DNA from: an uncultured Desulfovibrionaceae bacterium
GTDB lineage: Bacteria; Desulfobacterota; Desulfovibrionia; Desulfovibrionales; Desulfovibrionaceae
NCBI GenBank assembly: GCA_944325325.1
Contig: CALUZP010000066.1
Span: 1-43,611, forward strand
DNA: 43,611 bases
Direction of reading: 5' to 3'
The position numbers and the translations under genes were made by a program. Of this stretch, positions 1 through 43,611 are shown piece after piece (the stretch's first letter is position 1; every line of letters starts with the position of its first letter). The notes beneath the pieces are model-generated. The model ran no database searches and was not told the DNA's origin. It saw nothing but the letters and a program-made list of their open reading frames with translations.

Positions 1-327
1 TGAAAGATCACCTCACACGTTGCCCAGGGAGAACCGGCAAGGGCAGGGCCGGGCTGGCGGGCACGACAAATTGAATAATGAATGACTTCTTCTGTCGCAG
101 ACTCTGCGCCGGCTGTCAATGGCCGAAGCCTGCGGCGCCTGGGCTGAAGCGCGCTGCTCCTGCTTCCAGAAGCAGTTCCCTTCAAAGAGGTAACGGAGAG
201 TGCCGGCCAGGTGGTGGAGGGGCGCTGCAAGACTGCTGCTTCTGTGTCGGAACGCGTGCGATGGCAGAGAGGCCGTGGACAGTTCCAGGCTGTATATTTA
301 TCGGAAACTGTGTAAAATACTTTTGTA

Positions 328-356
328 TTGACAAAAGCTGACAGGACATGTAATGT
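328..356 (+). promoter_or_regulatory. Probable sigma-70 promoter of the rimP-nusA-infB operon
   Basis: A perfect -35 box TTGACA (328-333) is followed after 17 bases by TAATGT (351-356), a weaker -10 match. It lies about 125 bases before rimP, leaving a leader that contains two hairpins. Assignment rests on motif match only. The rest of 1-482 shows no convincing gene; a possible reading frame at 78-341 has the composition of chance sequence. Confidence 0.5.
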
Positions 357-367
357 TCCCTTGTCAG

Positions 368-393
368 GAAGCCTTATCGTAAGAAAAGGCTTC
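368..393 (+). promoter_or_regulatory. Leader hairpin upstream of rimP
   Basis: An 8-bp perfect stem, GAAGCCTT (368-375) with AAGGCTTC (386-393), sits in the transcribed leader. Flanking CAGGAA (365-370) and TTCCTG (397-402) could also pair, so two alternative folds are possible. It may be part of an attenuation switch with the terminator-like hairpin that follows. Confidence 0.4.
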
Positions 394-423
394 GCATTCC
401 TGTTTGACTCGCGTGGTCCTACC

Positions 424-453
424 GGGGTGGCCTTCTTATAGGCCCCCTTTTTT
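424..453 (+). terminator. Terminator-like hairpin (attenuator candidate) before rimP
   Basis: GGGG-T-GGCC (424-432) pairs with GGCCCCC (441-447), with one bulged T, and is followed at once by six T (448-453). This is the form of an intrinsic terminator. It ends only 29 bases before the rimP start and lies downstream of the probable promoter, so it is either an attenuator or the end of an upstream transcript. Confidence 0.5.
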
Positions 454-482
454 ATTGCCGCTGATAAGGCGAAAGAGAGATT

Positions 483-1121
483 ATGACAACGGATCGCATA
501 TCGTTTATCACCGATCTGGCTGCTCCCCTTGCCGCGTCGTTAGGCCTTGAGATCTGGGGTGTGGAAACGGCTGGCGCATCGCGCCCTGTGGTGAGGCTGT
601 TTGTTGAAAAGGCCTCTGCGGCACCGGAAGATGGATCTGCCGCTGAACCTTCTGCGGCAAGTGTCAGTGAAGTGAGCGGAGGGGTCTCCATTGAACAGTG
701 TGCGGAACTCTCGCGCCTGCTTGGCCTGGCTCTGGATGTTGAAGATCCTTTTTCGGCTGCATGGACGCTGGAGATCTCGTCGCCAGGACTTGAACGGACG
801 TTCTTTCGGCTGGATCAGATGCGGGCCTATGTGGGAAAAGAGGTGGACGTGAGTCTGGCAGAGGCGCATCCAACCTGGCCGGTGGCTGAAAATGTCCCGG
901 GGCGCAAGAAATTTCGCGGCACGCTGCTTGACGTGAGGGATGTGTCGTTTGTCCTGGCTGTTCCGGCGGAGTCGCGCAGGCCTGAAGATCCTGAGCAGGT
1001 TGAAATTCGTTGGGATACGGTGCGGCGTGTGCATCTCGTTCATATATTTCCTGAACCAGGTCTGCCCGGCAAGGGCGGCAGGACGGCCAAAAAGGCCCCC
1101 AAACGCGGAGACGACGCATGA
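483..1121 (+). CDS. rimP: Ribosome maturation factor RimP
   Basis: RimP assists assembly of the 30S ribosomal subunit in the cytoplasm. The 212-residue product shows the family pattern: an N-terminal region with LGLEIWGVE and VVRLFVEK, then a segment with ISIEQC-like VSIEQCAELSRLLGLALD, the conserved EISSPGLERTFF, and a C-terminal beta-barrel part ending in WDTVRRVHLV. It is longer than usual (about 150 residues) because of an Ala/Ser/Glu-rich insert at about residues 42-62 and a basic tail (KGGRTAKKAPKRG). The start has the purine-rich AAAGAGAGA upstream. Its stop overlaps the nusA start as ATGA, which indicates translational coupling. The first gene of the operon, directly behind the leader hairpins. 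Confidence 0.93.
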   Translation: MTTDRISFITDLAAPLAASLGLEIWGVETAGASRPVVRLFVEKASAAPEDGSAAEPSAASVSEVSGGVSIEQCAELSRLLGLALDVEDPFSAAWTLEISSPGLERTFFRLDQMRAYVGKEVDVSLAEAHPTWPVAENVPGRKKFRGTLLDVRDVSFVLAVPAESRRPEDPEQVEIRWDTVRRVHLVHIFPEPGLPGKGGRTAKKAPKRGDDA

Positions 1122-2428
1122 ATTTGGAACTGAAGAAGGCCATTGATCAAATCAGTAAGGACAAGGGCCTGGATAGGGATATGCTGATCGATACGCTTGA
1201 GGATGCGGTACGCATTTCCGTTGAGCGCAAGTATGGTGACGATCTGGATGTCGAAGTTCGGTACAATGATGAGACCGGGGACCTTGAAGTCTATCAATTT
1301 AAGATTGTTGTGGACGAGGTCGAAGATCCTATCCGGGAAATCAATATTGAAGAGGCCCGTACACACGATCCGTCCGTGCAGTGCGATGATGAAATGGGTT
1401 TTCGGCTTAAGGTTGAGGACCTTGGCCGTATTGCCGCTCAGTCTGCCAAGCAGGTCATTATCCAGCGGATGCGCGACGCCGAGCAGGAAATCATTTATCA
1501 GGAATACTGTGATCGGGTCGGAGAAATTGTCAGCGGGATCATCCAGCGGCGTGACAAAGGTGGCTGGGTAGTCAACCTGGGGCGTACCGAGGCACTGTTG
1601 CCGCGTGAAGAGCAGATACCCCGTGAGCACTACAAACGCGGCGAGCGCGTGCAGGCGCTGATCATCGAAGTCCGCAAGGAGGGGCGTGGTCCCCAGGTCA
1701 TCATCTCCAGGGCTCACCGGGATTATATGGCGGCGCTGTTCCGGCGTGAAATTCCTGAAGTGGATGATGGTACAGTCCAGGTCATGGGTGTGGCCCGCGA
1801 TCCGGGCAGCCGTGCCAAGGTGGCGGTTCTGTCGCGGGAACGGGATGTGGACCCTGTAGGGGCGTGTGTTGGCGTCCGGGGATCGCGCATTCAGAATATT
1901 GTCCAGGAACTGCATGGCGAACGTGTCGACATCGTGGTCTGGAGCCAGGATGTTTCTACATATGCCCGCAATGCCCTGGCGCCGGCAGTGATTTCACGCA
2001 TCACCGTCAATGAGGCGGAAAACCTCCTTGAGGTGACAGTTCCGGACGATCAGCTGACCAGCGCCATTGGCCGCAAGGGGCAGAATGTCAAGCTTGCTGC
2101 CAAACTTCTGGGCTGGAAGATCGATATCTTTACCGAAACGCGCTACAATGAGGCCAATGCCATTGGACGTGGCCTCGAGCAGGTGGCCAATGTTGCTGAG
2201 CTCTCTGTGGAGACGCTGCTTGCCGCCGGTTTCAATACGCTGGCCCGGCTGCGTGACGCCAGTGATGAAGAACTGGCTGAGAAGTTGCTGCTTTCGCCGT
2301 CGCGCGTGGCGGACTTGAAATCAGCGGTGAATTTCCTGCTGCCAGCTGAAGAGCCTGCAGCTTCCGACAGTTTGGCCGGGGCTGAAGAGGCTGTGGAACC
2401 GGAAGACGCTCCGGAGAAGGACGCCTAG
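1118..2428 (+). CDS. nusA: Transcription termination/antitermination protein NusA
   Basis: NusA binds RNA polymerase and modulates pausing, termination and antitermination. The 436-residue product has the N-terminal polymerase-binding domain (to about residue 125), an S1 domain (about 130-200, with GEIVSGIIQRRDKGGWVVNLG), and two KH domains (about 200-345) including GACVGVRGSRIQNIV and SAIGRKGQNVKLAAKLLGW. Only one short C-terminal helix-hairpin-helix segment follows (about 360-415), then an acidic tail, so it is shorter than the 495-residue E. coli protein that has two acidic repeats. Start ATG overlaps the rimP stop by 4 bases; the next gene begins directly after the stop. NusA is known in E. 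coli to feed back on its own operon leader, which fits the attenuator-like hairpin at 424-453. Confidence 0.96.
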   Translation: MNLELKKAIDQISKDKGLDRDMLIDTLEDAVRISVERKYGDDLDVEVRYNDETGDLEVYQFKIVVDEVEDPIREINIEEARTHDPSVQCDDEMGFRLKVEDLGRIAAQSAKQVIIQRMRDAEQEIIYQEYCDRVGEIVSGIIQRRDKGGWVVNLGRTEALLPREEQIPREHYKRGERVQALIIEVRKEGRGPQVIISRAHRDYMAALFRREIPEVDDGTVQVMGVARDPGSRAKVAVLSRERDVDPVGACVGVRGSRIQNIVQELHGERVDIVVWSQDVSTYARNALAPAVISRITVNEAENLLEVTVPDDQLTSAIGRKGQNVKLAAKLLGWKIDIFTETRYNEANAIGRGLEQVANVAELSVETLLAAGFNTLARLRDASDEELAEKLLLSPSRVADLKSAVNFLLPAEEPAASDSLAGAEEAVEPEDAPEKDA

Positions 2429-2671
2429 ATGGATCGAGGGCATGTTCCTACCCGGATGTGTGTCATTTGTCGACGCCGTGCGCCACGCCGTGAGCTTACG
2501 CGCCATGTGCTGCCCCAGAACGGGGACGACTCTGCTGCCGGGGGGCTGCAGGTCGACGAGCGCCAAAGGTTCCCCGGGCGAGGGTGGTATGTGTGCGCGG
2601 ACGAGAAATGCAAGGAACAGTTTCTCAAGTTTCGGGCTGCCAGGCGGAAGAGAAAGGGAGAGAGCGCATGA
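2429..2671 (+). CDS. ylxR: YlxR family (DUF448) RNA-binding protein
   Basis: This 80-residue protein belongs to the YlxR/DUF448 family, small basic proteins encoded between nusA and infB in many bacteria. Family hallmarks are visible: [18 protein letters not shown] near the N-terminus, [19 protein letters not shown] in the second half, and a basic C-terminus. Family members are thought to bind RNA or affect RNase P, but the role is not settled. The ATG immediately follows the nusA TAG, and its TGA overlaps the infB start (ATGA), so it is translationally coupled on both sides. Confidence 0.9.
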
Positions 2672-5600
2672 GTGACGAAAAGGTCAATGTTAAGGAACTC
2701 GCGGCTGAGCTTAATGTTCAGCCCAGGGAACTGATGCGGGTTCTCAGGGAACTGGGGGTCCCGGCCAAAAGTACGGTGAGCATGGTTGCTGCAGATGATG
2801 TGCAGCGCGTGCGGGACCGTTTTGCCGGCAGCAAGGCCGGTGACGGCGTCGATGAACGCCGTGAAAGCCAGGCTGGCGTCATTGTGCGTCGGCGCAGAGT
2901 CGTTGCCGACACGAGCGCTGCCCCGGATATGGAAGCCTCGGCAGAGCCGGAAGTGCCTGCTGAAAAGGCTTTCCCGCCTGCAGAGGAAGAGGAAGAACAG
3001 GGCGCCGTGCACGAAGAGCCAAAGGCTGCACCTGTATCCGGTAAGTCGGACGAAGAGGCAACGCCTGTCGTCAGCAAGAGCTCTGACACTCAACAGCAGG
3101 AGCCTCCGGCAGAAACCGGCCTCCGCCAGGAGTCTGTCAGTTCGGAAGGTGAAGGCCGCGTCAAAGCCGTCAAGAAGAGTGGAGGCAAACGTCCCGTGGA
3201 GACCCCAGCAGCCAGAATCATCAGCCGTCCCCGGCCCGAACCGGCTGTGGCCAGTGAGCCCGTTGTGGCTCCTGCCAGTCCGGAAGCCGCCATGGTGGCT
3301 GGTCAGTCCGAACCTGCTCCAGCCAAGGTGGCTGTTGAAGTGAGCTCAGCGCCTGTCGAAATGTCATCCCAAAGTGCGGCTTCGCGTGTTGCTGAGACTG
3401 CCGGAAGCAGTCCTGCCGAGACCGGGGAGTCCCAGAAGGCCGAAGCGCCGGTAGAACCTGTGCGCAGGGTGCGTCCTGCGGCGTCAGCTGAGCCGGAAGG
3501 CTCGTCAGCACCTTCGCTGCTGCCGCCCGTGTCCGAGCCGCGCGAGTCCAAAGAATCCCGCGAGCCCAAGGAACCCCGAGAGCAGCGTGACACCCGCGAG
3601 CCGAGAGAAGGCCGTGGAGAGCGCAAGCCAAGACGGCAGGAAGCGGTACCGTCGACGCCGCAGGTCCGCATCATTTCCCGACCTGATCCTGTTTCGGTGA
3701 CGGCTTCTCGTGACAGCCGCACTAATGGAGGTCGTGATAACGGCGGTCGTGACAATCGCCGCGATGACCGGCATGACGGCCGCGAGGACAGAGAAGGCCG
3801 TAATGGCGGCGGTGCCCGCCCCAGTCGCAACGGCGGGTCTGCCCGTACCGGAGCCATACCGGGCGCTGTCGCTGGAGGTATGCCTCCGGCGTTTGATGGC
3901 GGCCGTGAAGGGCAGGGCAAGAAAAAGCGCAATAAGAATCAGAACCGGCGGATGATGGACTTCCAGAGCGACGACGTGATGGGACGCCGTCATGAGGATG
4001 ACGACAGCGAAATGCCTCGTGTGCGGGGCCGCCGCCGTCCGAAGAGCCGCGACAGCAGGCAGGTGTCGCAGGCTACACAGCCCATTAAGGCAACCAAGCG
4101 CAAGATTCGGGTTGAAGAAGCCATCCGCGTGGCGGATCTGGCCCATCAGATGGGCTTGAAGTCTGGCGAAATTATCAAGGTGCTGTTCAGCCTGGGTATC
4201 ATGGCCACCATCAACGAGGCGCTGGATATTGACACCGCGTCCGTAGTGGCGGCTGAATTCGGGTATGAAGTGGAAAAGGTTGGTTTTGCCGAAGAAGACT
4301 ATCTGACCCAGACCACTCCGGATTCCGAGGAGTCACTGGTGCGCCGTCCCCCGGTAGTGACCATCATGGGACATGTTGACCATGGGAAGACCTCTCTGCT
4401 TGACGCCATCCGCAAGACCAACGTCACGGGTGGCGAAGCGGGTGGCATTACCCAGCATATCGGTGCCTATTTCGTAAAGACTAAGAATGGCAACATCGTA
4501 TTCCTCGATACGCCCGGCCATGAGGCTTTTACCGCCATGCGCGCACGCGGGGCCCAGGTTACTGACCTGGTGGTGCTTGTTGTGGCTGCCGATGACGGCG
4601 TCATGGAACAGACCCGTGAAGCCGTCAACCACGCCCGTGCGGCTGGCGTGCCGATCATGGTAGCCGTCAACAAGATTGACAAGCCCGAAGCCAATCCGGA
4701 TCGCGTGTTGCGTGAACTTGCCGAGATCGGCCTTGTGCCTGAAGAGTGGGGCGGCGACACCGTGGTGGCCAAAGTCTCTGCCAAGACGCGCGAAGGCTTG
4801 GACGAGCTGCTTGAACTTTTGGCCCTGCAGGCTGAAATCCTTGATCTGAAGGCCAATCCCAACAAGCCGGCCCGTGGTCATATCGTTGAAGCCAAACTCG
4901 ACAAGGGCCGTGGCCCTGTGGCAACGGTGCTTATTCAGGAAGGTACGCTTCACCAGGGGGACAGCTTTGTGTGTGGCGTCTTCAGTGGGCGCGCCCGTGC
5001 GTTGTTCAATGATCAGGGCCGCAAGGTCAAGGAAGCTGGCCCCTCGTGTCCTGTGGAAGTCCAGGGGTTTGAAGGCGTCCCGGACGCCGGTGAAGAATTC
5101 GTCTGTCTGGCGGATGAAAAACTGGCCCGCCGCATTGCTGAAAGCCGCGCTATCAAGCAGCGTGAGCGCGAACTGGCCCGAGAATCCCGTGTCACGCTTG
5201 AGACCTTCCTGGCCAGCTCCGGCGACGCCACCGAAACACATACCCTGAACCTTGTGGTCAAGGCCGATGTGCAGGGGTCGCTTGAAGCCATTGTCGAGGC
5301 TCTGAACAAGCAGAGCACCGACAAGGTCAAAATTCAGGTTATTCATGGTGGAACCGGCGCCATTACCGAGTCGGACGTACTGCTTGCGTCGGCTTCCTCG
5401 GCCATCATCATCGGGTTTAACGTGCGTCCAACGGCCAAGGTCAAGGACGTTGCCGAGCATGAGAACGTGGACATCCGCTTCTACGACATCATTTACAAGC
5501 TCGTGGAAGAAATCAAGAGCGCCATGGCCGGATTGCTTGCGCCCGTGAGCCGTGAAGTCTACCTGGGGCAGGCCGAAGTGCGCCGTGTCTACTCTGTGCC

Positions 5601-5850
5601 CAAGGTTGGGGCAGTGGCCGGCTGCATTGTCTCTGACGGCAAGGTTACCCGCAATGCCGGTGTCCGTCTGCTGCGTGACAGTGTTGTGGTATATACAGGC
5701 AAGCTGGCCTCGCTCAAGCGCTTCAAGGATGATGTCCGTGAAGTGCAGAAAGGTTATGAGTGCGGTATCAGTATTGAAAACTTCAATGATATTAAGGAAG
5801 GCGACGTGCTCGATCTCTTTGAGACTGTGACCGAAGCCGCGACGCTTTAA
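2668..5850 (+). CDS. infB: Translation initiation factor IF-2
   Basis: IF-2 is the GTPase that brings initiator tRNA to the 30S subunit and drives subunit joining. The ATG at 2668 is chosen because it overlaps the ylxR stop, has GGGAGAG upstream, and gives the usual N-terminus ([21 protein letters not shown]). The product has 1060 residues. It has an IF2 N-terminal domain, a very long low-complexity region (about residues 85-470) rich in Glu/Pro/Ala/Ser and then in Arg-Glu and Arg-Asp-Gly repeats, a second N-terminal helical domain, and the GTPase core with GHVDHGKT (568-575), DTPGH (614-618) and NKID (668-671). Domains II to IV follow to the end. The disordered stretch makes it longer than E. 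coli IF2-alpha (890 residues). Confidence 0.97.
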
Positions 5851-5892
5851 ATCTTCTGCAGTGGAAAAGCCTTTTCTGCTGCACCGTTCACT

Positions 5893-5922
5893 GCCGCGCC
5901 CGGGGATGCCTCCGGGCGCGGC
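5893..5922 (+). terminator. Strong hairpin between infB and the DUF503 gene
   Basis: A perfect 11-bp GC stem (GCCGCGCCCGG, 5893-5903, with CCGGGCGCGGC, 5912-5922) encloses an 8-base loop. The following CAACCTTCTTTTCCC is only a weak U-tract, so it may be a partial terminator or a processing/stabilising element. It ends 18 bases before the next start codon. Confidence 0.5.
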
Positions 5923-5940
5923 CAACCTTCTTTTCCCACC

Positions 5941-6231
5941 ATGTTGATTGCCCTGCTGACTGTCGAGTATGCGTTACACGGGAACGATTCCCTCAAGGGG
6001 AAGCGGCGGGTTGCCAACAGCCTCAAGCAGAAAACCCGCAATACCTTCAACGTGGCCATCGCCGAGGCCGGTACTGAAGAGTCATTGACCAGGCTGCGGT
6101 TGCAGGTGGTTTCCATCAGCAATAACGAACGCCATCTCCGCTCCCGGATGGACAAGTGCCTGCTCATGATGGAGGCGGTATGCTCAGAAGAAATGACCTA
6201 CAGCGAACTGGAGATTTTTGATGCCGACTGA
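5941..6231 (+). CDS. DUF503 family protein (YlxP-like)
   Basis: This 96-residue protein matches the DUF503/YlxP family, small proteins often encoded next to infB and rbfA and suspected to help ribosome biogenesis or RNA binding. Typical features are the N-terminal ALLTVEYALHGNDSLKGKRRV and the following NTFNVAIAEAG. The N-terminus fits the family, so the ATG at 5941 is likely right, although no clear Shine-Dalgarno sequence precedes it (TTTTCCCACC) and a strong hairpin lies just upstream. Its end overlaps the start of the next gene by 11 bases. No rbfA gene follows, although rbfA is the common neighbour in related genomes. Confidence 0.85.
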   Translation: MLIALLTVEYALHGNDSLKGKRRVANSLKQKTRNTFNVAIAEAGTEESLTRLRLQVVSISNNERHLRSRMDKCLLMMEAVCSEEMTYSELEIFDAD

Positions 6232-7231
6232 AGTTTCATCCGGCAATGTGGCCATGCCGCGGACTGTAATGGAACATGCCGCGAAAGTGGTGGAGATCCT
6301 GCGCGCCCACGATCAGATTCTTGTATCGGGCCACATCAATCCGGATGGTGACGCTATAGGTTCCAGCGGCGCACTGGTCTGGTTGCTGCGTCGTATGGGC
6401 AAGCAGGCGGCGTTGTACAACGCGACGGGTGTGCCGGACTACCTGAACTGGATGCCGCTGCCCGGCGAGGCCTACCGTATAATGGCGCGCCTGCCCTTTA
6501 AACCTAACGTGCTGGTATCGCTGGACTGTGGGGATATCTGGTGTCTGGGCAAGGAGTTGGCCGGGATCCTGCCGCAGATTGCCTGCGTGAATGTGGATCA
6601 TCACCAGGGCAATCCCCGTTTTGGGTCTCTGTACAACTGGATTGATCCGCGCATGGCGGCTGCAGGGCAGATGGTTGCGGCGCTGGCAGATGCCGCCGGC
6701 GTGTCGCTGGATGGTGAACTGGCTGTCTGCATCTATGTGGCGCTTGTGACCGACACGGGATCATTCTCTCACGGGAATACGACAGCGGATGTGTTCCGAC
6801 TCACGGCCAGGCTCATGGACAACGGGCTTGATACAGTTTCTATTCGCAACCAGCTTGATAACCAGTGGAGTATGGCGAAACTCAAACTGTGGGGCAAGCT
6901 GATGCAGCAGGTACACTTGGAACGGGACGGCATGGTAGGTGTATGTATGGTGACCATGGCGGACTTGGCCAATGCCGGGGCATGTAAGGAGGATCTGGAA
7001 GGTTTTGTGGAGCAGATCCGGCATATCCGCGGCGTGCGTGTTGCCTTGCTGGCCCGTGAGGATGCACCCGGCCGTTGCAAGGTCAGTCTGCGTTCGACAG
7101 GATCGGATGACGTGAGGGTGACCGCGGCGCAGTTTGGTGGAGGGGGACATAAGAACGCCGCCGGCGTTACATTGAAAATGTCCCTTGATGAGACCGTGAG
7201 CACGCTTGTGCCGGCGTTACAGCTGGATTGA
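6221..7231 (+). CDS. nrnA: DHH/DHHA1 phosphoesterase, NrnA-like (nanoRNase / pAp phosphatase)
   Basis: NrnA-type enzymes degrade very short RNA oligonucleotides and/or dephosphorylate pAp, using metal ions held by Asp and His residues. The 336-residue product shows HINPDGDAIGSS (from residue 38), a VSLDCGD segment, NVDHHQGNPRFG with the diagnostic DHH (126), a conserved VTDTGSFSHGNTT segment, and the C-terminal DHHA1 signature GGGGHKNAAG (about 305-315). The ATG at 6221 is preceded by GGAG at a good distance; a TTG three bases earlier is possible but less likely. It overlaps the DUF503 stop, so it is the last coupled gene of the operon, and a clear terminator follows. The assignment to NrnA rather than another DHH subfamily is by context and length. 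Confidence 0.88.
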   Translation: MPTEVSSGNVAMPRTVMEHAAKVVEILRAHDQILVSGHINPDGDAIGSSGALVWLLRRMGKQAALYNATGVPDYLNWMPLPGEAYRIMARLPFKPNVLVSLDCGDIWCLGKELAGILPQIACVNVDHHQGNPRFGSLYNWIDPRMAAAGQMVAALADAAGVSLDGELAVCIYVALVTDTGSFSHGNTTADVFRLTARLMDNGLDTVSIRNQLDNQWSMAKLKLWGKLMQQVHLERDGMVGVCMVTMADLANAGACKEDLEGFVEQIRHIRGVRVALLAREDAPGRCKVSLRSTGSDDVRVTAAQFGGGGHKNAAGVTLKMSLDETVSTLVPALQLD

Positions 7232-7254
7232 CGTGTTCAGCACGGTGTTTGGGA

Positions 7255-7290
7255 AGACGCATCCCTGTCTCGGGGATGCGTCTTTTGTGT
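7255..7290 (+). terminator. Intrinsic terminator of the rimP-nrnA operon
   Basis: An 11-bp perfect stem, AGACGCATCCC (7255-7265) with GGGATGCGTCT (7273-7283), is followed by TTT and a T-rich stretch. It lies 23 bases after the nrnA stop. Confidence 0.85.
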
Positions 7291-7664
7291 TTAATTTTGC
7301 GCAGTTGTCCCATGCTGCACGGATGTGGTCCTGCCGTCATATCCGACAACTCTCTGCCGGCACTGCTGCAGCAGATTGTGGGGAATACAGAACTGCTTTT
7401 GTGAGGCTGGCATCTCGTCCCGTCTGCGACAGGCATGGCGTGTGCTGAGTTTGGAAAGCCTGTACAAAGAAAGGGAGACAGGGGCCGGCTGGAGACAACA
7501 CATATTCGTTCTGTTTCTGGCAGAGGAATGGGAAGACGGCGGCGGGGTAAAACAAAGCCGTTGGTCGTGTTCATATATGTCCAGATGCGTGTCTGATGAA
7601 GAAAAGCAAGGCCCAGCGGAGAGAAAAAGGCTTGTCTTACGTGTGCCGCCGAGGGGCAGAGGAG
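7291..7664. other. Intergenic stretch without a recognised gene
   Basis: This stretch lies between the convergent nrnA and birA genes. Several short frames are open on both strands, but none has a ribosome binding site with a recognisable protein, and no clear terminator for birA was seen. Confidence 0.5.
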
Positions 7665-8504
7665 CTAATCCGGATCCATAGTGGAGTAATAGAGGCTGCC
7701 AGAGGTCATGACGGCAATGCCGTGGCGGGTTTCAAGGCGGATGCCGCCGGATGGGGCAAGGCCCAGGAGGCGGCCGCAAAGAGGAGGGGTGTCCGGATCC
7801 TCGACCAGAGTGACAGGCTGCCCAAGATTGAGCAGATACCGTTCGGCAAGGATCAGCCAGCGGCGGGAGAGGGTATCGAGCGGCTGGCTGCGCATCCAGC
7901 TGACCGTGTGCCGCCAGACATCCAGCAGAGAGCGGAAACCACAAGCCCGTAAGGCTTCGGCGGGCAGGCAGCCTGCGGGCAGTGCGCGATCGGTGCGCAT
8001 GAGCGCGTCAGATGGAGCATGCAGCACATTAAGCCCGATACCGGCGAGGATGCTTCCCTCGCGTTCTTCAATCAGGATGCCGCCTGCTTTGCGGAAGGTA
8101 CTGCTGGATTCTGACGGTGAGACAAGCACCAGATCATTCGGCCATTTGATCCGGATGTCAAAGCCAAGTGTCGCCAGCATTGCCGCAAGAAGTGCGCCGA
8201 CAGCCGGTGCGGCCGCACTTTCTGAAAAGGGAGGGCAGTCTGGCAGACGCAGCGCGGCATACAGATTGCCAGCCGGAGACTGCCAGCGGCGACCAAGCTG
8301 TCCACGCCCCCTGGTCTGCCTGGCGGCAAGGACGCTGCCCCATACGGGCAAGGCGTGCTGCCTGGCAAGCACGGCAGCGGTCGTCAGTGTTGATTCACAT
8401 TCGTCATACAGCCAGATCGGCGGCGCATCCGGCGCCGCTGCATTGACGCCTGAAGAAAACGCAGGCGATAGTTCTGGCGGAAGGAAACACAACGACTCTG
8501 ACAT
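7665..8504 (-). CDS. birA: Biotin--[acetyl-CoA-carboxylase] ligase
   Basis: This enzyme activates biotin with ATP and attaches it to a lysine of biotin-dependent carboxylases. The 279-residue product shows the catalytic signature QTRGRGQLGRRWQSPAGNLY (the biotinyl-AMP loop), IKWPNDL, and GGILIEE followed by GIGLNV. A C-terminal domain with GRLLGLAPSGGIRLE follows. There is no N-terminal winged-helix domain, so it is the monofunctional, non-repressor type. It starts 18 bases after the ubiE stop, so it is most likely co-transcribed with ubiE. No carboxylase genes are nearby. Confidence 0.93.
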   Translation of the reverse strand: MSESLCFLPPELSPAFSSGVNAAAPDAPPIWLYDECESTLTTAAVLARQHALPVWGSVLAARQTRGRGQLGRRWQSPAGNLYAALRLPDCPPFSESAAAPAVGALLAAMLATLGFDIRIKWPNDLVLVSPSESSSTFRKAGGILIEEREGSILAGIGLNVLHAPSDALMRTDRALPAGCLPAEALRACGFRSLLDVWRHTVSWMRSQPLDTLSRRWLILAERYLLNLGQPVTLVEDPDTPPLCGRLLGLAPSGGIRLETRHGIAVMTSGSLYYSTMDPD

Positions 8505-8521
8505 AAAGAAGCGCAGCCGCC

Positions 8522-9262
8522 TTAGGCTTTTTCGGCCACATGCAGGCAGACGATGCCTGACGTCAGCGGGAGATAATAGACTCTGGCAAACCCTGCCGCG
8601 CGCAGCTCGTCAGCCAGCACATCAGCCGTCGGAAAGTTGCAGATTGTCCTGGCAAGATAGCTGTAAGCGCCGTCTCCAGAAAAGAGACGGCCCATGAGAG
8701 GCAGAATGCGGTTCAAATAGATGTTGTAGATGCCTGACCAGATACGCTGCCTGCCTGAACCGAATTCCAGAATGCAGGCCCGTCCTCCTGGCAGCAGAAC
8801 CCGGTACATTTCCTGCAAGGCCTGGGAGCGTGGTGTGATGTTGCGTATGCCAAACGCCATGGTCACAGCATGGAAAGAAGCGTCGGCAAGCGGCAGGCGA
8901 CGCGCGTCAGCCACTGCGGTGTCAATGGCGTGTTGCAGTTCCGGAGTGTGGAGTTTGGCACGGCCTTTTTCCAGCATGGGCTGGCAGAAATCCATGGCGG
9001 TGACGTGTCCTTGCGGGCAGAGTTTGTGCAGAGCCAGTGACACGTCAAGTGTCCCGGCGGCCAGATCCAGCAGGCGAGGGGATGGCTCATCCTGCAGGTG
9101 CAGAAGTGCCGCACGGGCCAGCAAAATACGCCAGCCCTGATCCAGGCCAAGACTGAGCAGGCGGTTGAGCGGATCGTACCAGCGGACGATACGGCCAAAC
9201 ATGGCCGATACGGCCTGGCTTCCGGTGTCTGTTGCGGCTGGTGCAGGAGCGCGCTGGTTCAT
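8522..9262 (-). CDS. ubiE: Demethylmenaquinone methyltransferase (UbiE/MenG)
   Basis: This SAM-dependent enzyme methylates demethylmenaquinone, the last step of menaquinone synthesis. The 246-residue protein matches the UbiE/COQ5 family: VSAMFGRIVRWYDPLNRLLSLG near the N-terminus, the SAM motif LLDLAAGTLDVSLAL, TAMDFCQPML, then MAFGIRNI, and a C-terminal end with YLPLTSGIVCLHVAEK. The ATG overlaps the stop of the small upstream gene (ATGA), and GAGG lies at suitable distance. Other menaquinone genes (menE, menB, menI) lie 3-6 kb away on the same strand but in a separate unit. A quinone role is consistent with an anaerobic respirer. Confidence 0.93.
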   Translation of the reverse strand: MNQRAPAPAATDTGSQAVSAMFGRIVRWYDPLNRLLSLGLDQGWRILLARAALLHLQDEPSPRLLDLAAGTLDVSLALHKLCPQGHVTAMDFCQPMLEKGRAKLHTPELQHAIDTAVADARRLPLADASFHAVTMAFGIRNITPRSQALQEMYRVLLPGGRACILEFGSGRQRIWSGIYNIYLNRILPLMGRLFSGDGAYSYLARTICNFPTADVLADELRAAGFARVYYLPLTSGIVCLHVAEKA

Positions 9263-9432
9263 GCGTCGGCCTCTTCAGCGGCACTGGCGTCCTCGGCAAT
9301 GACGCGGCGGACCACGGCGTACACCGCGGGGAACACATCCGCAAAGTTGCTTGGCGAAACCCGCTGCGTTTCAATAAACTTCACTACGATTTCCTTGCTG
9401 ACCTGCAGGGCTTCCTTCTGTATCCTGTCCAT
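9259..9432 (-). CDS. Small conserved-looking hypothetical protein upstream of ubiE
   Basis: The product has 57 residues (MDRIQKEALQVSKEIVVKF to the acidic end AEDASAAEEADA). It is predicted to be mostly helical, soluble and without a signal peptide or membrane segment. The ATG at 9432 has AAGGA six bases upstream, and its TGA overlaps the ubiE start, so it is translationally coupled to ubiE. The middle (FIETQRVSPSNFADVFPAVYAVV) has the spread of charged and aromatic residues of a real folded protein. I cannot name a characterised family; I have the impression that similar short proteins occur near ubiE in sulfate reducers but cannot verify this here. Confidence 0.7.
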   Translation of the reverse strand: MDRIQKEALQVSKEIVVKFIETQRVSPSNFADVFPAVYAVVRRVIAEDASAAEEADA

Positions 9433-9460
9433 GAATGTCCTTGCCTGGGTATGGAGACAG

Positions 9461-9516
9461 AAAAGCCCGTCCGTGGGAAATGGTCTTGACCACCGCGGAC
9501 AAGAGCCCGGACGGGC
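9461..9516 (-). promoter_or_regulatory. Terminator-like leader hairpin (attenuator candidate) before the small gene-ubiE-birA
   Basis: On the minus strand GCCCGTCCG pairs with CGGACGGGC (9508-9516 with 9465-9473), a 9-bp stem around a 34-base loop that contains a smaller GGTC/GACC hairpin. TTTTC follows immediately on the minus strand. It lies between a probable promoter and the first start codon, which is the arrangement of an attenuator. Confidence 0.5.
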
Positions 9517-9555
9517 AAAACGAAACGAAACCGAAGAGCCCCGCTCCGTTTGAGT

Positions 9556-9584
9556 TTTATCTAGCCTAGCTGACTGAGTGACAA
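9556..9584 (-). promoter_or_regulatory. Probable sigma-70 promoter of the small gene-ubiE-birA unit
   Basis: On the minus strand TTGTCA (9579-9584) is followed after exactly 17 bases by GATAAA (9556-9561), 5 of 6 and 4 of 6 matches to consensus. It is about 125 bases before the first start codon. Between this promoter and the fic stop at 9952, no gene was recognised. Confidence 0.5.
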
Positions 9585-9951
9585 AGTGCAATCCCCGGAC
9601 AGCACTGGCCACTCCTGAGAATAGGATGGGGCTTTCTCTGCGCCAGTGAGGCATTCGTGTGTGATGGCGCAGGCTGTTTCATCAGCTGTCTGTCTTCTGC
9701 AATGAGGCGAATGCTTGAGCGTCAGCGACGGAAATGGCAGAAGTGGAAGGCTGTGGGGCGGTACAGAGTGTTTCCAGTAGAGGTTTATGGATATTTTTTG
9801 GCAGGAACGCGGATACGCTGGGGGGGTATGATTAAACCATCTTCTATTCCCCAGATGCCGCCTGCTGCTTCGGCGCGGTTGTTCTGCAGACGGTGTGGTG
9901 TCAGTCGTTCTTGTGTTAGCATGAGAACTGATTTCAGATGTTCGGAAGTGT
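9585..9951. other. Intergenic stretch without a recognised gene
   Basis: This stretch lies downstream of fic and upstream of the small gene-ubiE-birA promoter. A frame open on the plus strand (9657-9980) encodes no recognisable protein and runs antisense into fic, so it is not called. Confidence 0.5.
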
Positions 9952-10740
9952 TCAGCCAGGCTTTCTGGACAGTCCGATAAGGTGAGATTGCGGCAACGAG
10001 AAATTTTTTAACAGCCGTAGATAGTCTTTTTGGGCTTCAATCTGACAGCGACAAATGAACAGGATAAAGGGAAGCCTGTTCCGATGAGAAATTTCCAGAG
10101 CTTCAAGATACTCCGAACGGAGCACAGGGGGAATGAGCGTGATTCGATGTCCGCTCTGGAGCAGGGCCAGGTTCATGAGCAGTCTGGCAACTCTGCCGTT
10201 TCCGTCAGCAAAAGGATGAATGGCCACGAGCCGCTGATGGATGAGGGCCGCCTGTGCGACAGGGTGGTACCGTTTTCTCCACTGTGCGGCCTGCTCCACA
10301 AAGTCCGCCATCAGGGCAGGCACCACTTCAGGCAGTGGGAATCGGTGGGCAGAGCCTGTTACCATGACGCGGCTCTTTCGGTAGACGCCGGCTCGTTGCT
10401 TATGGATTTTACTGAAAAACAACCTGTGCAGTGTGAGTATTGTCTGTTCGCAGAAGCCGGGATGGTATTGGAGCGTGCAGAGATAATCAAAGGCGTCTGC
10501 ATGGCCGGCGGCCTCAAGGTGATCCCGCAGAGGACGGCTACCGCTGGGAAGGCCGTCTTTCAGGAGTTTTCTGGTTTCTGACTCTGTCAGTATGTTGCCT
10601 TCCAGTGCGTTGCTGCTATAAGTAAGTCCGATTTTGTCATATTCACGCAGATAATTCGCTTCTGTATCGTCTAACGGGCGAAGAGCGTTGATTTGCAGCT
10701 GAAGATAATTAATCCGAGAAAGCAGCTCTGTTAATAGCAT
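9952..10740 (-). CDS. Fic family protein (probable AMP/NMP-transferase)
   Basis: Fic proteins usually transfer AMP from ATP to hydroxyl side chains of target proteins. The 262-residue product has the full active-site motif HPFADGNGR (residues 175-183) continuing VARLLMN. An N-terminal inhibitory-helix motif of the [S/T]xxxE[G/N] type is visible as SNALEG (43-48), which places it in the class II self-inhibited Fic group. An insert with KSRVMVTGSAHRFPLPEVV forms the usual flap region before the motif, and the last 60 residues are helical. It is not paired with a recognisable antitoxin, although class II members carry their own inhibition. The target is unknown. The surrounding DNA (10740-10800) is more AT-rich than the neighbours, which could point to acquisition. 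Confidence 0.92.
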   Translation of the reverse strand: MLLTELLSRINYLQLQINALRPLDDTEANYLREYDKIGLTYSSNALEGNILTESETRKLLKDGLPSGSRPLRDHLEAAGHADAFDYLCTLQYHPGFCEQTILTLHRLFFSKIHKQRAGVYRKSRVMVTGSAHRFPLPEVVPALMADFVEQAAQWRKRYHPVAQAALIHQRLVAIHPFADGNGRVARLLMNLALLQSGHRITLIPPVLRSEYLEALEISHRNRLPFILFICRCQIEAQKDYLRLLKNFSLPQSHLIGLSRKPG

Positions 10741-10807
10741 TTATGTTACTCTACTGATTTTTTTAAAAAATAGCATGGATAAGATATACAGGCAAGGAGA
10801 AGCATAA

Positions 10808-11149
10808 GTGTCTGATATATCCATATGGTATGTTTATATTGTCTGCTGTTCCGATGCAACGTTGTATTGTGGCGTCACAACTGACGTGTCCCGCAGGTTG
10901 GCACAACACAACGGAGAATGCCGGGGAGGGGCGCGCTATACGAGAAGTCGCCGTCCGGTAACACTGCTGGCCACACGGCGATGCGAGGGACGATCGGAAG
11001 CCCTGCGGCTTGAATGTGTCGTCAAGCGGCTTCCGCAGGCGCAGAAGCTGGCTGCCTTGCAGATGTGGATTCGGCCTGGAGAACCACAGCATTCCCCGGT
11101 GTTAGGCGTTGAAGCTGACAACGTCCGGCATAAGCAAAGAGGACGATAA
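10808..11149 (+). CDS. GIY-YIG nuclease superfamily protein, UPF0213 family
   Basis: The 113-residue product resembles YhbQ/UPF0213, a single GIY-YIG domain. The N-terminus IWYVYIVCCSDATLYCGVTTDVSRRLAQHN carries the two-strand signature (VYI and YCG replacing GIY and YIG) and the conserved Arg-Arg of the following helix; SEALRLECVVKRL matches the Glu-bearing helix of the family. E. coli YhbQ is linked to DNA damage responses, but the family's role is poorly known. The start is GTG at 10808, preceded by AAGGAGA. The C-terminal 25 residues are an extension with no family match. The gene diverges from fic with a 67-base AT-rich gap. Confidence 0.88.
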   Translation: MSDISIWYVYIVCCSDATLYCGVTTDVSRRLAQHNGECRGGARYTRSRRPVTLLATRRCEGRSEALRLECVVKRLPQAQKLAALQMWIRPGEPQHSPVLGVEADNVRHKQRGR

Positions 11150-11506
11150 GAGTGTGTTTGCAACCTGTCTGGATGACCGGGTCCCAACGGCTTTCCCCAG
11201 TTGGGGAAGGGGAAGCCGCATGGATGGAAGCATTGGAGCAGGCACGCAGCATGGCTTTTTCTCGCGAGTAGATTGCGGCTGGCTCCGAGGTTTCACTGGA
11301 CGCGCAAGGAAGGCTGGTTGTTGTGCCGGGGCCTGGCGTTCACAGCGACAGGAAGCCCTTTCAAACGGTTTGGCTGTATCGGACAACGGGTGAGATGGTG
11401 CGCAGCCTGTATGACAATCAGAGCGGTCACTGCAGGAAGCGAGTTTGGTCTTCACTCATTGAGTGCGCACCGGCAGGCGCACACTGGGCAAGGATACGCG
11501 GATTGG
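11150..11506. other. Intergenic stretch, no gene seen; one long hairpin
   Basis: This stretch lies between the GIY-YIG gene (+) and yjiG (-). The only structure seen is an imperfect hairpin at 11188-11218 (CGGCTTTCCCC with GGGGAAGCCG around a G-rich loop) with no U-tract. No protein-coding frame is convincing. Confidence 0.45.
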
Positions 11507-11538
11507 AAAGGAACAATAGTGCGGGCGCTCGTTCCTTT
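11507..11538. terminator. Probable bidirectional terminator
   Basis: AAAGGAAC (11507-11514) pairs with GTTCCTTT (11531-11538) around a 16-base loop; the stem itself supplies the A and T runs, so it can work in both directions. It lies just after the yjiG stop (minus strand) and downstream of the GIY-YIG gene (plus strand), whose genes converge here. Confidence 0.5.
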
Positions 11539-11554
11539 TTCAACTGTCCGCGTC

Positions 11555-12013
11555 TCAGACGAAAAACCATTTCATCGTGAGCATGCCCATTGCCGCATTG
11601 AACAGGCCGATGGCGTACAGAATCGGATAATGTTTCGAGGGGACGCCGGCCACACCCAGAATACGTCCAGCATACTGAATTTGGGCGCCCATAAGAAAGA
11701 TGCCCGGCATGATGATGGTGATGTCCCTGCTGCTCATGATGCCGTGAGTATACAGGCCGGCTGCCGCGCCGACGCCTCCGCCCGCCGAGAACCATGTGGA
11801 GATGAGCACGGTGATGGCCTCTCCCGGCAGGCCAAAGAGATTCATCAGCGGCGCGCAATATTCGCCTATGCTGTCCAGCAGTCCGCTCAGTTGCAGCATC
11901 TGGATAAAGACAAAGGCCAGGACGACATTGGGCAGCATATTCTGCGTGGCGACCTTCCAGCCTTTTATTGAGCCTTCCACAAATGCGGCATAAAGATTGC
12001 CCTGTGAGCTCAT
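11555..12013 (-). CDS. yjiG: YjiG family membrane protein (nucleoside-recognition/Gate domain)
   Basis: This 152-residue inner-membrane protein matches the length of E. coli YjiG (153) and its Gate-type domain, with four or so hydrophobic segments, an opening NMLPNVVLAFVFIQML and the conserved FGLPGEAITVLISTWFSAGGGVGAAAGL segment. It is related to SpmB of Bacillus. The substrate is unknown; Gate-domain proteins often act as two-protein membrane units. Its start overlaps the stop of yjiH (ATGA), which shows they are made together. It closes the menI-menB-menE-yjiH-yjiG unit, with a probable terminator at 11507-11538. Confidence 0.85.
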   Translation of the reverse strand: MSSQGNLYAAFVEGSIKGWKVATQNMLPNVVLAFVFIQMLQLSGLLDSIGEYCAPLMNLFGLPGEAITVLISTWFSAGGGVGAAAGLYTHGIMSSRDITIIMPGIFLMGAQIQYAGRILGVAGVPSKHYPILYAIGLFNAAMGMLTMKWFFV

Positions 12014-12654
12014 ACGTTGTTTTTCCTTTGCAGCAGATGCAGATAGAGCCGCATGAGATTGGTGCCCACAACCTTGTAAAAAAGAATCACTCCCAGGGGA
12101 ATGAGGTGTGATACCGAAAGGAAGGGAAACAGCGCAACGCCCATGCTCAAGTACACCGTGATGGATGAGGCCGAGGAGAACTGAAAGGCGGCGAATAGCA
12201 GTTTTTCTTTTTCGGAGATGAGGCCTTCATCGTAGAGTGTGCGCGTCATGGCTGCCCCCGCGTCGGAACTCTGCAGGCTGGAAATGAGTGCCAGTCCTGC
12301 CGCACCGGGCAGACCCAGCAGAGGCCGCATCAAAGGGGTGAGCAGCCGCTGTGCCGCGCGCAGGGCCTGAAGCCGTTCGGCCACTTCAACAACAGCCAGG
12401 GCCAGCATGATCCCTGGCACCAGGGAAAGGGCGAACAGGAATCCGTAGCGGGCGCCTGTTCCTCCCCGGCCGACAAAGGTGAATTCCCCGGCAATTTTGC
12501 CAAAGGAGCCACTGAGCGCGGTGAAGTCGAGGCAGCCAAGAATGCCATGGACGCCGGAAAAGGCTCCGGAAAAAAACAGGATTGTCACAATAAGCGCCAC
12601 ATAGGCGCTCCAGGGCAGCGCTCCGTCAGGGCTATTTGGGCGTGTGCTGGGCAT
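12010..12654 (-). CDS. yjiH: YjiH family membrane protein (nucleoside-recognition/Gate domain)
   Basis: The 214-residue product is the partner of YjiG. It has about five hydrophobic segments, the first at residues 16-35 (YVALIVTILFFSGAFSG), and the Gate-domain segment LLGLPGAAGLALISSLQSSDAGAAMTRTL, followed by EKEKLLFAAFQFSSASSITVYL. E. coli YjiH is of similar length (227). The function is not established; the domain name "nucleoside recognition" is historical. Its ATG lies inside the end of menE (23-base overlap) with GGAGA upstream, so it is tightly coupled to a menaquinone gene. That link is unusual and could reflect a membrane function tied to quinone or respiration, or only operon economy. 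Confidence 0.83.
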   Translation of the reverse strand: MPSTRPNSPDGALPWSAYVALIVTILFFSGAFSGVHGILGCLDFTALSGSFGKIAGEFTFVGRGGTGARYGFLFALSLVPGIMLALAVVEVAERLQALRAAQRLLTPLMRPLLGLPGAAGLALISSLQSSDAGAAMTRTLYDEGLISEKEKLLFAAFQFSSASSITVYLSMGVALFPFLSVSHLIPLGVILFYKVVGTNLMRLYLHLLQRKNNV

Positions 12655-13717
12655 GGCTGTTCTCCAACAGCTGAGAAAGCATGGCGCGGGCCGTAACTCT
12701 GTCAGGCTTGCCTGAACCTGTCAGGGGCAGGGCAGGCACGGTGAAAATATGTTTGGGGCGGGCATATGGATGCAGGCGTGTCACATACGGCCCCCAGTCG
12801 TCTCTAGCCTCTGTCACCAGCATGGAGACGACTTCGCCAAACTGGGGATCTCGTGCGGGAACAATCTGAAAGGCGCAGGGCATCACGGGCAGGAGTTGCG
12901 CCTCCAGGGTTTCGATTTGCAGCTTGATGCCGCCGCTGTTGATGATGTTGTCCTTACGGCCAAGAATACGGAAGCGGCCTGCAGCGTCCAGTTCCGCAAG
13001 ATCGTTGGTGACAAGCTCTTCAGCACAGACGGCAGGCGCCCGGATAATTAAGGTTTCCTCCTCGCTCAGGCGCAGGCTGACGCCATCCAGTGGTGAATAC
13101 CAGTCAGAGGCTTCAGGGCCGCTGAGACGGCGCAGGGCGATGTGCGACAAGGTTTCCGTCATGCCATAAGTGGACCATACCCCGTGGGGAAACAGGCGTA
13201 ACCGGCGGGCAAGCCCGGCATCGACAGCGCTGCCGCCGATGATAAGATGTCTTGTCTGCCGGAGGAGCTCGGTTTCACCGTCCTCTTCCAATGAGGAAAA
13301 CACTTGAGCCGGGGTCATGGCCAGAAAGGTCGGCGCCTTGCGGATGCCGCGCAGCGCGTGCCCGGAAGGCTCGGCGGCCTCCAGATTGAGACCTGCCTCC
13401 AAGGCACGCACGACCATCATCTTGGCGCCGATATATTTGAGAGGCATGCACAACAGCGCTGTTTCCCCAGGCTTCAGGCCAAGAAAGGAGCATGTCATGC
13501 GGGCGCTGGCCAGCATGCGATCCTTCTCAACGTGCATCGTCTTGGGCGTTCCGGTCGATCCGGAGCTCTGGACGGTGACTGTCGGGGTGTCTGCGTACCA
13601 TTCGGCAAGAAAGTCCGCAAGATCTTCACGGACATATCGTTCCTCGTGCTGGCGCAGCTGATCCAGATTTCCCGGACCATAGCAACGGCCGTCGATCATG
13701 ATGGTTTGCCTGTTCAT
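12632..13717 (-). CDS. menE: o-Succinylbenzoate--CoA ligase (MenE)
   Basis: MenE joins o-succinylbenzoate to CoA with ATP in classical menaquinone synthesis. The 361-residue product is an ANL-family adenylating enzyme with the P-loop SSGSTGTPK, the adenine-binding STYGMTET, the hinge region GRKDNIINSGGIKL and the C-terminal lysine motif GSGKPDR. It is shorter than the E. coli enzyme (451), mainly at the N-terminus. MenE is preferred to other acyl-CoA ligases because it lies directly after menI and menB on the same strand. No menD, menF, menH or menC is in the window. Confidence 0.88.
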   Translation of the reverse strand: MNRQTIMIDGRCYGPGNLDQLRQHEERYVREDLADFLAEWYADTPTVTVQSSGSTGTPKTMHVEKDRMLASARMTCSFLGLKPGETALLCMPLKYIGAKMMVVRALEAGLNLEAAEPSGHALRGIRKAPTFLAMTPAQVFSSLEEDGETELLRQTRHLIIGGSAVDAGLARRLRLFPHGVWSTYGMTETLSHIALRRLSGPEASDWYSPLDGVSLRLSEEETLIIRAPAVCAEELVTNDLAELDAAGRFRILGRKDNIINSGGIKLQIETLEAQLLPVMPCAFQIVPARDPQFGEVVSMLVTEARDDWGPYVTRLHPYARPKHIFTVPALPLTGSGKPDRVTARAMLSQLLENSHAQHTPK

Positions 13718-13857
13718 GCCTGCAGCTTTTCCCTCTCAGCTATTCTCTTCGCGTTCTGCATAGTCGGTGCAGATCTGTCAATTTTTCTTCACAGGCCTGC
13801 ATTTTCAGGAATTGCCATGCCTGTGCGGACCGCAGCAGGCTGCTGCGTCCCTTTGCT

Positions 13858-13885
13858 CGGGCGGCTGACTTTCAGCAACCGCCCG
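13858..13885 (-). other. Hairpin in the menB-menE intergenic region
   Basis: On the minus strand CGGGCGG and CCGCCCG form a 7-bp stem that is extended inside by CTGA/TCAG, with a short bulge and a 3-base loop. No U-tract follows, so it is more likely a processing or stabilising hairpin than a terminator. A second small palindrome, CGCAGCA/TGCTGCG, lies at 13831-13847. Confidence 0.45.
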
Positions 13886-13910
13886 CAAGTCACACAGCAG
13901 TACAGAAAGC

Positions 13911-14732
13911 CTAGGGAAACTGAGGAGTCTTTGAAAAATCGGGGCGGCGTTTTTCAAGAAAGGCCCGGCCGCCTTCCTGCGCTTCGTCGGTCAGGTAGTA
14001 GAGCAGGGTGGCGTCCCCGGCTAATTCCTGGATACCGGCCTGACCATCGAGTTCGGCATTGAGGCCGGCCTTAATCATGCGCAAGGCCAGCGGGCTGTGT
14101 TCCATCATGGCTTCAGCCCATTCCACCATTTCATCTTCCAGCCGTTCGAACGGGACAACTTTGTTTACAAGCCCCATGTCGAGCGCTTCCTGGGCGCTGT
14201 ACTGGCGGCAAAGAAACCAGATTTCCCGGGCCTTTTTCTGGCCGACCACGCGTGCCAGATACGAAGCGCCAAAACCGGCGTCAAAGCTGCCTACCTTGGG
14301 GCCTGTCTGACCGAACCGGGCGTTTTCGGACGCGATGGTGAGGTCGCAGACAACGTGGAGTACATGACCGCCACCGATGGCAAAGCCATTTACCATAGCG
14401 ATCACGGGCTTGGGCAGGGAACGGATCTGCTTTTGCACGTCAAGGACGTTCAGACGCGGGATGCCGTCCTGACCTACATAGCCGCCGCGTCCTTTAAAGT
14501 GCATGTCGCCGCCGCTGCAGAAGGCCTTGTCCCCGGCGCCGGTCAGTGCCACGACGCGGATGTCCTGCGATTCGCGGCAGAGACGCAGGGCATCGCCGAT
14601 TTCGGCCACTGTAGTGGGCGTAAAAGCGTTGCGCCAGCGGGGACGGTTGATGGTGATTTTGGCTATGCCATTGTAGAACTCGAACAGGATTTCCTGATAT
14701 TCCTTGAGAGGCGTCCATTGACGGTTGCTCAT
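13911..14732 (-). CDS. menB: 1,4-Dihydroxy-2-naphthoyl-CoA synthase (MenB)
   Basis: MenB closes the second ring of the naphthoquinone from o-succinylbenzoyl-CoA. The start at 14732 gives [19 protein letters not shown] and has AGGAAA upstream; a longer frame exists but lacks support. The 273-residue product is a crotonase-fold protein with [14 protein letters not shown], the oxyanion-hole region [35 protein letters not shown], and the strongly MenB-like block [35 protein letters not shown] and the C-terminal RRPDFSK. It overlaps the menI end by 4 bases. A 190-base gap with a hairpin separates it from menE. Confidence 0.95.
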
Positions 14733-15163
14733 GAGGGTTTCCTTTCCTTGATGCAGTTTGTGACCCGGCATGAAGAGACGAGCCGACCTTCTTCATCCAC
14801 AATATCCACATTCCACACATGCAGATGGCGGCTTTTTTGAAGCAGACTGGCGGTTGCCGTAACACGGCCGCCCAGGGGCACAGCATGGATGTGGTTGGCG
14901 CTGACCTGGATGCCGAACGGCAGTTCATTGGGAGTGCAGAGAACCAGAGAGCCGCAACCTGCCAGGGTTTCTGCCAGCGCCAGCGAAGCGCCACCACTCA
15001 AAAAACCGAACGGCTGGCAGACCTTTTCCTGAACGTCCAGCCTGGCCTTGGCCATGCCGGGCTCTGCGCAGAGCAGCTCCATGCCCATCATTTCATGTAG
15101 ATAGACCGGATGGTGTTTGTTGCCGGGGGCGTTGTCCAATGTCGCGTTGTCTTGTTTTTGCAT
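14729..15163 (-). CDS. menI: Hotdog-fold thioesterase, probable DHNA-CoA thioesterase (MenI)
   Basis: MenI releases 1,4-dihydroxy-2-naphthoate from its CoA ester, the step after MenB. The 144-residue product is a PaaI/YdiI-type hotdog domain. The central helix [17 protein letters not shown] carries the likely catalytic Glu65, and [22 protein letters not shown] matches the second half of the fold. Gene order supports the role: its TGA overlaps the menB start. No good Shine-Dalgarno sequence precedes the ATG at 15163; a start at Met25 is possible but would remove family-typical N-terminal sequence. Confidence 0.85.
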
Positions 15164-15485
15164 GGCAGGGTCGCAGGGCTGTATGGTGTGTGAGAGGGTA
15201 TCCCTGCATTGTTATTGTGTGCGGGGACATCCACAGGTAAACCGAAATCCGCATTCTTTCAAATGGAAATGCACCGGAGGGGGGATGTCAGACTGTGCCG
15301 GTAAGTGCAGCTTCCCTGCCTGGAAGGTCAGGGCTGGCAGTCCAGGAGCTGACTGGAGGGCGGGCTGTCCGCTGTCATGGTGCAGGAGCGGGAAAAGCCC
15401 TGGCCGAAGTTACAAAGGCCGTTCAGGCGCACACCGCGCGTCACAAAAACACGGCATGCGCCAGAATGGCTTTGCACAATACAGG
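15164..15485. other. Intergenic stretch upstream of menI
   Basis: This 322-base gap lies between menI and the DUF3825 gene, both on the minus strand, so it must hold the menI promoter and the end of the upstream transcript. I see no clear -35/-10 pair, terminator or gene. Confidence 0.4.
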
Positions 15486-17366
15486 TCAGAACAGTTCGTT
15501 GGCATCGCCGGCGGCGATTTTTGAGGGGGTCAGCCAGTCACTGTCGGTGCGATTGATGAGCCTGGCATTGTTATAGGCCCAGTCGGGCCGCAGTACGGTA
15601 AAAACTTGATAAACCTTACCGACTTTTTCTACCACCAGCACGGCGTCCACCTTGTCCGGGATGCCGGGATCAAGGCAGAGAGGCAGCAGGAACTGGATCT
15701 TTTTCTTTGCCGGATAGTACTGGGGAACGGCAGTCTTGAAGTTCCAGCGGAGGCGGTTCTGTACTGTTCGGATGGCATTCAGCAGCAGAGGGTTCAGCCT
15801 CTGCTCGAGGGTTGTGCGATCCGTGCAGTTCTGCAGTTCTTCGTCAGGGATGAGACGATAGCTCCGGTCAGACAGAATATGCTCAAAGTTGGTGTCTATA
15901 CGGGCTTCGACATCGAAAACCAGCTCGCTTGTCTGGGTAAAGTATCTGGCCCGCCGGGGAAGGGGATCAAGATAGGCCAGCAGCCGGCCATATCCGTTTC
16001 CGCGGGCGTCAAAGGCCAACAGCCGATACAGAGGCCTGCCGGGTCTGGGTTGGGGGACTTTTTTGAAAAGGGCAAAAATATCCTGATAGAAGCGGTCGAC
16101 AAGGCCAGTGTTGAAGGCGGCGTACTCGCCAGCGTCCCGGGGATTGTCCGACTGGGGGATATAGAAATCCATGACAGCATTCAATGAGCCCCCGTTTTCG
16201 GGATCGAGCATTTCTGACTGGAGCTTGGCGTACGTCTGGAAAAGATAGTTCCAGAGGATGGGCTTAGCCCGTACAGACGTGGAAAGGAATTCCCAGCGTT
16301 CGCCCGGATGGGCTTTGGCTGCCAGTTCTTCAAGCATGTGATCCTCATCGCCGAGATCAGCAAAGCAGCGCAGAGGATAGCTTTTGCTGGCAATGATGAT
16401 GCGTTCTTCCCGATCGAGCAGGAATTCGCAGACCTCGCCATCCTGAGGGAGCCATGGTGTGTCCTTGCGGCTGAGCAGCACATTTTTGGGCAATTCCAGT
16501 GCGGGATAGTTGCCGCAGTTGATGAGCCGTACACGGGTGCCGCCGTCAATGACGTATCCGTGCAATACGCGGTCTGCGGGAATAATTGTGTGGCGGACGC
16601 ATTCAAACCCGCGGGCGTTCTTATGGAATTCTCCAGAAATATAGCATCCGTGCCGCAGCGATGTGTCGGGATTGCCGATGATGGCTCGAGGGATTCCCGG
16701 TCCGGACACCAGCGCATAATTTTGCCGGGGATTGATGTTGACCACGCGTGCCACGGCAGTGATGCCCGGTTCCTGTGTGTGCGGCTTGAGAAAGACGATG
16801 CCGTTGTCGCTCAAGACAGCGTCGGCTTCCATACCTGTCTGGACAGCGTCTTTTTCGGCTGTCACGTCAGCGGAGAAGGTCACATGGCCGCCATTGTCTG
16901 TTTCAAGGGAGCCTGCCGTGCCATCCCAAGCCGTGATGACGCCATGACACAGGGACGCAGCCGGTACCGGTACAATATCGTAGGCAACGCGTTTGACCTC
17001 TCCCCCCGGCATGCGGATGGAGCGAGAGGCGAACGTTACCAGTTGATTGGGAGAAAATGTTGCCGTACCGGTTACCTGCGTAAAGGCGCAGTCTCCCTCT
17101 GCCGTAATGATGGTACCGAACAAGTCTTTATGGTTGTGGAATTTGATGGTGCCGAATTCTGTCGGTTTGGCCGGCAGCACCATGATGTCCACAGCTTTGT
17201 CACTTTTTTCTTCGGCTGCTTCCACGCTGAACTGGACAGGAGAGCCTTGGTAGGCGTCTTCATTGAGCAGTTTGGAAATATGAAAGAAATAGGATGTGCC
17301 ATCCTCGGCAGTAATGAAGCCAATTCCCTTTTTCAGTCGATAATAGCTGATGTATCCACGAATCAT
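15486..17366 (-). CDS. Cold-shock-domain protein with C-terminal DUF3825
   Basis: The 626-residue product starts at 17366 (GAGGAA seven bases upstream). The first 65 residues form a cold-shock domain: MIRGYISYYRLKKGIGFITA followed by YFFHISKLL, an RNP1-like GIGFI and an RNP2-like FFHIS. Further beta-rich segments look like weaker cold-shock repeats: GTIKFHNHKDLFGTIITAEG, then CHGVITAWDGTAGSLETDNG. From about residue 370, the protein resembles DUF3825, with YFTQTSELVFDVEARIDTNF, then WNFKTAVPQYYPAKKKIQFL, and near the end VEKVGKVYQVFTVL. DUF3825 has no settled function but is often joined to cold-shock or OST-HTH RNA-binding domains. An RNA-binding, cytoplasmic role is inferred. No signal peptide or membrane segment. 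The neighbours do not suggest a pathway. Confidence 0.8.
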   Translation of the reverse strand: MIRGYISYYRLKKGIGFITAEDGTSYFFHISKLLNEDAYQGSPVQFSVEAAEEKSDKAVDIMVLPAKPTEFGTIKFHNHKDLFGTIITAEGDCAFTQVTGTATFSPNQLVTFASRSIRMPGGEVKRVAYDIVPVPAASLCHGVITAWDGTAGSLETDNGGHVTFSADVTAEKDAVQTGMEADAVLSDNGIVFLKPHTQEPGITAVARVVNINPRQNYALVSGPGIPRAIIGNPDTSLRHGCYISGEFHKNARGFECVRHTIIPADRVLHGYVIDGGTRVRLINCGNYPALELPKNVLLSRKDTPWLPQDGEVCEFLLDREERIIIASKSYPLRCFADLGDEDHMLEELAAKAHPGERWEFLSTSVRAKPILWNYLFQTYAKLQSEMLDPENGGSLNAVMDFYIPQSDNPRDAGEYAAFNTGLVDRFYQDIFALFKKVPQPRPGRPLYRLLAFDARGNGYGRLLAYLDPLPRRARYFTQTSELVFDVEARIDTNFEHILSDRSYRLIPDEELQNCTDRTTLEQRLNPLLLNAIRTVQNRLRWNFKTAVPQYYPAKKKIQFLLPLCLDPGIPDKVDAVLVVEKVGKVYQVFTVLRPDWAYNNARLINRTDSDWLTPSKIAAGDANELF

Positions 17367-17727
17367 ACGATGTTCCTCGGTGTGGTGCCGGTTCTTAGTA
17401 TGTAGGCCGAGGTCCGAAATGCTTTTTCCTGAAGCGGAAGTCGCAGCAGGTCGCATAGCAGACAAAAGAGCGCAGCGCTGAAACCATCTGGCTACATAAC
17501 ATGGTGGTTAGATTATATTATCCTGAGAAGAGGCCGGGTGCAACCGTCTTAGCTGCCCTGTGTAAACACGGCAGCCCGTCACGCGGGGCAGAACACATGG
17601 CAGGCGCAGGGGACAGGATCGTCGATGCACAGTACTCATCGGCCGGGGTGTGCCGTGAAGGCAGACGGTCAAAACGGGTGACAAGTGCCATCGAGATCAT
17701 TTCAGCGCAAAAGGTTTTCATTAACAA
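17367..17727. other. Intergenic stretch without a recognised gene
   Basis: This 361-base gap lies between hypC (upstream on the minus strand) and the DUF3825 gene. It must hold the promoter of the latter. I see no convincing gene; an A/T-rich part at 17715-17732 follows the hypC stop. Confidence 0.4.
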
Positions 17728-17976
17728 TTAAAAATTAGCTTGCTCTCCGCTGGCCGTGGCCAGTTCACGAAACAGCCGCAGGCTTTCTTCGGCTTCAGTT
17801 CGATCCATCTTGTGCAGGGCAAAGCCTGCGTGCACGATGATGTAGTCGCCGATTTCGACCGGTTCAGGGAGCAGCATGTCAGAAACAGTAAGGCAGGTCG
17901 GTCCGTTGCCGACCGTTGCCCGCAGCATGCCGTTTTCACGTTTTTCAATGACTTTTGCCGGGATAGCCAGACACAT
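17728..17976 (-). CDS. hypC: Hydrogenase maturation chaperone HypC
   Basis: HypC carries the Fe(CN)2CO group with HypD and delivers it to the large subunit of [NiFe] hydrogenase. The 82-residue product begins MCLAIPAKV with the essential Cys2 and contains GDYIIVHAGFALHKMD, both hallmarks of HypC/HupF. GGAGGG lies upstream of the ATG. It follows the maturation protease gene by 27 bases and is most likely in one unit with it. No hydrogenase subunits or other hyp genes are in the window. Confidence 0.93.
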   Translation of the reverse strand: MCLAIPAKVIEKRENGMLRATVGNGPTCLTVSDMLLPEPVEIGDYIIVHAGFALHKMDRTEAEESLRLFRELATASGEQANF

Positions 17977-18003
17977 GAGAGCCCTCCGTAAAGCCAGTTT
18001 GGG

Positions 18004-18480
18004 TTAGTTGCCGCTGCCGTGGGCAAGTTCGGCCATGCAGCGTCGTGCAGCAGCCAGGTATGTATTGAAATGTGCCTGCAACGGCAAGGAAAGTCCGATC
18101 TGCCAGCTTGTGATGTCATAGGGCTCCATGCCGAGGATGGTCAGCTCCGGTGCATGCCCCGTACGGCGTTCACAGATATTCAAGGCATCAAGCAGACCAA
18201 CGTCATGCAGGGAAAGTTCTCCAAAGGCCTCATCCAGCAGTTCCGTGCGGTTGAACCGTCGGATAGTCCCGCACGGCGCTCTCATTTGAACAGCGTCAAG
18301 AACCAGGAGACGCTTTGCACAAAGCAGCGGTTCGGAAAGATCCTGTGTAAAGGTGCCTGCATCCAGCAGGGTTATGCCCGACGGCCAGGACTCCTCGAGC
18401 AATGCCTGAACAGCCAGGACGCCAAGTCCGTCGTCAGCGCGCAACAGATTGCCAACGCCAAGCACCAGCAATACATCCAT
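18004..18480 (-). CDS. Hydrogenase maturation protease (HyaD/HupD/HycI type)
   Basis: These endopeptidases cut the C-terminal tail of the [NiFe]-hydrogenase large subunit after nickel insertion. The 158-residue product shows the fold-defining LLVLGVGNLLRADDGLGVLA with the nickel-sensing Asp16, a second acidic residue in LLVLDAVQMRAP, and the His in SLHDVGLLDAL. The end TILGMEPYDITSWQIGLSLPL matches HyaD-like proteases. AGGAAA lies upstream of the ATG. Which hydrogenase it serves cannot be told, because no large-subunit gene is present here. Confidence 0.9.
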   Translation of the reverse strand: MDVLLVLGVGNLLRADDGLGVLAVQALLEESWPSGITLLDAGTFTQDLSEPLLCAKRLLVLDAVQMRAPCGTIRRFNRTELLDEAFGELSLHDVGLLDALNICERRTGHAPELTILGMEPYDITSWQIGLSLPLQAHFNTYLAAARRCMAELAHGSGN

Positions 18481-18651
18481 GCGGTGTTTCCTATCCCCCC
18501 AGGAGGGCGGAATGTTTCATCCGAGCTGGCTGTGCCGACGTGGCAGAGGATGACCGCATCTGGGTACGGAATCCTTTTCTGAGGCGTATTGAAGGTAGAA
18601 TCATTTTAACTTGCAATGTAAAAGATGGCTTTTAAAAGAAGCTGCACAGGA

Positions 18652-18678
18652 GCCCCGCCGGACAACATCCGGCGGGGC
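18652..18678 (-). terminator. Terminator-like hairpin downstream of degP
   Basis: GCCCCGCCGGA (18652-18662) and TCCGGCGGGGC (18668-18678) form an 11-bp perfect stem with a 5-base loop, 15 bases beyond the degP stop on the minus strand. A T-run follows only 15 bases later (TTCTTTTAAAAG), so it is a weak intrinsic terminator or a stabilising hairpin. Confidence 0.55.
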
Positions 18679-18692
18679 AGGAAGACAAGGAT

Positions 18693-20111
18693 TTATTTTT
18701 CCGCCTCAAGCGGAACAGTTCTGAAGAAGGTCTGGCCATGCCGGAAAACCTGCAGCATGACGGCACCGCGCTTTGCTGCATCCCCGCGGATGACATTTGC
18801 CAGATCGTTGACGGTATGCAGCGGGATAAGGTTGGCTGTCAAGAGAATGTCACCTTCAGTCAGACCGGCCTCATCAGCAGCCTTGCCCTGGGCAATGCCG
18901 ACGACGAGAAGCCCTTCTCCTGTCTTGAGGCCGGCGCTGGCAGCTTCTTCAGCCGTCAGGGCTCTGACAGAGAGACCAAGTGACGGGGTAAGCTGCCGAT
19001 CGCCGTTCGTGCTTGAACTGGTTCCCTTTGAGCCGCGTTCACCAAGTTTCACTTTCAGCACCTGTTCTTTGCCAGCACGCCAGATGGTCAGCTTGACGGT
19101 GGCACCAGGCTTCTGTTCCGCGATAAGGCGTAAGAGCTCCGAAGAGTTTTCAACGGCCTTGCCATCCATGGCCAGAACCACGTCACCGGCCTTCATGCCG
19201 GCCTTTTCGGCGGGTTCACCAGGCATGACGGCACCAATCAGCACACCGCTGCTCTTTTCAAGCCCGAGCGCCTTGGCTGTATTGGCGTCCACTTCCTGAA
19301 TTGTCACGCCAAGCCAGCCACGGCTGACACGCTTGTCGCTCTTCAGCTGTTCGACGATGCGCTTGGCCATGTTGCTCGGGATGGCGAAGCCGATCCCCTG
19401 GCCACTGGCAATGATGGCCGTGTTGATGCCGATAACCTTGCCATCCAGATTGATGAGCGGTCCACCACTGTTGCCAGGGTTGATCGAGGCGTCTGTCTGG
19501 AGGAAGTTGTCATAAGGGCCGGACTGGATGTCTCTGCCCTTGGCACTCAGGATGCCCTGTGTGACCGTGTGGCCAAGACCGAACGGATTGCCGATGGCCA
19601 GCAGCCATTCGCCTACTTCGGCTTTGTCAGAGTCGCCGAACTCAAGATAGGGCAGAATGAGCTTGGCGTCGATTTTCAGAAGTGCAAGGTCGGTGTCGGG
19701 GTCCGTGCCGATCACGCGGGCACGCAGGGCTTCTTCCTTGTCGGAGCCCTGAAAGCTCACACGGACAACATCAGCGCCCTCAACAACATGGTTGTTGGTC
19801 ACGATGTAGCCGTCGGACGAAATGATGAACCCTGTGCCCAGGGCACGCTGCATGCGCGGCTGTGCGCCCCGGCCGTCAAACGGTTCAAAGAAGCGCTCAA
19901 ATCCCGGGGGAAAGTTGCGGAACATCTCAGAGGGGAATCCCGGTAACCCCTTAGCGGCGACTTTCTTTTCCGTACTGATGTTGACCACGGCTTTGGTCAC
20001 TGTTTTGACCAGTGGCACAAAGTCCGGGAGTTGGGCGGCCATGGACGTCGTGGTCAGGCACAGGGCCAGTACCGCTGATCCAATGGCAGTCAGAAGGCTT
20101 TTCTTTAACAT
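18693..20111 (-). CDS. degP: Periplasmic serine protease DegP/HtrA
   Basis: DegP-type proteases digest or refold damaged proteins in the periplasm. The start at 20111 has AAGGAG upstream and gives a classical signal peptide (MLKKSLLTAIGSAVLALCL, likely cut after SMA-A). The 472-residue precursor has the trypsin-like domain with catalytic His108 (TNNHVVEG), Asp141 (DTDLALLKI) and Ser215 (NPGNSGGPL), then PDZ1 (about 265-350, RGWLGVTIQEV) and PDZ2 (about 375-465, LGLSVRALTAEE). All three catalytic residues are intact. It is a single gene, with a 5' leader hairpin just before the ribosome binding site. Confidence 0.95.
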   Translation of the reverse strand: MLKKSLLTAIGSAVLALCLTTTSMAAQLPDFVPLVKTVTKAVVNISTEKKVAAKGLPGFPSEMFRNFPPGFERFFEPFDGRGAQPRMQRALGTGFIISSDGYIVTNNHVVEGADVVRVSFQGSDKEEALRARVIGTDPDTDLALLKIDAKLILPYLEFGDSDKAEVGEWLLAIGNPFGLGHTVTQGILSAKGRDIQSGPYDNFLQTDASINPGNSGGPLINLDGKVIGINTAIIASGQGIGFAIPSNMAKRIVEQLKSDKRVSRGWLGVTIQEVDANTAKALGLEKSSGVLIGAVMPGEPAEKAGMKAGDVVLAMDGKAVENSSELLRLIAEQKPGATVKLTIWRAGKEQVLKVKLGERGSKGTSSSTNGDRQLTPSLGLSVRALTAEEAASAGLKTGEGLLVVGIAQGKAADEAGLTEGDILLTANLIPLHTVNDLANVIRGDAAKRGAVMLQVFRHGQTFFRTVPLEAEK

Positions 20112-20128
20112 AAGAGACTCCTTAAGAT

Positions 20129-20155
20129 GCGTGGGACCCGGAAGATGTCCCACGC
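20129..20155 (-). promoter_or_regulatory. Leader hairpin upstream of the degP ribosome binding site
   Basis: A 9-bp perfect stem, GCGTGGGAC (20129-20137) with GTCCCACGC (20147-20155), lies a few bases before the AAGGAG of degP on the minus strand. There is no U-tract. It could stabilise the mRNA or affect translation; no direct pairing with the ribosome binding site is seen. Confidence 0.4.
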
Positions 20156-20331
20156 AATCGGATTCTGCAGAAGAAGTTTTTTGATAAGATAACGCGCTGC
20201 GGACTGAAGTAAAGGGGCCGCTATGGCGGAGCAGGCTGATTTTTTATGGGAGACGCCGAAACATTTCGGAATGTCCCGACAAATTTGGTGTGGCATAGGC
20301 CTGTGTGGCCTTGCGTGCAACACGTCTCGCG

Positions 20332-21405
20332 TCAGTCGGACTCCTTGTCGTTGCTGGTCCGTGGATCCAGGGCAGAGCTTTCAATACCGGCCTGAACGGC
20401 AACAGCCACAAGCACAGGGCCGGCGAAGACGCCAACGGGGCCAAAGGCGGCAAGCCCGCAGAAGATGGAAAGAATGAGGACAATCAGCGTCGCGTTGATG
20501 CCTGTTTTGAGAAAGAGCGGCCGCAGAAGATTGTCAACACTGGTCACAACAAGCACGCACCAGAGCGCGGTTCCAATGGCAGCCGTCTTTGTGCTGGTAA
20601 ACCAGAGCCAGATGACAATGGGCAGCCACACCAGGGACGTGCCCACAAACGGAATGGGCGCGACGAAGGTCGCAAGCAGCCCCCAGAAAGCAGGCTGCGG
20701 CACGCCGGCCATGCGGAAGCCGACACCACAGAGAAAGCCCTGAATCATGGCCACAAAGACGATGCCGACCATAACCCCCAGAATGGCCTTGCGGATGGTG
20801 TGGGTAAACCGGTCATAGACATCGACCGGGAGCCTGGACAGACGCAGGCCGAATTCTCTGATCATGCGGCCCTGTATGGTGCACATGGCTGCAACCATGA
20901 CAAAAATGAGCAGTACCAGCAGTGCGTTGAGTGCGCCTCCGGCAAGGCCCACGCCGCTGGTAATGACCGTGCGTGCAGCGCTTCCGGCGAGTCCGGCTAT
21001 CGAGGAGAACAGCTGGCGCAGCCCTCCTTCAAGACCGGGAATATCTTTGAGCCATTCGTCAAGGCTGGCGATCATTGCCTGGTTTTCCGGGCGTTGCATC
21101 CATGAGGGATCAACCAGTTCGTCCAGAATATGCAGGCCGGTCACGGCCTGCGGCATAACCAGCAGCGTAATGGTGACGACCGGCAGCGCCGTGAGGATGG
21201 CCAGTCCCGCTGTATAGATTGTGGCCGGCCACAATCCTTTAAAACGAGACTTAAGCTTCAAATAGACTGGATAAGTTACGCAGGCGGTGCAGGCGGACAT
21301 AAAGGTTGTGATGGGGTAGGGGCGAAGCAGAAGAATCCAGGCTGCGACCGCGATGCAGGCCAGCACGCGGGACAGCTGCGAAGACTTGGGGGAGTCGGTA
21401 CTCAT
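20332..21405 (-). CDS. AI-2E family transporter (PerM/TqsA-like membrane protein)
   Basis: The family (UPF0118) includes exporters or antiporters such as TqsA, but most members have no proven substrate. The start at 21405 gives MSTDSPKSSQLSRVLACIAV; the 357-residue product has about seven to eight hydrophobic segments, a long soluble part between the early and late membrane segments (about residues 90-150), and the family-typical block WGLLATFVAPIPFVGTSLVW followed by TSVDNLLRPLFLKTGINATL and FGPVGVFAGPVLVAVA. It is followed by degP but 220 bases apart, so co-transcription is not certain. Confidence 0.9.
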   Translation of the reverse strand: MSTDSPKSSQLSRVLACIAVAAWILLLRPYPITTFMSACTACVTYPVYLKLKSRFKGLWPATIYTAGLAILTALPVVTITLLVMPQAVTGLHILDELVDPSWMQRPENQAMIASLDEWLKDIPGLEGGLRQLFSSIAGLAGSAARTVITSGVGLAGGALNALLVLLIFVMVAAMCTIQGRMIREFGLRLSRLPVDVYDRFTHTIRKAILGVMVGIVFVAMIQGFLCGVGFRMAGVPQPAFWGLLATFVAPIPFVGTSLVWLPIVIWLWFTSTKTAAIGTALWCVLVVTSVDNLLRPLFLKTGINATLIVLILSIFCGLAAFGPVGVFAGPVLVAVAVQAGIESSALDPRTSNDKESD

Positions 21406-21691
21406 CAGACGTCCTATACGGAAAGACTGTTGGGGATACAGCGGCAAGCGTCAGAGGCAGTGGCCCGCACACTGCACTGCCCGGAAGGACTGGAGTGAGC
21501 TCCTGGATGGAGCAGGAGTCGTCCAAGGTTTCCAGAATAGGGCAGCGTCCGGGAGGAATGCACACCGTACATACAAAAACGGAATGCGTCTGTCCGTTGC
21601 GACTTGCCGTACTGAAAAGAGGGTATCTGCAAGTCGCTATCCTGTCCAGAGGCCTGTATTTTCTTCCATCCGGCAGTGTGCCGGACAGCGA

Positions 21692-23428
21692 TCATGAAGG
21701 TATGCCCGATCCTGCCCCGGTAAGGCTGATGTGGTAGCGCTGTGCCTTGCGCACTACGGTCGACTGGCTGACCTTGAGTCGCTCGGCTGCCTTGTAGGTG
21801 CTTCCTGTTTCGCTGAGTGCCACCATGATCATGGTCCGCTCAAGCTCGGCCACGGCTTCCGGAAGTGAACGCAACTGTGGAGGCGGCGGGGTCTCGGGCA
21901 GTGAGGGCTGGAGGTACTCGGGGAGATCTACGGGCATGATGAGGGTGTTTTCACTCATGGTGGCGAGAGAGTAGACAATGGCGCGCAGTTCACGCACGTT
22001 TCCCGGCCATGAATAGGTGAGGAAGCAGTTGAGCACGGCGGGATCGAACGCTTTTGTCAGATTGTTTTTTGTGCAAATTTCGTTGAGGAAATGCATTGCA
22101 AGGATGGGAATGTCGTCCACTCTGTGACGCAGCGGCGGGATTTCAAGCGTCAGTACCCGGAGGCGATAGAACAGATCTTCCCGGAACTGTCCGGCAGACA
22201 CCATGTCCGAGAGTTTGCGGTTTGTAGCCGCGAGCACACGTGCGTCGGAAGTAATGGGACGTGTGCCGCCTACACGCAGGAAGGGATGACCGTCAAGGAC
22301 TTGTAACAGCTTTGCCTGGACTGACATGGGCAGTTCACCGATTTCATCAAGCAGGATGGTTCCCTTTTGAGCCAGTTCGAACATGCCCGGCTTGCCGGTA
22401 TTGGCTGCGCCTGTAAAGGCGCCTTTTTCATACCCAAAAAGCTCGGATTCGACGAGAGAAGGAGGAATGGCTCCACAGTTCACTGCGATGAAGGGGCCGG
22501 ATGCGCGGGCGCTCTGATCATGAATGGCCTTCGCGGCCATGGTCTTGCCCGTTCCCGTTTCTCCCTCGATGAGCGTGATGGCCTCGGTTCTTGCGGCCTT
22601 GGCCACATCACGGCGCAGACGGAGAAGGGCTGCGCTGTTGCCTACAAAGCCTGAGGCGTTGCCGCCTTCCAGACTTTTCAGACGTTCCTTATAGCTTTGG
22701 GTCTCCATTTCGAGATCGGTGAGCTTGCGCTGAAGTGCCTCAAGTTCGGTCATATCTCTGATGGAGGCGATGACGCGCCAGACATTGCCGTTTTCATCAA
22801 AAATAGGCGTGCTGGTGTTCAGGCAGCGTTTGCCATTGGCGTAGTCGTCAAACATGGTTACCGGGCGCTTTTCCGTGAGGGCGCGCAACGTGACGCAGGT
22901 CTCAAAACGGCCTCCGCGCATGGGCTCCGTAACGTGATGTCCGATGACCTCTTCCGCCTTAAGCCCGGCAATGCGCTCTGCAGCCTTATTGATCCGGACG
23001 GTGACCCCGTTGGCGTCAATGACCCAGATGCCGTCGTGGATGGAGTCGAGCAGGACGTTGAGTTCCTGCCAGGGCAGGGCTGCGCCGCTGTTGATGCGGG
23101 CAGGATCCACCTCCGTCATGGTCAGGACCCGCACAGCCTTGGGGGCATGCGCCATCAGTCGCCAGTGGACGATATAAATTTTACCAAGTCGTTGGTAGGC
23201 AATGAACGTGTCCTCCAGAGTATCGGCCGCGGGCAGAGAGAGGTTTTCAAAACCGCATGCGCGCAGCAGGTCGGAGAAAGCACCAGCGTCCCTCTGCCCC
23301 GGGTGGATGCGCAGAATGGCGGCAAGCGGCGCGTTGGCGTAGACGAGCTGCCATCTCTCGCCAAGGCATACGCCTGCAGCGATGAGATCGGCGCGATCAA
23401 TAAGACGTGCGTAGTCTGGAGTGTTCAT
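21692..23428 (-). CDS. Sigma-54-dependent transcriptional activator with PAS domains, probable regulator of ald-tpa-sarD
   Basis: The 578-residue product is a bacterial enhancer-binding protein. A poorly conserved PAS-like region (about 12-105) is followed by a clear PAS domain (about 125-228, SIHDGIWVIDANGVTVRIN), a coiled-coil linker (about 228-256), and the AAA+ domain with Walker A GETGTGKT (289-296), GAFTGA (336-341) for sigma-54 contact, and Walker B LLDEIGE (359-365). The C-terminal helix-turn-helix (about 541-563, STYKAAERLKVSQSTVVRK) is TyrR-like. There is no receiver domain, so it probably senses a small molecule directly. It diverges from ald, which has a perfect sigma-54 promoter, so control of the taurine module is a strong inference. 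The inducer (taurine or a product) is not known. Confidence 0.92.
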   Translation of the reverse strand: MNTPDYARLIDRADLIAAGVCLGERWQLVYANAPLAAILRIHPGQRDAGAFSDLLRACGFENLSLPAADTLEDTFIAYQRLGKIYIVHWRLMAHAPKAVRVLTMTEVDPARINSGAALPWQELNVLLDSIHDGIWVIDANGVTVRINKAAERIAGLKAEEVIGHHVTEPMRGGRFETCVTLRALTEKRPVTMFDDYANGKRCLNTSTPIFDENGNVWRVIASIRDMTELEALQRKLTDLEMETQSYKERLKSLEGGNASGFVGNSAALLRLRRDVAKAARTEAITLIEGETGTGKTMAAKAIHDQSARASGPFIAVNCGAIPPSLVESELFGYEKGAFTGAANTGKPGMFELAQKGTILLDEIGELPMSVQAKLLQVLDGHPFLRVGGTRPITSDARVLAATNRKLSDMVSAGQFREDLFYRLRVLTLEIPPLRHRVDDIPILAMHFLNEICTKNNLTKAFDPAVLNCFLTYSWPGNVRELRAIVYSLATMSENTLIMPVDLPEYLQPSLPETPPPPQLRSLPEAVAELERTMIMVALSETGSTYKAAERLKVSQSTVVRKAQRYHISLTGAGSGIPS

Positions 23429-23447
23429 AGTTCTATATTCCGATGCA

Positions 23448-23469
23448 TTTTTGAATTGTAATGCAAAAA
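23448..23469. promoter_or_regulatory. Inverted repeat in the regulator-ald intergenic region
   Basis: TTTTTG (23448-23453) and CAAAAA (23464-23469) form an inverted repeat with a 10-base spacer, centred about 30 bases before the regulator start. It could be an autoregulatory site, or an AT-rich coincidence. Confidence 0.35.
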
Positions 23470-23474
23470 CGAAT

Positions 23475-23508
23475 CGAGTTACATCACCCGATTACGGCGA
23501 GTTAAATC
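23475..23508 (+). promoter_or_regulatory. Direct repeat, candidate upstream activating sequence
   Basis: CGAGTTACATC (23475-23485) and CGAGTTAAATC (23498-23508) differ at one base and are 23 bases apart, about two helical turns. They lie 85-115 bases upstream of the sigma-54 promoter, the usual distance of enhancer-binding-protein sites. Binding by the divergent regulator is inferred. Confidence 0.5.
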
Positions 23509-23590
23509 AAAAATGACTTGCCACGTAAAGTCCCCAGGTGGAATTTTTTTTAATATACTGAAAATATTACAAAAATTTTTTTGGGAAAAA

Positions 23591-23606
23591 TGGCACAGTT
23601 GTTGCT
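23591..23606 (+). promoter_or_regulatory. Sigma-54 (-24/-12) promoter of ald-tpa-sarD
   Basis: TGGCACAGTTGTTGCT matches the sigma-54 consensus TGGCAC-N5-TTGC at every conserved position. Transcription would start near 23617, giving an 80-base leader to the ald ATG. The divergent activator gene with an intact GAFTGA motif supports it. Confidence 0.93.
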
Positions 23607-23698
23607 CTAGAAAAAGTGAAACCTTGAACATGGTTTTAGGTTTTCATTGAACAAGGACCAAACATACAAATTCATCCATATTACTTCGGAGGCACCCC

Positions 23699-24820
23699 AT
23701 GTTTGTAGGTATTCCCAAGGAAATCAAGGCTCAGGAAAATCGCGTCGGTATTACCCCTGCTGGTGTTCATGCTCTTGTTGAAGCTGGTCACCGTGTGGTG
23801 GTTGAAAAGGGCGCAGGCCTGGGCAGCATGATCACCGATGAAGAATACATTGCCGCTGGTGCTCAGATCGTGGCTACCGCCAAGGAATGCTGGGACGCCG
23901 AAATGGTTGTGAAAGTCAAGGAACCCCTTGCCCCCGAATATGAGCTCTTCCACGAAGGGCTGCTGCTGTTCACCTATCTGCACCTGGCTCCCGAACCGCA
24001 TCTGACCAAGGCTCTGCTTGACAAGAAGGTTGTGGGCATTGCCTATGAAACCGTGCAGCTTGACAACGGTGCCCTGCCGCTGCTCGCTCCCATGTCCGAA
24101 ATCGCCGGCCGTATGGCGACCCAGGTTGGCGCTCAGATGCTGACCAAGATTGAAGGCGGCATGGGCGTTCTGCTGGGTGGCACCGCCGGCGTGCAGGCCG
24201 CGCATGTGGTCATCATCGGCGCCGGCACGGTGGGCCTCTCGGCCGCCAAGGTGGCCATGGGCATGGGCGCCCGCGTGACGATTCTCGACAGCAACCTGAA
24301 CCGCCTGCGCTACATCGATGACATCTACGGTGGTCGTATCCAGACCCTGGCTTCCAACGCGTTCAATATTGCCGCGGCTGTGAAGGAAGCTGACCTGCTC
24401 GTTGGGTCCGTGCTGATTCCTGGTGCGCTGACTCCGAAACTGGTGACCGAAGCTATGGTCAAAACCATGAAGAAGGGCGCGGCCATTGTTGACGTGGCCA
24501 TTGACCAGGGCGGCTGCATCGAACCGACCGCCAAGCACGGTGCCACCTATCATGACCATCCGACCTTCATGTATGAAGGCGTGGTGTGCTACTCCGTGGG
24601 CAACATGCCCGGCGCTGTGGCCCGCACCTCGACATTCACGCTGACCAATGCTACCATGCCCTACATGATGGCGCTGGCCAACAAGGGCTGGAAGAAAGCC
24701 TGCCAGGATGACAAGGCCCTTGCCCGCGGCATCAACACCTGCGATGGCAAGGTGTATTTCAAGGGCGTGTCCGATGCGCTCGGCTATGAACTGAACTGCA
24801 CCTGCGACCTGCTCAAGTAA
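23699..24820 (+). CDS. ald: Alanine dehydrogenase
   Basis: Ald oxidatively deaminates L-alanine to pyruvate and ammonium with NAD+. The 373-residue product has the usual length and motifs: MFVGIPKEIKAQENRVGITP, substrate-binding Lys74 (VKVKEP) and His95 (FTYLHLAPE), the dinucleotide fold VIIGAGTVGLSAAKVAMGMG with the acidic ILDSN at the strand end, and the C-terminal AIVDVAIDQGGCIE. GGAGG precedes the ATG. In this operon it regenerates the pyruvate used by Tpa as amino acceptor and yields the NADH that SarD can use. It is the first gene behind the sigma-54 promoter; codon usage (uniform GAA, CTG, AAG) suggests high expression. Confidence 0.97.
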   Translation: MFVGIPKEIKAQENRVGITPAGVHALVEAGHRVVVEKGAGLGSMITDEEYIAAGAQIVATAKECWDAEMVVKVKEPLAPEYELFHEGLLLFTYLHLAPEPHLTKALLDKKVVGIAYETVQLDNGALPLLAPMSEIAGRMATQVGAQMLTKIEGGMGVLLGGTAGVQAAHVVIIGAGTVGLSAAKVAMGMGARVTILDSNLNRLRYIDDIYGGRIQTLASNAFNIAAAVKEADLLVGSVLIPGALTPKLVTEAMVKTMKKGAAIVDVAIDQGGCIEPTAKHGATYHDHPTFMYEGVVCYSVGNMPGAVARTSTFTLTNATMPYMMALANKGWKKACQDDKALARGINTCDGKVYFKGVSDALGYELNCTCDLLK

Positions 24821-24830
24821 GTATTCCGTT

Positions 24831-24864
24831 CAGACTCTTCCCGCCATACGGCGGGAAGAGTCTG
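24831..24864 (+). other. 15-bp perfect hairpin in the ald-tpa gap
   Basis: CAGACTCTTCCCGCC (24831-24845) pairs perfectly with GGCGGGAAGAGTCTG (24850-24864) around a 4-base loop ATAC, ten bases after the ald stop. No U-tract follows on either strand. A transcript-processing or 3'-end-protecting role, giving different amounts of ald and tpa mRNA, is inferred. Confidence 0.6.
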
Positions 24865-24966
24865 CTGTCAAGCCGGGAGAGGGCCGGACACTCCGCTGGG
24901 GTGCGCCCCCTTCGGGATTTGTGACAGAATGGTCTAACCTTTTGACCCATTAGGGGAGTCAAGACA

Positions 24967-26355
24967 ATGTCGAATTGCTGCTGCAACAAGGAAGAACTGA
25001 TTGCTCTGGATAAGAAACATGTGTGGCACCATCTTACCCAGCACAAAACGTTTGAAACCTCCGATCCCGCCATTTATGTGAAGGGCGAAGGCATGCGCAT
25101 CACCGACATCAACGGCAAACAGTACATTGACGCCGTGTCCGGTGGCGTGTGGACCGTGAACGTTGGCTATGGCCGCAAGGAAATCGTTGATGCTGTCAGC
25201 AAGCAGATGATGGAACTGTGCTACTTTGCCAACGGCATTGGCAACATCCCCACCATCAAGTTCTCCCAGAAGCTTATTGAAAAAATGCCTGGCCTGAACC
25301 GTGTGTATCTCTCCAACTCCGGTTCCGAAGCCAACGAAAAGGCCTTCAAGATCGTCCGTCAGATTGGCCAGCTCAAGCATGGCGGCAAGAAGACCGGCAT
25401 CCTGTACCGCTATCGTGACTATCATGGTACCACCATCGGCACCCTGAGCGCTTGCGGCCAGTTCGAACGCAAGGTGCAGTACGGCCCCTTCGCGCCTGGG
25501 TTCTATGAATTCCCCGACATGGATTCCTACCGCACCAAGTTCGAACACAATGACGAACTCGGCAAGAAGATGGCCCTCCAGATGGAAGAAGTGATCCAGA
25601 AGGTCGGCGAAGATGAAATCGGCGGCGTGATCGTGGAACCCATGACCGCCGGCGGCGGCATCCTGATTCCTCCGGCGGGCTACTATGAAACCATGCAGGA
25701 AATCTGCAAGAAGTATGGCATCCTGCTGATTATGGACGAAGTCGTGTGCGGCCTTGGCAGAACCGGCAAGTGGTTCGGCTACCAGCACTTCAATGTCCAG
25801 CCCGACATCGTCACCATGGCCAAGGGTGTGGCCAGCGGCTACGCGCCCATTTCCTGCACCGTGACCACTGAAGACGTTTTCCAGGACTTCATCAACGACC
25901 CGGCCGACCACGACGGCTACTTCCGCGACATCAGCACCTTCGGTGGCTGCACGGCCGGTCCTGCCGCCGCCCTGGTCAACATTGACATCATTGAACGCGA
26001 ACATCTCCTTGAAAACTGCGCCGCCATGGGCGACTACCTCCTCGAAGGCTTCAAGGGGCTGAAAGACAAGCACGCCATCATCGGTGACGTCCGCGGCAAG
26101 GGCCTGTTCGCCGGCATCGAAATGGTTAAGGATCGCGCCACGAAGGAACCCATCGCCGAACCCATCGCCAACGCTATGGTCGGCGCTGCCAAGGAAGCCG
26201 GCGTGATCATCGGCAAGACCTCCCGTTCGTTCCGCGACCTGAACAACACCCTGACCCTCTGCCCGGCGCTTATCGCCACGAAGTCCGACATCGAAGAAAT
26301 CGTTGCCGGCCTTGACAAGGCGTTCACGGCTATCGAAAAGAAGTTCAACCTGTAA
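24967..26355 (+). CDS. tpa: Taurine--pyruvate aminotransferase
   Basis: Tpa transfers the amino group of taurine to pyruvate, forming sulfoacetaldehyde and L-alanine. The 462-residue product is a class III (omega) PLP-dependent aminotransferase. Visible are YLSNSGSEANEKAFKIVRQ, YHGTTIGTLSA, the PLP-pyridine Asp257 (IMDEVVCGLGRTGKWFG) and the Schiff-base Lys286 (TMAKGVASGY). The choice of Tpa over other omega-aminotransferases rests on the neighbours ald and sarD and on overall likeness to the Bilophila-type enzyme. An unusual run of three Cys occurs at residues 4-6. GGGGAG lies upstream of the ATG. It is separated from ald by 146 bases with a strong hairpin, but a promoter of its own was not identified. 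Confidence 0.93.
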   Translation: MSNCCCNKEELIALDKKHVWHHLTQHKTFETSDPAIYVKGEGMRITDINGKQYIDAVSGGVWTVNVGYGRKEIVDAVSKQMMELCYFANGIGNIPTIKFSQKLIEKMPGLNRVYLSNSGSEANEKAFKIVRQIGQLKHGGKKTGILYRYRDYHGTTIGTLSACGQFERKVQYGPFAPGFYEFPDMDSYRTKFEHNDELGKKMALQMEEVIQKVGEDEIGGVIVEPMTAGGGILIPPAGYYETMQEICKKYGILLIMDEVVCGLGRTGKWFGYQHFNVQPDIVTMAKGVASGYAPISCTVTTEDVFQDFINDPADHDGYFRDISTFGGCTAGPAAALVNIDIIEREHLLENCAAMGDYLLEGFKGLKDKHAIIGDVRGKGLFAGIEMVKDRATKEPIAEPIANAMVGAAKEAGVIIGKTSRSFRDLNNTLTLCPALIATKSDIEEIVAGLDKAFTAIEKKFNL

Positions 26356-26367
26356 GAGATGCCCGGA

Positions 26368-26400
26368 GGACAGGCTGCCAGCGAGAACGGGAGCCTGTCC
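26368..26400 (+). other. Hairpin in the tpa-sarD gap
   Basis: GGACAGGCT (26368-26376) pairs with AGCCTGTCC (26392-26400) around a 15-base loop, followed by CCCTCTCTTTGG, a weak pyrimidine tract. It could be a partial terminator or an mRNA-stability element between tpa and sarD. Confidence 0.5.
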
Positions 26401-26486
26401 CCCTCTCTTTGGTTACAATACGTTAACAGAAAAGGGGCAAAGCGTGACTACGCCTTGCTCCTCTGCCATTCAAAGGGGATAGTGTT

Positions 26487-27650
26487 ATGGCCTTTACGCA
26501 TTTTACGGTGAAGAAGATTGTTCATGGTCTCGGCGCCATTAAGGAAGCAGCCAAGGAAGTCAAGAACCTGAAGGGTTCCAAAGTGATGATCGTGACCGAC
26601 CCCGGTCTGGCCAAGCTTGGCGTCCAGAAGCCTCTGGAAGACGCGCTTACCGCTGGTGGCATTGAATGGAAGCTGTACGCTGAAGCCCAGCTCGAACCCA
26701 GCATGGATTCGATCCAGCATTGCACCGATGAAGCCAAGGCTTTTGGCGCTGACGTGATCATCGGTTTTGGTGGCGGCAGCGCGCTTGACACCACCAAGGC
26801 CGCCTCGGTGCTGCTGACCAACGAAGGCCCCATCGACCGCTACTTTGGGACGAACCTGGTTCCCAATCCCACCCTTCCTTTCATTCTTATCCCCACCACC
26901 GCTGGCACCGGTTCGGAAATGACCAATATTTCTGTGCTGGCTGATACCAAGAATGGTGGCAAGAAGGGCGTTGTTTCCGAATACATGTATGCGGATACCG
27001 TCATCCTCGATGCTGAACTCACCATGGGTCTGCCGCCCCGTGTGACGGCTATGACCGGTGTTGACGCGTTTGTCCACGCCATGGAATCCTACTGCGGCAT
27101 TGCTGCCACCCCCATCACCGACGCCCTGAACCTGCAGGCCATGAAGATGGTGGGTGCCAACATCCGTCAGGCCTTTGCCAACGGCAGCAACCGTGCTGCC
27201 CGTGACGCCATGCTGTACGCGTCCGCTCTGGCCGGCATGGGCTTCGGCAACACCCAGAACGGTATCATCCATGCCACCGGCACCACGCTGCCCACAGAAT
27301 GCCATATTCCTCATGGTCTGGCTATTGCCATCTGCTCGCCCTTCAGCGTGGGCTTCAACTACATCGCCAATCCCGAAAAGTACGCCGTGGTTGCCGATAT
27401 CCTGCGTGGTGACGACCGTGCCGGCGTCATGAGCGTGCTTGACCGCGCCGCCGACGTGGAAAGCGCTTTCCGCGATCTGCTGCGTGACCTGGACATCAAG
27501 ACCGGGCTTGCCAACTACGGCGTGAAGCGTGAAGATCTGCCGGCCTGCGCCGATCGCGCCTTTGCTGCCAAGCGTCTGCTGGACAACAACCCCCGTCGCG
27601 CTTCCCGCGACCAGATTCTGGCTCTGCTCGAAGCCAACTTCGAAAACTAG
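26487..27650 (+). CDS. sarD: Sulfoacetaldehyde reductase (iron-type alcohol dehydrogenase)
   Basis: SarD reduces sulfoacetaldehyde to isethionate with NADH. The 387-residue product is a group III, metal-dependent alcohol dehydrogenase with the nucleotide motif GGGSALDTTKA and the four metal ligands in place: Asp193 and His197 (GVDAFVHAMESY), His262 (GIIHATG) and His276 (IPHGLA). The function is inferred from its position behind ald and tpa, the arrangement reported for Bilophila wadsworthia taurine degradation; by sequence alone it could be another alcohol dehydrogenase of the family. AAAGGGG precedes the ATG. A strong terminator follows, so the unit ends here and the glycyl-radical isethionate sulfite-lyase must be elsewhere. 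Confidence 0.88.
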   Translation: MAFTHFTVKKIVHGLGAIKEAAKEVKNLKGSKVMIVTDPGLAKLGVQKPLEDALTAGGIEWKLYAEAQLEPSMDSIQHCTDEAKAFGADVIIGFGGGSALDTTKAASVLLTNEGPIDRYFGTNLVPNPTLPFILIPTTAGTGSEMTNISVLADTKNGGKKGVVSEYMYADTVILDAELTMGLPPRVTAMTGVDAFVHAMESYCGIAATPITDALNLQAMKMVGANIRQAFANGSNRAARDAMLYASALAGMGFGNTQNGIIHATGTTLPTECHIPHGLAIAICSPFSVGFNYIANPEKYAVVADILRGDDRAGVMSVLDRAADVESAFRDLLRDLDIKTGLANYGVKREDLPACADRAFAAKRLLDNNPRRASRDQILALLEANFEN

Positions 27651-27680
27651 GCCATAGTCTTTTTCCCGGTTTTGGGATTT

Positions 27681-27713
27681 GCCCCGCATGGTTTCGGCCC
27701 TGCGGGGCTTTTT
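27681..27713 (+). terminator. Intrinsic terminator of ald-tpa-sarD
   Basis: GCCCCGCA (27681-27688) pairs with TGCGGGGC (27701-27708) and is followed by TTTTT, 31 bases after the sarD stop. Confidence 0.9.
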
Positions 27714-27714
27714 G

Positions 27715-28539
27715 TTCTGCAGCAGGCTTTCCGTGCGTGCTGGCTGGCGGTCAATTGACAGCATTGACAGGCAAAACAGGTAGATCCGATTTTCATGTCT
27801 GGTGCTGACAGTTTCAGATTGAGGGAACAGCGAAAACCGGACAGCCACGGCCGGATGTGCAGGAGAAGCCACCCTGCAAGTGGTGTTTTCCTGCGTGGTT
27901 GCTTTCTGCGAGGGGAATTGAGGTCAGATGTGTGTCCACTGCATGCGGACTGCTGTAACGGTGTGTACTCATGCCAAGCAAAGGCTGGCGAGGTCCCATA
28001 CATATGCTGAGGGTGCCAGACAGGAGAGCGCCCTGGTGTACGCACCCGTTGTCCAGTAAAGACCTGCAGGCGATGGTGGCGGGTCGCCATGTCCGTTTTG
28101 ACTTTTGATGGCAAGGCTGGGGCAGAGCGCCTTGATGTTCTCTGGGCGGCGACTATCTCTGCTGTCTGCTGTGCTTTTCAGATAAACGGTGCACAGACGG
28201 TTTTTTTGAGGTAGCTTGGGTGCCGTAGGCCTGTTTGAAAATGGAAACAGCCACCATTGCAGCGCCGCATGCAGTTGGTATACCGTTGCCTCTTCATGAG
28301 ACAGTGTAGTCATGATGCCGTCTCTGTCAGGAGTCGTGCGACGTGCGGGGCGTGGGCGCAAGCAGATATGTTGCCTCTGCCACATCTGGAGACAGCATAT
28401 CTCGTTGAGCTGGCTTGGTCTGCTCTGTGCACTTCACAGATGTCACAGGCGACTGACATGACCAGCTTTGACGCATACGGGTAGCGAAGTGTACGTGGCT
28501 CCGGATGTACATAGGGAAACAGCCGGCGGGGGCAATGCA
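27715..28539. other. 825-base intergenic stretch
   Basis: No gene is convincing on either strand. It is unusually long for a bacterium of this type. Apart from a possible terminator-like element at 28164-28207, no clear structure was seen. It may hold the promoter of the histidine kinase gene and could encode a small RNA. Confidence 0.45.
28164..28207 (+). terminator. Possible isolated terminator in a gene-free stretch
   Basis: CTGTGC (28169-28174) can pair with GCACAG (28191-28196), with GTCTG/CAGAC as an alternative outer pairing; ACGG and seven T (28201-28207) follow. The stem is short. If real, it would end a non-coding transcript, because no gene lies upstream within 500 bases. Confidence 0.3.
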
Positions 28540-29937
28540 ATGTCAAGGAAACTGATGGGGAAGGTGCTCCCCGATACACTGTTTGGCCGTCTGGTGACAG
28601 TAGGCGTTTTTTGTATTCTGGCAGTGTGGGTGGTTTCGTTCTGGGATGCCAAAATGCGTTCGGACAGCCTGTATATGCGCACACTGGCGGATGTTGAAAG
28701 CCGTATTTTCGCGCACCATATCCGTCTGCTTTCTTCGCAGGGACCTGAGTGGCGGGCTCAGATGGCCAGATACCTCAGTCAGCGTAAGGAGCTGCATGTA
28801 GAGCTGCATAATTCAGCGATCACGCTGCAGAAAGGGGATCCCGTGCTTTCACAGTGGCTTGTCGACGCGATCCGGGAGGAACTGCGCACTTCGGGCAGCT
28901 CTGTCAGATCCATCGCAGGCAGCACGCGTTTTGGCAGGCAGGAGACAAGCCGCTTTGCCGGTTTGTTTGACGGATTGTTGTTTAGTGTGCCCTATTCTGG
29001 CAGAGTTGAGGTTGCGGCTGAGTTTGATGATGGCCAGTGGCTTTATATTGCCCATGCGTTGGAGAATCTGCCAAGTAAGGGGTTGAGCCGGGCCCTGCGG
29101 CGGTTGCCGGCTGAATTGTTTGTGATTGTTATCATTGCCTTTGTCGCCACGCTCTGGATTGTCCGTCCGCTGTACTGCCTGACGGAGGCGCTGGACAAGG
29201 GACTTGAATCCGCACCGCTCCCGGAAGACAAGGGCACGGTGGAAATCCGTAACGCCGCCAAGGCATTTAACGCTATGCAGTTGCGCCTGCGGGAATTTAT
29301 CCGGCAGCGCAGTTTGCTGTTTGTGTCTATCTCTCACGATCTTCGAACGCCGCTGACACGTCTCCGTCTTCGGCTTGAAGCGTTGCAGGATCAGGACATT
29401 CGTTCGGCCATGCTGCATGATGTGGAAAATATCCAGCGTAATCTGGACATCCTGATCAAGGCCGGGCGCAGCCTGGACATGAATCTTTCACCGGAGGAAG
29501 AAGAGCGGGTCAATATTATGGCTATGCTTGAGACGCTGGTTGAAACACGCCAGGATCTCGGACAGGATGTGACACTGACAGGGCGTGTGGAGGGCGCATT
29601 CTGGTTGCCACCACAGTCTTTTCGCAATGCTATTGATAATTTGCTTGAGAATGCCGTGCGGTATGGAGAAGGCGCGGACATGTCCATAGCCAGGGAAGGT
29701 GAGCAGCTTATTGTTGATGTCTGCGACCACGGCCCGGGGATTCCGGAGGATCAACTTGATCATGTCTTGGAACCTTTTTACAGGCTTGAGCGTTCACGTA
29801 ACCTTAAGACTGGCGGATACGGTCTGGGTCTGGCTATTTCGCGGAATCTGGCCCGCAAGCTGGGTGGGGATCTCACACTGGAAAATGCTCGAGAAGGCGG
29901 CCTGCACGCCCGATTCACCGTCCGGCTGCGTTCATGA
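28540..29937 (+). CDS. Membrane sensor histidine kinase (EnvZ-like)
   Basis: The kinase passes a signal from outside the inner membrane to the regulator encoded downstream. The start at 28540 (GGGGGC upstream) gives 465 residues; Met6 is also possible. A first membrane helix (about 17-36, LVTVGVFCILAVWVVSF) and a second (about 190-212, ELFVIVIIAFVATLWIV) enclose a periplasmic sensor domain of about 150 residues. A HAMP-like linker follows, then the H-box with the phosphoacceptor His266 (SISHDLRTPLTRLRLR), the N-box NAIDNLLENAVRYG, and ATP-binding DHGPGIP and GGYGLGLAI. The kinase precedes its regulator, with 534 bases between them. Confidence 0.92.
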   Translation: MSRKLMGKVLPDTLFGRLVTVGVFCILAVWVVSFWDAKMRSDSLYMRTLADVESRIFAHHIRLLSSQGPEWRAQMARYLSQRKELHVELHNSAITLQKGDPVLSQWLVDAIREELRTSGSSVRSIAGSTRFGRQETSRFAGLFDGLLFSVPYSGRVEVAAEFDDGQWLYIAHALENLPSKGLSRALRRLPAELFVIVIIAFVATLWIVRPLYCLTEALDKGLESAPLPEDKGTVEIRNAAKAFNAMQLRLREFIRQRSLLFVSISHDLRTPLTRLRLRLEALQDQDIRSAMLHDVENIQRNLDILIKAGRSLDMNLSPEEEERVNIMAMLETLVETRQDLGQDVTLTGRVEGAFWLPPQSFRNAIDNLLENAVRYGEGADMSIAREGEQLIVDVCDHGPGIPEDQLDHVLEPFYRLERSRNLKTGGYGLGLAISRNLARKLGGDLTLENAREGGLHARFTVRLRS

Positions 29938-30034
29938 GTCCCTGATGATACACTTTGCTACACAACTGACATCCGAATGAAACGGATGAGTGGGCAGACT
30001 GGGGTAACACTGTGATGTAGACAGGAGACGTATC

Positions 30035-30247
30035 ATGTTTTGCCCGGTTGTGTTTATTGACAGTTTCCCAGGCACGGTTCAGCCTGTCCGTGTTCTGGAA
30101 TTTGTACGGATCAGGCGAAAACCAAAGAGACGCAGACTGAAGCGGCTTGCATATCCAGTGCCGGTCTGGGCTGGCCTTTTGCCGCGCTATATGATGCCAT
30201 GCCGGCCGGGTAAAACCCGCAGCAGACGTCAGGAAGAGGAAATTTGA
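30035..30247 (+). CDS. Possible small basic protein between kinase and regulator genes
   Basis: A 70-residue frame starts with ATG and has AGGAGA at a good distance. The product is strongly basic in the middle (RIRRKPKRRRLKRL) and the end (GKTRSRRQEEEI). I recognise no family, and the composition could be chance. It lies in the 534-base gap 29938-30471, where the only other element seen is a small hairpin at 29968-29987 (CATCCG/CGGATG) without a U-tract. Confidence 0.25.
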   Translation: MFCPVVFIDSFPGTVQPVRVLEFVRIRRKPKRRRLKRLAYPVPVWAGLLPRYMMPCRPGKTRSRRQEEEI

Positions 30248-30471
30248 AGCAAAGACGCAGTTGTAAGCAGTCGTCAGCAGATAGTGCATTACTCAGGTTT
30301 GTCGTTTGTCTGAAAAGCCAGCGTACCCGCAAAGCCGATTCCTTGCTGGGAAGCGGCCGGACATGCAGTTCGTGAGGTGTGATGTGAGTTTTATGGGACA
30401 GTACACGTCTTTTGACCCGGCGTTGACCTGCGCTGAGTATAACCTTCAACCGTCTGGTACCAGATTGAATT

Positions 30472-31227
30472 ATGACTGTCGTTGAAAAGGAACGAATTCT
30501 CGTCGTTGATGACGATGACGAAATTTGTCAGCTGCTTGCTGGGTATCTACGTCAGCAGGGCTTTGAGGTCGATACGGCCGGGGATGGCAGGCGTCTTTTT
30601 GAAGTTCTGGAGAGCCGTATACCTGATCTGGTGATCCTGGATATCATGCTGCCGGGGGAAAGCGGGCTTGAGCTGTACAAGCGCCTGCAGGAACGCACAG
30701 ATTTGCCAGTGATATTTCTGACAGCACTGGACAGTGTAACGGATCGCGTTGTGGGGCTTGAGCTCGGCGCTGATGACTACATGATCAAACCGTTTGAGCC
30801 GCGCGAACTGCTGGCCAGAATACGTACTGTCCTGCGCCGCAGCCGTGCAGGCAGGAGACTGGGGGGAGTCAGCCTGTCATCCGGTCATGCTGAGACGTCG
30901 GAGTGCCTGTCGTTTGCCGGTTGGGAACTCAACGTCCGCTCCCGGGTTCTGCATGATCCTGATGGTGCGCTTGTGGAGCTGAGCGACGCCCAGTACCGGT
31001 TGCTGATGATTTTTCTGGCGCATCCGTTTCAGATCATGAGTCGGGACATGCTGCTTAACCTGTTGCACGGCCGCGAGGCAGCACCGTTTGATCGCAGTGT
31101 AGACATCCAGGTGAGCCGTCTGCGTAATCGCCTTGGAGACAGCGCAACCATGCGGCTGATCCGCACGGTGAGGGGCGGCGGATACATGTTTGCGGTGGCC
31201 GTGACGCCGGTGGAAAGGCATGGCTGA
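30472..31227 (+). CDS. OmpR/PhoB-family response regulator
   Basis: This 251-residue transcription factor has a receiver domain (about 8-122) with the acidic pocket DDDDE (13-17), phosphoacceptor Asp57 (LVILDIMLPG), Thr84 (FLTAL) and Lys106 (YMIKPFEPRELLARI). A winged-helix DNA-binding domain (about 150-245) follows with LSDAQYRLLMIFLAHP, DRSVDIQVSRLRNRLGD and the wing RTVRGGGYMF. It is presumably phosphorylated by the kinase encoded upstream. No good Shine-Dalgarno sequence precedes the ATG. A tandem TTTGATAC repeat 530 bases downstream is a possible target. Confidence 0.93.
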   Translation: MTVVEKERILVVDDDDEICQLLAGYLRQQGFEVDTAGDGRRLFEVLESRIPDLVILDIMLPGESGLELYKRLQERTDLPVIFLTALDSVTDRVVGLELGADDYMIKPFEPRELLARIRTVLRRSRAGRRLGGVSLSSGHAETSECLSFAGWELNVRSRVLHDPDGALVELSDAQYRLLMIFLAHPFQIMSRDMLLNLLHGREAAPFDRSVDIQVSRLRNRLGDSATMRLIRTVRGGGYMFAVAVTPVERHG

Positions 31228-31914
31228 GTCGCCGGTCGTGTCTTTGCCTGTATGATGGAAGAACTTGAGTGGCATGCATGGAAAAGATCAGTATGCAGGC
31301 GTGTAATATCCTGTCAGTGCCTTGTCTCTGTCATGTTTATGCTTTTACAGTTTCCCTACAAAAAGCGTCGATGCCTTGAGCCGGACATGATTGTGTTGCC
31401 TTCAGACATACAGGGGGCTTTGCTGCCGTGTGTCTGCATATCCTGAACGGGCGGTGCTTGAAAGCAGAGGAACGCCTTATCAGTGCCTGATTCAACTATC
31501 AGTCGCGATCCAGCCGTGCAAGAAATGCGGGGAACTCGGATGAGAGCGCGGGGGTATTCTAATCCTTTATGGCGCATGACCGTCTTAGAGGGGAAGGTCG
31601 TGCACCTCTGGAGTACGTTGGTGCTCTGTGCCTTGACGCTGCGCACGGTGTGAAACATGTTGTAATGGTTGAGGTCAGAAGAGTGATTTTTTCGTACCAG
31701 GTAAGGGAAGCAGAAGGTGTAAGATGAAACTAGAGCGTTGTCGGTTACAGGACGTGATAGTTTGATACTTTTTGATACAAAGGGGACATCGTGACGACAA
31801 CAACAGGAGGCAGTGTAGGCCTGTCAGACAAGTCCAATGGCGCATGCCTGCCGCGTTGCTCAGGATGAGTGCCTGCTTGCCGAGATTTGAGTGTATCACA
31901 AAGGAGTTACCTGT
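31228..31914. other. 687-base intergenic stretch with a tandem repeat
   Basis: No protein gene is convincing here. The one distinct feature is the tandem repeat at 31761-31780 described separately; the following part leads to the small exported protein gene. Confidence 0.45.
31761..31780 (+). promoter_or_regulatory. Tandem 10-bp direct repeat, candidate response-regulator site
   Basis: TTTGATACTTTTTGATACAA contains two copies of TTTGATAC spaced exactly 10 bases apart, the geometry bound by dimers of OmpR-family regulators. A further GATA lies at 31756-31759. The site is 135 bases before the small exported protein gene and downstream of an OmpR-type regulator gene. Confidence 0.5.
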
Positions 31915-32109
31915 ATGTCTGCACGTTTTCTGATAGCCGCTCTGGCCGTGGTGTCTCTGATGTCTACCCCCTTTGCCGCATCTGCTGCCTCAGATAAATC
32001 CAGCAATCATAAGGACGCCAAGACGCAGACTTCCCAGTCCCTTGACGACTACGAACATCCCAAATGGATCGGCGTTGGTCTGCCCCCTATTGATTATATG
32101 GGCAACTAA
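31915..32109 (+). CDS. Small exported protein of unknown function
   Basis: The 64-residue product has a clear signal peptide: MSARFLIAALAVVSLMSTPF, with a likely cut after ASA-A at about residue 23-24. The mature part of about 40 residues is polar (SDKSSNHKDAKTQTSQSLDD) and ends YEHPKWIGVGLPPIDYMGN. I recognise no family. AAGGAG lies at good distance upstream, and a strong terminator follows. The position next to a two-component pair and the tandem repeat suggests it is a regulated envelope protein, but this is inference. Confidence 0.75.
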   Translation: MSARFLIAALAVVSLMSTPFAASAASDKSSNHKDAKTQTSQSLDDYEHPKWIGVGLPPIDYMGN

Positions 32110-32147
32110 TTACGTCTGAACCCCTTGCATCGTCTTGCAGTGGCACT

Positions 32148-32192
32148 GCCGCCCTGCTGCCAGCTTTGCTGACAGCAGGGCGGCTTATTTTG
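32148..32192 (+). terminator. Intrinsic terminator after the small exported protein gene
   Basis: GCCGCCCTGCTG (32148-32159) pairs with CAGCAGGGCGGC (32173-32184), a 12-bp perfect stem, followed by TTATTTTG. Confidence 0.85.
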
Positions 32193-32609
32193 TTCATAAG
32201 GCCAGAGAAGCTGTTGCAGCCCTGAAAAACACAGCAGCAGCCCGTGCGCCAACAGCGACAAGGGAGAGTTATGCATGCGCTGACAACCGTTCATCGTTGG
32301 AACGCCTGACAGCAGAAGGCCGGCAAGCCTTGTGTTGTCCCGGATACAGGGTACACTACAGTCTTTTGGGCGCAGTGTCCCTGTAGTTTCATGCTGTGCA
32401 CGGTAATGGAGTATTAAGGCCAGCTCTTTCTTGACCGGAGCTGTCCAGGAGCCTCCTCATACGGTAGGCAGCCTGTGCTGCGTTGTGCCTTCTGAACGTT
32501 TTTCTTTGGGGCATTCCAAAGAGAGGTTTGTTGCGGCTGTGCATCAGGAAATCAGGATGGAAGCAACATTGTGAAGATTCAGGCACTGTTTAAGTGTGGC
32601 AAGGGTGTT
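32193..32609. other. Intergenic stretch without a recognised gene
   Basis: This 417-base gap lies between a plus-strand terminator and the stop of the minus-strand hxlR-type gene. I see no gene and no clear terminator for the latter. Confidence 0.45.
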
Positions 32610-33047
32610 TCAGTCAGATTTGCTTCCGGGATGTCCTGAGCAGCAGGTACAGGGCGTTTGAGATGCGGCGTGTCCGTCAGGCGGCAGCATGGTGCAATTG
32701 ACGGTTTTGCCCTGATGTTGCAGATAGCCGCTTCCCCAATGGTACATGGCTTCAAGGATCGGCCGGATACTGTTGCCCAGCTCGGTCAGGGCGTAGTCGA
32801 CCCTTGGGGGGATGACGGGATGGATTGTGCGCCGGATGAGTCCGTCGGCCTCCAACTCGCGCAGCTGCTGGGTGAGCATTTTGGGTGTGGCCTGAGGTAC
32901 TTCCCGGCCAAGCTGAGAAAAACGGAGCGTTTTGCCTGTCAGTTTCCAAAGAATCAGTGCCTTGTACTTTCCACCTATCAGATCAAGCGTGGTTTCTACC
33001 GGACAACAGGTTTCGGCTCCGTGCGCCGGGTGCTTTGAATGGTCCAT
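32610..33047 (-). CDS. HxlR-family transcriptional regulator with Cys-rich ends
   Basis: HxlR-type winged-helix regulators often sense electrophiles, redox change or toxic compounds through cysteines. The 145-residue product has the family core CCPVETTLDLIGGKYKALIL, LRFSQLGREVPQATPKMLTQ, then LRELEADGLIRRTIHPVIPP, and DYALTELG. Unusually it has Cys14-Cys15 at the start of the core and a C-terminal tail with one Cys (VNC) and a CTCC cluster. This could bind metal or sense thiol stress. It diverges from copA with a palindrome covering its own ribosome binding region, so autoregulation and perhaps control of copA are plausible. Confidence 0.88.
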   Translation of the reverse strand: MDHSKHPAHGAETCCPVETTLDLIGGKYKALILWKLTGKTLRFSQLGREVPQATPKMLTQQLRELEADGLIRRTIHPVIPPRVDYALTELGNSIRPILEAMYHWGSGYLQHQGKTVNCTMLPPDGHAASQTPCTCCSGHPGSKSD

Positions 33048-33054
33048 TCGTCAT

Positions 33055-33072
33055 ACTATCCTTTAGGGTAGT
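33055..33072. promoter_or_regulatory. Palindrome, candidate operator of the HxlR-type regulator
   Basis: ACTATCC (33055-33061) and GGGTAGT (33066-33072) form an inverted repeat with one mismatch and a TTTA spacer. It overlaps the Shine-Dalgarno region of the regulator, within 25 bases of the start, a common place for an autorepressor site. Known HxlR-family operators are also short palindromes with TACT/AGTA ends. Confidence 0.5.
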
Positions 33073-33101
33073 TCATATCATAAAAGTACATTCTTGCTAA
33101 A

Positions 33102-33130
33102 AAGATATTCATGTATAGGATTCTTGTCAA
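33102..33130 (-). promoter_or_regulatory. Probable sigma-70 promoter of the HxlR-type regulator
   Basis: On the minus strand TTGACA (33125-33130) is followed after 17 bases by TATCTT (33102-33107). The candidate operator lies 30-50 bases downstream, between the promoter and the start codon. Confidence 0.55.
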
Positions 33131-33543
33131 AGATAGGAAAGTTCAGTGACAGGCGGTTCTCTCTCCCGGAGCAGGGGTAACTGTTTTTCGATTTATTGGC
33201 GAGGTTCCATGGTACAGCTGCCTTAATGCCGGAGGCGGGAAGGCTTGCAAGATGGCATGGAGTCCCTGGGAGTCGGTGCCTGGAGCGTCAAAGCTCAGGT
33301 GTGTGCAGGGGACAACAGCCCATTCTTAAAGAGTGTGTCGTGCGCACGGCAGGATCACTGTACGCCTTTGGAATGTCGGTCTGTAGCGAGAGCCGGCCAA
33401 AATTGGCGAAGGCCGTGCCCCACAGCAGCAGATGCTGGCAGCAGGCAGCTGTGTTGAAGGTATAAAATACGTTGCAATCTCAATCGGATTCGGGCGTGTC
33501 TTCTGATGGCGGAAGGCTGCACGGATTACAAGGGACTGTTTCC
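33131..33543. other. Intergenic stretch upstream of copA
   Basis: This 413-base stretch must hold the copA promoter. TATAAAAT (33461-33468) is the best -10 candidate, but I see no good -35 or a clear CueR/CsoR-type box. No gene was recognised. Confidence 0.4.
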
Positions 33544-36162
33544 ATGAAAAAAGAGCGATTCGACGTGACGGGCATGAGCTGCTCGGCGTGCTCGGCTCGG
33601 GTGCAGCGGGCTGTTTCTGGCCTTGACGGTGTCAGTGAAGCCGGCGTGAACCTTCTGACCAACAGCATGAATGTCGTTTTTGATGAAAAGCGTCTTTCTT
33701 CCGAGGCCATTGTCGAGGCTGTCCGTGCTGCAGGATATGGCGCTTCCGTGCATGGTGGCTCACAGGTGCCGACAAAGGCAAAGACGGGCTCTGAGGCTGC
33801 GGAAGAGGAACTGCGTGATATGCGCCGGCGGCTGATCGTGTCGTTTGTGTTCCTGGTGCCTCTGTGCATCGTATCTATGGGGCACATGGTGGGGCTTTCT
33901 CTCCCCTCGTTTATGTGCGGCTCTTCCGGGGCTCTTGCGCGTGCCTTCACGCAATTTTTGCTGACGCTTCCTGTTGTGTTCGTCAACTTCAAATATTACC
34001 GCGTCGGCTTCAAGACGCTGTTTGCAGGCGCTCCGAATATGGACTCGCTCATTGCCATTGGTTCCGGGGCGGCGGTGGTGTCAGGCATAGGCGCCATCTA
34101 CGCGCTTGGTGCAGCGCTGGGCAGAGGTGATATGGCCGGCGCAGAGCATCTGGCGTCGAATCTGTACTTTGAATCAGCGGCCATGATCCTTACGCTCATT
34201 ACGCTGGGCAAGTTTTTTGAGGCACGTGCAAAGGGGCGTACGGCCGATGCCATCGCCGGTCTTGCGCGGCTTGCACCCAAGACAGCGACTGTGGTGCGTG
34301 AGGGCAAGGAAGTCCAGATTTCCATTGACGACGTGCGCGTGGGTGACAGGCTGGTTGTCAAGGCCGGGGAACGGGTGCCTGTGGATGGCGTGGTCATTGA
34401 AGGCAGCGCCTTTGTGGATGAGTCGGCCATCACCGGCGAGAGTGCGCCTGTGGAAAAGCTTGCAGGCAGCCAGGTGACAGGGGCTTCAATCAATCAGTCC
34501 GGACATCTGCTCATGCGGGCCGTGCGTGTTGGCGACGACACCACCCTTGCGCAGATTATCAGGCTGGTGGATGAAGCTGTTTCCTCCAAAGCGCCTATTG
34601 CGCGTCTGGCAGACACGGTCAGCGGAATCTTTGTCCCCGTGGTGATTGTTATCGCGCTGGCGGCCGCAGTTGTGTGGCTGCTGCTGGGGTACGGCATTGA
34701 ATTTGCGCTGTCCACCGCCATTTCTGTGCTGGTTATTTCCTGCCCCTGTGCGCTTGGTCTGGCAACACCTACGGCCATCATGGTCGGCACGGGACGTGGC
34801 GCGCTCAACGGCATTCTGTTCAAGTCGGCTGAAGCCATTGAGACTCTGCATCGGATTGACACGGTTGTACTTGATAAGACCGGCACGGTGACGGAAGGCC
34901 GTCCGGAAGTGACGGACATTGTGCCCGGGCCCGGCAGCAGTGTTGAGGCTCTGCTGGTGATTGCGGCGTCACTGGAAAAGCTTTCTGAACATCCGCTTGG
35001 CGGAGCCATCGTCCGTGAAGCAGAGCAAAAAAAGCAGATTCTGCACAGGGTTGCCGGCTTTGTGCAGATTCCAGGGCAGGGGATTTCCGGCGAAATAGAT
35101 GGCAAACGCTGCCTGGCTGGCAACCGCGCCATGCTTGATGCGCAGGACATAGCGTGTGATTCCGGGCTGGATGTACGTGCCAAAGCCTTTGCCGAGGAAG
35201 GCAAGACGCCGATCTATTTTGCCTTTGATGGCAGAGTGCTGGGTGTAATTGCGGTGTCTGACGCCATCAAGTCCACCAGTGCCCAGGCTGTCAGCGAGCT
35301 TGCCGGCATGGGAATAGAGACCGTCATGCTGACCGGCGACAATGCCAGGACGGCGGCTGCCGTACAGCGCCAAACCGGCATAGGCCGCGTGCTGGCCCAG
35401 GTGCTGCCGCAGGACAAGGAGCGAGAAATCCGTGCGCTGCAATCCCGGGGGCACAAGGTAGCCATGGTCGGCGACGGCATCAACGACGCTCCGGCTCTGG
35501 CCAGAGCAGATGTGGGTGTTGCCATTGGCGCAGGTACTGATATTGCCATTGATTCTGCTGACGTTGTGCTCATGCGCAGCGATTTGCTGGATGTTGTGAC
35601 GGCCATACAACTGGGACGGGCCGTCATGCGCACTCTCCGTGAAAATCTGTTCTGGGCCTTTTTCTACAACTGCATAGGCATCCCCATTGCAGCCGGCGTG
35701 TTCTACACGTCATGGGGGCTGACGCTCAATCCGATGATTGCGGCTGCGGCCATGAGTTTCAGTTCCGTCAGCGTTGTTTCCAACGCGTTGCGGCTACGGC
35801 TGTTCAAGCCTCAACACAAGGGGACGGCATCGGCATCCGACAGGCAGGCCGGGCCTGCCTGCTGTGCGGCATCGCTGTGTCCTGTTTCTGTCAACTCTGA
35901 TCCTGCCAATTCTGAAAACATTCAACCTAAACAAGGAAGTACAGTTATGAAAAAGATTATTTCAATCAACGGGATGCAGTGCAGTCACTGCACCGGATCT
36001 GTGGAAAAGGCGTTGCGTGCCGTGCCTGGCGTGAGTGACGCCGTGGCCGATCTGGCCGCCAGGACCGCCACGGTGACGTTGAGCTCTGACGTGGCCGACG
36101 AAACACTTTCAGCCGCTGTGACCAACGCAGGTTTCACGGTTACCGGCGTGCAGAAAGCGTAA
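33544..36162 (+). CDS. copA: Copper-exporting P1B-type ATPase with N- and C-terminal metal-binding domains
   Basis: CopA pumps Cu(I) out of the cytoplasm. The ATG at 33544 has AAGGGA upstream; the 872-residue product begins with an HMA domain (CSAC at 13-16). The membrane part has the CPC metal site (400-402, ISCPCALGL). Catalytic motifs are DKTGT (Asp444), EHPLGGAIV in the nucleotide domain, and GDGINDAPALARADVGVAIG (from 643). After the last membrane helices, a linker of about 45 residues rich in Ala, Ser and Cys leads to a second HMA domain (residues 802-872, CSHC at 813-816). A C-terminal HMA is unusual in CopA. That last domain has its own start signals (next entry). It diverges from the HxlR-type gene. 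Confidence 0.95.
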   Translation: MKKERFDVTGMSCSACSARVQRAVSGLDGVSEAGVNLLTNSMNVVFDEKRLSSEAIVEAVRAAGYGASVHGGSQVPTKAKTGSEAAEEELRDMRRRLIVSFVFLVPLCIVSMGHMVGLSLPSFMCGSSGALARAFTQFLLTLPVVFVNFKYYRVGFKTLFAGAPNMDSLIAIGSGAAVVSGIGAIYALGAALGRGDMAGAEHLASNLYFESAAMILTLITLGKFFEARAKGRTADAIAGLARLAPKTATVVREGKEVQISIDDVRVGDRLVVKAGERVPVDGVVIEGSAFVDESAITGESAPVEKLAGSQVTGASINQSGHLLMRAVRVGDDTTLAQIIRLVDEAVSSKAPIARLADTVSGIFVPVVIVIALAAAVVWLLLGYGIEFALSTAISVLVISCPCALGLATPTAIMVGTGRGALNGILFKSAEAIETLHRIDTVVLDKTGTVTEGRPEVTDIVPGPGSSVEALLVIAASLEKLSEHPLGGAIVREAEQKKQILHRVAGFVQIPGQGISGEIDGKRCLAGNRAMLDAQDIACDSGLDVRAKAFAEEGKTPIYFAFDGRVLGVIAVSDAIKSTSAQAVSELAGMGIETVMLTGDNARTAAAVQRQTGIGRVLAQVLPQDKEREIRALQSRGHKVAMVGDGINDAPALARADVGVAIGAGTDIAIDSADVVLMRSDLLDVVTAIQLGRAVMRTLRENLFWAFFYNCIGIPIAAGVFYTSWGLTLNPMIAAAAMSFSSVSVVSNALRLRLFKPQHKGTASASDRQAGPACCAASLCPVSVNSDPANSENIQPKQGSTVMKKIISINGMQCSHCTGSVEKALRAVPGVSDAVADLAARTATVTLSSDVADETLSAAVTNAGFTVTGVQKA
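35947..36162 (+). CDS. Possible free copper chaperone (CopZ-like) made from an internal copA start
   Basis: Within copA and in the same frame, ATG 35947 is preceded by AAGGAAG with a 7-base spacer, a ribosome binding site better than that of copA itself. Translation from it gives a 71-residue protein, the exact size of a CopZ/Atx1-type chaperone: MKKIISINGMQCSHCTGSVE with Cys12 and Cys15, and the usual four-strand, two-helix pattern to the end. The linker before it looks like a translated intergenic region. The same DNA would thus give both a tethered and a free chaperone. It is read from sequence only; internal initiation is not shown. Confidence 0.6.
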   Translation: MKKIISINGMQCSHCTGSVEKALRAVPGVSDAVADLAARTATVTLSSDVADETLSAAVTNAGFTVTGVQKA

Positions 36163-36967
36163 CAGCGTAAGCCAGAGCCGTGCCCAGGCGCGGCTGCACC
36201 TGGACGTGTCAGGCCGGGAGAGGGCAACGTTTTGCATGCATGGTGCATGCAGAAGGTCCTTCCCGGTCTGTTCTTTTGCCCTTTTCGTGCCGAGGGTCGT
36301 GCGGTGATCAGACGGCAGGGGAGATGCCCTCAATAGGTCTTCAGACAGTACAGAAGGAAAGCCGATAGTGAGATATACGGTTGTTGCATCTTGGGCTGTT
36401 CTGGCGTGATGTTTTTCTTCCTCAGCCGGAAGATCACACAGCTTTTGTAATTGTCTTTTCTGATGGTACCGTTGTGTCCGGTTCAGAAACGGCTGTCACA
36501 GACATTACCGGCAGGCTCTTGTTGCCGTGCTGTGCATACAGCATCTTTTTAGAGCGCCATGTATCGCGTGTGCCTCACGTGGCTTTGTCTGGCAGTATTG
36601 CTGTGTTTCAGCAGGCTGCCGGACTGTTGGGTGTCAGCTGGGTCAGCCGGCCAAGGGAACATGGTGGCATATCCGCTGGTTTTGTCTGGTAAAGGTGCGT
36701 TGTGCGGGGGAGGAGCCGTCTGGACCGTCGGGAAGGGGGGAATCCGGGGATGAGCCGGGCAGAGGCGTACAGAAAGCAGCTGTGTGATGTCCCGGAGCGC
36801 TTGCAACATAGAGACAAACAGGTATCCGATCGTCTGCAAGCCGGCATGGCAGTCTTGTCCTGCCTTTCGGATGGGAGGCCACTCATCATATGGAGGTCTC
36901 CTGGACAGCAGTGCTGTTCGAACTCATGAAAGTGTTTTCAACGCCGGAGCCGGCTGCAGCAGGCGGT
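36163..36967. other. Long intergenic stretch without a recognised gene
   Basis: About 950 bases separate copA from the rubrerythrin stop. Several frames of 60-100 codons are open on both strands, but none resembles a known protein or has convincing start signals together with coding character. A weak hairpin (AGCCGTGC/GCGCGGCT, 36174-36193) follows copA. Confidence 0.45.
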
Positions 36968-36998
36968 AAAAAAACCGGCATCCCCAGCGGGATACCGG
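36968..36998 (-). terminator. Intrinsic terminator of the rubrerythrin gene
   Basis: On the minus strand CCGGTATCCC and GGGATGCCGG form a 10-position stem with one mismatch and a 4-base loop, followed by seven T (36968-36974). It lies about 120 bases beyond the rubrerythrin stop. Confidence 0.7.
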
Positions 36999-37118
36999 CC
37001 AGTGTGTCGTCTTCGGAGGTGTGCAGAGGCCTGAAAGACAAAAATCAGTGTACGCAGTCAGGCTCTGCGGAGAGCCGGTGCAGGGCGTGCGGTCAACTCT
37101 CCGTGATGCAGAACAGGA

Positions 37119-37610
37119 CTAGCCCACCGTGTAGAAAGCTGTCCCAGCAGCACCGCAGACAGGGCACTTGTCGCAAGGACCTTCGTGGGTATAGCCACAG
37201 ACGGGGCAGATATAATAGTCCACGGCCGGAGCATTGGCCGGATCAGCGGCAACCTTGGTGTACAGGTTGGCATGCACTTCTTCAACCTTGTTGACCATGT
37301 CAAAGTACTTGGCTACGGCTTCATTGCCCTCAGCCTTGGCGTCCGCAATCATCTGGGGGTACATTTTTGTAAATTCGTAGGTTTCACCGCTGATGGCTTC
37401 CTTAAGATTCTCAGCTGTGGAACCGATCTTGCCGGCGTTGCGCAAGTGGGCGTGGGCATGGATGGTTTCAGCTTCGGCCGCGGCGCGGAACAGCTTGGCA
37501 GCCTGGGGGAAGCCTTCCTTGTCAGCCTGTTTGGCAAAGGCAAGGTATTTGCGGTTGGCCTGCGATTCGCCGGCAAAGGCGTCCATCAGATTCTGTTCAG
37601 TCTTGCTCAT
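37119..37610 (-). CDS. rbr: Rubrerythrin
   Basis: Rubrerythrin is a diiron protein that reduces hydrogen peroxide and protects anaerobes. The start at 37610 (AAGGAGA upstream) gives 163 residues. The ferritin-like four-helix part carries the iron-ligand pattern: ESQANRKY, AEAETIHAHAH, ISGETYEFTKMYP and VEEVHANLY. The C-terminal rubredoxin-like domain has the Cys pairs YICPVCGYTHEG and KCPVCGA. All ligands appear intact. A promoter and a leader hairpin lie upstream, and the gene diverges from rpsB. No PerR-type operator was recognised. Confidence 0.95.
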   Translation of the reverse strand: MSKTEQNLMDAFAGESQANRKYLAFAKQADKEGFPQAAKLFRAAAEAETIHAHAHLRNAGKIGSTAENLKEAISGETYEFTKMYPQMIADAKAEGNEAVAKYFDMVNKVEEVHANLYTKVAADPANAPAVDYYICPVCGYTHEGPCDKCPVCGAAGTAFYTVG

Positions 37611-37637
37611 GGAATGATTCTCCTTAAAATTGTAGAT

Positions 37638-37656
37638 CACGGCAGTCAGTGCCGTG
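37638..37656 (-). promoter_or_regulatory. Hairpin in the rubrerythrin leader
   Basis: CACGGCA (37638-37644) pairs with TGCCGTG (37650-37656), a perfect 7-bp stem in the transcribed leader, shortly before the AAGGAGA ribosome binding site. It may protect the 5' end of the mRNA. Confidence 0.4.
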
Positions 37657-37673
37657 TTTTTAGGAACGATTCC

Positions 37674-37702
37674 TGTTTAGCAAAGTGCACCGGGCTTGTC
37701 AA
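37674..37702 (-). promoter_or_regulatory. Probable sigma-70 promoter of the rubrerythrin gene
   Basis: On the minus strand TTGACA (37697-37702) is followed after 17 bases by TAAACA (37674-37679). It is about 60 bases before the start codon. Confidence 0.65.
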
Positions 37703-37771
37703 AAGATTTTTTTATCTGGCGGCAAATTTGTTTCGCCCTCTGCCTGTGAGCGTGCTATTCTGCCGTCAGGC

Positions 37772-37800
37772 TTGACAAAGTTCAGGGGAACCCATACAGA
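37772..37800 (+). promoter_or_regulatory. Probable sigma-70 promoter of rpsB-tsf
   Basis: TTGACA (37772-37777) is followed after 17 bases by TACAGA (37795-37800). It leaves a leader of about 140 bases before rpsB, in which an S2-dependent control element could lie; none was recognised. Confidence 0.6.
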
Positions 37801-37949
37801 TAAACGTCTGTGCGCTGGTCTGGTCCGGCGCGCAAAACGCAGTAAGCACACTCCGGCAGCGGTTTGGGGTGCCTTGCCTGAGAAGACGGGTAGGGTAGAA
37901 AAACCAGGGCTGGGGTGGAAGCAAACCCTATTCCCCAAGGAGAATCGTC

Positions 37950-38735
37950 ATGGCTTATGTCAGCATGAAGCAGATGCTGGAGACGGGTGTTCATTTCGGC
38001 CATCAGACCCGTCGCTGGAACCCCAAGATGCGTCCGTTCATTTTTGGTGCTCGCAACGGGATTCATATCATCGACCTCCAGCAGACCGTGAAGCTGTACC
38101 GCACCGCGCACGACAAGGTTGTGGAAACGGTGGCCAACGGTGGTCGTGTGCTGTTCATCGGCACCAAGCGTCAGGCTCAGGAAACCGTAATTGCCGAAGC
38201 CGATCGCGCCGGGCAGTTCCATGTGACCAACCGCTGGATGGGCGGTACGCTGACCAACTTCGCTACCATCCAGAAGAGCATTGAGCGCCTGAAGAAGCTC
38301 GAAGCCATGTTCGCCGACGGTTCTGTGAACCGTTATCAGAAAAAGGAAGTGCTCAACTTCCAGCGCGAAATGGAAAAGCTTGAAGCTACGCTGGGCGGCA
38401 TCAAGAATATGGATCGTCTTCCTCAGCTGGCGTTCATCATTGACCCGCATCGTGAAGAGATCGCAGTGAAGGAATGCCGCAAGCTCGGTATTCCGATTGT
38501 TGCAGTGACCGATACAAACTGCGATCCTGATGTGATCGACTACATCATTCCCGGCAATGACGACGCTATCCGCGCCATCAAGCTGTTTGTGAACGCCATT
38601 GCCGAAGCGTGCCTTGAAGGTGCGGCCATGGCCAAGGACAACGACAAGGCTGATCCTGAAGAAGCGATGAAGCAGGCTGCCGACATCGAAGCCGCTGCCG
38701 CTGCACCTGAAGCGGCGCAGACCCCCGCCGAGTAG
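37950..38735 (+). CDS. rpsB: 30S ribosomal protein S2
   Basis: S2 is a structural protein of the 30S subunit. The 261-residue product has the family start [20 protein letters not shown] followed by RRWNPKM, then [36 protein letters not shown] and [23 protein letters not shown]. An Ala/Glu-rich tail (about 235-261) exceeds the E. coli length (241). AAGGAG precedes the ATG. It is followed after 61 bases by tsf, the usual pairing. Confidence 0.97.
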
Positions 38736-38796
38736 TGTCCCCGGTTCTGCCGGAAGGAAAACGGATAACCGGGTCTTTCCCGATTGGAGAAGAAAA

Positions 38797-39657
38797 ATGA
38801 CCATTACTGCTCAGTCTGTGAAGGAACTGCGCGACAAGACGGGCGCAGGGATGATGGATTGCAAGAAGGCGCTGCAGGAAAATGACGGCGACATGGACAA
38901 GGCCGTTGACTGGCTTCGTCAGAAGGGTCTTTCCAAAGCTGCCAAGAAGGCCGGCCGTGCCACGTCGGAAGGTCTCATCGGTATGAAGATCGATGCCGAT
39001 GAACAGCGTGCCGTGCTGGTGGAAGTCAAGTGTGAAACTGACTTTGTTTCTCGCGGTGAAAAGTTCCAGGACTTCGTAAAGACGATTGTGGATCAGGTTG
39101 CCGATCACTTTACTTCCGACACAGCTGAACTGCTGGCTCAGCCTGTTGAAGGCGGCACAGTGCAGGATCTGCTGACCAGCACCATTGCCACTATTGGTGA
39201 AAACATGCAGATCGGGCGCACGGCTGAAGTGAGCATGAGCGCTCCGGGCATGGTGGGGCATTACCTGCACAGCAACGGCAAGATCGCCGTGCTGGTGGAA
39301 ATCAAGGCTGACGGCGTCAACGACGCGGTGCGTGATGTAGCCAAGAATGTGGCCATGCAGATTGCTGCGTCCAACCCCATGTCACTGGATCCTGAAAGCC
39401 TTGATCCGGCTGCCCAGGAACGTGAACGCGAAGTCTACCGCCAGAAGGCCCGTGAAGAAGGCAAGCCTGAAGCGATTGTCGAAAAGATTGCTGAAGGTGC
39501 TGTGAAGAAGTTCTTCAAGGAAGTCTGCCTGCTCGAGCAGCCGTACATCCGTGACGACAAGATGTCGGTGCGCGATGTGCTCAAGGCCGCCAGCAAGGAA
39601 GCCGGCACGCCCATCAGCGTGGGACGGTTTGTACGTCTCCAGCTGGGCGTTGAATAA
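38797..39657 (+). CDS. tsf: Elongation factor Ts
   Basis: EF-Ts exchanges GDP for GTP on EF-Tu. The 286-residue product has the signature VKELRDKTGAGMMDCKKAL, VDWLRQKGLSKAAKKAGR, then VEVKCETDFVSRG, and the C-terminal LLEQPYIRDDKMSVRDVL. GGAGAAG lies upstream of the ATG. It ends the rpsB-tsf unit; a strong terminator follows after 20 bases, so pyrH and frr, often in the same operon, are transcribed separately here. Confidence 0.97.
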   Translation: MTITAQSVKELRDKTGAGMMDCKKALQENDGDMDKAVDWLRQKGLSKAAKKAGRATSEGLIGMKIDADEQRAVLVEVKCETDFVSRGEKFQDFVKTIVDQVADHFTSDTAELLAQPVEGGTVQDLLTSTIATIGENMQIGRTAEVSMSAPGMVGHYLHSNGKIAVLVEIKADGVNDAVRDVAKNVAMQIAASNPMSLDPESLDPAAQEREREVYRQKAREEGKPEAIVEKIAEGAVKKFFKEVCLLEQPYIRDDKMSVRDVLKAASKEAGTPISVGRFVRLQLGVE

Positions 39658-39677
39658 GCTGACGTTCTGCGTTACAA

Positions 39678-39701
39678 GGGGGGCTACGGCCCCCTTTTTT
39701 T
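39678..39701 (+). terminator. Intrinsic terminator of rpsB-tsf
   Basis: GGGGGC (39679-39684) pairs with GCCCCC (39689-39694) around TACG, followed by seven T. Confidence 0.9.
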
Positions 39702-40001
39702 ATATGTCCAGAGACCCGCGGGGCAGATAGCCGCAGGCCTTTCAGTGTGCCGAAGGCTTTTGTGAGCCTGAGGGTCTTTCATAGTGTGCGGCAGTTGCCT
39801 GGAAGAAGGCGGGGTGCGGTTTCAGGGGAATGAGTTCCGGGAGAGGACACCCTAAGAACGAGACTGCGGGCATGTCTGGCTTGAGCCTGGGTGCCGGGTA
39901 TCGGGCTGCGCCATAGCTGTTTGCAACGGGGGCACGCTGCTGGAAATCTGTGTTGCGGCCTGCCGCCGGGTGGATCAAAACATACCAAGCGGGGATTGTG
40001 C
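39702..40001. other. 300-base intergenic stretch upstream of the glycosyltransferase gene
   Basis: The stretch must hold the promoter of the glycosyltransferase-pyrH group, but no clear -35/-10 pair was seen. No gene is recognised; a longer frame reading into the glycosyltransferase from 39891 has no start signals. Confidence 0.4.
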
Positions 40002-40790
40002 ATGAAAGGTTCCGGCATAACCGGACTGGTCTTGACGTATAATGGTGAAAGGCTCCTGGCCGACTGCCTGGATTCGCTTTCGTTTTGTGATCATCTTGTC
40101 GTCGTGGACTCGTTCAGCACAGATTCCACTGTCGCGATTGCCGAACAGGCCGGTGCGCACTGTGTGCAGCATCCGTGGACTGGGCCGGCCAATCAGTTCC
40201 GTTTCGCGCTTGAACTCATAGACAGAGAGTTTCCTTCTGATTGGATCGTCAGTCTCGATCAGGATGAAATCTGCACCGTCAAACTGCGGGATGCCATTCT
40301 TAAGGCAACGCAGGAGCCGTCGTCATCGAGGCTGGCTGGTTTTTGGGTGTCGCGCCGTTCATGGTACTATAACCGTTTTCTCATGCACAGCGGGTGGTAT
40401 CCCGATCGGCTTCTGCGCTGCTTCCGGCGCGGCCGGATGCGTGTTACTGTTTCAGGTGCTCACTATTCGTTCCATCCTGATGGTGAGACGCGGACGATTC
40501 AAGGGGACATCATCCATTATCCCTATGCGTCATTCAGGGAGCATCTTGATAAAATCAATTCCTATGCCCAGCAGGGGGCAGAAGAACTGGCTGCCAGAGG
40601 TGTGCGGGGAGGTGTTCTGGCGGGGCTTCTCCACGGGTTCGGCCGGTTTCTGCGGATTTATGTGCTCAAGCTTGGTTTGCTTGATGGGCGTGCAGGATTT
40701 ATCAACGCCGCGCATGGCGCTTTTTATGCCTTCTTAAAGTATGTCAGAGTGAACGAAGGGGACTGGGGCAAGCCGTATCACCGTCAGTAA
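40002..40790 (+). CDS. Family 2 glycosyltransferase (WaaE/KdtX-like)
   Basis: This group adds a sugar to the lipopolysaccharide inner core or to other surface glycans. The start at 40002 has GGGGA upstream and gives 262 residues. The GT2 fold is shown by GLVLTYNGERLLADCLDSL, VVVDSFSTDST (nucleotide-sugar binding) and VSLDQDE (metal-binding acidic motif). The block RSWYYNRFLMHSGWYPDRLL with RCFRRGRMR matches WaaE-like enzymes. A short hydrophobic stretch near the end may associate with the membrane. The acceptor is unknown. It lies 82 bases before pyrH, with no functional link evident. Confidence 0.88.
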   Translation: MKGSGITGLVLTYNGERLLADCLDSLSFCDHLVVVDSFSTDSTVAIAEQAGAHCVQHPWTGPANQFRFALELIDREFPSDWIVSLDQDEICTVKLRDAILKATQEPSSSRLAGFWVSRRSWYYNRFLMHSGWYPDRLLRCFRRGRMRVTVSGAHYSFHPDGETRTIQGDIIHYPYASFREHLDKINSYAQQGAEELAARGVRGGVLAGLLHGFGRFLRIYVLKLGLLDGRAGFINAAHGAFYAFLKYVRVNEGDWGKPYHRQ

Positions 40791-40872
40791 CGGTTGCGCT
40801 GCATATTGGCTGTAGCAGAAGCCGTTGTGACGGTTTGGCGGATGGTGTTACCGCATGCAAGGAGGAGATCTG

Positions 40873-41592
40873 ATGGGGGAAGAACTCAAGTTCCGGCGGG
40901 TTTTGCTGAAACTCAGTGGCGAAGCTCTGGCTGGCGAACTCAAAACGGGGATTGACCCGGACACTGTTTCAAAGATATGCGCAGAGATCGGGGAAGTTCT
41001 CAATCTTGGCATTGAGCTCGCCCTGGTGATCGGCGGCGGCAATATTTTCCGCGGTCTTTCAGGTTCCGCAAAGGGGATGGAGCGTTCTTCGGCCGACTAT
41101 ATGGGGATGCTGGCCACGGTACTCAATGCGCTGGCCGTGCAGGATGCGCTGGAAAAGTACGGACACCCCACACGGGTGCTTTCGGCAATTGAGATGCGTC
41201 AGGTTTGCGAACCGTATGTCCGGCGCAGGGCCATCAGGCATATGGAGAAGGGCAGAGTAGTCATCTGTGCGGCGGGGACGGGCAATCCGTATTTTACCAC
41301 CGATACGACGGCCGCCCTGCGGGCGATGGAATTGAAGTGTGACGCCATCATCAAGGCCACCAAGGTTGATGGCGTGTATGACAAGGATCCTGTGACACAT
41401 GCCGATGCGGTGATGTTCCACAGGCTGTCTTATGACGAGACGCTGCGGCGTCATCTTCGGGTCATGGATTCTACGGCCATTACGCTTGCCCAGGAAAACA
41501 GCATGCCCATCATCGTCTGCAACATGTTCAACGGAAGCATCAAACAGGTGGTTGCCGGACAGGAAGTCGGCACCATCATCGAAGGGGATTGA
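40873..41592 (+). CDS. pyrH: Uridylate (UMP) kinase
   Basis: PyrH phosphorylates UMP to UDP. The ATG at 40873 is chosen over one at 40855 because AGGAGG lies between them at the right distance. The 239-residue product has the amino-acid-kinase family motifs [43 protein letters not shown] and [13 protein letters not shown]. frr starts one base after the stop, so the two are translationally linked. Confidence 0.97.
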
Positions 41593-41593
41593 T

Positions 41594-42154
41594 ATGGACA
41601 AGGACAGCATCTTTCTGGAAACCGAAGACCGTATGGACAAAGCCGTGGTTGCGCTGGAGCGCGATTTTGGCAAGCTTCGCACCGGCCGCGCTTCGACGTC
41701 TCTGGTGGACAACATCAAGGTTGACTATTACGGCACGCCGACTCCCATCAGTCAGCTGGCTTCCGTGGCCGTGCCGGACAGCCGTACAGTGACTATTCAG
41801 CCTTGGGATCGCGGCGCGTTTGCGGGTGTTGAAAAGGCCATTCTCAAGTCGGATTTGGGGCTCACGCCTGTGAATGACGGCAAGGTCATCCGGATTTCCA
41901 TCCCGCCGCTGACTGAGGAACGCCGCAAGGAACTCAGCAAGATTGCCCGCAAGTACGGCGAAGAAGCCAAGGTTGCTGTGCGCAATATCCGCCGTGACGC
42001 CAACGATCAGCTTAAAAAGCTGGAGAAGGACAAGGTGCTGTCTGAGGATGAACTGAAGAAGGCCATGGATGACATCCAGAAAATGACGGACAAGTTCGTG
42101 GCTCTGGTCGACAGCAAGTGCCAGACGAAAGAAAAGGAAATTATGGACATCTGA
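41594..42154 (+). CDS. frr: Ribosome recycling factor
   Basis: RRF splits post-termination ribosomes with EF-G. The ATG at 41594 has AAGGGG upstream within the pyrH end and gives 186 residues, the usual size. Family motifs are [21 protein letters not shown], then [35 protein letters not shown] and [29 protein letters not shown]-like segments in order. The helical C-terminus ends TKEKEIMDI. It follows pyrH by one base and precedes uppS by about 190 bases. Confidence 0.97.
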
Positions 42155-42342
42155 CGCGCTGGATGCAGAAAGAAGGGCAGCTGGAAGGTCTGGTAACGGC
42201 CGGTGTCCGGCTGCCGTTTTTTGAAAGCGCTGCTGTTTGCAGGTATGGATGGATTTTTGCCGCTGGTCTGGCAATTCCCCGCATTCGGGATTCCGGCCGG
42301 ATCCGTGCATGGCGGTGCGGGCATGGCCGGGAAATGTTTTTG

Positions 42343-43065
42343 ATGGAACAGATTGTGAAAGAGCTTCCTCAGCATATTGCCATCATTATGGATGGCAACG
42401 GACGATGGGCGCAGCAACGCGGTCTCACGCGGGGCGACGGTCATCGTGCCGGCGTCCGCGCAGCCAGGCAGATCGTCATGGCCTGCCGCGAGCGGCATAT
42501 CCCCTATCTGACGCTCTATGCCTTTTCCAAGGAGAACTGGGGCAGACCTCGTGCTGAAGTCAGTCTGCTGTTCAGCCTGCTGACACGATTTCTTGGCGAT
42601 GAGGTCGAGTCCATGGTTGCCAACGGCATCCGTCTTCAGGTCTTTGGCGAAGTGGACACGCTGCCGGGTCCGGTTCGGACCGCACTTGAAAGTGCGTTGC
42701 GCCGCACGGCCGCTGGAACGGCAATGACTGTCAATCTGGCCATGAACTACTCGGGACGGGAGGAAATTCTGCGCGCTGTGCGCCGGATCGTGGCTCTGGG
42801 AGTTTCCCCAGAGTCCGTAACGGAAGACATGTTTCGTGCACAACTGTACTCGGCAGGGCAGCCTGATCCCGATCTGGTTGTCCGCACCAGCGGCGAGCGG
42901 AGGCTCAGCAATTATCTGCCGTTTCAGACGGCTTACAGTGAATTGTATTTTTGTGACATGCACTGGCCGGATTTTACACCTGATGAGCTTGACCGCGCGC
43001 TGGAGTGGTATGCAGGCCGGGAGCGCCGTTTTGGGCTGACGTCTGATCAGCTTTCCGAAAAATAA
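42343..43065 (+). CDS. uppS: Isoprenyl (undecaprenyl) diphosphate synthase
   Basis: UppS makes the C55 lipid carrier for cell-wall and surface glycans. The frame is open further upstream, but the family begins about ten residues before HIAIIMDGNGRWA, so a start at 42343 (or 42334) is likely; GGGA lies about ten bases before it. The 240-residue product has DGNGRWA with the catalytic Asp, GHRAGV, YAFSKENWGRP, NLAMNYSGREEI and the C-terminal VRTSGERRLSNYLPFQ with YSELYF. It precedes cdsA by 18 bases, a common pairing. The 42155-42342 gap shows no other gene. Confidence 0.94.
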   Translation: MEQIVKELPQHIAIIMDGNGRWAQQRGLTRGDGHRAGVRAARQIVMACRERHIPYLTLYAFSKENWGRPRAEVSLLFSLLTRFLGDEVESMVANGIRLQVFGEVDTLPGPVRTALESALRRTAAGTAMTVNLAMNYSGREEILRAVRRIVALGVSPESVTEDMFRAQLYSAGQPDPDLVVRTSGERRLSNYLPFQTAYSELYFCDMHWPDFTPDELDRALEWYAGRERRFGLTSDQLSEK

Positions 43066-43083
43066 TCTTTTCAAGGAGCCTGT

Positions 43084-43611
43084 ATGCCTCTGGCCCTTTC
43101 TTCCACCATGGTCCGCGTTTGCACGGGCGTCCCTCTGATCGTCCTGCTTGGTCTTGCCCTGTTTATGGGCGGCTGGGTACTTTTTGCGCTTGTGGCATTA
43201 TGCGCCTGCCTTGGGCAGTGGGAACTGCAGGCCATGTTCTGGAACGGCCGGGAGCATCTGGCCGGGCGGGTGCTGGCGCTGGTGCTCGGGGTCGTTCTGC
43301 TTGCCCTGGCCTGGCGTGCGCCACAGTCTGGCATAGTGCCCATGGGGGTGGCCTGCCTTGGCATGCTGCTCTTTTTTCTTTTCCGCTGGGCTTCACATGA
43401 TGGCGAACAATTCACGTCAGCAGCCATTCTCCTCGCAGGGCTGTGCTATGTGCCCCAACTGCTCGCTCCTGTTCTGGATTTTTCTGTTCAGGAGCAGCTT
43501 CTGCTTGTAGGCATTACCATCTGCTCGGACACAGCCGCCTATTTTGTCGGCTCTTTGGTTGGACGGCACAAGATATGGCCCAAGGTCAGTCCGAAAAAAA
43601 GTGTTGAAGGC
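43084..43611 (+). CDS. cdsA: Phosphatidate cytidylyltransferase (5' part)
   Basis: CdsA makes CDP-diacylglycerol for phospholipid synthesis. The frame starts at ATG 43084 (AAGGAG upstream) and runs off the window end after 176 codons, so the gene is cut by the window. The visible part has five or so hydrophobic segments and, at the end, CSDTAAYFVGSLVGRHKIWP followed by KVSPKKSVEG, the start of the family signature near the active site. It follows uppS in the usual order (uppS-cdsA, often then dxr and the site-2 protease). Confidence 0.93.
   Translation, partial: MPLALSSTMVRVCTGVPLIVLLGLALFMGGWVLFALVALCACLGQWELQAMFWNGREHLAGRVLALVLGVVLLALAWRAPQSGIVPMGVACLGMLLFFLFRWASHDGEQFTSAAILLAGLCYVPQLLAPVLDFSVQEQLLLVGITICSDTAAYFVGSLVGRHKIWPKVSPKKSVEG

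Follow-up and report, generated by a model that had tools for sequence, protein, structure and literature searches.

A probable autoregulating OmpR-type pair and the gene of a species-specific, putatively exported small protein in an uncultured Desulfovibrionaceae bacterium

The DNA analysed here, referred to as the window, is a stretch of 43,611 nucleotides from one contig of an uncultured Desulfovibrionaceae bacterium. It carries the genes of a two-component pair, followed by a gene encoding a small protein, and two related sites that resemble binding elements of OmpR-family regulators. The features on which the analysis is based are the following:

28540..29937, + strand: sensor histidine kinase resembling EnvZ, 465 aa with the ATG at 28540 as start; TTG at 28468 is a possible alternative start
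29947..29962, + strand: site A, GATACACTTTGCTACA, probable regulator binding site, predicted
30472..31227, + strand: OmpR-like response regulator, 251 aa, REC/Trans_reg_C
31764..31779, + strand: site B, GATACTTTTTGATACA, within the TTTGATAC repeat at 31761-31778, probable regulator binding site, predicted
31900..31906, + strand: strong Shine-Dalgarno sequence AAAGGAG, 8 nt ahead of the ATG
31915..32109, + strand: 64-aa orphan protein, probably exported, with an ATG start and a gene-like codon score
32148..32191, + strand: intrinsic terminator of the small gene, a hairpin at 32148-32184 with a T-rich tail after it

The kinase and regulator genes are separated by an unusually long gap of 534 bp (29938-30471), in which a 70-codon ORF with a good Shine-Dalgarno sequence (30035-30247) was considered as a second small gene and rejected on its codon score of -0.08; no known RNA element was found at the locus. 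The regulator gene is devoid of a terminator of its own, and the nearest one predicted downstream is that 3' of the small gene. On either side of the small gene lies an imperfect inverted repeat of 22 nt (31472-31493 and 32576-32597), with no other copy in the genome. No support was obtained for a mobile element as the source of the 1.38-kb gap, the flanking repeat being unique in the genome and the base composition unremarkable. Further downstream, at 32610-36162, the gene of an HxlR-family regulator and that of a copper P-type ATPase (copA) are divergently oriented; the ATPase has an additional CopZ-like metal-binding domain at its C-terminal end.

The kinase contains the Pfam domains HisKA and HATPase_c, with HAMP under its cutoff; EnvZ is its best relative among solved structures and its H-box, SHDLRTPLTR, is identical to that of EnvZ. 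The regulator combines a REC domain with a C-terminal winged helix (Trans_reg_C), which is the domain composition of the OmpR subfamily; over 238 aa, 41% of its residues are identical to those of E. coli OmpR. Its phospho-acceptor aspartate aligns with Asp55 of OmpR (VILDIMLPGE and VLDLMLPGE, respectively), and its recognition-helix region, DRSVDIQVSRLR, is nearly the same as that of OmpR, ERSIDVQISRLR. Among the NCBIfam models, the best for the kinase is that of EnvZ proper (NF007004; 155.8 bits, below the equivalog cutoff of 415) and the best for the regulator is that of OmpR proper (NF007005; 206.9 bits, below the equivalog cutoff of 331). Because both proteins remain below these cutoffs, we call the pair EnvZ-like and OmpR-like; it probably works like EnvZ/OmpR and should not be classed as EnvZ/OmpR proper.

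The codon score of the small ORF is 0.31 per codon, at the 44th percentile among segments of real genes. None of the 280 intergenic segments scores as high, and no other ORF of the surrounding gaps surpasses them all, the next best reaching 0.17. The terminator region folds with z = -5.0, none of 200 shuffles being as good, and TTATTTTG follows directly after the hairpin. Codon usage, Shine-Dalgarno sequence and terminator thus place the gene beyond chance. The N-terminal 24 residues, judged by eye, resemble a Sec signal, MSARFLIAALAVVSLMSTPFAASA, ending in A-S-A, and the mature part of about 40 aa is hydrophilic (GRAVY -1.14) and contains no cysteine; AlphaFold2 gives only an N-terminal helix (pLDDT 61) and no fold otherwise. 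From its sequence, the protein is probably exported, leaving a short, hydrophilic and probably unstructured periplasmic peptide. A first-pass annotation of this DNA had described a secreted small protein with its own terminator; the codon score and the fold of the terminator support the gene and its terminator, and the Sec signal is an apparent one.

The 64-aa protein belongs to no Pfam or NCBIfam family, has no significant PHROGs match, and neither Pfam nor NCBIfam relates its sequence to any known family of small regulators. Homologues were found neither in 149 relatives, the genus, viral contigs, plasmids and phages, nor in 288 genomes of the family (with the mature part as query) or 348 genomes of the order. 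The only match with E below 0.01 (E 0.006, in genome G041) lies inside a 425-codon frame, aligns poorly and was rejected.

Upstream of the small gene, at a distance of 136 nt, the two copies of TTTGATAC that the first-pass annotation had placed exactly 10 bases apart are indeed found at 31761-31768 and 31771-31778, and no other copy exists in the window. Since the window has three 8-mers with an exact second copy at +10 and one with a copy at +11, this repeat alone is not significant; what makes the site credible, although such repeats are not rare, is the presence of an OmpR-like regulator and an EnvZ-like kinase, agreement with the OmpR rule, a second site and a copy in a sister species. Published work divides the 20-bp OmpR element into two sub-elements of 10 bp each (PMC3050692) and places GXXAC at its centre, together with another AC doublet at helical spacing (PMC7867234). 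The repeat reads GATAC-TTTTT-GATAC (that is, GATAC-N5-GATAC), with GXXAC in each 10-bp half, and sites A and B both follow this rule. Moreover, site B is the best match of the window, with 13 of 18 positions, to the E. coli OmpR consensus, TTTACTTTTTGNAACATAT.

When the 18-bp site was searched with up to three mismatches, the window contained two matches against 0.15 expected, a number that none of 100 shuffles reached. The second match, GATACactttGCTAC, lies just past the kinase stop and corresponds to site A, which is the second-best GXXAC-N5-GXXAC site of the window; 10 bp separate it from the kinase stop and 509 bp from the start of the regulator gene. The flanks of sites A and B are unrelated (6 of 40 bases upstream), whereas the two sites and the site of the sister species have 20 of 27 bases in common in pairwise comparison. 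The motif derived from these three sites, GATACNNTTTGNTACA, matches exactly only sites A and B in the host genome, and no further exact match was found in the host or sister genome. Other GATAC-type sites that were followed up turned out to be in coding frames or to be single cases without support.

The three congeneric genomes were searched with site B alone, allowing up to two mismatches, and four matches were obtained: site B itself, one at the 3' end of the kinase gene of the sister species (G002), and others. The sister copy, GATACATTTTGATACA, differs from site B by one mismatch and overlaps the 3' end of the kinase gene, namely the position of site A; the chance of one of the sister's two matches landing in that gap, which is about 600 bp long, is estimated at ~6e-4. 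In the sister the kinase is also retained, the regulator is 88% identical and the order of regulator, HxlR and copA is as in the window; its kinase and regulator genes are on two contigs and the gap between them is only partly visible. The gap of 500 bp between regulator and HxlR in the sister contains neither the small ORF nor site B, and a strong hairpin followed by a T-run is found 3' of the regulator instead. As the three genus genomes are 73-84% complete, the absence of the small gene is shown at this position of G002 and is unproved elsewhere. Since it is absent at the sister's position and has no homologues, the small gene is young, fast-evolving or lost in relatives. The earlier suggestion that the repeat fits an OmpR-family dimer is supported, in silico, by two GXXAC halves 10 bp apart, the OmpR-like regulator and the related site kept in the sister.

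In the family, GXXAC-N5-GXXAC occurs within 200 bp upstream of the regulator at 4 of 10 related loci against 0.3 expected (P 2.7e-4), with 0 in the spacing and composition controls for these 10 loci; the 200-bp limit was set after a first listing had been viewed. The 200 bp ahead of the regulator show no such enrichment at 42 proteobacterial loci that are more distant and partly redundant (3 against 2.1 expected). We treat the enrichment as supporting evidence only, because the limit was set post hoc and the enrichment is absent from the distant loci.

We consider it fairly probable that the locus encodes an autoregulating OmpR-type pair that also controls the species-specific 64-aa gene. According to this model, the EnvZ-like membrane kinase would phosphorylate the OmpR-like regulator, and two regulator molecules would then occupy, in head-to-tail arrangement, a 20-bp site whose 10-bp halves each contain G-A/C-T-A-C. 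Site A, which follows the kinase gene immediately and precedes the regulator gene, probably sets the level of the regulator, and site B probably acts as the transcriptional switch of the 64-residue gene that it precedes. Transcription of this gene would end at the strong terminator, and the product would be exported and a periplasmic peptide released. That the regulator binds and controls sites A and B we infer from the site, and activation appears more likely than repression. Several observations speak against this reading: a search of the + strand near site B gave no sigma-70-like promoter, the distance of site A from the regulator start is long for simple autoregulation, the sister has neither site B nor small gene between regulator and HxlR, and the distant proteobacterial loci display no enrichment. 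Paralogous OmpR-family regulators, moreover, use related sites, for example GTNAC repeats (G000:C79, G002:C36), so that the binder may be another.

The first-pass annotation had gone further and suggested that kinase, regulator, site and small protein could form one signalling unit. This is only partly supported: the OmpR-type site, the OmpR-like regulator and the conservation of site A are in agreement with such a unit, but a fixed unit is not supported, given that between regulator and HxlR the sister has neither the peptide gene nor site B and that a search of about 350 genomes of the order gave no homologue. Two roles of the peptide were weighed, of which output is given the larger share. 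Asr-type proteins are small periplasmic stress proteins under OmpR-family control, exported, short, hydrophilic and with no predicted fold, and lineage-specific envelope effectors are common in the regulons of pairs of this kind. The peptide could be no more than an output, namely a small, disordered stress peptide of the periplasm with an Asr-like role, made when the pair is active and without action on the sensor; this we regard as a real possibility, somewhat short of an even one. It accords with the hydrophilic, unstructured mature part and with what is generally known of such regulons. The likeness to Asr-type proteins (predicted export, short length, hydrophilicity, no predicted fold) is a general one and comes without homology, the 64-aa protein having no homologue in the genomes searched.

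A chance repeat, with the small gene expressed independently, for instance by read-through from the regulator gene, appears rather unlikely. It would be in keeping with the two further 8-mers repeated at +10 in the window, and with the fact that the sole terminator predicted downstream of and near the regulator gene stands after the small gene; yet two species have the site at the end of the kinase gene, and the similarity between A and B is confined to the site.

By analogy with MgrB, a member of the PhoP regulon of 47 aa that inhibits PhoQ (PMC8404706), the regulator-controlled exported peptide might instead act on the periplasmic side of the kinase. Such loops exist, as this precedent demonstrates, and the 64-aa protein resembles MgrB-type modulators in being small, directed to the membrane or periplasm, probably part of the regulon of the neighbouring pair, and encoded close to it. 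MgrB, however, requires its membrane segment, whereas no retained segment is expected here and the protein looks like a cleaved soluble peptide; it has no sequence relation to MgrB-type modulators or to any family, and its gene is missing at the sister's position although kinase and regulator are conserved. Feedback of this kind is in our opinion improbable, and we give equally little credence to the broader proposal that a lineage-specific, perhaps newly arisen exported peptide is the feedback or sensing part of an autoregulated pair, with sensor tuning differing between sister species. That site B is bound by another of the cell's OmpR-family regulators is just as improbable, for although the genome has up to 18 regulator-like candidates and a paralogue has its own GTNAC sites spaced by 10 bp, the halves of that paralogue are GT-N-AC rather than GATAC and both exact GATAC-type sites of the genome are within this locus.

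Compared with EnvZ/OmpR of E. coli and Yersinia, the pair is alike in domain make-up, H-box, recognition helix and head-to-tail 10-bp half-sites with GXXAC, and autoregulation is also likely here. It is unlike EnvZ/OmpR in the 41% identity under the equivalog cutoffs, in the kinase gene preceding the regulator gene across the 534-bp gap, in having HxlR and copA as neighbours, and in its predicted target, an orphan small gene. The kind of pair is already known; the predicted target, an orphan gene for a probably exported peptide, is what is unusual. If the autoregulating pair does control this gene, a concrete site and a small regulon would be assigned to an uncharacterised OmpR-type pair in Desulfovibrionaceae, and a clean natural comparison would be offered by two species of one genus that have sensor, regulator and self-site in common, the exported peptide being added in one and apparently not in the other. 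The locus would also be a tractable case for studying the recruitment of orphan small proteins into regulons and their possible part in the tuning of kinases.

OmpR proper controls porin genes. An OmpR-like pattern, GAAACGTCTTGCTACA, occurs in both species at a conserved porin-like gene (L200, L204), overlapping its start codon. For the single porin-like gene checked, no upstream site was found, and the sole match, overlapping the first codons, is probably just the coding sequence of MKRLAT.

GTNAC half-sites recur at intervals of about 10 bp at L198 (G000:C79) and L195 (G002:C36), a series that is conserved between the two species and, at L195, lies upstream of another response-regulator gene. 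The window also carries taurine-degradation genes at 21692-27650, encoding alanine dehydrogenase, a taurine:pyruvate-type aminotransferase and the sulfoacetaldehyde reductase SarD (735.7 bits, above the cutoff of 700); a sigma-54 PrdR-like regulator is encoded there on the other strand.
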